From positions 1 to 49,405 of IMG/VR virus record IMGVR_UViG_3300038825_001329: a stretch of 49,405 nt of DNA; one strand, written 5' to 3'. The position numbers were made by a program, and so were the translations under genes. The notes under the pieces are model-generated. The model was not told the DNA's origin, did not search any database, and was given only the letters and a program-made list of their open reading frames with translations. This document shows positions 1 through 49,405 of the stretch, piece after piece (the stretch's first letter is position 1; every line of letters begins with the position of its first letter). The stretch is from a virus.

Positions 1-118
1 TAAATCTCCGAATTGATTGGCGTCGCTTTTCGTCGCGCGCATCGTGCAATAGTTGTGGTAGCAGCCACGCTGCTAGGGCGCCCAGAAGGACGCCCAACCA
101 AAAGCCTTCTAACTCCAT
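1..118 (-). CDS. Small single-pass membrane protein, N-terminal part (cut by window end)
   Basis: Joining 118-80 to 49405-49319 gives a 41-residue protein beginning MELEGFWLGVLLGALAAWLL and ending in a TGA that overlaps the ATG of the next leftward gene. ATG lies at 116-118, two bases after the stop of the upstream gene, with GGCGG about 7 bases ahead. One hydrophobic helix (about residues 6-20) is followed by a short charged Arg/Lys/Asp tail, as in a bitopic inner-membrane peptide. The function is unknown; a holin-like or host-takeover role is possible but nothing shows it. The only base difference next to the terminal repeat is a synonymous Phe wobble (TTT/TTC), consistent with real coding. 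Confidence 0.6.
   Translation of the reverse strand, partial: MELEGFWLGVLLGALAAWLLPQLLHDARDEKRRQSIRRF
3..79. repeat. Left copy of 77-bp terminal redundancy
   Basis: Identical base for base to 49329-49405. One base further out (2 versus 49328) the copies differ, a versus g, and position 1 matches again. A coding frame passes through it without a break, so it is best read as the overlap left when a circular or circularly permuted genome is cut by an assembler. Genuine T7-type terminal repeats are usually longer. Confidence 0.95.
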
Positions 119-120
119 GG

Positions 121-426
121 CTACGCCGCCTTACGGCCGTACACGCGGACGCTGGGCGCGATGGCCTTAATGGTGTGCGTGGTGTGAGCCGTCACCAGCT
201 GGCGGCTGGGGTTCAGCTTTTCGGCAATCGCCTGCCAGTCAATTGTCTCGACTGTTTTGGCGCTCTCCGCCGTCACCGTCACGCGGTGCTGGCCAAGGTC
301 TATGGTCAGAGGGCCTGCCGCCTTGAGCTGCGCGGCTAATGACTTTTCCTGTTTTCGAAAATCGTCGATTTGCGCGCGAAGCTCGATGAGTTCGGCGGCG
401 ACGGGGGCGAGGTTTTCATTAATCAT
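121..426 (-). CDS. Early phage protein of unknown function, coiled-coil N-terminus
   Basis: First gene of the leftward early operon, 101 residues from ATG 426. A longer TTG start at 516 is possible, but it would run through the palindrome and the promoter region and has no good ribosome site. Residues about 8-36 form a charged heptad-like helix (ELIELRAQIDDFRKQEKSL). The C-terminal half is beta-rich, with an IDWQAIAEKLNPSRQL segment of a kind seen in small early proteins of many phages. The stop is followed two bases later by the next ATG, so the two are translationally coupled. Its position suggests an early accessory role; no enzymatic motif is visible. Confidence 0.75.
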   Translation of the reverse strand: MINENLAPVAAELIELRAQIDDFRKQEKSLAAQLKAAGPLTIDLGQHRVTVTAESAKTVETIDWQAIAEKLNPSRQLVTAHTTHTIKAIAPSVRVYGRKAA

Positions 427-588
427 TATGCTAGTTCCGTATAGAATTTCTGTTCGTTTAAGCACAATAGTGCTAAAGCTGTTTTCCGAATATATCTCTT
501 TATGGGTAGTCGCCAAACGCTGCTGTTCGTACTATTATACTAATCACGAGTCCAACAACGCACCAAACAAATTGAAGGAGCAAACAAC
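427..588. promoter_or_regulatory. Divergent early control region
   Basis: This 162-base gap separates the first leftward gene (426) from the first rightward gene (589) and should hold both early promoters. Rightward, TATACT at 536-541 is a good -10 match without a clear -35. Leftward, TATACG (about 437-442) with a weak TTGTGC 18 bases upstream is a candidate. The arrangement resembles the lambda pL/pR control region, but no CI-type repressor gene sits between the arms. Confidence 0.45.
461..474. repeat. Operator-like palindrome AGCAC-AATA-GTGCT
   Basis: A perfect 5+5 inverted repeat with a 4-base spacer lies inside the divergent control gap and overlaps the putative leftward -35 region. A dyad of this size and place fits a binding site for a small HTH repressor such as the Cro-like product of 1801-2028. 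That link is inference; no second copy was found by eye. Confidence 0.4.
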
Positions 589-771
589 ATGACTGACACA
601 ACTTACTTCGCTGCCAAGTTCAATTCGATGACCATCGCGCAAATCGACTATGCGCTGACCGACATCAAAGAGACCCTTGATATCTGGCGCGACCAGGAGA
701 CTGACTACACCCGCAAGCTCTGGGCCGAGTGGGATTACCTCATCGTCCGGAAGCAGAAGATGGGGGCCTGA
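589..771 (+). CDS. Small early phage protein, unknown function
   Basis: Sixty residues, first gene of the rightward transcript, with a strong ribosome site (GAAGGAG, 8 bases before ATG). The sequence is mostly helical and charged (SMTIAQIDYALTDIKETL, then DYTRKLWAEWDYL), of the compact kind common in phage early regions. There is no Cys cluster, transmembrane helix or recognisable domain. Its last codons carry the ribosome site of the next gene, so the two are probably co-translated. Confidence 0.7.
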   Translation: MTDTTYFAAKFNSMTIAQIDYALTDIKETLDIWRDQETDYTRKLWAEWDYLIVRKQKMGA

Positions 772-773
772 AG

Positions 774-1169
774 GTGTCTATCTATATCACCGATGGGGGC
801 AGGGAGGCCGCAGGTTTTAAGCCGGGTAACGATTGTGCTGTCCGAGCTTTGGCTATCGCCGCTGGCATGAACTACGGGGACGCTCGAAAAATGCTTCGGG
901 CTTTTTGTAAGGCTGGTAGAGCGGGTACGGGTAATTTAACTAGGGGAGTGTTCAAGGAAGATATGAATGCGGCTCTCAAGGATCTTGGCTGGGAATGGCA
1001 TTCTGCTCCTAAGTTAGAAGGCAGAAAGGCTCGATACTCCGACATCGAGGGTCTCGCGATTCTTAGAATGGCGAAGCATTTTTCTGTCGTTAAGAACGGG
1101 GTCTTGCATGACACTTGGGACTCACGGAGCAAGATGGTTTACGGGTACTGGAAAAAAACTGGCAATTAA
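774..1169 (+). CDS. Cysteine-peptidase-fold-like phage protein
   Basis: 131 residues from GTG 774, chosen because a run of five G lies 8 bases upstream; the open frame itself extends back to 729. An N-terminal NDCAVRALAIA motif places a Cys at the start of a helix. Near the C-terminus KHFSVVKNGVLHDTWDS supplies two His and an Asp, followed by Tyr-Gly-Tyr-Trp. This Cys...His...Asp order on a helix-then-strand layout is that of papain-like folds, and similar small proteins occur in many phages. Peptidase or amidase activity is inference from the pattern; it may be inactive. No signal peptide is present, so it acts inside the host cell if at all. Confidence 0.65.
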   Translation: MSIYITDGGREAAGFKPGNDCAVRALAIAAGMNYGDARKMLRAFCKAGRAGTGNLTRGVFKEDMNAALKDLGWEWHSAPKLEGRKARYSDIEGLAILRMAKHFSVVKNGVLHDTWDSRSKMVYGYWKKTGN

Positions 1170-1243
1170 TTGCCACTTAAGGGTTGACGAAACCTCCATC
1201 GAGGGGTGGTGAGATGATTAGTTACTCCAAATCTCGGTTCACA

Positions 1244-1266
1244 TTAGCCCGCCCCGAGCGGGCTAA
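1244..1266. other. Strong hairpin without T-tract
   Basis: TTAGCCCGC pairs perfectly with GCGGGCTAA (9 bp) across the loop CCCGA, in the 125-base gap between 1169 and 1295. No run of T follows on either strand, so it is probably not a simple intrinsic terminator. An RNA-stability or processing hairpin in the 5' leader of the next gene, or a protein-binding dyad, are alternatives. Confidence 0.6.
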
Positions 1267-1294
1267 GGCAGTAAGAACGACAGGAGATTAGAAG

Positions 1295-1498
1295 ATGAGC
1301 GAAGCAACACGCTATGTAGCCGAAGCGATTGAGAGAAAAGTTAATTCGATAGTGGTTAACGAGATTCGATTTCACGCACGAGCGTGCTTCAACCGGAAGC
1401 GCAGCGAAATCGAAATGCTGCGCGCGGTTGCCAAGAACTACGGGTATAGCAGGCAGGTGTTAACCCTCGCCCGCGACGAATGGACGCAAGCCCTCTGA
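1295..1498 (+). CDS. Small basic phage protein, unknown function
   Basis: 67 residues with a good ribosome site (AGGAG, 8 bases before ATG). Predominantly helical and rich in Arg/Glu (AIERKVNSIV, FNRKRSEIEMLRAVAKNYGY). The segment AVAKNYGYSRQVLTLARDEW could be a short helix-turn-helix, but no family can be named. It lies in the rightward early run and is followed after 27 bases by the next gene, which has its own ribosome site. Confidence 0.7.
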   Translation: MSEATRYVAEAIERKVNSIVVNEIRFHARACFNRKRSEIEMLRAVAKNYGYSRQVLTLARDEWTQAL

Positions 1499-1525
1499 AC
1501 AGTAGTAATAGAAAGGAGTTTTTAT

Positions 1526-1717
1526 ATGTATTCAATTATTCGTATGTACCAGGATGGCGGGCGTAGCACAAAAACGATCAAACGCGGCCTTACATTGGAA
1601 CAAGCGCAAGCGCATTGCTCCGATGCTGAAACAAGCTCTAGTACTTGTATGAAGGCAGCGAATAGGGCAAGAACCCGGCGGCTTGGACCTTGGTTTGATG
1701 GGTATACGGCAGAATGA
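1526..1717 (+). CDS. Conserved small phage protein (HCSDxETSSST / WFDGY type)
   Basis: 63 residues with a strong AAGGAG site 7 bases before ATG. A single compact unit: an N-terminal strand pair (MYSIIRMYQDGG), TLEQAQAHCSDAETSSST, a basic RARTRR stretch and the terminal GPWFDGYTAE. I recognise this pattern from many unrelated actinobacterial and other phages, where it has no assigned function. The frame begins immediately at the ATG and ends before the control region of the Cro-like gene. Confidence 0.8.
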   Translation: MYSIIRMYQDGGRSTKTIKRGLTLEQAQAHCSDAETSSSTCMKAANRARTRRLGPWFDGYTAE

Positions 1718-1766
1718 CACACATCTTTCCGCCGTTCCGCCACGTTATACCGCTACCCCCTGCAAG

Positions 1767-1775
1767 TGGTATTAT
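1767..1775 (+). promoter_or_regulatory. Extended -10 promoter candidate (TGGTATTAT)
   Basis: TG, one base, then TATTAT matches the extended -10 consensus at all but one position. A start site at about 1782 would give a leader of about 20 bases to the Cro-like gene at 1801. No convincing -35 is visible, which extended -10 promoters tolerate. It would allow the regulator and the replication genes to be transcribed separately from the upstream small genes. Confidence 0.35.
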
Positions 1776-1800
1776 ATTGCGAGGCATCAAATGGTAATGA

Positions 1801-2028
1801 ATGATAATGAACGACAACAACGAGGACGACACGCAGAGCTACTGGCTAGCGACGACGCTGTCGATGATGAGCAAAAGCAGGCTCACCACGGCGCAAATTG
1901 CAGAAGCAGCAAGCGTCGGTTATCACTGGTTGGCCAAAATGAAGCAGGGCGAAATTCCGAATCCCGGCATAGTCAAAGTCGAGCGTGTGTATTCGGCTTT
2001 GCTGGCCGCGAGCGAAGACGACATCTAG
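1801..2028 (+). CDS. Cro/CI-type helix-turn-helix regulator
   Basis: 75 residues. The core (about residues 26-52) reads SRLTTAQIAEAASVGYHWLA then KMKQGEIPNPGIVKVERVYSAL, the five-helix lambda-repressor-like arrangement with TAQIAEAASVGYHWLAKM as the HTH. There is no C-terminal dimerisation or autoproteolysis domain, so it is Cro-sized. The in-frame stop just upstream (1798-1800) limits the start to ATG 1801 or 1807; both have a weak ribosome site, in keeping with a very short leader. A terminator and the replication genes follow, exactly the place of cro in lambda. It likely represses one or both early promoters; the divergent gap at 427-588 is the obvious target. Confidence 0.8.
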   Translation: MIMNDNNEDDTQSYWLATTLSMMSKSRLTTAQIAEAASVGYHWLAKMKQGEIPNPGIVKVERVYSALLAASEDDI

Positions 2029-2040
2029 CTCTCCTGGCTT

Positions 2041-2067
2041 CTCCTCGGCGTCTGCTGGGGAGTTTTT
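2041..2067 (+). terminator. Intrinsic terminator between the Cro-like gene and the replication genes
   Basis: CTCCTCGGC pairs with GCTGGGGAG (9 bp, two G-U pairs) over the loop GTCT and is followed directly by TTTTT. It occupies the same place as tR1 in lambda. The 3' arm holds GGGGAG, which is also the ribosome site for the GTG start at 2069, so folding would hide that site as well as stop transcription. Confidence 0.75.
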
Positions 2068-2068
2068 A

Positions 2069-2305
2069 GTGAAGCCGCAACTCAATGCGATGGCAACGGT
2101 TCTGAAAACAATTACAGATGATGGATGCGGCGTCAGCAAGCGGATGCTGGCTGACCGGCACCCCGAGCTCGCCCACCCTGATATACACGAGTGTATTGAT
2201 ATGTTGATCGGCAGTTTTAAAATAGTTCGAGCGCGAGCGATAAGTCATCGCTACAAGTCGCGTAGATTAGCTTGCTATCTGCCGGTTCGCGGAGCCAGAA
2301 AGTGA
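2069..2305 (+). CDS. Small winged-helix-like DNA-binding protein (cII position)
   Basis: 78 residues from GTG 2069, preceded by GGGGAG with a 6-base gap; the open frame extends upstream but only out of the Cro-like gene. Helices MATVLKTITDDG, VSKRMLADRH and HPDIHECIDMLIGSFKIV are followed by a short basic strand pair (RYKSRRLACYLPV), the usual helix-helix-helix-wing order. Genes like this often precede DUF1376 replication genes in phages. Its stop overlaps the GTG of the O-like gene, so the two are coupled. A role in replication initiation or control is inferred from position. Confidence 0.6.
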   Translation: MKPQLNAMATVLKTITDDGCGVSKRMLADRHPELAHPDIHECIDMLIGSFKIVRARAISHRYKSRRLACYLPVRGARK

Positions 2306-3078
2306 ATTACTACAAACGCTATCCAGGCGACTACGCCCGCGACACCCGTCATCTGACGCTGGTTGAACACGGCGTGTACACCCTGCTGCTCGACGCACAC
2401 TACGCGACTGAGCGTGGTTTACCGCAATCTGTCGACAAACTGCGTCGCATTGTCGGATCTCGAACGCGAGTCGAGGAGCGCGCGTTGATGTCTGTGCTCG
2501 ACGAGTTTTGGAAGCTGACAGACGGTGGCTGGGTTAACGCGAAAGCGCAGCAAGTGATTGATGCGGATAGGAAACGAATTGAAGCCGCGGCTGCGAACGG
2601 TAAGAAGGGCGGGCGTCCCAAGAAACCCACTGGGTTTTGTTTGGGTAACCCAGCGGAAACCCAGGGCGAAAGCTCTCCAACACCAGCACCAGCACCAGTA
2701 ATAACTAACCCCCCTATATATAGTCCCCCCAAGCCGAAACAGGCGCGGCCAACGCTTGAGCAGGTGTCCGCCTATTGCGCTGAACGAGGCAGGGGAGTGG
2801 ATGCGCAGGCGTGGTTCGACCACTACACCGCGAACGGCTGGCGCGTCGGCCGCAACTCAATGCGTGACTGGAAAGCAGCGGTGCGAACTTGGGAACGAAA
2901 TAACTGGCGAACCACGGGAGTAAAAAGCAATGGAGCGAGTGCATCAAGTAGCGCAAGCCGCGCTAAGCAGCTCACTGACTACGTCAGAAGAGGAATCGCG
3001 GGCGCCGCGGCCGAATCTCGTGGCAGCGAGGATGATATGGGCGGGGTTCGAGGTCACATTCAAAAACCGCTGGAGTAG
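2302..3078 (+). CDS. DUF1376 replication protein (lambda O-like position)
   Basis: 258 residues from GTG 2302, overlapping the previous stop, with GGAG 7 bases upstream. The N-terminus VNYYKRYPGDYARDTRHLT, then EHGVYTLLLDAHY, is diagnostic of DUF1376, found in phage replication modules and thought to bind the origin. A basic GKKGGRPKK stretch and a Pro/Thr-rich linker (about residues 105-145) follow. The C-terminal domain (WFDHYTANGWRVG, MRDWKAAVRTWERNN) resembles the C-terminal region of replisome organiser and DnaT-like proteins that contact helicase loaders. The DNA under the linker contains a cluster of ACCCA repeats, a candidate origin. The last 149 bases overlap the P-like gene in another frame. 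Confidence 0.85.
   Translation: MNYYKRYPGDYARDTRHLTLVEHGVYTLLLDAHYATERGLPQSVDKLRRIVGSRTRVEERALMSVLDEFWKLTDGGWVNAKAQQVIDADRKRIEAAAANGKKGGRPKKPTGFCLGNPAETQGESSPTPAPAPVITNPPIYSPPKPKQARPTLEQVSAYCAERGRGVDAQAWFDHYTANGWRVGRNSMRDWKAAVRTWERNNWRTTGVKSNGASASSSASRAKQLTDYVRRGIAGAAAESRGSEDDMGGVRGHIQKPLE
2623..2728. other. Candidate replication origin: ACCCA repeats plus A+T-richer tract
   Basis: Five copies of ACCCA/TGGGT fall between 2624 and 2663, in alternating orientation. They include the perfect dyad AAACCCA-C-TGGGTTT (2623-2637) and TGGGT-A-ACCCA (2642-2652). About 35 bases downstream lies a stretch containing taataacta and tatatata (2698-2722). Iterons inside the initiator gene followed by an A+T-rich element is the lambda ori arrangement. 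The repeats are shorter than classical iterons, so this is a proposal. Confidence 0.45.
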
Positions 3079-3613
3079 TCGGTTCGATTCTGAGAAATCG
3101 GTCGAGGAATGGTCACGGGTGTGGGCGTATGCGCTTGCCGATTTGGGGCTTGCGGACGTCAGGCGTGGGCTCGCGGAAGCGGCTAAACGGTGCGAATGGC
3201 CACCGTCATCGCCCGCGGAATTTCGAAAACTAATTGGTAGCGAGATACCCACACTCGATGAAGCGGTGTCGATTATTTGCCGTCAGGGCGGTCGGCCGGA
3301 CGGCGTCACATTTGCGGATTGGTGGCAGCACCCGATTTGCCTCGCGGTCGCAACCGACGAAAGAATTGACGTGTTTAATCTACGCCGGTTGCCAGCAGCC
3401 GCAGCCAAGCGGGCGGTGCAGCCGATATACGACAGGCATGTGGCGATGGCGTCTGCGGGTAGAGTTTACGCGTTCCCGGCTGATGCGGTAGAGATTGCGC
3501 CGCGGGCAAAGCAATCGCCCAGCTCAGACGAGTTGGAGGCTGCTAGGCAGGCGTTTCTAGAATTCCAGGCGCGAGGCCGAGAATTGTTTGGCATTAAAAA
3601 GGCAAAAGAATGA
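2930..3613 (+). CDS. Lambda P-like replication protein (helicase loader candidate)
   Basis: 227 residues with GGGAG 9 bases before the ATG. The segment WAGFEVTFKNRWSSRF, a helical stretch with EEWSRVWAYALADLGL, and then CEWPPSSPAEFRKLIG (about residues 89-104) follow the pattern of the phage replication protein P family, in which W-P-P-S-x-P-x-F is the hallmark. Such proteins take the host DnaB helicase to the origin-bound initiator. A second half (FADWWQHPICLAVATDE, LRRLPAAAAKRAVQPIYDRH) and a charged tail follow. The start lies 149 bases inside the DUF1376 gene in another frame. No DnaB-type or polymerase gene is present, consistent with use of host proteins. Confidence 0.75.
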   Translation: MERVHQVAQAALSSSLTTSEEESRAPRPNLVAARMIWAGFEVTFKNRWSSRFDSEKSVEEWSRVWAYALADLGLADVRRGLAEAAKRCEWPPSSPAEFRKLIGSEIPTLDEAVSIICRQGGRPDGVTFADWWQHPICLAVATDERIDVFNLRRLPAAAAKRAVQPIYDRHVAMASAGRVYAFPADAVEIAPRAKQSPSSDELEAARQAFLEFQARGRELFGIKKAKE

Positions 3614-3963
3614 GAAATAGCAAAGATAAATTTGGGTTAATCCCGCAGGCTCCGATTGCTGAATATCGCGGCGAAAGCGGTGAGGCGTATGCGGGCGACT
3701 GGATGCACGTGCAACTCGCGAGTGGTTACATAATTAGCTACCCGCTGATTATAAAAGTTGACAATCCGCTGGTTGTACCGTTGCGTGGCGGCGGAAGCGC
3801 GCACGCTACGGGCGTGGCTAACTACTACCGGCGGCGTGGTGCTACCGTTCGGCTAGTCATGGAGCGACAGGCTAATCGAGATAAATATATGGGAATGATC
3901 GGGCTGGAGCGGCCCGTCGCCGCTCGTAAATCGCTCAGCGCGCACAAAGTGGGTGTGTCATGA
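3610..3963 (+). CDS. Small phage protein, unknown function
   Basis: 117 residues, with an ATGA overlap at both ends, so it is embedded in the replication operon. AAGG lies 7 bases upstream of the ATG. The middle is beta-rich (WMHVQLASGYIISYPLIIKV, then NPLVVPLRGGG) and is followed by a basic segment (NYYRRRGATVRLVMERQANRDKY). No Cys, metal-binding or transmembrane pattern is visible. I do not recognise the family; a small beta-barrel or nucleic-acid-binding fold is possible. Confidence 0.7.
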   Translation: MRNSKDKFGLIPQAPIAEYRGESGEAYAGDWMHVQLASGYIISYPLIIKVDNPLVVPLRGGGSAHATGVANYYRRRGATVRLVMERQANRDKYMGMIGLERPVAARKSLSAHKVGVS

Positions 3964-4187
3964 AGTCGCCGGCTAGAGGCGACATGCTCTACCGCGACCT
4001 GCGGGCATCGGCGCGACTGTGGGATGTAGCTCGGAAGAAGGGCGAAACTTACCGACCTCACGTTCTCGGCGAACGTGCCGAGGCGGCGCTAGCGACGATG
4101 CCGATGCCAATCTCCACAAGCGTTATGAAGCAAAAATCGAAACGAAAATCGAGAGGGAAAAAGGATGGAAAAAGGTCAAAATTTTGA
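3960..4187 (+). CDS. Small basic protein with Lys-rich tail
   Basis: 75 residues, coupled to the previous gene by an ATGA overlap. A short helical N-terminal part (DMLYRDLRASARLWDVARKK) is followed by TMPMPISTSV and a Lys/Arg-rich end (KSRGKKDGKRSKF). That second half reappears, slightly altered, near the end of the next gene because the underlying DNA is duplicated. The tail is probably nucleic-acid binding or a by-product of the duplication; the function is unknown. Confidence 0.65.
   Translation: MKSPARGDMLYRDLRASARLWDVARKKGETYRPHVLGERAEAALATMPMPISTSVMKQKSKRKSRGKKDGKRSKF
4095..4180 (+). repeat. Gene-junction cassette, copy 1
   Basis: An imperfect direct repeat with 4533-4617. It encodes the end of one gene (MPMPxSTSV ... 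GKKDGKRS) together with the ribosome site and first codons of the next (ATG GAA AAA GGT CAA). The best-conserved part is the purine-rich block ggaaaaaggatggaaaaagg. It makes two successive genes end and begin alike. Confidence 0.75.
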
Positions 4188-4662
4188 CACCCGAAAGCGA
4201 AATGTTCGTTCCGACAGAGATAAGTTGGTGGCCCTGCAGAAAGAAATCTGCGCGCTCGACTTGCGAAGGCAGGCGCTTGACCGGAAGCGAGAGCAGCTGA
4301 CTGAGCGAGAGTCAGAGCTGAAAAAGCAGATAGGTAAGCAGGACCGCATTCAGCGAAGAAAATTGTCGCGCCTGTCGCCGCCGGCGTATTCACAACGCGA
4401 CTGGGAGATTTTTTTTGAGAGAATGGCATTAGGCCGCACGTATCAAACGATTGGTGAGCACTACGACATCTCAGCAGAAAGGGCGCGACAGATTGTGCGG
4501 CGGCAGCTGCGGGCAGCAGCGGCGCTTGCAGTCATGCCAATGCCTACGTCGACGAGCGTTAACCAGCAGCGAAAACCAAAAAAAGCGAAAGGAAAAAAAG
4601 ATGGAAAAAGGTCAAACACGGCCCAGCTTTGGCAAAGCGGACCTGGTCCAGCCGAAGTTTGA
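4165..4662 (+). CDS. Coiled-coil protein with sigma-70 region 4-like HTH
   Basis: 165 residues, ATG 7 bases after AGGG. Residues about 17-62 form a charged coiled coil (KLVALQKEICALDLRRQALD, REQLTERESELKKQIGK). Residues about 76-112 read YSQRDWEIFFERMALGRTYQ, then TIGEHYDISAERARQIVRRQ: the arrangement and the ERARQI motif match the -35-binding HTH of sigma-70 region 4. The Lys-rich end derives from the duplicated cassette. Lying just before the nuclease and terminase genes, it is a good candidate for a late-transcription activator or antiterminator, but regions 2 and 3 of a real sigma factor are absent. The function is inferred. Confidence 0.65.
   Translation: MEKGQNFDTRKRNVRSDRDKLVALQKEICALDLRRQALDRKREQLTERESELKKQIGKQDRIQRRKLSRLSPPAYSQRDWEIFFERMALGRTYQTIGEHYDISAERARQIVRRQLRAAAALAVMPMPTSTSVNQQRKPKKAKGKKDGKRSNTAQLWQSGPGPAEV
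4533..4617 (+). repeat. Gene-junction cassette, copy 2
   Basis: Second copy of the 4095-4180 cassette, encoding MPMPTSTSV ... GKKDGKRS at the end of one frame and the start MEKGQ of the next. It is more diverged in its first half, while the ribosome site and start codon region is almost unchanged, pointing to selection on translation initiation. Confidence 0.75.
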
Positions 4663-4900
4663 TTCGCCAAGAATTAAGCGGCTTGACGCGATGACAGATA
4701 TGGAGATTTGCGAAATGATTCTGTCGTCACGAGGGAGAGTCGACAGGACGACGGTCGAGCTTGCCAAGCGATTGGCCATGCGTCTCGAAGAGCTTGACGA
4801 GCGGGCCGCAATCTTTGAGTACGACGGGAAGATGTCGCGCGCAAATGCCGAACGGGAGGCGCTTGAGTGGTTGCTGAGAAAAGAACGCCGAAACGAGTGA
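4601..4900 (+). CDS. Small helical phage protein, unknown function
   Basis: 99 residues from ATG 4601, within the duplicated cassette, with AAAGGA 7 bases upstream. It overlaps the preceding gene by 62 bases. The first five residues (MEKGQ) equal those of the previous gene, then the sequences diverge. The remainder is helical and charged: LDAMTDMEICEMILSSRGRV, VELAKRLAMRLEELDERAA and a C-terminal NAEREALEWLLRKERRNE. No catalytic motif is visible. It overlaps the nuclease gene by 34 bases. Confidence 0.7.
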   Translation: MEKGQTRPSFGKADLVQPKFDSPRIKRLDAMTDMEICEMILSSRGRVDRTTVELAKRLAMRLEELDERAAIFEYDGKMSRANAEREALEWLLRKERRNE

Positions 4901-5250
4901 CGCGCGCGGCGCGTCAGCGGGGGATGACAGCCGCGGGCCTGTCGAGAATCGAAGAGCAAATGGCCCAGCAGATGTTGCTGGCAAAATTTCCGGCGCCGGT
5001 GCGAGAGCATCGTTTCCATCACACACGGCGCTGGAGATTTGATTTTGCCTGGCCAGAGCGGATGCTCGCACTTGAGGTCGAGGGCGGAATTTGGGGTGTC
5101 GGTCGGCACACTAGCGGCGCAGGCTTCGAGAAAGATTGCGAGAAATACAACACGGCAACGGTTCACGGCTGGCGCGTTCTACGCGTCACCGCTGGTCAAA
5201 TCAAAGCGGGGAAAGCGCTAGCATTTGTCGAAATGGCGTTGGATATTTAG
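4867..5250 (+). CDS. PD-(D/E)XK-type endonuclease-like protein
   Basis: 127 residues from GTG 4867, with GGGAGG 7 bases upstream. The core WRFDFAWPERMLALEVEGG, then WGVGRHTSGAGFEKDCEKYN and ATVHGWRVLRVTAGQIKAGK, follows the pattern of VSR/DUF559-related nucleases: a metal-binding Asp in FDFAW and the Glu-x-Glu of LEVEGG, followed by a helix and a hydrophobic strand with WRVLRV. Similar stand-alone proteins occur in phage replication modules and may act as resolvases or structure-specific nucleases. Its position between replication and terminase genes fits processing of DNA before packaging; the exact substrate is unknown. Confidence 0.75.
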   Translation: MVAEKRTPKRVTRAARQRGMTAAGLSRIEEQMAQQMLLAKFPAPVREHRFHHTRRWRFDFAWPERMLALEVEGGIWGVGRHTSGAGFEKDCEKYNTATVHGWRVLRVTAGQIKAGKALAFVEMALDI

Positions 5251-5288
5251 TTAGAATGCGCTGAAATAGTGTGTCCTGCGGGGGAGAG

Positions 5289-5738
5289 ATGGCAAAAGCG
5301 CTTAGCAATCATTCGCACGAGTTATTCGCGCAGGCACGGGCTGCGGGTGCGACGCAAGTGCAAGCGTACAAGGACGCTGGCTATCCGCCGGCGACCGCGA
5401 AGGGAAAGGCGCATCGAATAGCCAGCCGCGAAGACGTGATGCAACGGGTGGCCGAGATTCAGGCTAACCATTCGACGCGTCATAACATCACGGTCGACAG
5501 TCTTATTGACGAGCTTGAAGAAGCTCGTGCTATCGGCGAGCAGGAGGGTCAAGCTGGGTCGATGGTCAGCGCAACGATGGGCAAGGCAAAGCTGCTTGGC
5601 TACATCGACAAGCACGAGCAGGCGACTGAGAAAACGGTGGTGATGATGGGGGACACTGAAATGGCCAGGCGGCTAGCATTTATGCTGCGTCTCGGCATGC
5701 CGGACAGCAGCGGCACAATTGAACATGACGCTACTTGA
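5289..5738 (+). CDS. terS: Terminase small subunit
   Basis: 149 residues from ATG 5289 (a GTG at 5271 is possible but has no ribosome site; GGGGGAG lies just before the ATG). The N-terminal part has the small-subunit DNA-binding signature: HELFAQARAAGATQVQAYKD then AGYPPATAKGKAHRIASRED, continuing with VMQRVAEIQANHS and an oligomerising helical stretch (VDSLIDELEEARAIG). It would bind the packaging site and present DNA to the large subunit, whose gene overlaps its 3' end by 14 bases. Confidence 0.85.
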   Translation: MAKALSNHSHELFAQARAAGATQVQAYKDAGYPPATAKGKAHRIASREDVMQRVAEIQANHSTRHNITVDSLIDELEEARAIGEQEGQAGSMVSATMGKAKLLGYIDKHEQATEKTVVMMGDTEMARRLAFMLRLGMPDSSGTIEHDAT

Positions 5739-7344
5739 CGAGCTGCTAGGGCGTATCGAAACGCTGCCAGCCGACGAGCGAGAGCAGCTGCACGACTTGG
5801 TGCAGACGCGAACACAAAAGCGTCGATGGTTTCCGAGCCCAGGCCCGCAGACCGAGGCGTATTTCAGCGATGCAGATTTGTTGCTGTACGGTGGCCAGGG
5901 CGGCGGCGGCAAAACTGATTTGCTAGTGGGGCTCGCGCTGTGCGAGCATCAGCGCGCCCTGGTGCTGCGGCCGCAGTACACGGACCTGGGCAATATTATT
6001 GAGCGGCTGGTGAAGGTCGCAGGCACCCGGCAGGGGCTGAATCGTGCGCCGCCTCCAAAGTTCGACACGGATGATGGTAGGCGCGTCGATTTTGGCGCCG
6101 CGGCAAGCCTGCAACAAGCTGAGACGTGGCAAGGCAATCCGCACGACTTAATTGCGTTCGATGAGGCGTGCCAGTTTCGCGAGGACGTTGTGCAGTTCCT
6201 GATGGGCTGGAACCGCGCAGCTGATGACGACCTTGATGCTGAAAGCAAACAGCGGACTCGCATTGTGTTCGCTAGTAATCCTCCGCTTGGCGCAGAAGGG
6301 GAATGGATCGTCAGGTGGTTCGCGCCCTGGCTCGACCCCGCGCATTTAAACCCGGCTAAGCCAGGTGAGCTGCGGTGGTTTGTCACCGACAACAACGGCG
6401 AGCAAGTGGAGGTAGACGGCGCAGATACGATAGAAATTGAGGGGCGACCATACAAGCCGCGCAGCAGAACGTACATTCCGGCTAGTCTAGATGACAATCC
6501 GTTTCTCAAAGATACTGACTACCGCGCGACACTTGACGCATTGCCAGAGCCCATGCGCTCGGCGATTCGCGATGGGAATTTTATGGCGGCTCGCGAAGAT
6601 GACGCCATGCAGGTCATTCCGACTGACTGGGTCACGCAAGCGTTTGACCGGTGGCGAGAGTGGCAAGTCGTCGAGCCTAATAAGCGGCCCGAAGTGGTGT
6701 CGGCAATGACTAGCCTGGGGTGTGACGTTGCCCGCGGTGGCCGCGACAGTACCGTGCTGGCGCCGCGTTGGGGAGCGTATTTTGGCGAGCTGCTGGTGGT
6801 GCCTGGGCGCGACACGCCTGACGGCCCGACGGTTGCCGCGCTTTGCGCGTCACGGCTGCGCGATGGCGCGGTTGTCGGCGTCGATTCTATAGGCGTTGGC
6901 GCAGATGCGGAGACGTCGCTAGCGAACGCTGGACTGCCATTTGAGGCTATGAACGGTTCTGAAAAAAGTTTCGGAGCAACGCGAGACGGGTCTTTCATGT
7001 TTCAAACACGGCGAACAGAAATGTGGTGGATGTTGCGCGAGGCTCTCGACCCGGTTAACGGAATGTCGGTGGCGCTGCCGCCTGATAACGCACTGCAAGC
7101 TGACTTGACGGCGCCGCTTTATGAGGTCAGGCCTGGACAGCCGCCAAAGATTTACGTGGAGGCAAAAAAAGACATGATGAAACGGCTTGGCCGAAGCCCG
7201 GACAGAGGTGACGCGGTCGTGTACGCGTGGAGCGCTGGCGGACTGGATATCGCGAGCGCGCCAGCGGGCAATGCAAGGGGGAGGCATGTTAGGGCTAAGC
7301 GCGCGCCTCAAGCAGTGGTGGAATATGACGCACTGCACTACTGA
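5725..7344 (+). CDS. terL: Terminase large subunit (packaging ATPase/nuclease)
   Basis: 539 residues from ATG 5725; a TTG two codons earlier is an alternative. Walker A is GGQGGGGKT (about residues 56-64), Walker B LIAFDEA (about 143-149), and an FASNPP coupling motif follows. The RNase H-like nuclease domain supplies Asp in GCDVARGGRDST (about 334), in VVGVDSIGVG (about 386) and in GRSPDRGDAVVYAW near the C-terminus. All catalytic positions look intact. It pumps DNA into the procapsid through the portal encoded downstream. The packaging strategy cannot be read from the sequence; the lack of long terminal repeats favours headful packaging, but that is weak evidence. Confidence 0.95.
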   Translation: MTLLDELLGRIETLPADEREQLHDLVQTRTQKRRWFPSPGPQTEAYFSDADLLLYGGQGGGGKTDLLVGLALCEHQRALVLRPQYTDLGNIIERLVKVAGTRQGLNRAPPPKFDTDDGRRVDFGAAASLQQAETWQGNPHDLIAFDEACQFREDVVQFLMGWNRAADDDLDAESKQRTRIVFASNPPLGAEGEWIVRWFAPWLDPAHLNPAKPGELRWFVTDNNGEQVEVDGADTIEIEGRPYKPRSRTYIPASLDDNPFLKDTDYRATLDALPEPMRSAIRDGNFMAAREDDAMQVIPTDWVTQAFDRWREWQVVEPNKRPEVVSAMTSLGCDVARGGRDSTVLAPRWGAYFGELLVVPGRDTPDGPTVAALCASRLRDGAVVGVDSIGVGADAETSLANAGLPFEAMNGSEKSFGATRDGSFMFQTRRTEMWWMLREALDPVNGMSVALPPDNALQADLTAPLYEVRPGQPPKIYVEAKKDMMKRLGRSPDRGDAVVYAWSAGGLDIASAPAGNARGRHVRAKRAPQAVVEYDALHY

Positions 7345-7765
7345 ATCGGCGGCCGACAGAGATTTGCAGCTGAACGCGATAGTATGTTTTCACGGCAAAG
7401 GCAGTAATCACCCGCTTGACCCTTATCTGCGAGAAGGCTTCAAGCACGTTTTTATGGCGTTTCCGTCCGGCGACTATTGGCTGCTATTTGATGGTTACAA
7501 GGGGGTGCCGCACGCGCAAGCGATTGCGCACATTGGGTTCGATTTGGGAGAATTCTACGCTGGACAGAGCGGCATGACCGTACTTGCGTACCCGCGCAGA
7601 ATTAGGCCGGAAACAAAGTGGCCATTGGCATTGTCGAATTGTGTCGGTGCCGTGAAAACACTGCTTGGGGTGTCAGCGCCGCTGGCGTTCACGCCGTGGC
7701 AGCTGTACAAATATCTGAGCAACAACGGCGCTAACCCGCCACTAAAGGGGAAGTCAATTGATTAA
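7286..7765 (+). CDS. Phage protein of unknown function after terminase
   Basis: 159 residues from ATG 7286 (AAGGGGG just upstream); ATG 7325 is an alternative and would overlap the terminase gene by only 20 bases. A beta-alpha unit opens the domain (LNAIVCFHGKGSNHPLDPYL), then HVFMAFPSGDYWLLFDGYKG, a segment with conserved-looking His and Asp (HAQAIAHIGFDLGEFYAG), and ALSNCVGAVKTLLGVSAP near the end. A compact alpha/beta domain, possibly a small Cys/His hydrolase fold, but no family can be named with confidence. It sits between TerL and portal in a tight operon. Confidence 0.7.
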   Translation: MLGLSARLKQWWNMTHCTTESAADRDLQLNAIVCFHGKGSNHPLDPYLREGFKHVFMAFPSGDYWLLFDGYKGVPHAQAIAHIGFDLGEFYAGQSGMTVLAYPRRIRPETKWPLALSNCVGAVKTLLGVSAPLAFTPWQLYKYLSNNGANPPLKGKSID

Positions 7766-8048
7766 GTTTGCAAAAGCCGCCTATGCGGCCACTCGTCACC
7801 CAGTTCTGCTGCCGGGTTTGTCGGCATTGATGGGTGGCGGCAAGGCTCCATCTCCAGCGCCGCAAGCGCCGTTGCCGACGCCAGAAGACCCGTCCATCGC
7901 GCGACGCGCAGAAGAAGAGCGTGTGGCGGCGACTCGAAGGAGGGGGCTGCTTGCTACAAATTTAACTGACGGCGATGTAAGCGACGACCCGTCGGCTCGG
8001 CGAGCGAAGCTATTAGGTGGCGGCTATAGCGGCGGACGAATGAGCTAA
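7758..8048 (+). CDS. Small virion-region protein preceding portal
   Basis: 96 residues from TTG 7758, chosen because AAGGGGAAG lies 4 bases before it and no in-frame ATG follows until codon 25. An N-terminal helix (IKFAKAAYAATRHPVLLPGL) is followed by a Pro-rich linker. The segment AEEERVAATRRRGLLATNLT leads to a Gly-rich end (AKLLGGGYSGG), a pattern I recognise in small proteins of podovirus and siphovirus structural regions. Probably a minor head or connector component; no enzymatic motif. Confidence 0.65.
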   Translation: MIKFAKAAYAATRHPVLLPGLSALMGGGKAPSPAPQAPLPTPEDPSIARRAEEERVAATRRRGLLATNLTDGDVSDDPSARRAKLLGGGYSGGRMS

Positions 8049-9724
8049 TGGCAATTACTGCAGAGGGCGTTATTGAGGGTTTGCGCTCGCTGAGGGGCGA
8101 GCGCACTCAGCTTGACCAGTTGTGGCAAGAGGTCAGCGAGGTTCTAGCGCCTGAGCGGATGGGGTTCACGCGGGGCGGGATGGGTAACGGCAAGCGGCGG
8201 ACTGAGCGCATTTTCGATACCACCCCGATCATTGCGCAGCGTGGGCTGGTCAATGCGCTGGGCGCTATGATGCGCCCAAAAAGCGCGGCCCCCGGCAAGT
8301 GGTTTGACATCGTGCCAAGTGACGAAGACATGATGGACGACGGCGAAGTCAAAGCCTGGCTGTCGATGGCGGAGGAGCGGCTATGGCGCGCTCTATACAA
8401 TCCCAAAGCGCGGTTCATCGAGGCGACGGGGGAGATAGATGGCGACATAGTCAGCTTTGGTAGTGGCGTTGGCTATGTCGGCGTTCGTCCTGACGGGTCG
8501 GGCTTGATGTTTCGAGCGTTTCATCTGGCTAATGTTTTTGTCGAGGTCGATTCTCTGAACCAGCCGGAGTGTTATTACGTCGTCGAAAAGCTAACGGCGA
8601 AGCAGGCAGCTGGACGGTGGGGTGCGGAGAACCTCGGCCGAGAGCTGCAAGACATCCTGAAGCGCAGCGACAACAGCAAACAGCGGTCTACGCAAAAGCA
8701 CGATTTTATTTGGAAAACGGGTCCACGATACGAGCGAAGCCCTCGATTTAAAGGGGCGCTCAATATGCCTTTTTATTCTGTCGTGGTCGACGTCACTTCA
8801 AAGCATCTCGTAAGTGAGAGTGGCTTTGAGGATATGCCGTTTTTCTTTCCACGGTGGGATACGCGCAGTGGCGAAATTTATGGTCGAGGTCCGGGCGTGC
8901 TGGCTCTGCCTGACACGCTGACATTGCAGCAAATGGGCAAGACCATGCTGCGAGGCCTGCACAGAGCAGTCGACCCACCCTGGCTGCTGCCGTCCGATTC
9001 GATGGTTAACGCGCCGCAGTTGCGACCTGGCGGCGTCAGCTATTACGACGCGCGGGCCATTCGGAACTTGGGCATGTCTCAGCCGTTTCAGCAGATGGAA
9101 AGCAGGGCGAACATCCCTTGGGGGCTCGACGCACAGACGATGGCTCGCGAGCAAATCTTTTCTATGTTCTACCGAAACGTGCTTAATTTGCCAGTGCAAG
9201 GGCCGTCGATGACGGCGACCGAAGTTATACAGCGCCGCGAGGAGTTTGTGCGTGAGATTGGCGCCGTCTTTGGCAGGCTTGAATCAGACTACACGGGGCC
9301 GATGACTGAGCTTGCGTTCAATTTGATGCTTGCCAATGGCGGTTTCGGCCCTGTCGAGCAAATCCCCGAGCCGCTACAAGGCACAGATATCGAGTTTCGG
9401 TTCGCATCGCCCGTTGAGAAAGCAAAGCGACAGATTGAAGAGGCTACCGTCAGCGAGAACCTCCAAAAAGTGTTGTCCATTGGGCAGATTAAGCCCGAAA
9501 TAATGGACCGTTTTAATTGGGATGAGATTGGAAAGTTCATTGCTGAGGCTGGCGATTTTCCGCCAGAATTAACCAAAGACGATGCCGCTATGCAGGCGCT
9601 GATGCAGCAGCGCGCCCAGCAGGCGCAGCTTGAAGCGGGCATGCAGGCTGCTGAGCGCGTGGCCGGCGTGGCTGGCACCGCGGCACCGGCGATGGCTGCA
9701 ATGCAAGGGGTCGAGGCGGAGTGA
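8048..9724 (+). CDS. Portal / head-to-tail connector protein (podoviral type)
   Basis: 558 residues, the usual size for T7-like connectors. N-terminal LRSLRGERTQLDQLWQEVSE then RIFDTTPIIAQRGLVNALG, and central GRGPGVLALPDTLTLQQMGK followed by MTATEVIQRREEFVREIGAV, are hallmarks of the head-to-tail connecting protein family. A Gln/Ala-rich C-terminal helix (about 515-558) would form the barrel or crown. Twelve copies normally form the ring through which DNA enters and leaves. The start directly follows the upstream gene's stop, and the next gene overlaps its stop. Confidence 0.95.
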   Translation: MAITAEGVIEGLRSLRGERTQLDQLWQEVSEVLAPERMGFTRGGMGNGKRRTERIFDTTPIIAQRGLVNALGAMMRPKSAAPGKWFDIVPSDEDMMDDGEVKAWLSMAEERLWRALYNPKARFIEATGEIDGDIVSFGSGVGYVGVRPDGSGLMFRAFHLANVFVEVDSLNQPECYYVVEKLTAKQAAGRWGAENLGRELQDILKRSDNSKQRSTQKHDFIWKTGPRYERSPRFKGALNMPFYSVVVDVTSKHLVSESGFEDMPFFFPRWDTRSGEIYGRGPGVLALPDTLTLQQMGKTMLRGLHRAVDPPWLLPSDSMVNAPQLRPGGVSYYDARAIRNLGMSQPFQQMESRANIPWGLDAQTMAREQIFSMFYRNVLNLPVQGPSMTATEVIQRREEFVREIGAVFGRLESDYTGPMTELAFNLMLANGGFGPVEQIPEPLQGTDIEFRFASPVEKAKRQIEEATVSENLQKVLSIGQIKPEIMDRFNWDEIGKFIAEAGDFPPELTKDDAAMQALMQQRAQQAQLEAGMQAAERVAGVAGTAAPAMAAMQGVEAE

Positions 9725-10008
9725 AGATAGACGAAGACCTAGCACGCACGGCGGTCGGCGTACAAGCCCGCAGCCTCAGCGGCGTTGAGATTGCGCAAGC
9801 TTTTCGCCATACGTTTTTTGCTAACCACCCGTCAAGCGCAGTCGCGATGGTTCATCTTTTTGAATTGCTGGGAGAGTTTACGTCACCGCCAGCCGATCCG
9901 CACGAGCTGGCCAGGTGGGCTGGCAAGCGACAGGTTGCGCATGAGTTGAAAGCGGCGCTCTACGCACCGTTACATGACCTACCACAGCAACAAGGGGTTG
10001 ATATATGA
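9721..10008 (+). CDS. Bbp19-like small phage protein
   Basis: 95 residues from GTG 9721, overlapping the portal stop. FRHTFFANHPSSAVAMVHLF ... ELARWAGKRQVAHELKAALY resembles the small domain first noted in Bordetella phage BPP-1 (Bbp19) and found between portal and scaffold genes of many podoviruses. It is all helical and lacks a catalytic motif. A role in head assembly is inferred from position. It is coupled to the scaffold gene by an ATGA overlap. Confidence 0.65.
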   Translation: MKIDEDLARTAVGVQARSLSGVEIAQAFRHTFFANHPSSAVAMVHLFELLGEFTSPPADPHELARWAGKRQVAHELKAALYAPLHDLPQQQGVDI

Positions 10009-10880
10009 GCGAAGTAGCAGAGTCGGCAGCGGTAGCCAGCGAGCTGGATGCAGACACACAAGCACCTCCGCCAAGCGAAAACACGACGGAAGCTGTTGAG
10101 ACTTCTTGGCGCGACGGCGTAAAGGACGAAAAAGCACGCGCAATAATTGAGCGCTACAACACAATCGACGACGTCGCCAACGGGCTTTTAGCCAAAGAGC
10201 AGGCCTTATCCCAAAGGGTGGCGCTGCCAGGAGATAATGCGACAGAAGAGGATTTGGCTAAGTTTAGGAAAGCGGTTGGCGTGCCTGACTCGGTCGACGG
10301 CTACAACATTGCCGCGCTCAAGCCAGAACACTACACGCCTGAGCAATGGTCAGCCGAGAGCATGCAGGCAACTGTCGTGCCTGTAATCACGGCAGTGCAC
10401 AAGGCTGGCGCAAGCGAGTCTGTTGTGCAGGCAATGACAAGAAGTTATTTCGAGCTTGAGGCAAAAGCTCAGGCGGAGCAGGACCGACAAGACGCGTCCT
10501 GGGCGGATGCAGCCGAAGAGCAATTGCGAACAGACTGGGGCTCCGACTATAAGGCAAATATGGCGGCGGCTACGTCTGCGATATCCAGAGTGCCGGGCAT
10601 TGAGAACATGACGCTCAAAGACGGGTCACAACTGGGTAATAATCCACTGTTTATTCGTCTAGCGGCGGAGCTTGGGAGATTGCAGAGCCCTGATAATAAA
10701 ACTGTGCATCAGTTTTTATCTGCCGAGCAAGGCCAAGATTTGAAACAACAGCACGCCGATTTGACGCGCAAGCAATATGATGCAATGCAGTCCGGTCGGG
10801 TGGATGAGGCAAAGGAATACGACCGCCAGAGGCGGGAAGTGTCCGAGAAGATTAACGGGACTAAGTCGATACGCGGATAA
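10005..10880 (+). CDS. Scaffolding / capsid assembly protein
   Basis: 291 residues, with AAGGGG 7 bases before the ATG. An acidic, Pro/Ser-rich N-terminus is followed by LPGDNATEEDLAKFRKAVGV then PDSVDGYNIAALKPEHY, the recurring signature of podoviral scaffold proteins. Long helical segments follow (YFELEAKAQAEQDRQDASWA, QQHADLTRKQYDAMQSGRVD) and a basic C-terminus (RRREV-type, ending KSIRG) that would contact the capsid protein. No Cys is visible. It lies directly upstream of the major capsid gene, as expected. Confidence 0.85.
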   Translation: MSEVAESAAVASELDADTQAPPPSENTTEAVETSWRDGVKDEKARAIIERYNTIDDVANGLLAKEQALSQRVALPGDNATEEDLAKFRKAVGVPDSVDGYNIAALKPEHYTPEQWSAESMQATVVPVITAVHKAGASESVVQAMTRSYFELEAKAQAEQDRQDASWADAAEEQLRTDWGSDYKANMAAATSAISRVPGIENMTLKDGSQLGNNPLFIRLAAELGRLQSPDNKTVHQFLSAEQGQDLKQQHADLTRKQYDAMQSGRVDEAKEYDRQRREVSEKINGTKSIRG

Positions 10881-10902
10881 CTTTGGTATATATTCGCGCA
10901 GA

Positions 10903-10930
10903 ACGTCGCCAGCGCTTTTGTTGGCGACGT
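10903..10930 (+). other. Hairpin in the scaffold-capsid gap
   Basis: ACGTCGCCA pairs perfectly with TGGCGACGT (9 bp) around a 10-base loop, 22 bases after the scaffold stop, and is followed by cattttgc. The T-run is only four and is offset by two bases, so it would be a weak terminator at most. It may mark the 5' end of a stable capsid mRNA or allow different levels of scaffold and capsid message. The rest of the 183-base gap holds no gene; a TATATT at 10889-10894 could be a -10. Confidence 0.55.
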
Positions 10931-11063
10931 CATTTTGCAACGCTGATGGCGCTTTGCATGCGTAACGCGGCCCTGTAAAGGCACCCCGCACGCGCTACGC
11001 AGGGTCACCCCGGCTGGCGGTTTGCTACTTCATTGTTTTGGGACAACTGGAGACAAACCTACA

Positions 11064-11954
11064 ATGTCCACAACTATTGATGCTGCCTTTATTGCTGACT
11101 ACGAGGCAGACGTACATTTGGTGTTTCAGCGAGAAGGCGGCATGGTGAAACCTACCGTCTATGAAAAAAGCGGAATCGTGGGGTCTACCGCGTATTTCGA
11201 GAAACTCGGCACCGGAGTTGCTACCACAAAGTCTCGCCACGGTGAGATCACCCCCATGAACGCTGTGCATACTCAGCCAAGTTGCTCGCTAGTAGATTTC
11301 TACGCGGGCGACTGGGTTGATTTGCTCGATGAGGCGAAAACCAACATCGACGCACGCATGGCTTACGCCCGCTCCGGCGCCTACGCGCTGGGCCGCAAAG
11401 TTGATGACCAAATTTTTACGGTCATGAATACTACGACACAGACTGGCGTTACTTTTGCGGTCACGTCGTACGCGGCAATTCAGTCTTCGCTCATTCAGAT
11501 GGTCGAGGCGCTTGACGCCAATTCTGTTCCGAATGACGGCATGCGTTACGCGGTGCTTACGCCTCGCGCTTATGCGCAAGCTATGACTGTCGAGTCGTTT
11601 GCTAGCCAAGACTATGTAAGTGAGTCTGGCCGTCCATTCAACGAAGGCGCCCCTGGGCACCGTAAATTCCGAGATTGGATGGGCGTTAAGTGGTGCATGC
11701 ACCCTGGCCTTCCAGGCCGCGGCACTGCCACTGCCAAATGCTTCGCTTACCACAAGATGGCAGTAGGCTATGCAAGTGGGGCGCACGCAGGGAACGTGGC
11801 GGACAACGAGTCTGTTTCGGCAGACATTTCTTGGCACGGCGACCGCGCCTCGCACTTCGTCAATCATATGATGAGCGGCGAGGCGGTTATGATTGATGAC
11901 ACTGGCGTTATTGAGGCGACTCTCGATGATACTACTGCCATCGCGGTCACTTAA
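11064..11954 (+). CDS. Major capsid protein
   Basis: 296 residues from ATG 11064 (TGGAGA upstream); the frame is open from 11022 but MSTTIDAAFIADYEADVHLV is the evident N-terminus. An E-loop-like hydrophobic and basic region (KPTVYEKSGIVGSTAYFEKL), DEAKTNIDARMAYARSGAYA, and the A-domain segment VPNDGMRYAVLTPRAYAQAM are typical of HK97-fold capsid proteins of small podoviruses. The C-terminal part (VGYASGAHAGNVADN, HFVNHMMSGEAVMIDDTGVI) is the usual closing strand pair. It forms the icosahedral shell; the small protein after it is probably associated with the shell. Confidence 0.88.
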   Translation: MSTTIDAAFIADYEADVHLVFQREGGMVKPTVYEKSGIVGSTAYFEKLGTGVATTKSRHGEITPMNAVHTQPSCSLVDFYAGDWVDLLDEAKTNIDARMAYARSGAYALGRKVDDQIFTVMNTTTQTGVTFAVTSYAAIQSSLIQMVEALDANSVPNDGMRYAVLTPRAYAQAMTVESFASQDYVSESGRPFNEGAPGHRKFRDWMGVKWCMHPGLPGRGTATAKCFAYHKMAVGYASGAHAGNVADNESVSADISWHGDRASHFVNHMMSGEAVMIDDTGVIEATLDDTTAIAVT

Positions 11955-11968
11955 GGGAGTAGGTAGAT

Positions 11969-12235
11969 ATGGCATATGCAGCATCTGGCCTTTCGGCCTT
12001 AAGTTACGCCGATGGATTCACGCTCTGGCACTACGCCTCTGCCGACGCTATTGCGACGGTAAGGGCTGCGGGCTACTTCACGGCCGAGGCCGTGGATATG
12101 CTCAAAGTGCGAGACGTGGTCTTGGTGTCCGATACGAACACGCCCACTATGCAGTGGTGTATTGTTCTTTCCAATGACGGGACCACCGTAGATATCTCAG
12201 ATGGCACAACCATCGCGGAGACTGATACGGACTAG
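11969..12235 (+). CDS. Small capsid-associated protein
   Basis: 88 residues, 14 bases after the capsid gene. SGLSALSYADGFTLWHYASA then TVRAAGYFTAEAVDMLKVRD and VVLVSDTNTPTMQWCIVLSN are beta-rich; the pattern of a YxS/A-D-A-x-x-T-V-x-x-A-G-Y-F segment is widespread in short proteins encoded right after capsid genes. Probably a head-decorating or stabilising protein, or a head-fibre base; this is inferred from position and pattern. A strong terminator follows. Confidence 0.75.
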   Translation: MAYAASGLSALSYADGFTLWHYASADAIATVRAAGYFTAEAVDMLKVRDVVLVSDTNTPTMQWCIVLSNDGTTVDISDGTTIAETDTD

Positions 12236-12247
12236 CGTCCCATTCGG

Positions 12248-12276
12248 GCGGGGGGGTATATCCCCCCGCTTTTTTT
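12248..12276 (+). terminator. Strong intrinsic terminator after capsid genes
   Basis: GCGGGGGG pairs with CCCCCCGC (8 bp, all G-C) over a 6-base loop GTATAT-type, followed by seven T. It is the clearest terminator of the window. It would limit read-through from the highly expressed capsid transcript into the tail genes. Confidence 0.92.
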
Positions 12277-12295
12277 CGACAATGGAGATCGCTAT

Positions 12296-12661
12296 ATGCC
12301 TATACAGGCAAAACCCGAACTAGTTGAGTATAGAAACAGGCTTAAGTTTGGTACGTCATTTCAGTACACGGTCGCTGACCACGGCACTAATGATGTCGAG
12401 GCCGATAATTATTTCCACTCTTTGTCGTCAAATTATCTGAAGCCAGGCGATGATATATTTGTTTGCGTTAAGGCGCCCGGTTGTTGGCATAAAGCTGTCT
12501 TTGAGGTGCAGTCCACGTCTGCCACCACGACGACCGTTGCACAGCTAACCCCCTGGCGTTCTGGCGGCGACGCGCCAATAAAATTAACGGCCGACGAGGC
12601 GCCAAGCGCCAAGCCAGTTAAGCCGTTAAGGCGCCCCCCTCCTCCGGCAAAGGTTGCGTAA
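12296..12661 (+). CDS. Small virion-region protein, unknown function
   Basis: 121 residues with GGAG 8 bases before ATG, 20 bases after the terminator. A beta-rich core (YRNRLKFGTSFQYTVADHG, LKPGDDIFVCVKAPGCWHKA, VFEVQSTSATTTTVAQLTPW) and a Pro/Lys-rich tail (PLRRPPPPAKVA). Between the capsid and adaptor genes, it could be a head-completion or decoration protein. I do not recognise the family. Confidence 0.7.
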   Translation: MPIQAKPELVEYRNRLKFGTSFQYTVADHGTNDVEADNYFHSLSSNYLKPGDDIFVCVKAPGCWHKAVFEVQSTSATTTTVAQLTPWRSGGDAPIKLTADEAPSAKPVKPLRRPPPPAKVA

Positions 12662-12664
12662 TTT

Positions 12665-13285
12665 ATGGCTAGCGAGGTTGGTATCTGCAACGCTGCTTTG
12701 CAAATGGTCAAACACAGCAAGCGTATTAGCGATTTGACGCAAGGCACCAAAGAGGCAAATGCCTGCGAGGTGGTCTACGAAGAGTTGCGAGACGCGTTGC
12801 TGGAAATGCACCAGTGGAATTTTGCGGCAAAGCGCTTGAAGCTGCCCCGCCTCGCTGAAGCCCCGGCGTTTGAGTGGGACTACGCTTATCAGATGCCGTC
12901 TGACTACGTGCGTATTGTTCAGGTGTACGGCAATTCTGACGGGCGAGGGCGAATTGCGTATAAGATTGAAGGCGACACGATTGTTTCCGACGAAACAGAC
13001 GTGTACGTGCGTTATGTTGCCCGCATAACCGACCCCAACAAGATGCGGCCCACGTTTCGCGTGGCGCTTTCTAAGCTTATCGCATCGAGATTGGCAACTT
13101 CGTTGGCCCAGTCTAGGTCTGCCGCGAAAGCTCTTTACGATGAGTTTTTGAGCCAAGACCTGCCGACAGCCAAAAGCGCTGACAGCCTGCAAGACTTTGA
13201 GCAGGGGTTGCCAGAGTCAGACTGGGTCGCCGTGCGCTATGGTGACCGGGAATATTACGAGCCAGGTGAGGTCGAGCTGCCTTAA
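12665..13285 (+). CDS. T7 gp11-like tail tubular protein A (adaptor)
   Basis: 206 residues, the usual size. SEVGICNAALQMVKHSKRIS at the N-terminus, then CEVVYEELRDALLEMHQWNF and AYQMPSDYVRIVQVYGN, are hallmark segments of the gp11-type adaptor that docks on the portal. It would form a dodecameric ring between connector and nozzle. The stop overlaps the nozzle start by one base, and these two genes are a conserved pair in T7-like virions. Confidence 0.92.
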   Translation: MASEVGICNAALQMVKHSKRISDLTQGTKEANACEVVYEELRDALLEMHQWNFAAKRLKLPRLAEAPAFEWDYAYQMPSDYVRIVQVYGNSDGRGRIAYKIEGDTIVSDETDVYVRYVARITDPNKMRPTFRVALSKLIASRLATSLAQSRSAAKALYDEFLSQDLPTAKSADSLQDFEQGLPESDWVAVRYGDREYYEPGEVELP

Positions 13286-16020
13286 TGGCTAACAAGATCG
13301 TCCCAATCCAAGATTCGTTCAACGCTGGCGAGTTCGGCAAGCGGATGCAGGCGCGGGTGAACTTTGACAAGTACGTCAATGCTGGCGCCACGCTAGAGAA
13401 CGTGATGCCTTTGCCGCAAGGTGGATGGACATACAGGCCTGGGTTCCGCTATATCGCAAACGCAAAGAGCGCAAGCGTTCGGCCTTGGCTAATTCCGTTT
13501 GTGTTTTCAACCGAGCAGTCCTATGTCATGGAGTTTGGCGAAAACAGTGTGCGCTGGTATCGAAACCAGGGTCAGATTGCGGCGCCTGCCACAGACGCGA
13601 CAATAACTAACGGAACTTTTGACGCTGGCATTACTGGATGGACAGACAGCAGTGCCGGAACTGGCGCAATTTCATACAACGCGGCGCTAAGCGCACTTAG
13701 TTTAGACGGCGCGGGCGCAGGAAACGAAGCCAAAGCACGGCAAAGCGTATCGACAACAAGCACCGGCGTATTGCACGTCCTCCGCTTTTATATTGATGGC
13801 GACCCAGGCGACACGGTTGTCGTGCGTGTAGGGTCAACTGCTGGTGGCAGCGAATATCTTTCTGACGCAAGCCGCGAGACGGGCTGGCATTGCGTTGAGT
13901 TTACGCCCGCGGCGTCGCCGTTCTTTGTTGAGTTTGAATGCGCGCTAAATAAAAGCGTGCCGATTGATGACGTCTTGCTGCTGGACGACGCCGCAGTAGA
14001 ACTAGAGACTCCGTGGACCGAGGCCCAGCTTCCCGACATTAGTTACGCGCAGAGCGCCGATGTTTTGTACATGTGTATTGGGCCTGTTCATCCATACAGA
14101 CTTGAGCGGTACGGCAATGCGTCGTGGTCGCTTGTTAAGGTTCTGTTTGAAGACGGGCCTTGGAAAGTTGCGAATTCTACCAGCACCACGTTGGCGCTCG
14201 GCGCTGCGAGTGGTCGCGGTGTGTCCCTGACAGCAAGCTCAGCGGTCGGGATAAACGGCGATGATGGGTTTATTGCCGCCGATGTCGGGCGCCTTGTTCG
14301 GGTCGAGTACAGCGCAGGCAATTGGACGTGGGTTCAGATTGTTGAACACACAAGCTCTACATTGGTGGCTGTGGATATCCTGGGGAAAAGTGCAGGAACT
14401 GGCGCGGTCACAAGTTGGCGACTGGGCGAATGGTCTGACCATACCGGTTGGCCAAGCGTGGTCGGGTTTATTCAGCAAAGGCTTGGGTTCGCGGCCAACA
14501 GCGCAAGCCCCCAAACATTCTGGCTAAGCAAGTCTGCCGAAATAGAGAACTTCCAAGACGAAGACGACACCGGGGACGTGCTGGCTGATAGCTCCATCTC
14601 GTACACGTTTGCTGCGCTACAGGTCAATACAATTCGCTGGATGGCTTCGCGTAAAAAGCCGGTGATTGGCACGGTTGGTGGTAACTGGACGCTGCGCTCG
14701 GATGGCGCCGTGCTGACGCCTACGGACATTGCGGCTGACTTTGAGGTAACGACAGGGGTTGCCAGGATACAGCCAGTGGAGGTGCGTTCTCGGCTGCTTT
14801 ATGCGCAAGCGCAAAAGCGAAAATTGTTAGAGCTTGCAGACGTTTTGCAAGAGTCGGGGGTGCAGGGCTATGACGCGTTTGACCTGACGTTGCTACAGGA
14901 TAGGGTGCTGTCTAGTGGGGTTACCCAGTTGTCGTATCAGCAAGAGCCCGACAGTGTTGTATGGTGCGCGCGCGAGGATGGGCAGGTGGCAGCGTTGACC
15001 TATCAGCCTGACCAGCAAGTTATTGGCTGGTCTCGGCATATTCATGGCGGCGCGTTTGATACTGAGGCTGCGGTGATTGAGAGCATTGCAAGCATTCCGG
15101 GCCAAAACGGAGCAGGGCAGTTCAAGGACTCAACTGAGCGATTCGAGGTTTGGGCGTCAGTTAAGATGACGATAAACGGGGCAACCGTCCGATATGTAGA
15201 GTGCTTGGAAAGGGCGTTCAACGGCGACGAGGACTTGCAGGAAGAGGCGTTTTATGTCGACAGCGGCTTGACGCTGGATGTCCCTATTGATATTGAGGGA
15301 ATTACTCAGGCGGACCCTGGTGTTCTAACCAGTACAGGACACGGGCTTGGTAATGGCTCGCTTGTTAGGATCGTTCGGTCGGTCGGGATGACTGAAGTCA
15401 ATGGCAATACTTATAAGGTAGCAAACGCGACGTCGGACACGTTCGAGCTGACCGATGAGGACGACGCCAATGTCGACACGACAAATTTTGCAGCTTACGT
15501 CAAAGGTGGCGAAATGCGCGAGAAGGTGTCGATCATTTCTGGCCTCACACATCTCGAAGGCGAGGCGGTGCAGGTGTTTGCGGATGGCGCGACGCAAACC
15601 CAAAAAACGGTGGCGGCGGGGCAAATTACGCTGGATTCGCCAGCGGGACTCGTCCACGTAGGTTTGCCTGTGGACCGTTTATGGCGGTCTCTAAAGCTTG
15701 CTTATGGCGGAGGCCGGCAAGGCACCGCAGTTGGTCGGTTGAAGAATATCTCCGACTTGGTTGTTGCAGTTATGGAGACGGCTGAGGGGGCGTTTTCTTG
15801 GAGCGTCGAAGAAGATGGGGTCCGAAACGAAGCGGCACAGCTGGACCTACGCAATGCAAATGACCTAGACGGTGACCCGGTGGAGTTTTACACGGGGGAA
15901 GTTCGGCTTGGTCTAGAAAGCGGATTTGACCAAGACTTGAGGATCGTTTTGACGGGCGGGCAGCCGGTTCCTGCGACAGTTTTGGCTATCGTTCCTGAAA
16001 TGGAAACGGCTAACCCGTGA
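13285..16020 (+). CDS. T7 gp12-like tail tubular protein B (nozzle)
   Basis: 911 residues. The N-terminal QDSFNAGEFGKRMQARVNFD then NVMPLPQGGWTYRPGFRYIA, and later WSDHTGWPSVVGFIQQRLGF with AANSASPQTFWLSKSAEIEN, are diagnostic of nozzle proteins; the family forms a beta-propeller hexamer that closes the tail. Residues about 100-230 (TITNGTFDAGITGWTDSSAG ... RFYIDGDPGDTVVVRVGS) look like an inserted jelly-roll carbohydrate-binding-type module, making the protein longer than T7 gp12 (about 790 residues). The frame is intact. Confidence 0.92.
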   Translation: MANKIVPIQDSFNAGEFGKRMQARVNFDKYVNAGATLENVMPLPQGGWTYRPGFRYIANAKSASVRPWLIPFVFSTEQSYVMEFGENSVRWYRNQGQIAAPATDATITNGTFDAGITGWTDSSAGTGAISYNAALSALSLDGAGAGNEAKARQSVSTTSTGVLHVLRFYIDGDPGDTVVVRVGSTAGGSEYLSDASRETGWHCVEFTPAASPFFVEFECALNKSVPIDDVLLLDDAAVELETPWTEAQLPDISYAQSADVLYMCIGPVHPYRLERYGNASWSLVKVLFEDGPWKVANSTSTTLALGAASGRGVSLTASSAVGINGDDGFIAADVGRLVRVEYSAGNWTWVQIVEHTSSTLVAVDILGKSAGTGAVTSWRLGEWSDHTGWPSVVGFIQQRLGFAANSASPQTFWLSKSAEIENFQDEDDTGDVLADSSISYTFAALQVNTIRWMASRKKPVIGTVGGNWTLRSDGAVLTPTDIAADFEVTTGVARIQPVEVRSRLLYAQAQKRKLLELADVLQESGVQGYDAFDLTLLQDRVLSSGVTQLSYQQEPDSVVWCAREDGQVAALTYQPDQQVIGWSRHIHGGAFDTEAAVIESIASIPGQNGAGQFKDSTERFEVWASVKMTINGATVRYVECLERAFNGDEDLQEEAFYVDSGLTLDVPIDIEGITQADPGVLTSTGHGLGNGSLVRIVRSVGMTEVNGNTYKVANATSDTFELTDEDDANVDTTNFAAYVKGGEMREKVSIISGLTHLEGEAVQVFADGATQTQKTVAAGQITLDSPAGLVHVGLPVDRLWRSLKLAYGGGRQGTAVGRLKNISDLVVAVMETAEGAFSWSVEEDGVRNEAAQLDLRNANDLDGDPVEFYTGEVRLGLESGFDQDLRIVLTGGQPVPATVLAIVPEMETANP

Positions 16021-16505
16021 TCGTGCGAAAGGCAAGCGCTGAGCGCCATGCCGACGTTAAGGCCATCATAGCCAGCGGCAAAGAGTTTGTTTCCGCTAGC
16101 GGCCTTCTGGGCGGCTTACATTGCGACCCCGAGGAAGTAAGGCGAACGCTAATGGTTCTGCTGCGTAACCCTGACATGAGCTTGCTAGTTGCCGATATTG
16201 ATGGCTATATCGCGGGTGGTCTGGGCATATATTGCGCGCCCTGGCAGTGGAATTTAGAAATTTTGTTTTGCGAGGAAGTGTTTTGGTGGGTGCGGCCGGA
16301 CGCGCCAAGCCGCACGGCGCACAAGCTTTTTCATGCGGCGCTAGCGGTTGTAGACGAGAAGCGGGGGGAAGGGGTGGCCCGTGTGTCGTTTAGTTGTTTA
16401 GAAACCAGCCCCAGCGGTGTGGCTCGCTTGTACGAAAGAAACGGACTTAAGAAAACAATGACTACTCACATGATGACGAGAGGGGGTGACTCGTGGGTCC
16501 AATGA
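16017..16505 (+). CDS. GNAT-like protein (T7 gp13-like position)
   Basis: 162 residues from GTG 16017, overlapping the nozzle stop. The order IVRKASAERHADVKAIIASG, MSLLVADIDGYIAGGLGIYC, WNLEILFCEEVFWWVRPDA, KLFHAALAVVDEKRGEGVAR, then GVARLYERNGLKKTMTTHMM is that of a GNAT acetyltransferase, with the final Tyr-Glu-Arg-Asn-Gly-Leu typical of the last helix. T7 and relatives encode a similar protein at this place as a virion-assembly factor. Whether it binds acetyl-CoA cannot be told; the pyrophosphate loop (Q/R-x-x-G-x-G/A) is weak. Confidence 0.78.
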   Translation: MIVRKASAERHADVKAIIASGKEFVSASGLLGGLHCDPEEVRRTLMVLLRNPDMSLLVADIDGYIAGGLGIYCAPWQWNLEILFCEEVFWWVRPDAPSRTAHKLFHAALAVVDEKRGEGVARVSFSCLETSPSGVARLYERNGLKKTMTTHMMTRGGDSWVQ

Positions 16506-16951
16506 TGATGATGAAATTGGCAGGCGCCGCGGCTAATGTTGTCGGCTCGTTTATGCAGGCAAGCCAAGAAAAGAAGATTGCTAGGCAGCAGCAGCAGCTT
16601 GATATGCAGCGCGCTCAGCGAGAGCAAGAAATTGGCGCATTGAACGCGAAAAGGCAAAGACAAGAAAACGAGCGAATGCTGTCGATGCAGACAGCGCTTA
16701 GGGCGGGTTCTGGTGGGGCTACAAGTCGCGGGTCTTCGTTGCTGATAACTGAAGACACTGCCCGCGAGGGGGAGTTTTCAGCGGCGCTAGAAGAGGCAAA
16801 CGCAACGACTAAAGCTAAAGCTATCCGAGACCAGTCAAACATAAATTATGCTGCGGCGCGCTCAAAGGCGAACGCTGGCGTTACGTCAAGCATTTTCAGA
16901 ACCGGCTCGAAACTGCTAACAAGTGGCGCTGGCAAAAGCTTGTTTGGTTGA
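16493..16951 (+). CDS. Internal virion protein, T7 gp14-like
   Basis: 152 residues from GTG 16493, with AGGGGG 6 bases upstream. An N-terminal Ala/Gly-rich hydrophobic helix (MMMMKLAGAAANVVGSFMQA) is followed by a long Gln/Arg coiled coil (QEKKIARQQQQLDMQRAQRE), GSGGATSRGSSLLITEDT and an Ala-rich helix. This is the typical build of the smallest ejection protein, which forms the outer-membrane pore in T7. The internal proteins of 16978 and 19548 follow directly, in the same order as gp14-gp15-gp16. Confidence 0.82.
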   Translation: MGPMMMMKLAGAAANVVGSFMQASQEKKIARQQQQLDMQRAQREQEIGALNAKRQRQENERMLSMQTALRAGSGGATSRGSSLLITEDTAREGEFSAALEEANATTKAKAIRDQSNINYAAARSKANAGVTSSIFRTGSKLLTSGAGKSLFG

Positions 16952-16977
16952 TTGCGGCATAAGGTAGGTATAAGCGT

Positions 16978-19545
16978 TTGGCTAGAATTCCAAGTGTAGC
17001 CGATGTCCGCCAAGTGCGGCCGGTAAGCATCCCGCAGGTTACGTATCCAGTAGAGGCGTTCACAGCGGGCGCGCGTGCGCTTCAAGCGGGCGGCGACGAA
17101 CTCTATGCGGCTGCGTCTAGGCGCGAAGAGGAAGACGCCGCAGCTGAGGCAAGGAAGGCCGACGCAGACCTGCAAAAGCGCTTGCGCGAAATGCGAAGCG
17201 GAAGCCCAGGCGACCTTGATGCTGGCGGCAATGAGCTCGACGCGGGTATCACGTCGCAGCCGACGCCTGGGTGGGCGTCAAAGCGGGGCCAGGGGCTGCT
17301 GTTATCCCAGGGTGAAATTGGCTCTGGGATAGATTCCGCGTACCAAGAAATTTTGGACGGGCTGTCCGACAAAGCGAGGCAAAAGTTTGAGCCAATAGGC
17401 ATGAGCCGGGTTAACTCGGAGCAAGACCGTTTGGCCGGGGCCGCGACCGATGCACGAGTGCTGTGGCAGGCCGAAACGTCTAAAGCCAGAGCTAGCGAGC
17501 TGGAGCAGAGCTTTATCGCTGACGGCAATGAAGCAGACAGGGTCGCGCTTGTCGATGAGCATCGCCGTGCCGCGTTGCACGGAATGGGCGTTACCTCATT
17601 AGACGCATTTGCAGACGAGGCGACCCGCGAAGACGCGAGAAAAATGGTCGAGGTGAAGGTGCGCGCTGCACTAACGCGCGCCCACGGCGAGCGTATCAAT
17701 CAATTGCTGGTCGATGACCCTAATGGGTACGACGCAGAGCACTATTTTAACGAGTACAAAGACGAGATAGACGCAACCAAACACGACACAATTTCGGCCG
17801 CTATAGAAAACGCCACGTTTGCCCGAGACGTGGCAGTCGAGGCGAGAGACGCGGTCGCAAAATACGGCGTCTCAGGTGCTGTTAAGCACGCAAAAAGTTT
17901 GGCCGATACAAAGGGCCAGGCCTTTGCGGATGCAATGCTCGTGCGGGTTAATCGGGTTGCATCCGAATACAAGGCAAATATTTCTGCAGCAGCCGCTTCG
18001 CAAAAAAAGGAGATAGTCAGCCAGGCGCTGAATGGAGCGACCCCAAGGGAGCTAATCAGAGCTTACCCAAATTGGACTGGGTGGGCAGGGAGCGGGCTTT
18101 CTGCTGTAACGTCAGCATATGAGAATGGCCAGAGTCTGAGGTCAGGCGCACCGCTTGCTATGACTTCTGATGCGCAAAGCGTAGTGGATGGGCTAAATGC
18201 CTCGATGCCCAAACAACTGGCTCTATACGACCTACCTACGCTAGAAGCCACGCTCCCAAAGCCTGTGTACGACAAGTGGAGGGTAAAAATTTGGGCTGCG
18301 CGCGCACAGTTTGACGTGAGCCAGTCGGAGAATTTTAACAAAGTAAAGGAGAATTTGAGGCCGACCCTGACACAAAAAAGTGCGCTCGAAATTCTCAAGC
18401 GCGGTGGGGTCGAGTACACCGGTGAGTGGAACGACAAAGATCCGACGCCTGCGGAGCAAGCCGCGCAAGAGCAAGCACTGAATGAGCTTGCTGCTCACAT
18501 AATTTTGAACTTGGGCGCCAACACAGAACAAACGTCTCACGAGCTGTTAGCGCTTGTTGTGCGGCAGACTCCCGCCTCGGTAAGCGTGCCTGGTATTGTC
18601 TTTGGCACAAACAAAGTTCCATTATCGGCCGAACAAAAATTAAACATAGTTAACAACCAAACCCAACTTTCTTTCTCGGCCCAGGAAGCAGCCGTTTATA
18701 TGAAAGCATTTGGGCGCCTGGATTTGACAAATCGTTCTGTTAAGGCGATTCACGCGCAAATCATTAAGAACTATAAAGAGGCTGGAGTCCCCTTGCCAAA
18801 GACGCATGAAAAAGTCCCAAAGCTAAACGACCAACAGTTAATGGCGTTCTATGTTCTAGGAACTGAGTTTAGCGACCAACCAGACGGGGGGAGTAAAGAA
18901 GACCGAAAGTTATACGTCTCCCGTTTAAACAACATGCAGGCGAAAACTCTTGGAATGACAATCGGCCCTTCTCCAGACGAAACAGCAGAGCAGGAAGAAG
19001 CCGAGCAACAGGCGCGAAGAGACCAGAAAGAGCAACAAAAACAAGCTGCCTTGGTTCGGGTCCGAGAGCAAGGTGAAAAAGCGGCAAACGCGTTTAAGGA
19101 ATTGGGCGGAAGTGTTGCTAAGCAGGCCGGTAGCGAGTATTTGCCTGAAGTTAAGGCGTCGCTAGACCAAATCAATGATAAGGGCCTCACTGAAAGGCAA
19201 GTAAAATTGGTGCGGTATCACCAAGCTGTTTTGTACGCTGGCGCCGCATTGGTCGATAATAATGGCGATGTAACTACGGTTCGCACAATTGGCGTGTCCG
19301 GCCCGCAAGAAGCAAGGGGGTTTACAGGCGATAAGTCGAAAATAATTTACGAAATCCCTAGCTTTGTTGGCGGCAAAGTGTTGTCACAACAAGAGGCTAT
19401 CAAGCACGCAGAAAGCGTAGGCTGGGAAAAGTTTCCTGCATTCGATATAGGTACGAAGGAAGGGAAAAAAGCCTACGAGAAATTTAAGAAGACTTTTGAA
19501 ATAATAAGAGCGCGCGACCTTAAGCGTGCGCGCGGAGACAATTAG
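16978..19545 (+). CDS. Internal virion (ejection) protein, T7 gp15-like
   Basis: 855 residues from TTG 16978 with AAGGTAGG upstream; no nearby ATG suits. It is almost entirely helical. The N-terminus (RIPSVADVRQVRPVSIPQVT) and the following Ala/Glu-rich helical region with PTPGWASKRGQGLLLSQGEI match the build of podoviral gp15-like proteins. Later parts contain coiled coils (EQEEAEQQARRDQKEQQKQA at about 665-685). It is ejected with DNA and forms the periplasmic tube in T7. No lytic domain is visible. Confidence 0.8.
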   Translation: MARIPSVADVRQVRPVSIPQVTYPVEAFTAGARALQAGGDELYAAASRREEEDAAAEARKADADLQKRLREMRSGSPGDLDAGGNELDAGITSQPTPGWASKRGQGLLLSQGEIGSGIDSAYQEILDGLSDKARQKFEPIGMSRVNSEQDRLAGAATDARVLWQAETSKARASELEQSFIADGNEADRVALVDEHRRAALHGMGVTSLDAFADEATREDARKMVEVKVRAALTRAHGERINQLLVDDPNGYDAEHYFNEYKDEIDATKHDTISAAIENATFARDVAVEARDAVAKYGVSGAVKHAKSLADTKGQAFADAMLVRVNRVASEYKANISAAAASQKKEIVSQALNGATPRELIRAYPNWTGWAGSGLSAVTSAYENGQSLRSGAPLAMTSDAQSVVDGLNASMPKQLALYDLPTLEATLPKPVYDKWRVKIWAARAQFDVSQSENFNKVKENLRPTLTQKSALEILKRGGVEYTGEWNDKDPTPAEQAAQEQALNELAAHIILNLGANTEQTSHELLALVVRQTPASVSVPGIVFGTNKVPLSAEQKLNIVNNQTQLSFSAQEAAVYMKAFGRLDLTNRSVKAIHAQIIKNYKEAGVPLPKTHEKVPKLNDQQLMAFYVLGTEFSDQPDGGSKEDRKLYVSRLNNMQAKTLGMTIGPSPDETAEQEEAEQQARRDQKEQQKQAALVRVREQGEKAANAFKELGGSVAKQAGSEYLPEVKASLDQINDKGLTERQVKLVRYHQAVLYAGAALVDNNGDVTTVRTIGVSGPQEARGFTGDKSKIIYEIPSFVGGKVLSQQEAIKHAESVGWEKFPAFDIGTKEGKKAYEKFKKTFEIIRARDLKRARGDN

Positions 19546-19547
19546 CG

Positions 19548-21845
19548 TTGTCCTCTATAAGCCCGTGGAATGCTTTGCTGCGCGACGACGCCAACGCTAC
19601 TGCGGAAGGCTCTGCGGCTGCGCCGCTTGGCTCAACCATGCAGGCTGTCGAAGATGCGCCAACAACGCCGTATGTTGATTCTGGTGACGAGCTGCGCATC
19701 CTTATCACAAGGGGCAGGGACGACCCTGAGCCTGCGGCATTGCCAGCACAATCTGTTCCCGCTGCCCCTGACTATGCAGCCGCACCCGCCAGTAACGAGG
19801 CGGCGCCCTACATCACTCTAGCGCTAGAGCAAGGGACTCAACCGCAGCAAGCTGCAAAGAATCGCGAGCTGTACGAAAAAACAGGAATCGACACCACAGG
19901 GGCGCCGGAGGCTGCCAAGGTTTTAGAGACTCAAGCGCTGGTTTCGTCAGTGCTTGAGAGTCTTGCCAACGCGCCGAAAGCAAGCCAATTTATGGCGAAT
20001 GAGCAGAATTCTGCTGTCGCTGCGGACCTAGCGCCAGAGGTGGTAAGTTTAGAGCGCTCCTGGAACGATGCGTTTTCCGCTTTGTCTCAAGAGGATCGCG
20101 CGAGAGTCATAGACCCACCTTCTTTGCTAGCGGACTTTGGGGGCGACCTTGCTGGAGTTCCGTTTGCCGTTGCGGCTGCTGTTGAGAATGTTGAAGCTAA
20201 CCGCCTGTCGTCACAGCAAGGCACGTCTGAGCTTGGTTTGAGTCAGGAGCTAACCAGCACGCAAAAAGCGCGTCTAGACTGGATAGGCAACCTTCGACAG
20301 CCACCAGAGGCCAGAACAACAGCCGGCAAATACGTGCAAATGGCTGCGCAGCAGCTTCCTGTGCTTGGCTCTTTGTTTTTGGCTGGCGGCGAAAAGGCCG
20401 CAATATTTGGTGGTATTGGCGCCGCGATTGGGTTTTCGTTTGGCCCTGGCGGCGCGGCCAGGGGCGCGCAGATTGGCGCAAGCTATGGCGGCAAGGCTGG
20501 CATGACGCTGGAAGCTTTCACGCAGCTCTCAGGGGAGGCTAGGCGCGAATTCTTAAAGGACCGAGACCTGGCTAGCAACCCGCTTGACCGTGAGCTGGTG
20601 AACAAGTCGGCTATGGTTGTCGGTGTGTTGGCTGCAGGCGCCGAAGTGCTTGGCGGCTATGCCGTTGGCAAGATGATGGCCGACTCGCTCAGGCAGGCGC
20701 TAACGAAAAAGCTTGCAACACGAGCCACGCGAGAAGTTTTAGCTGATGCGTTTAAGGGTCAGTTTGTTGCGGCTCTAACAGAGGGCGGGACCGAGGGTCT
20801 GCAAGAAGCAATTAAAATAGCGGCCACGCATATACAACGCGAAATTCAGGGCGGCGACTGGGCTGACATAAGCTGGGAAAGTATCGGCGAACGCTTGCTG
20901 GATGCCGTGATAAGCGGCGCCGTAGTGAGCGTTGGCATAGGAACCGGCGCGCAAGCTTTGCCGTTGGCGATGAATATCAGACAAGCGGCAGAGGCGCAAA
21001 AGCATAGGGACAATGTTGTTAAGGTGATCGAGGCCCACCGCGACAGCGAGCTGAATGCCCGGTCGCCAAGCGCGGCCAAAGACCTGCTCAACACGCTCAA
21101 CCAGAGTGCCGAGCCTATCTTAATTGAGCCCAGCGCTCTGTCGTTAGAGCTTGGCAGCCAGGGAATTAACCCTGTCAGCTGGTTTGAGAGCATAGGCGTT
21201 TCGACAGAGGCGCTAGACAAGGCAATCAAAGAAGGCCAAGACGTTGAGGTAGACGCTGCAATATTAGTTTCCGCGCTAGCCGACAGCAATGTCGCGGAAT
21301 TAGTTGCGGATAACATTCGGGCAGAGCCAAGCGCGCCAACAACGAGTGAGGTTGCGTTGCGCACCGACGCGGTTCGTCAGCGCATTAACGAAGCTGTGCG
21401 GTTGAGCGCCGAGACTGGACCTACGCCAGAATCGACAGAATTGGCCGACAATATTGCCCAGCAGTTGGTTGCTACGGGGAAAGCGACAGAGGCTGACGCC
21501 GTGATGATAGCAGCCGTATGGGAGTCTCTTTACCGGATGACCAAAGATGCGGCAGACAAAGAAGGCAAAGATTTTAATCCGCAAGAGTTTTTTGAGGGTC
21601 TGGGGCTTGACATCCGCACGCCAGAGCAGGCCGCTCAAGAAGAAGCCGCCGCGGCCCAGGCAGAGCAGGCGGCGACTGAAGCGCTCGACCCGTTGAACCA
21701 GTCGCAAGATTGGCGCGATGCCGAGGTGCAAATGCCTATGGACACGGGCGAGGTGGCGACAGTACCTGCGGGCGTTGCGATTGACTCTATTCGTGCGCGC
21801 CTTGACGCGGCAGAGCAACTAGCGAGGTGTGTGCGTGGCTCTTAG
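19548..21845 (+). CDS. Large internal virion (ejection) protein, T7 gp16 position
   Basis: 765 residues from TTG 19548, GGAG 10 bases upstream. An acidic, low-complexity N-terminus precedes helices. A Gly-zipper hydrophobic stretch (IFGGIGAAIGFSFGPGG, about residues 285-302) and MVVGVLAAGAEVLGGYAVG (about 350-370) may insert into the inner membrane. The C-terminal part is Gln/Ala/Glu-rich and ends with AIDSIRARLDAAEQL, a closing motif I associate with polyvalent or ejection proteins. It is shorter than T7 gp16 (about 1,300 residues) and lacks an obvious transglycosylase motif. Some functions may have moved to the 2866-residue protein downstream. Confidence 0.72.
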   Translation: MSSISPWNALLRDDANATAEGSAAAPLGSTMQAVEDAPTTPYVDSGDELRILITRGRDDPEPAALPAQSVPAAPDYAAAPASNEAAPYITLALEQGTQPQQAAKNRELYEKTGIDTTGAPEAAKVLETQALVSSVLESLANAPKASQFMANEQNSAVAADLAPEVVSLERSWNDAFSALSQEDRARVIDPPSLLADFGGDLAGVPFAVAAAVENVEANRLSSQQGTSELGLSQELTSTQKARLDWIGNLRQPPEARTTAGKYVQMAAQQLPVLGSLFLAGGEKAAIFGGIGAAIGFSFGPGGAARGAQIGASYGGKAGMTLEAFTQLSGEARREFLKDRDLASNPLDRELVNKSAMVVGVLAAGAEVLGGYAVGKMMADSLRQALTKKLATRATREVLADAFKGQFVAALTEGGTEGLQEAIKIAATHIQREIQGGDWADISWESIGERLLDAVISGAVVSVGIGTGAQALPLAMNIRQAAEAQKHRDNVVKVIEAHRDSELNARSPSAAKDLLNTLNQSAEPILIEPSALSLELGSQGINPVSWFESIGVSTEALDKAIKEGQDVEVDAAILVSALADSNVAELVADNIRAEPSAPTTSEVALRTDAVRQRINEAVRLSAETGPTPESTELADNIAQQLVATGKATEADAVMIAAVWESLYRMTKDAADKEGKDFNPQEFFEGLGLDIRTPEQAAQEEAAAAQAEQAATEALDPLNQSQDWRDAEVQMPMDTGEVATVPAGVAIDSIRARLDAAEQLARCVRGS

Positions 21846-22158
21846 ATGGCGAGACTTCCCTGGCCTAAAGCGACCTGACCAGGCGCCGAATGTTGAGGCA
21901 ACGCCCGTCGCCAGGCCAGACCCTCGGCTGGACTCAATTATTGAGCAATTGAAGCGCTTAGAGGCTAGTATTGAGGCGCCAACAAACAATGACGCGAAAG
22001 TCGCTGAGCTGCTGTCTGAAATACGACAAATAAGAATTGAATCAGACACAGGCATTGCGCCTGTAGCCCCCACAACTGAGTGGGTTTTTGATATAGAGCG
22101 GGGGCCTTATAATGAGATCAAACAAGTTAATGCGCGCCGCGCTTCTAAAGTTCATTGA
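21835..22158 (+). CDS. Small coiled-coil protein, unknown function
   Basis: 107 residues from GTG 21835 (GAGG 7 bases upstream; GTG 21829 is possible). It overlaps the ejection protein gene by 11 bases. The middle is a short coiled coil (LDSIIEQLKRLEASIEA, VAELLSEIRQIRIES), flanked by RDFPGLKRPDQAPNV and a C-terminal EWVFDIERGPYNEIKQVNAR beta hairpin. The IERG-x-Y-N-x-I-x-x-V-x-A pattern recurs in small phage proteins. A virion assembly or membrane-linked role is possible. Confidence 0.7.
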   Translation: MALRWRDFPGLKRPDQAPNVEATPVARPDPRLDSIIEQLKRLEASIEAPTNNDAKVAELLSEIRQIRIESDTGIAPVAPTTEWVFDIERGPYNEIKQVNARRASKVH

Positions 22159-22172
22159 GCAGGCAAGCGTCC

Positions 22173-22532
22173 ATGCCAGCTGACCCTAACATTGCAAGTT
22201 GGCTTGCAGGGGGCGCCATAGCCGGGGCTTTTGGCGTTCTTTGGTGGATAGCCAAACGCTGGATAAATCTTCAGGAAGAGCAGTTTGATGAACTGCACGA
22301 AAAAGTGTCAAAGATAGACGATAAGAAATTGGACATCGCCCAGTTTAACGGCTGGACCCGGCGGGTAGATGAGCATTTTGGTCGAATTCTTGCCCAGCAA
22401 GAGCGTGCGTTTGCCGAGAGTCGAGAAGAGCGCCAGCGCCAGTCTGAGAAGATAGAAGAACTCGTGTCCTGCACACAACGATTTAACATGAACATGGTCG
22501 AGCGTGTGGCTCGGCTTGAGAGGGATAACTGA
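22173..22532 (+). CDS. Single-pass membrane protein with coiled coil
   Basis: 119 residues from ATG 22173 (GCAGG 9 bases upstream; a TTG at 22155 is possible). One hydrophobic helix at about residues 8-27 (ASWLAGGAIAGAFGVLWWIA) is followed by a long charged coiled coil to the end (LQEEQFDELHEKVSKIDDKK, AESREERQRQSEKIEELV). This build suits an inner-membrane spanin-like or holin-accessory protein, but its place among tail genes, far from the endolysin, makes that uncertain. An ATG/TGA overlap couples it to the next gene. Confidence 0.65.
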   Translation: MPADPNIASWLAGGAIAGAFGVLWWIAKRWINLQEEQFDELHEKVSKIDDKKLDIAQFNGWTRRVDEHFGRILAQQERAFAESREERQRQSEKIEELVSCTQRFNMNMVERVARLERDN

Positions 22533-24949
22533 TGGCTACGACCTACTACCGCTTGGAATACAGTAACCGAGCAGGCGGCTCGTTTACCGAAGAGGGCGCG
22601 TTTGTCACCTGGAACGCAGGCGCAGATAGCGGCTTCATCGTTACCGACATTGCCGACGGTACGTCCGGGGTTCTGTATATCGCGCTCGTTGGCTCGCCAA
22701 CCGTACCCGATAGTGCTGACACCCTGACACAAGGCGGCGTAACCGCTGACGTCGATACGTCTAATGTGCTGCTTTACCCGGCGTACCTGCGCGACGACGT
22801 GAGCGTGACGGACACCGCTGGCGTTATCGACATCCGTTGGACCGGTCCTGCGATTGGCGCTACGCATTCATTCTTTTTTGACGGGCAGACGTCTAGCGTT
22901 GTCGGTAGTGAGGTTCTAACGTTCAGCGGCGGCGCACAGTGCGAGGTCATTACAGTCGTAAGTGACGCGGGCGCGTCCGGCGAGCTGGACGTTCGTTGGA
23001 TAACATTCCTCGATACCGTAGGCTTACCCGCTGACAACGAAACGTTTACCGGGGATTCAGGCGGCGACGGCACGCTGAATGGCGAAGTCCACCCGCGTGG
23101 CTATGAGCCCCTGGAACTGCACCGATTCCTGTCGCTGCTGAACTCGACCGAAACAATCGCGGGCGACGATGACCTGAGCATTGTCGACTTCACGGTGTCT
23201 GACCGGTCGACTGACCAGATTGTCACGCTGCTGAATAGCGTAAATATTGACGACACCGTTGCGCAGCACATGTACGGCGGTTCTATTGAGCAGGGCAGCG
23301 ACGACACGCGTGAACTCTATTCAGGTCTGGGTGTGGGTGTTACGACGCCACTTGCTTCGACGCGGCCAATCATTATTCGCGAAGACGCAATTTTCTCTGA
23401 TTACTGGAACAACGCGTATTTTCCCGACACTGTCGCGGGCAAGGTCCGCATTCTGCTGAAGACTGTCGAAGACGGCGTCAACATCGACGGGCGGCGCATC
23501 AAGGGCAAGCTGCTAGAATTTGGTGAGAACTACTTTGAAGCCGGGACGACGCTCGGCACGGGTGAAACTGCGCTCGCCCTGGTGTCGTCGCCTGATGGTA
23601 ATAACAACACTGCCGTTGGTACGGTCTCTGCCTACTCGCCAATCCTGACCGAGAATTTTCAGACCCTGGACTTTGGCGAGGGTAGCGGCGCGACCCCGTT
23701 CTACCTATCCGTTGACTTCGACACGAATAGCTCACTGGAAACGTACGAATACACCAAGTACATCCAGCGGCGCAGTACTGTTGAGACGCTGTTTGCGCGT
23801 GATGCGCAATTGTTCACCGGCCTCAACGTCAACTTCGCATATGACGGCGAGAGCGCAAACCTGACGGCCCAGGAAATTCTCGCGTACGGAACCGAGGTTC
23901 CATACACGGGCGGCACCGGCACACTGGTAGCCGTAGGCGACACGGTCAAGGGCAGCACATCCGGCGCGCGAGGGCGCGTTATCTACGTGGACGACGCGGC
24001 TGGCACCGGCACAATCATCGTCGCGGACTCGACAGGCAATTTCAATAACACCGAATCCCTGACCACGCTGCGCGGCGCAAGCGAATGGACGGCGACGTCC
24101 GGCACCGTCGTGAACAACACGGCGTCCGGTCAGATCTGCCTGTACGGTCTGGATGACGGCGGCACGACCGGCAACATCTACGGCCAGCAAATCACTGGTG
24201 TTGTCCCGGTCGATGACCAGACGCTTTTTGGCGTAACGTCCAATAACACGGTCGATGTTAACGGTTCGGTCAGCACGCGGACAATCAATAACCAGTTTGT
24301 GGGTTCGTACACCGGGACCAACTACAACCCGGTCAACTTCGGTATTGCGATTGACCCGTCAGATGCCATTGCCGGTGACCAGTTCACCAACCTGCTGGAT
24401 ACGACAATCCAGCCGCCAGATAACCGGACCGGAGCGGTGACCAACTTGGCTATAGGCGACTATGTGACGGTCTATCCATACGACGGTGTTGCGACAGACG
24501 TCAACGGTGACGCCGAGCCGGACTTCAACGAGATGACTTTATCAGTGGCGTTGACTACTGGCGTATCTACCGAGGTCGAGGTTGGGGCCTCTAATGTTCC
24601 AGCGAATACCCCGTCCGCAGGGTTTCTCCGGGTCCAGCGCGACAGCGATGACAACCTGGACCTGCTCGAATACACGTCAGTCAATACGTCGACCGGTGTG
24701 TTTACATTGGGCGGCTCCACGACGACTGCGCCCAGTAACGCGGCAATCTCCAACACGGTGATGCGGTCATTGATTGACGAGTCCGTAACCAGCGGCACGC
24801 AGTTGAGCTACACGGCGCAGTTCACGGTCGCTAACAACGTGGCCATCACGGTGCGCCGAGGCGGCTCGCCTAGCCCCATCAAGACGTTTAAGACAACGGC
24901 TAGTTTTGGGGCGTTCTCGGTGCAGGCTGTGCGGACCCCGGATGCGTAA
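22532..24949 (+). CDS. Large beta-rich virion appendage protein
   Basis: 805 residues, start overlapping the previous stop. Almost wholly Thr/Gly/Asp/Val-rich beta structure without long helices. Repeated short modules contain G-D-T-V-x-G-S-T-S-G-A-R-G-R-V-type turns, as in phage head-fibre, decoration or baseplate-like proteins (YTGGTGTLVAVGDTVKGST at about residues 456-475). Codons are richer in C at third positions than in neighbouring blocks. It opens a series of about nine appendage genes and is probably a large fibre or tail component; no enzymatic motif was seen. Confidence 0.68.
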   Translation: MATTYYRLEYSNRAGGSFTEEGAFVTWNAGADSGFIVTDIADGTSGVLYIALVGSPTVPDSADTLTQGGVTADVDTSNVLLYPAYLRDDVSVTDTAGVIDIRWTGPAIGATHSFFFDGQTSSVVGSEVLTFSGGAQCEVITVVSDAGASGELDVRWITFLDTVGLPADNETFTGDSGGDGTLNGEVHPRGYEPLELHRFLSLLNSTETIAGDDDLSIVDFTVSDRSTDQIVTLLNSVNIDDTVAQHMYGGSIEQGSDDTRELYSGLGVGVTTPLASTRPIIIREDAIFSDYWNNAYFPDTVAGKVRILLKTVEDGVNIDGRRIKGKLLEFGENYFEAGTTLGTGETALALVSSPDGNNNTAVGTVSAYSPILTENFQTLDFGEGSGATPFYLSVDFDTNSSLETYEYTKYIQRRSTVETLFARDAQLFTGLNVNFAYDGESANLTAQEILAYGTEVPYTGGTGTLVAVGDTVKGSTSGARGRVIYVDDAAGTGTIIVADSTGNFNNTESLTTLRGASEWTATSGTVVNNTASGQICLYGLDDGGTTGNIYGQQITGVVPVDDQTLFGVTSNNTVDVNGSVSTRTINNQFVGSYTGTNYNPVNFGIAIDPSDAIAGDQFTNLLDTTIQPPDNRTGAVTNLAIGDYVTVYPYDGVATDVNGDAEPDFNEMTLSVALTTGVSTEVEVGASNVPANTPSAGFLRVQRDSDDNLDLLEYTSVNTSTGVFTLGGSTTTAPSNAAISNTVMRSLIDESVTSGTQLSYTAQFTVANNVAITVRRGGSPSPIKTFKTTASFGAFSVQAVRTPDA

Positions 24950-25368
24950 TGTTCAGCGTCGCATTAGTTACATCATCGACCCAGCATTGGGAGCAACAGT
25001 GGTCATACCTGCTATCTAACTTTGCACCGGTTAATCTCTTTGTGCTGTTGGGTTCGCTTAACCGCAAGGTGCGTCCGTTTGCGGACTATGTGAGTGTTGG
25101 GACGGCAGAGGGTTTGCCGTCCCCCCTCGTCCTGCTAACACCAAAGAACGGCACTTACTTCGCCGGAGAGACGCCGCTGCCAGAATTTAATCACCCGCCA
25201 TATGCCTGCTACATGTTTGGCTCGGACAACATCACGTTGTCGACAGACCACATGGGTAGCCGCAAGCCCGACCATTCGGTGTATGTGCCGACGTCAACGA
25301 AGGATGACATGTATTCGTACATGGCGGGCTCGGTCACGCTCTACGACAGGATGATGAAGCGTGGCTAA
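24949..25368 (+). CDS. Alpha/beta protein, possible SPOUT-like fold
   Basis: 139 residues; ATG overlaps the previous stop by one base. The N-terminus is Rossmann-like (FSVALVTSSTQHWEQQWSYL then APVNLFVLLGSLNRKV), unlike its beta-rich neighbours. The segment PPYACYMFGSDNITLSTDHM, then DHSVYVPTSTKDDMYSYMAG and SVTLYDRMMKRG, recalls the cofactor-binding knot of TrmH/SpoU-type RNA methyltransferases (strand-FGxD/E-x-x-L-S, strand-P, helix ending in LYD). This is resemblance by eye only. Within tail genes an RNA-modifying or capsular function would be surprising. Alternatively it is a fibre-modifying or assembly enzyme. Confidence 0.5.
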   Translation: MFSVALVTSSTQHWEQQWSYLLSNFAPVNLFVLLGSLNRKVRPFADYVSVGTAEGLPSPLVLLTPKNGTYFAGETPLPEFNHPPYACYMFGSDNITLSTDHMGSRKPDHSVYVPTSTKDDMYSYMAGSVTLYDRMMKRG

Positions 25369-27037
25369 CCAGATCACCGACAACCGGACCCAGGTTAGTA
25401 GCGCAGATACTGCCACTGATTTTGTGGACCTTGGCGGCAGCGTCTCATCTGTTGCAAACAATGAAGACACCGAGTTCAAAATTGAGGGCTTATCGTCCGT
25501 AGGTGAAGTTATAGGCACCAGCTTGGGCGGGCAGCTGTACAACGCCGGCACTCCCCAGAATTATTCAAACAACACGTTCTACATCTGGGCGGCAACCACG
25601 ATTGCAGGGGTACTCGACACTAAGGCAAACGGCGGATTCCGCATACGTTTTTGTGGAGGCACTATCACCGACTTTTTTGAGGTTTATGTAGCCGGTGCTG
25701 GCGACGAGTGGCCCGCTGCCATCTCCGGCGGCTGGGTTCAGTTTGTCGTTGATATTGAAGAAGCCCGGTCGCAGGCAGTCACCAACGGTTGGACAGGCGG
25801 CACGACCCCAGCCACAAGTTCAATCCAGTACGTGGGGTTTGCGGCGGTCACTAACGGCGCGATGGTGCGAATGGTGAACAACTGTTGGATTGACGAGATT
25901 CGGCGCTTACCAACTGGCACGCCAGGAATTATCGTGGAAGGGCGCAACGGCGGCACGACCGATTGGACGAGCGCGGACATTGCTTCCACACTAGGACTGT
26001 CTACCGGCACGTTTATTGAGACGACTGCAGGCGCATACAAGATCAACACGCCCATCCAGTTCGGTATCAACGACACGACGACTCACGCGTTTACCGACAC
26101 CAACAAGATTTGGCTATGGGATACCCAAGAATTTATTCCTGACGGTTTCTACAGTATCTCGGCACTGGGCAACTCAGGCGGCACAACAAACGTAACATTA
26201 GGTGCCAAGGCCGGTACAGGTGACGCTGCGACGGGCGCGCAGGGTTTGACCATTGCCGCAGCATCGAACGGCAAGCGTTGGGATATGGACCTCGACGACC
26301 CCAACCTGGACGGCATTAATTTCTACGGGTGCTCGTTCCAACATGGTGGCACCTTCCAACTGGATGACGCAGCGGTCGAGGTTATATCGACGCTATATAT
26401 CGACTGCACTCAGGCAGTAGTGCAGGACAGTCTGCAGTTACGAAATACGGTTGTAGCGCCAGCCAACGGTGATGGCGTTGCGTTCATGGTGACCGATGAT
26501 TTCCTAGATATCAGGTTCACGACGTTCAACTTCTTGGACGGACATGCCATTGAGATAACGGCTCAGACGGTTAACCCGCAGGAGAACCGTGGCAACCTGT
26601 TTAACGGTGCGTTCTCGACCACGCCCGGCAGCACTGACGCAGCCATGTATAACAACAGTGGTTCGGGTCAGCTGACGATCGACAATACGAACTCAACCAA
26701 CCTCAACATCAATTCGTACCGCAACGGCACCAGTGCCTCGACGCTCATACAGAACTCGGTGACTGTGCAGGTGACTGTGCAGGACACGACCGGTACGCCA
26801 ATCCAGAATGCCAAGGTATTTTTGGAAGAAGACCCAGGCGGAACCGACGTGATTAGCTTCGGAGTTACCGACGTCAACGGTGAGGTCAGCACCACGTTCA
26901 GCGGGTCAGTGCCGCAGGATGTTATCGGCTATGTATCCAAGGGGACGAGCAGCCCTGTATACAAGCGAGCTAATATTAACGACACGATCGGTACTGGCGG
27001 GCTATCCGCCACAATCACATTGGTGAGTGACGAGTAA
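25361..27037 (+). CDS. Appendage protein with C-terminal Cna-B/Ig-like domain
   Basis: 558 residues from GTG 25361, overlapping the previous gene by 8 bases. N-terminal beta region (about 1-180), then a probable beta-helix (about 190-450) with Asn/Asp-rich rungs (DDPNLDGINFYGCSFQHGG). Residues about 465-558 look like a Cna-B-type Ig fold: VQVTVQDTTGTPIQNAKVFL then GVTDVNGEVSTTFSG. Ig-like C-terminal modules on phage fibres often bind surface sugars weakly. The build fits a tail-spike or adhesin component. The next gene starts on its last base. Confidence 0.7.
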   Translation: MANQITDNRTQVSSADTATDFVDLGGSVSSVANNEDTEFKIEGLSSVGEVIGTSLGGQLYNAGTPQNYSNNTFYIWAATTIAGVLDTKANGGFRIRFCGGTITDFFEVYVAGAGDEWPAAISGGWVQFVVDIEEARSQAVTNGWTGGTTPATSSIQYVGFAAVTNGAMVRMVNNCWIDEIRRLPTGTPGIIVEGRNGGTTDWTSADIASTLGLSTGTFIETTAGAYKINTPIQFGINDTTTHAFTDTNKIWLWDTQEFIPDGFYSISALGNSGGTTNVTLGAKAGTGDAATGAQGLTIAAASNGKRWDMDLDDPNLDGINFYGCSFQHGGTFQLDDAAVEVISTLYIDCTQAVVQDSLQLRNTVVAPANGDGVAFMVTDDFLDIRFTTFNFLDGHAIEITAQTVNPQENRGNLFNGAFSTTPGSTDAAMYNNSGSGQLTIDNTNSTNLNINSYRNGTSASTLIQNSVTVQVTVQDTTGTPIQNAKVFLEEDPGGTDVISFGVTDVNGEVSTTFSGSVPQDVIGYVSKGTSSPVYKRANINDTIGTGGLSATITLVSDE

Positions 27038-29004
27038 TGGCGATTACTGTCAACTGGGCGACTGACCAGATCATTAATATCCCAAAAGCGGATATGACAT
27101 TGGTGCAGCTATCTCCGGTTGAGATTCGCGAGCTGGATACGGACAGCTTTTTCTTGACGCTGAAAGACTTGGAGTCCTCCATCGAGGGCATACCCTGGCC
27201 CAATACCCAACGAAATGCGTCCCCCGTACTGCTGGGCGGCATCACGTATGCACGAGTGCTTGAGATTATTGACCCCTACACCGTCACGTTTGAGGATGGC
27301 ACGTATGTCGTGCAGCTGACCGGGTCGAACAACAACCTCATTGAGCGGACGAACCCCAACCAAGTATCGGTGCAGGGCAACAACGCGGCGGGCTTAATCC
27401 AGACTCAGGAGATTCAGTACAGTTCGTTCCAGGGCGGCGTGACTATCGACCAAGCCAACGGCACGGCAGGGCAGGCGTACCCTGCTGGCACGCGGCAAAG
27501 CCCGGTCAACAACCTGACCGACGCGAAGTTCATCGCTGACCTGCGCGGCTTCGATAAATTTTTCGTTAAAGGCACGTTTACCTTTGATGTAGCCGATACC
27601 ATTGACGGGTTTGAGCTTCAGGGTGAATCTTTCACGCGCACGGTGATCAACCTCACTTCCGCTGCGACAATTGAGAATTGTAAATTTTCTAACGCTGCCA
27701 TCTCCGGTTCTCTGGATGGCGGTAACGACGTATTCTCTTGCCGAGTTGGCTCGCTCGATTATATAGATGGGGTCATATATGACAGTGAACTAGAGGTTGG
27801 CACGATTACGCTAGGCGGCACGCAAGCTGACTTTGTTCGCTGCTACAGTGGCGTCGCTGGTGGTGGACCTTCGCAAACGCCCGTGCTTGACCTGGGCGGC
27901 ACTGGCACCTCCCTTGTCATCCGAGACTATCATGGTGGCTTGACACTAACCAACTACACGAGCGGGACCGACCCTGCCTCTATTGACCTGTCGTCTGGCC
28001 GGATTACCTTCGACAGCACAATATCTGCGGGGCAGTTCGCTGTTCGCGGCGTTGGGTTTGTTGAAGACAACAGCACCGGCACTGCCATTATCAAGTCTCA
28101 GATTCTCGATGCTAACCAGATCAACTTAGCCAACTACGAAGGCTCAGTCTGGATAGACCCGTCGACGTCGAATACCGGCACAGAGTACCCGGTAGGCAGT
28201 CCTGCTGCGCCCGTCAACAATGGCGCTGACGCTCAAACAATTGCGACGCAATTGGCGCTTTACAACTTGACCATTCGCGGTAACACAACGATTACCAGCA
28301 CGCATACCAACATGAAATTCTGGGGGCGTAGTCCGCGAACCACGCAACTGACGATTGACTCAGCGGCAACGTTGTCTGGGTGTGAATTTGAATTGTTGTT
28401 GCTGACCGGCGACCTGAGCAGCAACGGGTCAAGCTATTTCATCACTGTCGCGCTCAAGGACGTGGCGGGCGTCTTCGGCCACTTGGAAGGGTGCGTGCTG
28501 CGCGAAGGCACAAACACTATCAACACGTTCGTCATGCTCAATAAATGCGCAGCGGTGAGCGCGGTCAATCCCGGCACGGACATCCCTATCCTTGACTGTA
28601 ACGGAGATGGCCGCATTGCTGCGCGGTCGCTGGATGGTGAGATCATTATCCAGAACAAGACCAGCGGCAATGATTGCTCGCTGCATCTGGAAGGCGCAGT
28701 GGTGACGTTGACCAGCACCATCACGGCAGGCACTTGGCGTTTTCATGGCGTAGGCACGGTCATTAACCAGTCCGGCGGCACGGCCGTCATTGATACGACC
28801 GACCTTGTCTCGCCGCAATCTGTTGCAGCGGCGGTAGGCGACAACGCCAAGATTGTTGACATCTTCCGGCGTTTAGACCTCGACGCCGCCGCGCCTAACA
28901 CGCACAAGAACGACAACACTGAGATCACAAACTCAGAGTTTGACTTAACCACATCCGACAATGGTGACGGCACTTACACCGTGACTCGTACAAATAACCC
29001 GTAG
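27037..29004 (+). CDS. Tail-spike-like beta-helix protein with internal duplication
   Basis: 655 residues. A short N-terminal domain (about 1-125), similar in style to virion-docking domains, precedes two related halves, each beginning with a G-x-V-x-I-D segment, followed by a Y-P-x-G-(S/T) turn and V-N-N. Each half is a right-handed beta-helix-like stretch ending with TSG, T-(S/D)-S-T-I-(S/T)-A-G and an F-x-G-V-G motif. This is typical of trimeric spikes or fibres that bind polysaccharide. No active-site acid pair can be assigned. A short C-terminal tail (FDLTTSDNGDGTYTVTRTN) closes it. Confidence 0.72.
   Translation: MAITVNWATDQIINIPKADMTLVQLSPVEIRELDTDSFFLTLKDLESSIEGIPWPNTQRNASPVLLGGITYARVLEIIDPYTVTFEDGTYVVQLTGSNNNLIERTNPNQVSVQGNNAAGLIQTQEIQYSSFQGGVTIDQANGTAGQAYPAGTRQSPVNNLTDAKFIADLRGFDKFFVKGTFTFDVADTIDGFELQGESFTRTVINLTSAATIENCKFSNAAISGSLDGGNDVFSCRVGSLDYIDGVIYDSELEVGTITLGGTQADFVRCYSGVAGGGPSQTPVLDLGGTGTSLVIRDYHGGLTLTNYTSGTDPASIDLSSGRITFDSTISAGQFAVRGVGFVEDNSTGTAIIKSQILDANQINLANYEGSVWIDPSTSNTGTEYPVGSPAAPVNNGADAQTIATQLALYNLTIRGNTTITSTHTNMKFWGRSPRTTQLTIDSAATLSGCEFELLLLTGDLSSNGSSYFITVALKDVAGVFGHLEGCVLREGTNTINTFVMLNKCAAVSAVNPGTDIPILDCNGDGRIAARSLDGEIIIQNKTSGNDCSLHLEGAVVTLTSTITAGTWRFHGVGTVINQSGGTAVIDTTDLVSPQSVAAAVGDNAKIVDIFRRLDLDAAAPNTHKNDNTEITNSEFDLTTSDNGDGTYTVTRTNNP
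27418..28830 (+). repeat. Internal gene duplication in the spike protein
   Basis: Two protein halves of about 230 residues (from about 27418 and from about 28125) align end to end at low identity with conserved landmarks: GGVTIDQ / GSVWIDP, AYPAGT / EYPVGS, SPVNN / APVNN, DSTISAG / TSTITAG, RGVGFVEDNS / HGVGTVINQS. The DNA itself is well diverged, so the duplication is old. Confidence 0.75.
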
Positions 29005-29047
29005 GTAAGGCCCGCTATGTGAAGTCGGCAATTGAGGGAAAAGTATA

Positions 29048-29539
29048 ATGGCTATTACGTTTGGTACGTCTACTGCATTCACCACTACGGGGTTTGAATC
29101 CCTGGGGGACGATGAGTGGGCCGAGTCTACTCAGATTGACCTGACCAGTGTAGATGCTCACGATATCATGGTGGGTGGTAAGGTAGTCGGCGGTGCTAAC
29201 ATCGCTGACGGAGACACCGTTGAGGTTTACCTTAGTGCAGCCTGGGACAAGTCTAATCCAACCACGTCTATCGGTGGTTCTACTGGAACGGGCTTAGATG
29301 GTGTGGACTCAACTGAAACTGAAGGTATCGCATTCCAGAAGGAAGGGTTACGGCTGGTTGAGGTAATCACATTTGGTGGTGCTTCTGAGACACAGCATAT
29401 GAATCCAGTGTCAGTCATGAGTGCCTTTGGTTTTATACCACCGTACCTATCAGTCATCATTCATAACGCTCAGACTACAGCGGCTGATGACTTAAGCACT
29501 GGTAACGAGTTCAAGTACACAACGATCAAGTACGCTTAA
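29048..29539 (+). CDS. Small beta-rich virion protein
   Basis: 163 residues with GAGGG before the ATG; its own 43-base leader breaks the close packing of the preceding genes. Thr/Gly-rich strands (TAFTTTGFESLGDDEWAEST, VDAHDIMVGGKVVGGANIAD) and VSVMSAFGFIPPYLSVIIHN suggest a compact beta sandwich of the decoration or fibre-tip type. The codon choice (more T and A) differs from 22532-29004, hinting at separate acquisition. Function unknown. Confidence 0.65.
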   Translation: MAITFGTSTAFTTTGFESLGDDEWAESTQIDLTSVDAHDIMVGGKVVGGANIADGDTVEVYLSAAWDKSNPTTSIGGSTGTGLDGVDSTETEGIAFQKEGLRLVEVITFGGASETQHMNPVSVMSAFGFIPPYLSVIIHNAQTTAADDLSTGNEFKYTTIKYA

Positions 29540-29585
29540 TCTCTAGGGCCAGGCAACTTAAGGTCCAACAATTTGGAGAGCTTAC

Positions 29586-30458
29586 ATGGCTGATACAGCT
29601 ATCTTTGACTTAGTGGCTGAGACAGCCATGACAGCTGCCCACGAGTTTGTCGTACAGGACACCAGTGCCGCCACGGTCGCACAGGCTGCAACGTTTGCGC
29701 TGACGGGTGGCCTGGAGTACGACGCTCAAACGGTCACTACGACAGACATCACTGGTGCTGTGGGTAAACTCTACGGCGTGACCATTGCAGGCTTGACAGC
29801 CGACCGTAACCTGACGCTACCGTCCGCCCAGGTGGGTGAGCGGCTTGGTGTGCATGTTATTGATGGTGATGCTAGCTTCGAGCTAATACTGAAAGGTGCG
29901 GCTAGCCAGACTATCAATGGCGGCAGTGCTGCTACCGAATGGTCTCGCATATTTATTGCTGGCGAAACAGTTGTCTTTCGTTGTACGGCAGCGAATACGT
30001 GGATTGTTGAGTACGACGGGAGGATACCGTGCAAGTTTCACGCGCAACCATCCGCAGATTTAACAACGACCCATAGCGCAGGTACTTGGACGGATGCGGG
30101 ATTTAATTCTGAGGAATACGACATAGGCGACGTTTACGACACATCGAGCCCGTTTCGATTTACATGCAGGCGCGACGGTAAGTGGGAATTTGGAATTGTC
30201 CTAGGCCCGGCCGGGTCTGTTTCCGACCAAGATAATTGGGGCGCAGGTTTTGGGCTAAACAACCCATCTGTGCCTGATAGGAAATTTCTGAATAAATCGG
30301 CCGCAGCGGGAACAGTGGCGTTTACCTCTGGCGTCGCCACCTTCGACCTATCTACTGGCGATACTATTGATGCTATGTTCTTGACCACTCAAGCGAATAT
30401 TGGCATTGAGGGTACTGATGTGACGAAGTCTTGGTTTGCAGGGAAAGAGCTATTATGA
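29586..30458 (+). CDS. Fibre-like protein with C1q/TNF-like C-terminus
   Basis: 290 residues, GGAG 8 bases upstream. The N-terminal half has the virion-fibre pattern (YGVTIAGLTADRNLTLPSAQ, VGERLGVHVIDGDASFELIL, TINGGSAATEWSRIFIAGE), a repeated motif in phage particle proteins that handle a jelly-roll shoulder. The C-terminal half (SPFRFTCRRDGKWEFGIVLG, DTIDAMFLTTQANIG) has the strand spacing of C1q/TNF-like trimeric heads. Likely a receptor-binding or decorating fibre. It is coupled to the next gene by an ATGA overlap. Confidence 0.65.
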   Translation: MADTAIFDLVAETAMTAAHEFVVQDTSAATVAQAATFALTGGLEYDAQTVTTTDITGAVGKLYGVTIAGLTADRNLTLPSAQVGERLGVHVIDGDASFELILKGAASQTINGGSAATEWSRIFIAGETVVFRCTAANTWIVEYDGRIPCKFHAQPSADLTTTHSAGTWTDAGFNSEEYDIGDVYDTSSPFRFTCRRDGKWEFGIVLGPAGSVSDQDNWGAGFGLNNPSVPDRKFLNKSAAAGTVAFTSGVATFDLSTGDTIDAMFLTTQANIGIEGTDVTKSWFAGKELL

Positions 30459-30886
30459 ATAACACTGCGAATACTCTAATTCACTTAGGTTACACGCTGC
30501 TTGAGGATTTTGAGATTGGACGGGACGACGTTGTTGTTTGGGCAAAATCAGTAGTCAGCCCACCTACGCAAAGCGAGATAGACGTGGCTTCACTACCGGC
30601 AGCAAAGAGTCGCGCTAAGCGCGCCATTAAAGCCGAAGCTAAGCGTCGCATTCTCAGTGCAACACCTGAATGGAAACAACGTAACCAGATAGCTAGGAGC
30701 ATAAGGCTAGCTCGTAAGGAAGCTAGTGGGAACGCTACACCGGCAGAGGTAGCCGAACTAGATAACCTAGAGTCAGCTAGGGATACACTGGACGCTGTGC
30801 GTACAGCCAGTGACGCAGCAGAGGCTGCTATTGATGCTATGACTACAATTGAAGCCGTAGACTCATACGACACAGGGGGATGGTAA
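30455..30886 (+). CDS. Fibre-associated helical protein (chaperone-like position)
   Basis: 143 residues from ATG 30455 (AAAGAG 5 bases before), overlapping the fibre stop. A short N-terminal beta part (LGYTLLEDFEIGRDDVVVW) is followed by a long helix rich in Ala, Lys and Glu (AKSRAKRAIKAEAKRRILSA ... PAEVAELDNLESARDTLDAV). The helical half resembles the C-terminal region of small proteins encoded after phage fibres, some of which are assembly chaperones that can stay bound. The role is inferred from position. Confidence 0.65.
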   Translation: MNNTANTLIHLGYTLLEDFEIGRDDVVVWAKSVVSPPTQSEIDVASLPAAKSRAKRAIKAEAKRRILSATPEWKQRNQIARSIRLARKEASGNATPAEVAELDNLESARDTLDAVRTASDAAEAAIDAMTTIEAVDSYDTGGW

Positions 30887-30887
30887 G

Positions 30888-31808
30888 ATGGCTGCGGGTG
30901 ACAGCCTGCTACTCAGCAGTGGGGGTAGTCGGCTCAAGCTAGCTGAAGCGGGTGGTGGTGACACTGACGATGTGCTACTGCTGGCGACTGCCGATTTGAT
31001 ACTTCGGTCACTGAACAGCTCTGTACGGATTAGTAATCCTTACTCGATAAACCGCGCAAGCCCACAAGCGCGGGACTTAGAGGCCGCGTACCCGAACCAC
31101 ACTTGGATAGATGTAGCGGGCAACAACGACGGCACGATAGTTAGTGCGCCACCAGTAACCGCTGGTGTGGGTGGGCAACTAGCAAGTGATTTTGATGGCA
31201 CTAGTGACTATGTGGACCTTCCATACATCCCAACCGTACCTTTCTCGGTGGCTGCTTGGTTCCGCATAGACTCGGAACCGAATGCTAATGGCGCTATTTT
31301 TTCGGTGGCCGATTCATCCTCGGCAGTTGAGCGTCACATTTTGGTGGTAGAAAGTCTTACTGACGACAAGATAGCTGCCATATCAACGACGGTAGGACAG
31401 ACAAGCTTCTCTGTCACCGGAGCCTATGGCCCGGTAATAGAAGAGGGCGTTTGGCATCACGTTGTAGGGGTGTGGGCCGCAGATGATAGCCGTACAGTTT
31501 TTCTTGATGGTGTTGAGCATGAAACAAATACAACTACCGTCTCCCCCACGGGGCTAGACACTTCAGAAGCTGGGCGCTTAGCTGACTCTACCCCTAACTG
31601 GGAGTTTGATGGGCCGATATTTGACCTACGTGTCTATTCGCGGGCTGTATCTGCTGCCGAAGTCAGGAGAATGTATGCGCCAGCGACACGCTGGGAGTTG
31701 TACAGCCACCCACGAGCACCACTAATAATCGAAGGCACGGCAACTCCACCAGCAGGCCCTGCACCCGTTTATCTGTTTCACAATCGCCACCACAATAGGT
31801 CTGCATGA
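30888..31808 (+). CDS. LamG/concanavalin-type lectin fold virion protein
   Basis: 306 residues. After a short N-terminal docking part, residues about 75-275 carry the LamG_3 pattern: GNNDGTIVSAPPVTAGVGGQ then DFDGTSDYVDLPYIPT, FSVAAWFRIDSEP, WHHVVGVWAADDSRTVFLDG and FDGPIFDLRVYSRAVSAAEV. All core strands are present. Such domains bind sugars or proteins on the host surface and are frequent on environmental phage fibres. The 3' end overlaps the next gene by ATGA. Confidence 0.82.
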   Translation: MAAGDSLLLSSGGSRLKLAEAGGGDTDDVLLLATADLILRSLNSSVRISNPYSINRASPQARDLEAAYPNHTWIDVAGNNDGTIVSAPPVTAGVGGQLASDFDGTSDYVDLPYIPTVPFSVAAWFRIDSEPNANGAIFSVADSSSAVERHILVVESLTDDKIAAISTTVGQTSFSVTGAYGPVIEEGVWHHVVGVWAADDSRTVFLDGVEHETNTTTVSPTGLDTSEAGRLADSTPNWEFDGPIFDLRVYSRAVSAAEVRRMYAPATRWELYSHPRAPLIIEGTATPPAGPAPVYLFHNRHHNRSA

Positions 31809-32872
31809 TGGCAATGATACTCAAACAATCGACAGTTGTAGACGTGCTTATTGGCCCGTTTGTGGACATTACAAACGGCGCGGATGCTGAACTCAGCGAA
31901 ACGCCAGCAGTGAAACTATCCAAAAATGGCGCTGCATTAGCTGCTAAGAACGACGTGATAGTGCCGAGCCATAGCGCAGATGGCTATTACATCTGTGACC
32001 TGAACGCGACCGACACTAATGCGGCTGGTACGCTAGTGCTCACTGTCGCAGCCAGTGCAACGGCGCTGCCGGTGCGGCATGAGTTTCAGGTAGTCGCGGC
32101 CAACGTTTATGACTCGCTCTACGCAGCCAGTGGCACTGATATCTTGCAGGTCGAAACGACGACAAACAGCGACAAGACCGGCTACAGCATCAGCGGCGCT
32201 AAGACCACCCTAGACGCACTGAACGACATTGCCGCTACAGACATCGTCAGCAGCGGTGCAATCACGACCAGTGCGGGCGCGGTCAGCAACGTTACGACCG
32301 TGGCGACAACAACTACAAATACCGATATGCGCGGTACTGATAGTGCGTTATTAGCCGCCAGCGCGCCGACAAACTTTGGCGACATGGCAATAACCGCGAC
32401 TACTGGGCGCGTTACTGTCGGAACCAACAGCGACAAGACCGGCTACAGCATTAGTGGCGCTGTTAACACCCTGGATGCGCTAAACGACATCGCTGCAACA
32501 GACATTGTCAGCGGCGGTGCCATCACGACCAGTGCGGGCGCAGTCAGCAATGTGACCCTGGTAGCGACTACCACGACCAACACTGACATGCGAGGGACTG
32601 ATAGCGCCAACACTCAGGCGGGTCTTTCCACGTCTGCTGAAATTGCAGCGCTGAATGACTTGTCCACGACCGACATTTTGGGAATGGCATATGAAGGCAG
32701 CGAAGACTTCCAAGACTTCTTGCGGCTGATGCGCGCAGTCTTACTGGGTAAAACCACAGGCGCAGGCACCGGCACTGAGAACTTCCGTGACGAAGGCGAT
32801 ACTAAGAATCGAGTTGTATCGAGTATTGACGCCAACGGCGACCGTACAGCAATAACTACTGACGCGACGTAA
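31805..32872 (+). CDS. Repeat-containing fibre or stalk protein
   Basis: 355 residues. The N-terminal domain (IGPFVDITNGADAELSETPA, VKLSKNGAALAAKNDVIVPS, DGYYICDLNATDTNAAGTLV) is a beta sandwich seen in several phage fibre proteins. It is followed by two near-identical 61-residue repeats starting NSDKTGYSISGA and ending NTDMRGTDSA, then a helical C-terminal segment (SEDFQDFLRLMRAVLLGKTT) and a short GTENFRDEGDTKNRV turn. The repeats look like a fibrous shaft. The next gene begins at its stop. Confidence 0.7.
   Translation: MMAMILKQSTVVDVLIGPFVDITNGADAELSETPAVKLSKNGAALAAKNDVIVPSHSADGYYICDLNATDTNAAGTLVLTVAASATALPVRHEFQVVAANVYDSLYAASGTDILQVETTTNSDKTGYSISGAKTTLDALNDIAATDIVSSGAITTSAGAVSNVTTVATTTTNTDMRGTDSALLAASAPTNFGDMAITATTGRVTVGTNSDKTGYSISGAVNTLDALNDIAATDIVSGGAITTSAGAVSNVTLVATTTTNTDMRGTDSANTQAGLSTSAEIAALNDLSTTDILGMAYEGSEDFQDFLRLMRAVLLGKTTGAGTGTENFRDEGDTKNRVVSSIDANGDRTAITTDAT
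32165..32608 (+). repeat. Two 183-bp direct repeats (32165-32347 and 32426-32608)
   Basis: Each unit begins aacagcgacaagaccggcta and ends near actgatag(t/c)gc. Most differences are at third codon positions, so the protein copies are nearly identical while the DNA has drifted. They are separated by 78 bases. The array can expand or contract by recombination and so alter fibre length. Confidence 0.88.
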
Positions 32873-32873
32873 T

Positions 32874-33392
32874 GTGCTTCAGCATCTTGGTCAAGGACAT
32901 TTTGATACCGGACAATTCGGGCAGCAGCATCTGTCGCCCGAGCCAGGCGCGGCCGTTGCCGCTTTGCGTCATCCGCGCCTTGCACACCTGGGTCAAAAGC
33001 ATTTCGACCAAGATCACTTTGGCGTCGCGCTTTCGGGTGCAACAGGCCCGACTGCTCGACTTGAGCACCCGCGTCTTGCGCATCTTGGCCAGCAGCATTT
33101 CGACCAGGACCATTTTGGCGTTGCGTTATCTGGCGTTACGCCGCCGCCGGGACCATCCGGCGAAGCTGGGGATACGTTCCCGATTGGCTGGAAAAGTGAG
33201 TTTCCTTACGCCACGTTTGCGCTGGGCTGGGTCAATCGTGCGGTTGCGCCAGAGCCTGAGCCGGGGCCACTTCCCGTCGGCGGCATGGGGATGCCGATAT
33301 TTAGGCGCGGCATTGACAAGGCGCCGCACGGCGACGACGACGAAGTGCTGATGTACGTCATACGAAAATTTTTGGAGCGCGTTGACCCATGA
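32874..33392 (+). CDS. His/Gln-rich repeat protein (HLGQxHFDQDHFG repeats)
   Basis: 172 residues from GTG 32874, overlapping the previous stop region. The first third consists of variations on HLGQ-x-HFD-x-x-(H/Q)FG; two good copies at residues 33-56 and 65-88 read HPRLAHLGQKHFDQDHFGVA-type and lie 32 residues apart, and a degenerate copy opens the protein. The rest contains FPIGWKSEFPYATFALGWVN and a Pro/Gly hinge, then FRRGIDKAPHGDDDEVLMYV and a terminal helix. A competing frame (32872-33351) is low-complexity and Arg/Leu/Ser-biased. The function is unknown; the regular His spacing might bind metal. It overlaps the polyvalent gene by ATGA. Confidence 0.72.
   Translation: MLQHLGQGHFDTGQFGQQHLSPEPGAAVAALRHPRLAHLGQKHFDQDHFGVALSGATGPTARLEHPRLAHLGQQHFDQDHFGVALSGVTPPPGPSGEAGDTFPIGWKSEFPYATFALGWVNRAVAPEPEPGPLPVGGMGMPIFRRGIDKAPHGDDDEVLMYVIRKFLERVDP
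32970..33137 (+). repeat. Tandem 72-bp coding repeats, period 96 bp
   Basis: Units at 32970-33041 and 33066-33137, both encoding HPRLAHLGQ(K/Q)HFDQDHFG VALSG (24 residues). They differ mainly by silent changes, so the amino-acid pattern is under selection. A third, weaker unit lies at about 32883-32935. Confidence 0.82.
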
Positions 33393-36300
33393 GTCTAGAT
33401 ACCTGCCTGGAATCGCTGAACTTCGACCCAGAAGATGCGGCCGAGCTACAGCAGCTTGCCGTTCGGTCTGCTGATGACGCGGGCGCAGTCGATTCGTATA
33501 TAGCTGGATTGCAAGCGGATGAGCAAAGTATTCGCGACCAACTAACGGACCAAGGCATAGACGCTCAGCCTCAAACGCTGGAGCAGGCCGCGCAAGAAAT
33601 CGACGAGCTTGTTGCGGACGCAACCGAAGGCCTGACAAGCGGCCAGCTTGAGCAGCTTGACGCCGCGATAGAAGAGGACGCAGGGCTGCTCGCGCCAATT
33701 CTTTTTCAGCGCTACGAAATGCTCGACTCAGAAGCGGACCAGCAGCGCCCTGACGGCACGCACCCGTTTCAAATGTCTACTAGGGTGCCTACAGGGAAAG
33801 ACACCGCGGGAGAGGCTGTACAGGCCGTTCATGACGGGCAGCCGCTTTCGATTGGGATAGATCAAATTTTGCAACTGGCGCCGCCCGCGCTGGAAAAGAT
33901 TGCGTCTGTGCTTAGGTCAACGCCTGGATTTAAGACGCAATCAAACGACCCGACCGCAGTTATCGAAGAGGCGGTCGAGCATGTTGTCGACAACCTCACA
34001 TGGCTGCACGACCTCGTGCTTGACCAATACCCCGAGTATATCGAGCGCAGCCACAAGTGGTACGACGGCGCTCGCCGAATAACGACGGAGTGGTCAAAGA
34101 TATACGGAGTGCCGGACCGCGCAGTCGCTGCGGTCCTGGCATCCCTTAGCCCTCAAATGGATTGGTTTAAGAATGTCACGCTGGCGCAGCGCGTTTTAGA
34201 TATTCATTCGCATCTTACGACTGGCAACACGGTCAACATGCCTGCGCTGGATTCGATGAAGGCGTATGCAGAAAGCAAATACGCTCCAAGAAAAAGGCCA
34301 AAGAACTGGGCCAAAAAAAGCGCCAAGAAAAAAGCTGAGTGGTTGGCTGAAGAGCGCGGCAATGCTATTAAGCTTCGTCAGCATAGAGATTTATTTTCCG
34401 GCGAACTACGGTACGTCGATATACCTGAAGGCAAAGAGGGCGACATTCAGCGGGCGATGTGGCTGCGTGCGTATGACGAAGCCGAGAACCCAAAACAATA
34501 CAGGCTAGTCACGCCAGAAGGGGCTTTTGGGGAGTTGGCGCTCGCCGACGACGGAGTGACGCCATTAAAAGCAGGCTGGGGGTCTTTTCGCGAAATAGGC
34601 AAAGCCATCGCCGTACTGCGAGACCCGTCTGTCGAAGGCATTAGTTCGTACATTGGGAACGAGCACAAAGTACGCAATTTTTACAACAATATTCTATCGC
34701 CAAATAGCCCCTATGGCGAAGTGACCATTGACACGCATGCCGTTGCCGCTTCCTGGCTGCTGCCATTAGGTGGTTCCGACACGCCTGTCATACAGAATTT
34801 TGGTGGAGCAGGCGCCCCCAAGAATGCGGTGACCGGGTCCGCTGGAGTTTATGGTGTTTTGGCAGAGGCCCATAGGCGGGTAGCCAATAATCCTCGGATT
34901 GCCCGCTTACCCAGGCAAGTTCAGTCTATTACCTGGGAGGCAATTCGTAGTATATTCCTACCTTCGTTCAAGAATAACGTAAACAAAGCCGCCGTTGAGG
35001 CGATTTGGGCGCAATACGAGCGCGGCGCCATTAGCAAAGATGCTGCGCGCTCACAAATATTGGAGATAGCAGGTGGACTTCGGGCACCAAAGTGGGCATC
35101 CAGCGACGACAGCAGAGATACAGCATCTGATCCGTCACGGACTGCCAGTTACGATGGAGAACTGGCTCAATCTAATATTCGATCCAGACAATATGCCGAG
35201 GGGCTCGGCGCTACGGGCGTACCTATTGGAGACGGGGACGCCCTGGGAATTGGACCCCAAATCAAACGGACCCTCTACCAGCGAGATAATAATGGACAGG
35301 CGCAACCGGATGAACGACCCGACAGCGACCGACCTGGACGAGGAAGCTTGGCAGATGCGCCTGTATCGGCAGAGCAGGGGGCGGTTCGGCTCACCGGGCA
35401 GAACGGCAGGTCGCGTCTCAAAGGATTAGAGAAGGGCAGCCCCGGCGCGGTTCCGGGGCTTCGCGAAGCAGCGGCAGACTACGCACGCAAGGCGGGCATA
35501 GAGCATGACCACCAGGCAGAATATGCAAAAATAGATGCAGAGCTGGCGCAGCGTATTGCGCAGGCATACGAAGACATGCAGCACGCGCCCAATGACCCGG
35601 CCGTGCAAGCGTCTTACGACGCCATGATTCGCGAAACCCTTGCCCAGTACGAATACATTCTGGAGCTGGGCTATACATTTAGCCCAATGGTAGAGGGTTT
35701 CGAGAACGTATACCCGACAGTGAACGAAGCGCTTGAAGACATGAGCGTCAACAAGCATTTGTGGTTCTTCCCTACTGACTTTGGCTACGGCACAAACGAA
35801 GACGGCACGCTAGGACAAATTGACGACAGCGAGATAGCGGAAAACCCACTGCTGGCTTGGACTGATTACGAGATAAACGGTCAGCGGCTACGCGCTAACG
35901 ATGTGTTTCGCATTGTTCACGATGTGTTTGGTCATGGCCTGGAAGGCAGTTTGTTTCGCGGCCGTGGAGAAGAGAACGCGTGGCAGGCGCACATTCGCTT
36001 GTACAGCGACGAAGCGGCAGGGGCCGTCACGTCAGAGACGAGGGGCCAAAACAGTTGGTTGAATTTTGGCCCGTCGGGCGAAGCAAACCGCACGGCATCA
36101 ACCGAAGACACTGTATTTGCCGAGCAGAAAATTGGGTTAATGCCAGAATGGACTTGGCGAGAAGGTAGGGCAGTTAATGAAAGCGAAGCAAAGCAAACGC
36201 ATGAAGAACGAAGATCAATTCTCGAAGCCAACGCCGCAATCGAAAGAACAGCACCTGCGCCAGTTACGAGACGCGAACAGGCCGTCTTCGGTTTACGAAG

Positions 36301-39300
36301 ACGATTTGTTGATGAAAGCAGCGGACGAATTAGGGGCGTCACCGGAGGACGTAGCAGAGATGGCGAGAATGGCAGGCTGGTAGCCAGCGACGAATTAGTC
36401 AGTGCATTTACTCAGTCTGGCTTTTCCGCGCCCGCCGTGGTTGAAGCGGACGCGGCCACATTCGTTAAGCTCATCGAACAAAGCAAAGCCGAGAGCAAAT
36501 TCGGCGCAGCCGTGTACGTGTATCCTGAGTCTGCGTACAAAGACATGCAGCTATGGGTTACCGACGACGGCAAGGCTGGATTTGCAGTTAAGCCGGACGG
36601 CGACATTGTGTCTGTGTTTAACCTGCAAGGATCGCCTCACAAGGGGGTGGTGCCGTACTTCCTAGCTCTAGCGGTTCATCAAGGCGGCACCAAGCTAGAT
36701 GCTTTTGACACAATTCTACCCTACCTGTATGCGGCGTCTGGATTTATCGAAGTTGGCCGAGACACCTGGAACGAAGAGTACAAGCCCGATGGCTGGGACT
36801 ACAAAACGTTTGAGGGCTTTAGTTTTGGGCGACCCGGCGTGGTTTACATGGAAAACCGAAACGCCGAGCAGCCGTACAGGTCTGAGGCCGATTTAACTCG
36901 CACGCTATTCCAACCGGCATTCCACGGCACACCGCACAAAGTAGACCGGTTCTCACTCCAAAAGATTGGCACCGGAGAAGGCGCCCAAGCGTACGGGTGG
37001 GGACTCTATTTTGCGGAGAGTCAGGACACGGCCGAGAGTTATCGAGACTTTCTTAGCCCCATGAGAATTGAGGTTGAAGGTCACATCTGGGACAGCGAGA
37101 ACCCAAGGCACCATGCCGTGCAGGCGTATCGCGCAAGTGGCTTTGACGCGGTCCTGGCTGCTGCCGAGCTTAACAAAGATGCCGACAACATGGAGGCCCA
37201 CCTGCGAGAGGTAGGCGGCTGGGACTTTGCATCAGCGACAAAAAAGTTTGTCGAAAGGGACCGAGCAGCTGCGGCTATCCTAGAAGCAGAGGGCGTCCCA
37301 GCCCATGAGCAAATATCAACGGGCAACATCTACACGGTAGACATTGCAGACGGCGCCGTTGAAAACATGCTGGATTGGGATGCGCCGCTGAGCGAGCAGC
37401 CGGAAGCGGTAAGAGCGCATTTGCCTGATTTAATTGCGCCAAACAGAGATGAGCTTTTAAGCACACTTCAAGACTTGTTCGATACGCAGGCCCCGCCTGG
37501 ATATTCGCAAGAGCGCTTTGATCGGGTTGTGCAAGAGGCGCTAGAGTTCGGTGGCTATGGCGACGAGTTCGGCACGAGTGTATGGGACGAAATAAACGAG
37601 GCCACGGGCGGGTTTATTGATGGGGAATCCGAGTTTGCGCGCATTGGCGACACTATTTCGCCAAGTGATACAGGAAGGCAACTTTATCAACTACTGGATT
37701 CGTCTCTCGGCGGCGCTGACAAGGCTTCCGCTCGCCTCAACGAGCTAGGCATCCCTGGCATCAAGTATTGGGATAGTGGTAGTCGCGCAGCAGGCGAAGG
37801 CACGCGCAATTTTGTGGTGTGGGATGAAGACGCCATCACAATGTTGCAGGAAAACGGGCAGCCGGTTGCTGACCAAGAAAAGAGCGCGATACTGAATCAG
37901 CCTGCTACTGCAACAGCGGAAGCTGACCCACTTGGCTCAACCGAGTTTCAGCCAGAAAAAACTATCATCACGCTATTTGAGCGCGCAGACAAATCGACGT
38001 TCTTGCATGAAAGCGGGCATGTTTTTGTGGCGCTGATAGAGCGCATGGCATTGGCGCCAAACGCGCCGCAGCGAATCAGAGACATTTACACCGACATGCT
38101 AAAACTCGTGGGCGCACAAAGCGCTTACGACATGGATGCGTTCGACCCGACCAAAACAAAAGAGGAGCGAAAGGCGGCAGAAGAGCGGCAAGAAATATTG
38201 GCGCGCTCATTTGAAAAGTATTTGATGGAGGGCAAAGCGCCAAGCCCGCGGCTCAAAACAGCATTTGCCACGTTCCGCCGTTGGCTCACTTTTATTTACA
38301 CGCGGTTGCGCAGACTGGGTACAACCTTGTCGCCGGAGATCAATGACGTTTTTGACAGGATGTTGGCGACCGATGAAGAGCTGCAGATGATGCGCGAAAG
38401 CGCAGGCATCGACGTTAATGCGTCGCCAACGATTGCGGCCATGATGGAAGGTCCAGAGGCCGCGGCTTACTTGGCTGCAAAAGACGAGTCTGAAGAACTA
38501 GACCGAGAGCGCTTATTGCAGGTCGAGGCAGAGTTGGAGCAGGCCGAGAAAGAGGCCGCATGGCAGGCCGCCTATGAGGCGGAGCGGAAGCAAGTAGCTG
38601 CAGAATTGTGGGCTATGCCGCAATACAAGGCTTGGCTATTCCTGACTGGCGGCACGCTGCCTGCTGAGTCAGATGCGCCGATAGGGCGGCTTAAGTTGCG
38701 TCAAAGGCTGCAAGGCCAGCGCCTCGACAAAAAAGCGCTGACCGACGCTGGCTTTTCGGCGAAAGAACTTGCGGCCATTCCAAGAGGGCCACGCGGCAAG
38801 GCTGTGTACACTCCCAATGGTGCGAGCCCGGAGCTTTTGGCCTCAGCCCTTGGCTACGAAGATGGCGCCGCCCTGGTGGCCGCCATGCGAGATTTGGCGC
38901 CACCGCAAGACATTATTGATAATGAGTCTGCAAAGCGCGTTAGGCAGAAACTTGGAGACCCCGCGAACGACGGTACGCGAGAGCGGCTTATCCGTGAGGG
39001 GCTATATCACGAGGCGCGTCAAAAGGTAATTTTGGCCGAGCTAAACGCGCTCGCAAAGATTGCCGGCAAGCCAAAGACAACACGAGTTTTGGCCAAGGCA
39101 ATGGCGGATGAGATTATTAGCCTGACGCCATTGCGCGACTTGCTGTCGCCGCTGAAATATGAGGCGGCGTCAGTACGTCATGCACAAGAGGCAGAAAGAC
39201 GTGCCGCGGCGGGCGACACACTGGGGGCTTACGAAAGCAAGCAGCTGCACTTGCTTAACCATGAGATGTTTCGAAAAGGCTTAAAGATTCGCGATGAAGT

Positions 39301-41989
39301 AAGGCGCCAGCGTAAGCGGCTGCGCAAACTTCAAACGGGCAAGATTGACCCGAAGCGGGTGTCGCCTGAATACATTGGTCAATTGAAGAATCTTCTCAAT
39401 GTATTTGGCTTAAAGGATTCGCCAAAACAGTTCCAGGCAGCTGGCCGCATCCCGCAAGAAAGCCAAGCTTTGGCGTCCAGCGTGATGGGGTGGATTGAAG
39501 CAAAGCAGGCACAAGGGGAGGCGCTAAGCGTACCAGGCGAGCTTGCTACAGTTGGCGACTTCGACGAAAACGGATACCAGCCTAAGCTGTTTCTGCTGAA
39601 ACATTGGTCAGAGATGACAGCCGGAGAATTTTCTGCGCTAAACGACTTGTCGATTATGATCGAAAACATAGGGCGCCGTAACTCAGAAGCTGAGCGCGTG
39701 AAGCGTGGATTGTTTCACATGGAACTGCAGAGGTCGATTCGGGAGAAAACAAAAGCCAGGCCGCGAAAAGCGGTGAAACCTGGCTATATTGCAACATCAG
39801 TGCAAGAAGCAGCCGCGGCTAAAAAGAACTGGTTCCTCGCGGCTCACAGGAAAATAGAAAGTTTTATTCGAGAGCTTGATGGGTTTGATGACATGGGGCC
39901 GATGTGGAGAGCCCTTTTCCGCCCATTACAAGCTGGCGAAGACGCGAAGGGGGAGATGAGCGCAATTATTGTTAAGGCGATGGGCGACATTTTCGGAGCT
40001 TATGGCTTTGACGAGCGCCGACGCATGTCCAGCAATGGCGCGACGTGGTATCAAAGTAATTTATTCAACGGGTCGGCGATTCAGGTTCCCGGCATCAGCG
40101 CTTCTGTTAGCCTTTCCCACGAGCAGCGGCTAGTAATTGCACTCAATGCCGGCAACGAAAGTTCGCTCGCGGCTTTGCTGGCCGACGAGGCGCTGAAAGA
40201 CGATTTCACGCCAAGGGACAGAGACGGCAACGCAATCGGAGAAACCGAGTGGAACGCGGCGTCGTTGCAAATAGTTTTGGACATGCTCACCGGCAAAGAC
40301 AAAAAGGTTGTGCGGCAAATTTTCGAGCTGGTCGACTCGTTTTGGGAAGATATCTACGACGACAGCGGACGCTTTTTGTCGATAGGGATTAAGAATCTCG
40401 AAAAACAAGAGACGGGCGTCGTGCCACCAAAAGTAGCCCCGCTCGCCTTTACGTCTAACGGCGAAGCAATTGCTGGCGGCTATTACCCGCTTAAGTACAA
40501 CCCGCACAGGAGTGAGCGAGTCGCCAACGAAAAGGCTGCAGACATTATGTCAGCCGTGACGGGCGGCAACCCTGGGTCGGCCATGACGTCGCATAACCAC
40601 ACGCTAGCGCGCAAAGGGTCAGGAGGTCGCCCGATCCGACTAGGCTTTGATGCGTTAATGGAGCATTTCGAGCAGGTCACGCAGGATTTGGCATTTCGAC
40701 AGGCTGTGATTAACGCTGACAGAATTCTGAAAGACCCAGGTATCAGCGACGCTATTAAGGACGTCATCGGTGAGTCTGGACTGAAAGAAATGCGGACAAC
40801 GATCATGACTGTTGCACAAGGAAGCAGCGGCGGCGTCTCCCCTGCTGACAAGACTTGGCGCTGGTTTCGTTTGAAAGCGTCAAACGCGATTATGGGCCTC
40901 AACCTGAGAAGTGTGCTGAGCCAGCCTCTTGGGTTGTTTCAATCTTTGAGCGTTATTGGCCCTGTTTATTTTGCCAGGGGCCTCATCCAATGGTATTTAA
41001 CGGGCAGCAATTTAGGCTCAAATGTATTGGCTGCCAGGCCACCGATTTATTCGCACTACAAACAGACTCGACAGGTATTTGCCAAGAGCGTGTTTATGCG
41101 GAGGCGCGCGCGTTCTGCGACGCGGGAACTAAACGAGGTTCAAAACAAAATTGGCATTCCAGGTGTTGCCAAGGCGGTGCAAAAAGTAGCTTTTGCGCCC
41201 ATGATGTACTTGGACGTTTTCTCGGTCGCCATGCCAACATGGCTGGGCGCATATGAAAAAGCAATGGCTGGCAATGCCAAAGGGGTGCGAGCAGGCGACG
41301 AGGCCTCGGCGATTGAGTACGCCGACATGGCCGTGCGTAGGTCGCAGGGAACTGGCGGCAATCTTAATCTGGCAAACATTCAGTCGCAAAGCGAGCTTGG
41401 CAAGTTAATAACGATGTTCGGCTCGTACTTTAACACCACCTACCAGTTGCAGACTGAAGCATGGCGACAAATCGGTCAGTCAGATGGCGTGGTTGACGGC
41501 GCAAAAAACTTGGCCGGATGGGCGTACCATTCGACTATTCTTACCCTGATCCCCGGCGTGCTCGGCGCGTTGCTCCTTGAGAACTTCACAGAGGAAGACG
41601 AGAAGAAAATGTCGCACTCGGAATGGCTTGCTTTGCAGACTTTTTTGTATGCAACCGGGCAGGTGTTTTTAGTGCGGGATATAGCTTCGGCTACTGCGTC
41701 TGGATTTGACCCATCGCTAAGCCCTGCGGAGTCGGTAGGAAAAGCCGCTGTAGGTGGAGTTAAGGAGGTGGTACAAATGGCTACAAGCGAAGATTACGAA
41801 TTGGATGCACCAGCCGTGAAGGCGATGGCAAGAGCTGTTGGTTTTGTGGGTGGTGTTCCTGGCACAAATCAAATAATTAGGTCGGGTGAATGGCTGCACA
41901 AATACGAGAAAGGCGATCTCAGCAACCCAGTTGAAGACGTTTGGACGCCGGAAGGTATGCAGCGATTGCTGCTAACAGGGGATAGATAG
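33389..41989 (+). CDS. Giant polyvalent protein (co-ejected multi-enzyme protein)
   Basis: 2866 residues in one unbroken frame, starting with an ATGA overlap. Regions in order: helical N-terminus; about 200-555, a domain resembling that annotated DUF7178 (WYDGARRITTEWSKIYGVPD, VTIDTHAVAASWLLPLGG); linker 562-681; about 690-925, a domain with HDVFGH at 844-849 and EENAWQAHIRLYSDEA; linker 930-999; about 1000-1140, a GNAT-like domain (AGFAVKPDGDIVSVFNLQG, LDAFDTILPYLYAASGF); about 1177-1480, an ADP-ribosyltransferase-like domain opening FHGTPH (His 1179) with YGWGLYF and IKYWDSGSR; about 1520-1600, a zincin with HESGH at 1540-1544; about 1600-2130, coiled coils; about 2130-2866, a C-terminal helical domain of the large polyvalent type with a hydrophobic helix near 2720. 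Proteins of this build are thought to enter the cell with the DNA and counter host defences. Two small genes are nested in the linkers. Confidence 0.85.
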   Translation: MSLDTCLESLNFDPEDAAELQQLAVRSADDAGAVDSYIAGLQADEQSIRDQLTDQGIDAQPQTLEQAAQEIDELVADATEGLTSGQLEQLDAAIEEDAGLLAPILFQRYEMLDSEADQQRPDGTHPFQMSTRVPTGKDTAGEAVQAVHDGQPLSIGIDQILQLAPPALEKIASVLRSTPGFKTQSNDPTAVIEEAVEHVVDNLTWLHDLVLDQYPEYIERSHKWYDGARRITTEWSKIYGVPDRAVAAVLASLSPQMDWFKNVTLAQRVLDIHSHLTTGNTVNMPALDSMKAYAESKYAPRKRPKNWAKKSAKKKAEWLAEERGNAIKLRQHRDLFSGELRYVDIPEGKEGDIQRAMWLRAYDEAENPKQYRLVTPEGAFGELALADDGVTPLKAGWGSFREIGKAIAVLRDPSVEGISSYIGNEHKVRNFYNNILSPNSPYGEVTIDTHAVAASWLLPLGGSDTPVIQNFGGAGAPKNAVTGSAGVYGVLAEAHRRVANNPRIARLPRQVQSITWEAIRSIFLPSFKNNVNKAAVEAIWAQYERGAISKDAARSQILEIAGGLRAPKWASSDDSRDTASDPSRTASYDGELAQSNIRSRQYAEGLGATGVPIGDGDALGIGPQIKRTLYQRDNNGQAQPDERPDSDRPGRGSLADAPVSAEQGAVRLTGQNGRSRLKGLEKGSPGAVPGLREAAADYARKAGIEHDHQAEYAKIDAELAQRIAQAYEDMQHAPNDPAVQASYDAMIRETLAQYEYILELGYTFSPMVEGFENVYPTVNEALEDMSVNKHLWFFPTDFGYGTNEDGTLGQIDDSEIAENPLLAWTDYEINGQRLRANDVFRIVHDVFGHGLEGSLFRGRGEENAWQAHIRLYSDEAAGAVTSETRGQNSWLNFGPSGEANRTASTEDTVFAEQKIGLMPEWTWREGRAVNESEAKQTHEERRSILEANAAIERTAPAPVTRREQAVFGLRRRFVDESSGRIRGVTGGRSRDGENGRLVASDELVSAFTQSGFSAPAVVEADAATFVKLIEQSKAESKFGAAVYVYPESAYKDMQLWVTDDGKAGFAVKPDGDIVSVFNLQGSPHKGVVPYFLALAVHQGGTKLDAFDTILPYLYAASGFIEVGRDTWNEEYKPDGWDYKTFEGFSFGRPGVVYMENRNAEQPYRSEADLTRTLFQPAFHGTPHKVDRFSLQKIGTGEGAQAYGWGLYFAESQDTAESYRDFLSPMRIEVEGHIWDSENPRHHAVQAYRASGFDAVLAAAELNKDADNMEAHLREVGGWDFASATKKFVERDRAAAAILEAEGVPAHEQISTGNIYTVDIADGAVENMLDWDAPLSEQPEAVRAHLPDLIAPNRDELLSTLQDLFDTQAPPGYSQERFDRVVQEALEFGGYGDEFGTSVWDEINEATGGFIDGESEFARIGDTISPSDTGRQLYQLLDSSLGGADKASARLNELGIPGIKYWDSGSRAAGEGTRNFVVWDEDAITMLQENGQPVADQEKSAILNQPATATAEADPLGSTEFQPEKTIITLFERADKSTFLHESGHVFVALIERMALAPNAPQRIRDIYTDMLKLVGAQSAYDMDAFDPTKTKEERKAAEERQEILARSFEKYLMEGKAPSPRLKTAFATFRRWLTFIYTRLRRLGTTLSPEINDVFDRMLATDEELQMMRESAGIDVNASPTIAAMMEGPEAAAYLAAKDESEELDRERLLQVEAELEQAEKEAAWQAAYEAERKQVAAELWAMPQYKAWLFLTGGTLPAESDAPIGRLKLRQRLQGQRLDKKALTDAGFSAKELAAIPRGPRGKAVYTPNGASPELLASALGYEDGAALVAAMRDLAPPQDIIDNESAKRVRQKLGDPANDGTRERLIREGLYHEARQKVILAELNALAKIAGKPKTTRVLAKAMADEIISLTPLRDLLSPLKYEAASVRHAQEAERRAAAGDTLGAYESKQLHLLNHEMFRKGLKIRDEVRRQRKRLRKLQTGKIDPKRVSPEYIGQLKNLLNVFGLKDSPKQFQAAGRIPQESQALASSVMGWIEAKQAQGEALSVPGELATVGDFDENGYQPKLFLLKHWSEMTAGEFSALNDLSIMIENIGRRNSEAERVKRGLFHMELQRSIREKTKARPRKAVKPGYIATSVQEAAAAKKNWFLAAHRKIESFIRELDGFDDMGPMWRALFRPLQAGEDAKGEMSAIIVKAMGDIFGAYGFDERRRMSSNGATWYQSNLFNGSAIQVPGISASVSLSHEQRLVIALNAGNESSLAALLADEALKDDFTPRDRDGNAIGETEWNAASLQIVLDMLTGKDKKVVRQIFELVDSFWEDIYDDSGRFLSIGIKNLEKQETGVVPPKVAPLAFTSNGEAIAGGYYPLKYNPHRSERVANEKAADIMSAVTGGNPGSAMTSHNHTLARKGSGGRPIRLGFDALMEHFEQVTQDLAFRQAVINADRILKDPGISDAIKDVIGESGLKEMRTTIMTVAQGSSGGVSPADKTWRWFRLKASNAIMGLNLRSVLSQPLGLFQSLSVIGPVYFARGLIQWYLTGSNLGSNVLAARPPIYSHYKQTRQVFAKSVFMRRRARSATRELNEVQNKIGIPGVAKAVQKVAFAPMMYLDVFSVAMPTWLGAYEKAMAGNAKGVRAGDEASAIEYADMAVRRSQGTGGNLNLANIQSQSELGKLITMFGSYFNTTYQLQTEAWRQIGQSDGVVDGAKNLAGWAYHSTILTLIPGVLGALLLENFTEEDEKKMSHSEWLALQTFLYATGQVFLVRDIASATASGFDPSLSPAESVGKAAVGGVKEVVQMATSEDYELDAPAVKAMARAVGFVGGVPGTNQIIRSGEWLHKYEKGDLSNPVEDVWTPEGMQRLLLTGDR
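35073..35429 (+). CDS. Overprinted small gene 1 inside the polyvalent gene
   Basis: 118 residues from GTG 35073 with a good ribosome site (TGGAGA, 7 bases from GGAG to GTG). It lies in the +1 frame relative to the host gene and covers exactly the low-complexity linker between two polyvalent domains (residues 562-681). The product looks like a natural protein: TTAEIQHLIRHGLPVTMENW, FDPDNMPRGSALRAYLLETG, then ATDLDEEAWQMRLYRQSRGR. Codon third positions look G+C-biased, as in real genes here. The main frame across the same DNA is Ser/Gly/Arg/Asp-rich with no apparent fold. The family is unrecognised; the Trp/Leu spacing suggests a small helical protein. Confidence 0.65.
   Translation: MDFGHQSGHPATTAEIQHLIRHGLPVTMENWLNLIFDPDNMPRGSALRAYLLETGTPWELDPKSNGPSTSEIIMDRRNRMNDPTATDLDEEAWQMRLYRQSRGRFGSPGRTAGRVSKD
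36177..36383 (+). CDS. Overprinted small gene 2 inside the polyvalent gene
   Basis: 68 residues from ATG 36177 with AAGGTAGGG ending 6 bases upstream. It is in the same alternative frame as the other nested gene and covers the second linker of the polyvalent protein (residues 930-999). A basic N-terminus (MKAKQSKRMKNEDQFSK) leads to HLRQLRDANRPSSVYEDDLL and a helical end MKAADELGASPEDVAEMARM with a terminal Trp, with clear amphipathic helices and no low-complexity bias. The host frame here is an Arg/Gly-rich linker. The function is unknown. Confidence 0.65.
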   Translation: MKAKQSKRMKNEDQFSKPTPQSKEQHLRQLRDANRPSSVYEDDLLMKAADELGASPEDVAEMARMAGW

Positions 41990-43996
41990 ATGACCGTTTC
42001 TAGTGAGACTAATAAAATCACCTATGCAGGCGACGGCGCCACGACCGTGTTCAGCACGTCATTTTTGTTTAGCGCGAACAACGAAGTATCGGTCGTTCTA
42101 ATCGATTCTAGCGGCGTCGAAACGAGCTGGATGGAAGGCACGGAGTACACGCTTACTGGCGCAGGAATTGGTGCAGCCGGGACGGTTACGGTCGATACCA
42201 GCCCGACCGACTACACGCCGCAGGTTGGCGAGACGCTAGTCGTCCGGCTTGCTCCGGCGTTCCTGCAGCAGACGGCGCTACCGCGGGGCGGCGTCATTAG
42301 CCCGGTCGATATCGAGGCCGCGCTCGATACGCTGGTACGTCAGAACCTTAGACAAAACGAAATTTCCGACAGAACAGTATCTGCGCCAATTACTGAGGAT
42401 TCGTTCGGGGCTTTGCCAGCGTTGTCGGATAGGGCTAGCAAAGTTTTCGCCTTCGATGTCGGCGGGCAGCCAATTGCATCGATCAAAACACTGGCGCAAC
42501 TGGAAAGCGAAGCTGACAACGCAGCTGCCAGCGCTGCCGCGGCTGCAACCAGCGAAAGCAATGCGCTGACTTCCGAAAATAACGCAGCCACGTCAGAGGG
42601 AAATGCAGCCACGTCAGAGGGTGATGCGACCAACAGCGCTGCTGCAGCTGCAGTCAGCGAAAGCAATGCGCTGACTTCAGAAAATAACGCGGCAACGTCG
42701 GAAGGCAATGCGGCCACGTCAGAAGGTAATGCGGCCACGTCAGAAGGCAATGCCTCAACCTCAGAGACTAATGCAACTAACGCCGCAGCGGCGGCTGCAA
42801 CCAGCGAAGGCAATGCTCTGGCTTCCGAAAATAACGCAGCCACGTCGGAGGGTAATGCGGCCACGTCGGAAGGCAATGCAGCGACATCAGAGGGTAATGC
42901 AGCGACCAGCGCAGCGGCGGCTGCGGCTTCGGCATCCAGCGGCTTGTTCAAAGACGTCGTGAATGTCGCGTTTGCAGACTCGCCCTATACCATCACAAAT
43001 GCGCAGGACGGAGACTTGTTCCAGGTCGATACGTCAGGCGGCAGCGTGGTGGTCAATCTGCCTGACCTGAGCAGCGAGACGGCGGACCAGCGCTATGCCG
43101 TCGCCAAAATGACTGGCGACGCAAACACCGTCACGGTGCAGGCGCAGGGCACCGACACGATTAACGGGGTGACATCGCATGTCATCACCGACCAGTACGA
43201 CGTTAAGAATTTTATTGGCGACCAAAGCGACGGCGAATGGTTACTGACAATATTTACGCCTGGTACAGGGTTGATCGACACCGCTGATATCGCTGACAAC
43301 GCAGTCACACTAGCAAAGCTAGAGCATGGCATTTCTGGTGACATCTTGTACTACGGTGCCGCTGGTGAGCCTTTCCGGCTGGCCAAAGGTACGGACACGC
43401 AGATCCTGACGCTAGCCTCTGGCCTGCCAAGCTGGGCAGATGCAGCCGCCGGCGGGGGAGTGCCAACAGGCTCTGTGACGTCGTATCTTGGCACGACCGC
43501 ACCCACCGGCTGGCTGCTGCTGAATGGGGACACGCTTGGCAGCGCATCATCTGGCGCGACACAAGCGAGTGCTGACAACGAAGACTTATTTAACCTGCTC
43601 TGGAACAACTTTGCAGACAGCGAGGCGGCGGTTAGTTCTGGTCGCGGCGCATCCGCTGCTGCTGACTGGTCCGCCAACAAGACCATCGCTATCCCTGACG
43701 CAACTGGCCGCACCATCTTCGGTAAGGAATCCAGCGCAACACGCATCACGTCCGCTGAGACGGGTGTAGATGGCTCTGTCATGGGTGACAGTGGTGGTAC
43801 TGAGGCTCATGCTCTGGCGGTCGCAGAACTGGCCTCTCATGCTCACTCCTACACCGCTCCAACTGGAAACGCCACAGACGTAAACAGTGGTCAGAGCACG
43901 GGCAGCACCGCGACTTCCACAGGCAGTCAAGGCAGTGGAAGCACTCACACCAACTTACCACCAGCGCTCATCCTTAGCTGGATTGTTAAGGTATAA
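41990..43996 (+). CDS. Tail fibre, T7 gp17-like N-terminus and tail-collar C-terminus
   Basis: 668 residues, AGGGG 8 bases upstream. Residues 1-150 carry the podoviral fibre attachment pattern (YAGDGATTVFSTSFLFSAN, LPRGGVISPVDIEAALDTLV, RQNLRQNEISDRTVSAP). Residues about 180-315 are an Ala/Ser/Asn/Glu heptad array (SEGNAAT repeats), a coiled-coil shaft. Next comes a beta domain (PYTITNAQDGDLFQVDTSGG), and the C-terminus has the tail-collar signature GSVTSYLGTTAPTGWLLLNG, later THTNLPPALILSWIVKV. It is the main adsorption fibre. Expect length variation by slippage in the heptads. Confidence 0.88.
   Translation: MTVSSETNKITYAGDGATTVFSTSFLFSANNEVSVVLIDSSGVETSWMEGTEYTLTGAGIGAAGTVTVDTSPTDYTPQVGETLVVRLAPAFLQQTALPRGGVISPVDIEAALDTLVRQNLRQNEISDRTVSAPITEDSFGALPALSDRASKVFAFDVGGQPIASIKTLAQLESEADNAAASAAAAATSESNALTSENNAATSEGNAATSEGDATNSAAAAAVSESNALTSENNAATSEGNAATSEGNAATSEGNASTSETNATNAAAAAATSEGNALASENNAATSEGNAATSEGNAATSEGNAATSAAAAAASASSGLFKDVVNVAFADSPYTITNAQDGDLFQVDTSGGSVVVNLPDLSSETADQRYAVAKMTGDANTVTVQAQGTDTINGVTSHVITDQYDVKNFIGDQSDGEWLLTIFTPGTGLIDTADIADNAVTLAKLEHGISGDILYYGAAGEPFRLAKGTDTQILTLASGLPSWADAAAGGGVPTGSVTSYLGTTAPTGWLLLNGDTLGSASSGATQASADNEDLFNLLWNNFADSEAAVSSGRGASAAADWSANKTIAIPDATGRTIFGKESSATRITSAETGVDGSVMGDSGGTEAHALAVAELASHAHSYTAPTGNATDVNSGQSTGSTATSTGSQGSGSTHTNLPPALILSWIVKV
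42530..42930 (+). repeat. 21-bp coding repeats of the fibre shaft (SEGNAAT heptads)
   Basis: About 15 tandem variants of (a)cgtcagagggtaatgc(a/g)gc(c/g) encode Ser-Glu-Gly/Asn-Asn-Ala-Ala/Leu-Thr. Unit lengths are multiples of 21 bases, so gains and losses keep the frame. Silent drift between copies shows that the heptad pattern, not the DNA, is conserved. Confidence 0.9.
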
Positions 43997-43998
43997 CC

Positions 43999-44301
43999 AT
44001 GAATTACACTATCATCGACGTTCAAGAGCTTGAAAACGATGGCGTACTAAGTGGGTTGCTATTTATCCTGAAAGTGCGGCATCCGAAATTTGGCGGGCAA
44101 TTGCTCAAACACGAATGGAACGGCCACCCAGACTTGAGCGTATCAGAATGGATGGCGCTGCCCAGCGAAGCGCGGCGCAATGCGTTGCCGAGCATCTTGA
44201 CGCAAGCGCGCACAGACCATTGGGCCAAGATGGAAGCGCGCGCTTCTGGGGCATCGCAATCTAATGCGGACTACAGCGATGTCATTGGTCAGGGGGTCTA
44301 G
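43999..44301 (+). CDS. Small protein after the tail fibre, unknown function
   Basis: 100 residues with AAGG 7 bases upstream, 2 bases after the fibre gene. The N-terminal half is beta-rich (YTIIDVQELENDGVLSGLLF, ILKVRHPKFGGQLLKHEW), followed by helices (LSVSEWMALPSEARRNALPS). Genes in this place often encode fibre chaperones or base components, which is all that can be inferred. Its stop shares three bases with the stop of the antisense frame below. Confidence 0.7.
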   Translation: MNYTIIDVQELENDGVLSGLLFILKVRHPKFGGQLLKHEWNGHPDLSVSEWMALPSEARRNALPSILTQARTDHWAKMEARASGASQSNADYSDVIGQGV

Positions 44302-44495
44302 CTACTTACCCACCAGGGGGGCAAGCGCGGCTTGGGGCCGCGCTTGTACGGATTACTATCAGGCGCTGGCAATTTCTGCGGCACCTGACACTCCCCGACT
44401 GATGGTAGGGTGGAAATATTCTGCAACTCGCTCTGCGGGCAAAAAAATGCCCAGCCTTCCCTGGAATCCGGCGTCCACCAGTAATGCGGCTTCAT
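44298..44495 (-). CDS. Antisense protein-like frame without a clear start
   Basis: 65 residues from ATG 44495 reading leftward, but the frame stays open upstream to a TAG at 44559-44561 with protein-like residues (STCQVIRGWIFGYDA) and no ATG, GTG or TTG. The sequence MKPHYWWTPDSREGWAFFCP then QSELQNISTLPSVGECQVPQ is rich in Trp, Phe and Cys, unlike chance translation, and the opposite strand offers only Ser/Arg/Ala-biased reading. It may be a gene remnant that lost its 5' end, or start at an unusual codon (ATT). The hairpin at 44323-44345 falls in its last codons. No ribosome site is seen at 44495. Confidence 0.4.
   Translation of the reverse strand: MKPHYWWTPDSREGWAFFCPQSELQNISTLPSVGECQVPQKLPAPDSNPYKRGPKPRLPPWWVSS
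44323..44345. other. Strong hairpin between fibre and lysis genes
   Basis: AAGCGCGGC pairs perfectly with GCCGCGCTT (9 bp) over TTGGG, in the 297-base stretch with no rightward gene (44302-44598). There is no T-run in either direction. It could be a rho-independent-like pause, an RNA-processing site or a protective 3' end of the late mRNA. A CATAAT at 44569-44574 further on may be a -10 for the lysis genes. Confidence 0.6.
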
Positions 44496-44598
44496 CGCAT
44501 CGTAACCGAAGATCCAACCGCGAATGACCTGGCAGGTGCTATGAGCGGGAAAGGGACTCTAAAAACATCATAATTTGATTTACTCGAGGATTGACTAC

Positions 44599-44859
44599 AT
44601 GGTTGAGCTGTTTCTAGTCCTATGTGTGTTAACCGTACCCACTTCGAGTCCCGATTGCCGCCGGGTTCCGACTCCAATTTTGTACAACTCGATGGAAGAG
44701 TGTCAGACCAAGGCTGGCGATCACGGCAGGGTGATTTTGCAAATGGCCGCGACGCAAGCGATGGAGCAAGGTTACATGCCAGTGCAAAGCGGCATTGCTT
44801 GCCGCCTAAAACCCAAGGAGATAAAAGCTGATGAGCAAGGCAAACTGGACGGCGCTTGA
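44599..44859 (+). CDS. Small Cys-containing exported or membrane protein in lysis cassette
   Basis: 86 residues from ATG 44599 with GAGG 10 bases upstream. A short hydrophobic N-terminus (VELFLVLCVLTVPTSS) precedes a Cys-rich soluble part (SPDCRRVPTPILYNSMEECQ, GIACRLKP), as in small periplasmic proteins with disulfides. The hydrophobic stretch is short for a signal anchor. The position just before the endolysin suggests a lysis accessory (an antiholin- or spanin-like role), but this is inference. It overlaps the endolysin start by 29 bases. Confidence 0.6.
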   Translation: MVELFLVLCVLTVPTSSPDCRRVPTPILYNSMEECQTKAGDHGRVILQMAATQAMEQGYMPVQSGIACRLKPKEIKADEQGKLDGA

Positions 44860-45298
44860 TTGCGCGTCACAATATCTTGGACTCAAGGAAGTGCCTGGTC
44901 ACGAGGCGAACCCGGCTATATTGGCAATGTTGAAACTTGACGCTGATTGGCCAGAAGACGACTCAGTACCTTGGTGCTCAGGTTTTGCGGCCTGGGTGGC
45001 GTTTAACATGGGACTAACCCGTAGCAACTCGCTCAGAGCGCGTAGCTGGTTGCGCGTTGGCACAGAAGTCTCGCCAGAAAAAGCCAATGGTAATTGCGTA
45101 GTTATTTTTTCTCGGGGCCGGTGGGCTCCAGGCCCCGAAGTTATTAAGGCACCTGGACACGTCGCGTTTTTTGACTCGGTCGATATAGAATGCCGAAGCG
45201 TGACCGTAGTCGGGGGCAATCAAGGCGACAAAGTCTCTCGCAAATCGTACCCGCTTAGCCGCGTGCTTGGCGTGCGAAAGCTGGCCAGGTCGAAATGA
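44831..45298 (+). CDS. Endolysin, CHAP/NlpC-P60-type peptidase (TIGR02594-like)
   Basis: 155 residues with AAGGAG 10 bases before ATG. YLGLKEVPGHEANPAILAML, then VPWCSGFAAWVAFNMGL (nucleophile Cys about 50), GHVAFFDSV (His about 115) and VVGGNQGDKVSRKSYPLSRV (Asn/polar residue), closing with VLGVRKL, match the TIGR02594 family of small phage amidases/peptidases. It cleaves peptidoglycan stem peptides. No signal peptide is present, so a holin must release it; no certain holin is seen nearby. It is coupled to the next gene by ATGA. Confidence 0.85.
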   Translation: MSKANWTALDCASQYLGLKEVPGHEANPAILAMLKLDADWPEDDSVPWCSGFAAWVAFNMGLTRSNSLRARSWLRVGTEVSPEKANGNCVVIFSRGRWAPGPEVIKAPGHVAFFDSVDIECRSVTVVGGNQGDKVSRKSYPLSRVLGVRKLARSK

Positions 45299-45651
45299 GC
45301 GGCGGCATGCCGGTTTTGCGACCGAATAAAGGCAACAAAAATAGCTGGGAGCTTGTCGAAGAATTTGCGTTTATGGCAAATCTTGAAAGCTTCAGTATCC
45401 CCGCCGGGTTTCAATTTGATGGCGCGAGCGTACCCAAAGGCGCGTGGTATACGACTTACAGCCCGTCTCATAGTTGCGTCATGAGGGCCGCGCTGGTTCA
45501 TGACTTCCTTTGTGCGCGGAGGCCTAAGCAAGTTTCCTCTGATGTCGCGGCAAATCTGTTTGGTCGGATGTTGCGGGATGACGGCGCCAGCAATATTAAA
45601 GCTGCCCTCATGGTGAGGGCAGTTAAGTGGTTTGGACCGAGATGGCCGTAG
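45295..45651 (+). CDS. DUF1353 family protein
   Basis: 118 residues. FSIPAGFQFDGASVPKGAWY then MRAALVHDFLCARRPKQVSS and a C-terminal KAALMVRAVKWFGPRW follow the DUF1353 pattern (IPxGFxxDGASVPR, ALVHDFLY). The family is common beside lysis or tail genes of phages and has no certain activity. It is the last rightward gene; its stop abuts the stop of the leftward operon's final gene. Confidence 0.85.
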   Translation: MSGGMPVLRPNKGNKNSWELVEEFAFMANLESFSIPAGFQFDGASVPKGAWYTTYSPSHSCVMRAALVHDFLCARRPKQVSSDVAANLFGRMLRDDGASNIKAALMVRAVKWFGPRWP

Positions 45652-45846
45652 CTAACGCTCGGCGTGATAGGCAGCCATTTTGTCGAGCTCGCTCAATAAA
45701 TCTTGATACACCTGGACGAGAAATAAAGTGGCTCGCCAGTCCTGCTGACCGAATCTCTTAACGTAATCTATCAAATCGTCGTTCGATAGTCGTTTCAAAG
45801 ACTTCCAAGGCATAGGGCGAAAAGAATTACCTTCTGGACTTCTCAT
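45652..45846 (-). CDS. Small protein, last gene of the leftward operon
   Basis: 64 residues from ATG 45846 with GGAG 11 bases upstream. A basic N-terminus leads into amphipathic helices (LKRLSNDDLIDYVKRFGQQD, VQVYQDLLSELDKMAAYH). No motif is recognisable. It ends back to back with the DUF1353 gene, leaving no room for a separate terminator between the convergent operons. Confidence 0.6.
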   Translation of the reverse strand: MRSPEGNSFRPMPWKSLKRLSNDDLIDYVKRFGQQDWRATLFLVQVYQDLLSELDKMAAYHAER

Positions 45847-45878
45847 AACAATAGTTTCTCCGCAATTGCGTAGCTTAA

Positions 45879-46100
45879 TTATTTGTGCATAAGGCGATGG
45901 GGTGACCCCTGACCTGAACCTTCTGCAAAATTGCAGAAGGTGTGGCTAGCTTTGATGTCGGCCAGACATTGGTCGCAAGTCTCGTCAATACGGTTACAGT
46001 CGCCGCACGGCATTGTGTGAATCAATCCGACTGCCTGCAGCTCGCAAAATTCGGCCAGCGTGATGCCTGCTGGCCTAGCTCTACCCTTCGACGAGGACAA
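45879..46100 (-). CDS. Small zinc-ribbon-like protein
   Basis: 73 residues from TTG 46100, 17 bases after SSB; the ribosome site is poor, so the start is uncertain. LAEFCELQAVGLIHTMPCGD then CNRIDETCDQCLADIKASHT supplies C-x-x-C pairs (CGDC and CDQC) suited to one zinc ion. Small treble-clef or ribbon proteins are frequent in phage early operons. The 3' codons form the inverted repeat at 45919-45940. Function unknown. Confidence 0.55.
   Translation of the reverse strand: MSSSKGRARPAGITLAEFCELQAVGLIHTMPCGDCNRIDETCDQCLADIKASHTFCNFAEGSGQGSPHRLMHK
45919..45940. other. Inverted repeat near the end of the zinc-ribbon-like gene
   Basis: CCTTCTGCA and TGCAGAAGG (9 bp) face each other across AAAT. 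It is inside coding sequence (about residues 55-62 of the small Cys protein). No T-run follows on the leftward strand, so transcription is probably not fully terminated. It may reduce expression of the last gene or stabilise the RNA end. Confidence 0.55.
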
Positions 46101-46117
46101 TTGCGCAAACGCTTATT

Positions 46118-46537
46118 CTAGAACGGGATATCGTCATCGAAATCGTTGGTCTGCTTAGCAGTTGGTTTTGCCCAGGAAGAGCCCGCGGCATCTCTTTGTT
46201 CGCTTGGCCTCTGGCCCAGCATGTTCATGACATCGACCAACACCTCAGTTGATGATTTCTCAGTGCCGTCCTTAGTCGTGTACTTGCGCGTGCGCAATCG
46301 ACCCTCAAGGTAGATTTGCGAACCTTTTGACAGATACTGGCCAATGACCTCAGCCGTGCGGCCGAATGCAACGCAACGGTGCCACTCGGTGTGGTCCTCC
46401 CAGCTGTCGCCTCGCTTAACTGATTCAGCCGTAGCGACCGAGAAATTAGCAACTTGCGTGCCGGAATTAGCCGCCCTGATTTCCGGGTCGCGACCAAGAT
46501 TCCCAACTAACGTCACCCTATTTACACCCCTACCCAT
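46118..46537 (-). CDS. ssb: Single-stranded DNA-binding protein
   Basis: 139 residues from ATG 46537, preferred over GTG 46546 because GAGG lies 8 bases upstream of the ATG. The N-terminal OB fold is typical: MGRGVNRVTLVGNLGRDPEI, ATAESVKRGDSWEDHTEWHR, VIGQYLSKGSQIYLEGRLRT. The acidic tip DFDDDIPF ends the protein and recruits partner proteins. It protects ssDNA made by the exonuclease and works with the RecT annealer. The start overlaps the RecT gene's end by 8 bases. Confidence 0.96.
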   Translation of the reverse strand: MGRGVNRVTLVGNLGRDPEIRAANSGTQVANFSVATAESVKRGDSWEDHTEWHRCVAFGRTAEVIGQYLSKGSQIYLEGRLRTRKYTTKDGTEKSSTEVLVDVMNMLGQRPSEQRDAAGSSWAKPTAKQTNDFDDDIPF

Positions 46538-47477
46538 TAGACTCACCTCGCTTGCACTGAATGTTCAGCGCTAATGCCTTAACTTTCATCATGCCAGCCA
46601 GGTTCTTGATTTGCTCAGCCGACATGGATTCTTTTGCTCCGCTGGCCTCAACCTGCACGTCGCGGTAAGACTTTTCATCTGACGCAAAGTCGAGCAACCA
46701 TGCCAGACGTTCAAATACATCTTTGTGCATGCCCTCACCATCGTCCGCCTCGACAGCTTCAGCCTCGACCGGTGAGGCCGGTGGCTGCTCAATTATTTCA
46801 GCGTCAATGGTTTGGGCCTCCGCCTCGGCGGGCGCCGGGTCAGTGAATGCCTTTACGCTGCGGTCGAGTTGCATCTGTGCTTTTACCGACTCAGCAGTGC
46901 TGGCAGGCTTGACGGTACTGACTTCAATTGGCGAATAGTCGCCCACCTCTTCGGCTGACGTCAGCCCAGCAAACACGTCAGCCCACATGTCACGCAATGC
47001 AAACGTGCGGGCGCGCATCTGCAGCATACGTTTTGGGTACTGTTTCCACGGCCCGGCTTTGCCTTGCAATCCAGCCGTGCGTGCGTCCGCTTCGCTGAAC
47101 GTGCGAATAACGTCCGGCTCGTTTGCACGCCTGCATATGCAGGTGGCTGTCATGCCTCCGTTTTCCTCGACCGTCAAATACTCTTCGGTCGCTACATGCT
47201 GCGGGTGCCTCTTGACCAATCCCAGCATGCCGTCACCCCACATGGCTGGGCGCCCGTTAATCACCGCAATGGTCGAGAGGCTGGCCATGGGCGTCAGGCC
47301 CAGCTCCATGCCCTTCTGCATGGCGACCAGCACATCTTCCGGCGAGCCCTGATAATCCTTTGGCACCAGCTTGCTGACGGCAATGAGTTTCGCAAACTCC
47401 ATCATCTCGCTAATGGTTTGCGGCACAATCGGGGCGATTGCCTGCCCCGGTGGCAACGTCGTAATTTCCCTGCTCAT
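46530..47477 (-). CDS. recT: RecT-family ssDNA-annealing protein
   Basis: 315 residues; ATG overlaps the exonuclease stop by one base, AAGGA 9 bases upstream. KLVPKDYQGSPEDVLVAMQK then GMELGLTPMASLSTIAVING and RPAMWGDGMLGLVKRHP are RecT hallmarks, and YPKRMLQMRARTFALRDMWA closes the core (about residue 165). A Glu/Ala/Pro-rich linker (about 190-260) is followed by a short C-terminal helical unit, possibly the SSB-contacting end. It pairs complementary strands in phage recombination with the upstream nuclease, as in lambda Red. Confidence 0.9.
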   Translation of the reverse strand: MSREITTLPPGQAIAPIVPQTISEMMEFAKLIAVSKLVPKDYQGSPEDVLVAMQKGMELGLTPMASLSTIAVINGRPAMWGDGMLGLVKRHPQHVATEEYLTVEENGGMTATCICRRANEPDVIRTFSEADARTAGLQGKAGPWKQYPKRMLQMRARTFALRDMWADVFAGLTSAEEVGDYSPIEVSTVKPASTAESVKAQMQLDRSVKAFTDPAPAEAEAQTIDAEIIEQPPASPVEAEAVEADDGEGMHKDVFERLAWLLDFASDEKSYRDVQVEASGAKESMSAEQIKNLAGMMKVKALALNIQCKRGESNG

Positions 47478-48403
47478 TACCCAATGTCCTTCTTTGTGTA
47501 CGTCATTACCATCGATTCACTTGCCTCCACGCTAAACGCCTTGCGCTTGCGCAGCTTGCGAGTGTATCCGCCGTCGACGCCTGGAATCATGGCGCCTGCA
47601 GCCTCGCCCATCTCCCAGCGCAAATGGTTCAGCGCGGCCTCACGCGCGGCCGAATATTGCTTAGCCTTCTCGCCAGCCATGACGGCCACCTCGTGCCAAT
47701 GCAATGCCTCTTCACTCAGCGTGAGGATCTCCCCGTTTGTGCCAGGGCATGTGCGGAGAATATCTTTGCCCACGGTTGGCGCTGACCACTCCGGCTGGAC
47801 CGGGTCTGCTGATGTGATTTGCGCCCAGCACTCAGACTCGATTTCTATGAGCCCGTCGATAAGCTCATCGTCTCGCTCAATCTCATACGTCCGAAAGTCG
47901 GCTCCGCCAAAATAGACGGCGAGGTGCCACCGCTGCCAGCCGGTGCAGGCCATATAGTGCTGACATTGCAGCATATCCGGCGGGTAGATGCGTGGCTCTC
48001 CATCGTCGCCCGCACCGTAATGCTGGGCCATCCGGCCGCCACGGTTCTTGATTTCCAGGCCCTCGTTCCGGCCGACAATCCGCCGGTCGATGTGAGCCAC
48101 CATCCAGTCATGCTCAGGATGGATAATGGCGGCCGAATGCCTGCGCACTTTGAGTTCCGTGCGAAGCGCAAACTCATCAGCAATAAATCCCTCCAACTCG
48201 TTGCCAAATCGCACGGCCGGCAGGTCGCTAATGTCTTCCGGCTGCCATGCGCCGCGCTTTTCCATGATCAGCGAATACCGACTCTTGTAGGGATTCATGT
48301 TCGCCGCCGTGGCCGCGTCACTGCCTCCCATGTAAAAGCGCGGCCCCTCGATTGACAGGTCTCGTCCGGCCAACTCAGCCAAACTATCTGTTGCTGTTGT
48401 CAT
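47477..48403 (-). CDS. YqaJ/lambda-exo-type recombination exonuclease
   Basis: 308 residues from ATG 48403 with GGAG 9 bases upstream; the open frame extends to 48550 but overlaps another gene there. The core has GGSDAATAANMNPYKSRYSL, AVRFGNELEGFIADEF, the metal triad segment HIDRRIVGRNEGLEIKNRG (Asp ... Glu-x-Lys) and YPPDMLQCQHYMACTGWQRW, which is the YqaJ pattern. It resects DNA ends 5' to 3' for RecT. Later parts (ALHWHEVAVMAGEKAKQYSA) form the C-terminal helices. It is coupled to recT. Confidence 0.92.
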   Translation of the reverse strand: MTTATDSLAELAGRDLSIEGPRFYMGGSDAATAANMNPYKSRYSLIMEKRGAWQPEDISDLPAVRFGNELEGFIADEFALRTELKVRRHSAAIIHPEHDWMVAHIDRRIVGRNEGLEIKNRGGRMAQHYGAGDDGEPRIYPPDMLQCQHYMACTGWQRWHLAVYFGGADFRTYEIERDDELIDGLIEIESECWAQITSADPVQPEWSAPTVGKDILRTCPGTNGEILTLSEEALHWHEVAVMAGEKAKQYSAAREAALNHLRWEMGEAAGAMIPGVDGGYTRKLRKRKAFSVEASESMVMTYTKKDIG

Positions 48404-48569
48404 GCTTAAAATCTCCGTTGTGTGCAGTGTCGCTTGGGCATTGCCACTGCGACAGGTTGACGCTGCCGTCAATAACGACGGCTTCGCGCGAGCATTGCAA
48501 ACACTCGTGAATGCTGTAGCGAGAACCATCCGCAATGCCGGTCTCGACAATCAGCCAGTCACACGTCAC
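48384..48569 (-). CDS. Small Cys-rich protein upstream of the exonuclease
   Basis: 61 residues from GTG 48569, in a GTGA overlap with the stop of the preceding gene. It has TCDWLIVETGIADGSRYSIH then ECLQCSREAVVI and QWQCPSD: four Cys with one C-x-x-C, able to hold a metal ion. The natural residue composition supports coding, and it ends 20 bases inside the exonuclease gene. Function unknown; perhaps a transcription or nuclease accessory. Confidence 0.65.
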   Translation of the reverse strand: MTCDWLIVETGIADGSRYSIHECLQCSREAVVIDGSVNLSQWQCPSDTAHNGDFKHDNSNR

Positions 48570-49000
48570 TGGAATTTTTCCCGCAACCGCGCGACGTAGG
48601 CGTCTCGGTCGTCTGCATTGGCGCGAGCAATATCCGACGCACGCTCGCCCGCGGCCTCGTCAAGCGTTAACCGATGCGACAACCATTTATTAAGGTAGTC
48701 TGGCACCGGCGAGCCAGTCGCTCGATATAAGTCGGCCAGGCAATTCCCGATAAACTTTGTGCCGCTGTCCATGCTGCGACGCGGGCTATAAACTGGCCTA
48801 CGAGGCACCAATTTGATATCGGCGTCTCTCGCAAAGTTTTTAGCCTGCGCATCGCTAACCTCCCTTCCCAGCTGCTCTTGTAGCCAGCCAGCCATGTCAG
48901 TCAGCGTCCATGTCGCAGCGTTATCGCCGTAGCCGGGTAGCTGTCGCCTCGCGTCAATAAGCGACGTCACTTCGCGGCGTGTCATTTGTTTAATTGTCAC
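48566..49000 (-). CDS. Leftward early protein, unknown function
   Basis: 144 residues from GTG 49000, chosen because AAGGAG ends 9 bases upstream. ATG 49009 directly abuts that site, and a GTG at 49051 would overlap the previous gene. Helical: TRREVTSLIDARRQLPGYGD, WTLTDMAGWLQEQLGREVSD, then AKNFARDADIKLVPRRPVYS and a long charged C-terminal helix (EAAGERASDIARANADDRDA). The AGWLQEQLGREVSDAQAKNF stretch might be a helix-turn-helix. No family is recognised. Confidence 0.68.
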   Translation of the reverse strand: MTIKQMTRREVTSLIDARRQLPGYGDNAATWTLTDMAGWLQEQLGREVSDAQAKNFARDADIKLVPRRPVYSPRRSMDSGTKFIGNCLADLYRATGSPVPDYLNKWLSHRLTLDEAAGERASDIARANADDRDAYVARLREKFQ

Positions 49001-49034
49001 TTTTTCCATCTCCTTCTTTTTCCCAAAAGGGCGT

Positions 49035-49322
49035 TTAAAATTCGCAGTCACAGTCGTCTACCATTTCTTCTTGCGCTGCAGAAATTTCGTTTTCGAACCT
49101 GTCGTCTCCGAGCATTCCGCGCAGCCATTTCTCAGCGTTTTTGCGATAGACGCCGTCCGCGTCGTATGCCGACACGGAAACGTACTCGCCCCCCTCCGCC
49201 GGATGGCAAAATTCGGGGTCTCCGTAGGTTTTAGCCGGTACGACGTCTGTAAATGTCCAAATTGCTTCGATGTCCAAACCCTCATCGTCGTCGCAAATTA
49301 CCGTTCTTGATGACATGCTCAT
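49035..49322 (-). CDS. Small acidic early protein, unknown function
   Basis: 95 residues from ATG 49322, overlapping the junction gene's stop, with GGAG 9 bases upstream; the frame is open further but that start is inside the other gene. EAIWTFTDVVPAKTYGDPEF then CHPAEGGEYVSVSAYDADGV is a beta-rich half; NAEKWLRGMLGDDRFENEIS leads to an acidic, Cys-containing end (DDCDCEF). It could be a DNA-mimic-like or inhibitor protein because of its acidity, but nothing proves it. Confidence 0.68.
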   Translation of the reverse strand: MSMSSRTVICDDDEGLDIEAIWTFTDVVPAKTYGDPEFCHPAEGGEYVSVSAYDADGVYRKNAEKWLRGMLGDDRFENEISAAQEEMVDDCDCEF

Positions 49323-49405
49323 TTTGTGAATCTCCGAATTGATTGGCGTCGCTTTTCGTCGCGCGCATCGTGCAATAGTTGTGGTAGCAGCCACGCTGCT
49401 AGGGC
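49319..49405 (-). CDS. Small membrane protein, C-terminal part (cut by window end)
   Basis: Encodes residues 14-41 of the junction-spanning protein whose N-terminus is at 1-118, ending in RRFTK and TGA. The TGA overlaps the ATG of the next gene (ATGA). Bases 49329-49405 are the second copy of the left end. Confidence 0.6.
   Translation of the reverse strand, partial: ALAAWLLPQLLHDARDEKRRQSIRRFTK
49329..49405. repeat. Right copy of 77-bp terminal redundancy
   Basis: Identical to 3-79. See the left copy for interpretation. A length of exactly 77 matches a common assembler k-mer size, which favours an artefactual overlap of a circular contig. Confidence 0.95.

Follow-up and report, generated by a model that had tools for sequence, protein, structure and literature searches.

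Two probable small genes overprinted in the linkers of a giant polyvalent viral gene, one of them likely engulfed from a neighbouring position

The window analysed here, all 49,405 nt of the viral record IMGVR_UViG_3300038825_001329, carries on its + strand a giant polyvalent gene (33389..41989, frame 0, 2866 aa). Within it lie two open reading frames on the same strand, both in the +1 frame: ORF1 (35073..35429, GTG start, 118 aa) and ORF2 (36177..36383, ATG start, 68 aa). Are these ORFs protein genes, and if so, how did they come to lie inside a larger gene? The original prediction described both as small genes covering linkers between domains, and offered two origins, the swallowing of once separate genes by frame-bridging fusion or the birth of new genes in disordered linkers. 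Its coordinates, lengths and shared frame held, as did its claims of good ribosome sites (Shine-Dalgarno, SD, energies), protein-like composition (GC by codon position) and location between domains (breaks in domain homologues). Taken jointly, the reality of both genes and the engulfment of ORF1 are likely, although no expression or proteomic data are available.

The giant gene meets the criterion for a polyvalent protein, i.e., a long polypeptide that combines several unrelated domains of effector type. The domains counted are DUF7178, phrog_3170, phrog_2563, ART-PolyVal (which scores below its cut-off) and phrog_9880. DUF7178 is found at 33776..35098 (+, residues 130-570; Pfam PF23802, 4.5e-22, and our own HMM). 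It is followed, on the same strand and in frame 0, by a phrog_3170-like middle domain with an HDVFGHG motif (35414..36199), by an acetyltransferase-like domain (phrog_2563, 36386..36898) whose relatives in Streptomyces phages are annotated acetyltransferase, and by phrog_9880 (residues 1484-2848). The breaks between domain homologues fall at residues 569, 676-937 and 1003 of the giant gene. Thus both ORFs, whose stop codons are at residues 681 (ORF1) and 999 (ORF2), sit between domains. The AF2 model of DUF7178 has a mean pLDDT of 90, and a PDB fold search with this model gave no match. What was taken to be a motif resemblance of DUF7178 to HhH-GPD DNA glycosylases has since been rejected, as neither sequence nor fold searches of the PDB support the assignment. 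Among the papers searched, none names DUF7178; most subscription papers were outside the search, and prior reports are not excluded.

One alternative is that the +1 ORFs are untranslated, being open merely by chance or as the shadow of a frame 0 protein or RNA element under constraint. In its favor, ORFs of this length are not unexpected in a gene of this kind. When the codons of the giant gene are shuffled synonymously, a shifted frame stays open for 118 or more codons in 38% of cases, and length was rejected as evidence for genes on this account. The chance that the +1 frame is open exactly where it is was estimated at 0.0065 for ORF1 and 0.07 for ORF2. GC content by codon position is coding-like in the +1 frame (.58,.49,.69 for ORF1 and.55,.39,.64 for ORF2) and abnormal in frame 0 of both ORF intervals.

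A close relative, IMGVR_UViG_3300030090_005560 (L001), has a giant gene 71% identical to that of the window and keeps both ORFs intact inside it, with aa identities of 80% (ORF1) and 78% (ORF2). In this comparison ORF1 and ORF2 are the two stretches of the giant gene with the lowest synonymous rates (0.08 and 0.10, vs 0.50 in comparable genes). When the giant gene alone was scanned blind for minima of the synonymous rate, residues 586-663 and 945-999 were returned. The same scan over all comparable genes placed positions 35144-35377 and 36221-36385 at the bottom, together with a segment of rate 0.10 at 2644-2826. Among codons for the same frame 0 residue, 45% differ in the flanks vs 15% in each of the two ORFs (Fisher tests for a low synonymous rate, 4.8e-8 for ORF1 and 6.7e-6 for ORF2). 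It should be noted that an RNA element alone could lower the synonymous rate, and that the low-synonymous stretches at 37757-37927 and 2644-2826 have no obvious + strand ORF; both points speak for the chance or shadow reading.

For ORF1, the aa identity in the +1 frame is.797 vs.648 expected under random placement of the changes (P<5e-5), whereas in frame 0 of the same interval it is.712 vs.67 expected (not significant). Thus +1 is the frame under selection. For ORF2, the +1 identity of.779 shows no excess over the.756 obtained at random placement in the window/relative pair. Both frames are constrained in the ORF2 interval, which is as conserved in frame 0 as in +1, as the shadow reading would have it, and this pair alone cannot separate them.

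Most of the DUF7178 homologues collected have a small +1 gene, here termed the companion, at the 3′ end of DUF7178. The family consensus is ..DPVL..L...GLPLTRENYL.LAY..G.PPE.L.AE.E..LP..FR. The usual companion starts approximately 5-20 codons before the end of DUF7178 and extends approximately 45-55 codons beyond it. At 28 loci it is free-standing, with DUF7178 stopping right after its conserved ..GGI..P.W end; at 21 loci it is nested, frame 0 continuing for 60-83 codons before a stop; at about 20 it is engulfed, with frame 0 continuing into further domains; and at 6 it is convergent, on the strand opposite to DUF7178 and with its own SD. In L033 and L092 one +1 ORF reaches all the way from DUF7178 to the acetyltransferase-like domain. 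These counts include near-duplicates and a few overlapping fetches and do not represent independent events; most of the contigs are metagenomic.

An HMM built from free-standing members only finds the companion at 79 of 98 fetched DUF7178 loci, including 21/21 nested and 19/26 engulfed copies, and has no match at the other 19. Of the 79 matches 73 are in +1 and 6 are antisense, with none in frame 0 or +2, and there is no match elsewhere among 46,436 six-frame segments. Window ORF1 is matched at 6e-7 by a family HMM built without the window and its relative, and at 8e-4 by the free-standing-only HMM, the latter match being limited to about 24 residues. With both HMMs it is in the top two of all frames, the other being the ORF1 of the relative. 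The family core corresponds to residues ~14-62 of ORF1 and the remainder is a C-terminal extension; ORF1 has 118 aa in both the window and the relative vs the usual 60-75 aa, a length that is a common family trait and not a requirement. ORF1 is thereby shown, from its sequence, to be a divergent member of a conserved DUF7178-companion family.

The outcomes that would have refuted the gene reading were looked for and not found. Within the conserved stretch, from codon -5 to +15, a +1 stop is present in 0 of 64 non-redundant loci. Extra constraint recurs: of 23 further pairs, 22 have a synonymous rate in the overlap that is lower than the background (18 with p<0.05). Some loci served in two pairs, and not all of these comparisons are independent. 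For ORF1, free-standing homologues do exist. In addition, the family core is predicted to form a compact three-helix fold (pLDDT>90), and no PDB match to the model was found. The reading of the ORFs as chance frames or shadows is therefore very unlikely: ORF1 homologues are free-standing and antisense where frame 0 does not read through, start sites are strong in both families, the conservation of ORF1 is in +1 and not in frame 0, and a folded core is predicted. Since antisense companions exist, a frame 0 shadow is excluded as the whole explanation.

Companion starts vary by lineage (codons -19, -15, -12 and -5), each with a strong SD. The median SD energy is -7.5 kcal/mol at family starts vs -2.2 kcal/mol at control ATGs (p=3e-26), with the best one taken wherever a locus offered a few ATGs. 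In the window, the family-typical ATG (35040..35069, +) is shut after 9 codons by a TAG at 35067. In the relative the same ATG is open, reading MLRALRYWRWQVDF.... Codons 516-574 of the giant gene, around this ATG, have a synonymous rate of 0.12. Because the TAG closes the family ATG, translation of window ORF1 probably starts at GTG 35073, which has a GGAG SD at 35062..35065 (+, -6.4 kcal/mol, the same in the relative), or by re-initiation. A suppressor tRNA was rejected as an explanation of the TAG, as the window is without any tRNA.

A second alternative is programmed +1 frameshifting at the end of DUF7178, which would yield an alternative C-terminus and no separate protein. In many cases the +1 frame extends back into DUF7178 without a stop, conservation starts at the domain end, and window ORF1 is without the usual open ATG, all of which would fit. 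However, start positions differ between lineages and each has its own strong SD, +1 stops are found just upstream of the companion start in L141, L163 and L151, and frameshifting cannot produce antisense copies. Frameshifting is thus a most improbable explanation.

The preferred reading is that of a separate companion gene, and its arrangements form a series: convergent antisense, overlapping, nested in a C-terminal extension, and fully engulfed in a polyvalent gene. On the DUF7178 tree the engulfed state requires 11 changes, at least 5 of which are forced by well-supported branches. The tree is unrooted as to direction, i.e., fusion vs later splitting. Because relatives of ORF1 occur elsewhere as an ordinary neighbouring gene, and because of the arrangement series and the several changes that the engulfed state requires on the tree, ORF1 was most likely swallowed by loss of a stop codon or by fusion of neighbouring genes. 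Swallowing by frame-bridging fusion is thus supported for ORF1 by the 28 free-standing and 6 convergent loci and by the tree.

The ORF2 family is anchored on the acetyltransferase-like domain. At the majority of 88 loci, a +1 ORF ends 2-22 codons short of this domain; the family shares a C-terminus, ..LTRxxAxEMAxxFGF, and has good start sites (SD p=2e-15 vs control positions). Frame 0 is open for >150 codons upstream in 84 of the 88. A homologue is found in Limnohabitans phage DC33, directly upstream of the same domain. Window ORF2 ends 2 codons before the domain with frame 0 open, which meets the position criterion (~25 codons), and has an AGAAGG SD at 36160..36165 (+, -8.4 kcal/mol; -8.6 in the relative). 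Among 1746 six-frame segments scored with an ORF2 profile it ranks first and lies where the gene was predicted, at a weak E of 0.014; on the relative the E value is 0.0023. A narrower profile of the family gave no match to window ORF2. Position and constraint show ORF2 to be the equivalent small gene before the acetyltransferase-like domain; sequence similarity supports this only weakly. No conserved +1 gene was found after the middle domain in ~95 other loci examined, and ORF2 is therefore grouped with the domain downstream of it.

Several further observations concern the surroundings of this family. In three Microbacterium phages, a minor capsid gene has at this position a natural-looking +1 ORF with low synonymous change. 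Among cultivated phages, engulfed copies are predicted in Limnohabitans phage DC33, where the small gene would lie at PQ492659.1, complement 27566-27781, and in Microbacterium phages UtzChips and Caron, the one in UtzChips (OQ190482.1) at 4589-4732 within gene 4. A remote DUF7178 was considered for the domain that precedes most ORF2-type genes, and this was not shown (7.8%); the upstream domain of L211 has a Pfam DUF7178 match and that of L215 is just at the cut-off. Homology between the two small families was likewise not shown (hhalign probability 3.6%).

A third alternative is the de novo birth of the small genes in a fusion protein whose linkers were disordered beforehand. Frame 0 is open in nearly all ORF2-family loci and no clearly free-standing ORF2 ancestor is known; moreover, some relatives without the gene have similar frame 0 linkers (L008). 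Against this, ORF1 has free-standing and antisense homologues and repeated changes of state, and selection in the overlap is dominated by +1. De novo birth is considered unlikely overall. Of the two origins originally offered, birth in linkers is not needed for ORF1 and is not excluded for ORF2, because almost every relative of ORF2 is overprinted.

Neither small family is present in Pfam, PHROGs or NCBIfam, and both are undescribed there. Searches of Pfam, PHROGs, NCBIfam and PADLOC gave nothing convincing for either, and tblastn against phage isolates gave no match for either ORF or for the free-standing companions. Early scans of viral and genome collections with two-sequence profiles yielded L001 as the only relative; the genome-collection scan also gave one distant locus, L007, which is without the small genes.

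The engulfment reading can be put as follows. Both ORFs would be genuine small protein genes with their own internal ribosome sites on the giant mRNA, initiation there being inferred. The stop codon of DUF7178 would have been lost, or DUF7178 fused to downstream domains, and the companion would have been engulfed, repeatedly. After engulfment the companion would be kept under selection, so that the frame 0 linker would be largely its out-of-frame shadow, which would explain the low complexity of the linker. The role(s) of the companions can only be inferred. Within the producing cell, each may bind the adjoining domain as an inhibitor, a chaperone or a packaging escort. The close tie to DUF7178, which holds in either orientation and however far the two overlap, suggests that the companion is a partner of DUF7178. 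An effector-inhibitor or toxin-antitoxin pair, in which the small protein would neutralise the domain next to it, is one form this might take. No activity is known for DUF7178, which also has no fold match, and binding is put forward tentatively, as a possibility more likely to fail than to hold. A bolder reading, also doubtful on present evidence, is that polyvalent linkers are in part out-of-frame readings of engulfed genes, each still making its cognate inhibitor or escort. If that were true, giant genes would carry "domain plus hidden partner" modules that are systematically overlooked in annotation. Apart from this, two undescribed families of small proteins are added in phages, a possible reason is given why some inter-domain linkers look disordered, and DUF7178, which occurs in multi-domain phage proteins and whose function is unknown, gains a testable partner.

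The Rz/Rz1 spanins are similar in that a small +1 partner gene overlaps or is embedded in a larger gene, in several architectures. In the spanin review (PMC6139136), embedded, overlapped and separated forms are described, the shared DNA underlies the flexible linker of Rz, and loss of the stop codon of the upstream gene is proposed as one route to embedding. No spanin family combining the embedded form with other architectures is reported there. Here, in contrast, antisense, overlapping, nested and engulfed forms all occur within one homologous family, and the host is a polyvalent gene that continues into other domains. The series would thus show how embedded genes arise, which is only hypothesised for spanins. 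On inspection, neither ORF has a hydrophobic or lipobox N-terminus, as would be expected of the i-spanin TM anchor or the o-spanin lipoprotein signal. The window genes are not spanins, and the likeness, drawn by analogy, is one of architecture only. Like the polyvalent proteins of Iyer et al. 2017 (PMC5512222), the product of the giant gene is very long, with many domains and an ART-PolyVal-like domain. Overprinted genes, overlapping genes and linkers go unmentioned in the text of that paper, and the hidden companions are an added layer in the window gene. Overprinted bacterial orphan genes, which have been argued to be born de novo (e.g. PMC4683798), are likewise small alternative-frame genes missed by annotation. 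ORF1 differs from these in that it has free-standing homologues and was probably engulfed.

At the homologous loci L033 and L092/L216, DUF7178 lies immediately upstream of the acetyltransferase-like domain, and a single unbroken +1 ORF covers the interval between them. This ORF bears the end typical of ORF2, the small gene just upstream of the acetyltransferase-like domain, and at L033 it also bears the start typical of ORF1, the companion at the 3′ end of DUF7178.

Residues 1457-1513 of the giant gene (37757-37927) also show a low synonymous rate, 0.20, in comparison with the relative L001. No alternative frame on the + strand is open there, and an RNA signal or recent exchange is a possible cause. 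A second stretch, 2644-2826 in the gene at 2272-3078, has a very low rate, 0.10. The ADP-ribosyltransferase region (residues ~1200-1480 of the giant protein) is reshuffled between the window and L001, which has several hundred additional residues there.

At inter-domain positions of the giant protein (33389-41989), a short motif of the (L/I)(F/Y)Q type appears repeatedly, as PILFQRYEM, KRTLYQRDN, TRTLFQPAF and GRQLYQLLD. It is present in other polyvalent proteins as well, and may be a processing site.

Limnohabitans phage DC33 (L015; PQ492659.1), 39 kb, has a giant polyvalent gene; its record places it in the Inoviridae, apparently a taxonomy error. In Microbacterium phages UtzChips, Caron and Barnstormer (L176, L257 and L258), gene 4, the minor capsid gene, carries a +1 ORF in the stretch that separates the capsid domain from the acetyltransferase-like domain. 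This ORF is natural-looking, with low synonymous change (sequence MALPITEEERLAFLRRQEPTATPEELE...).
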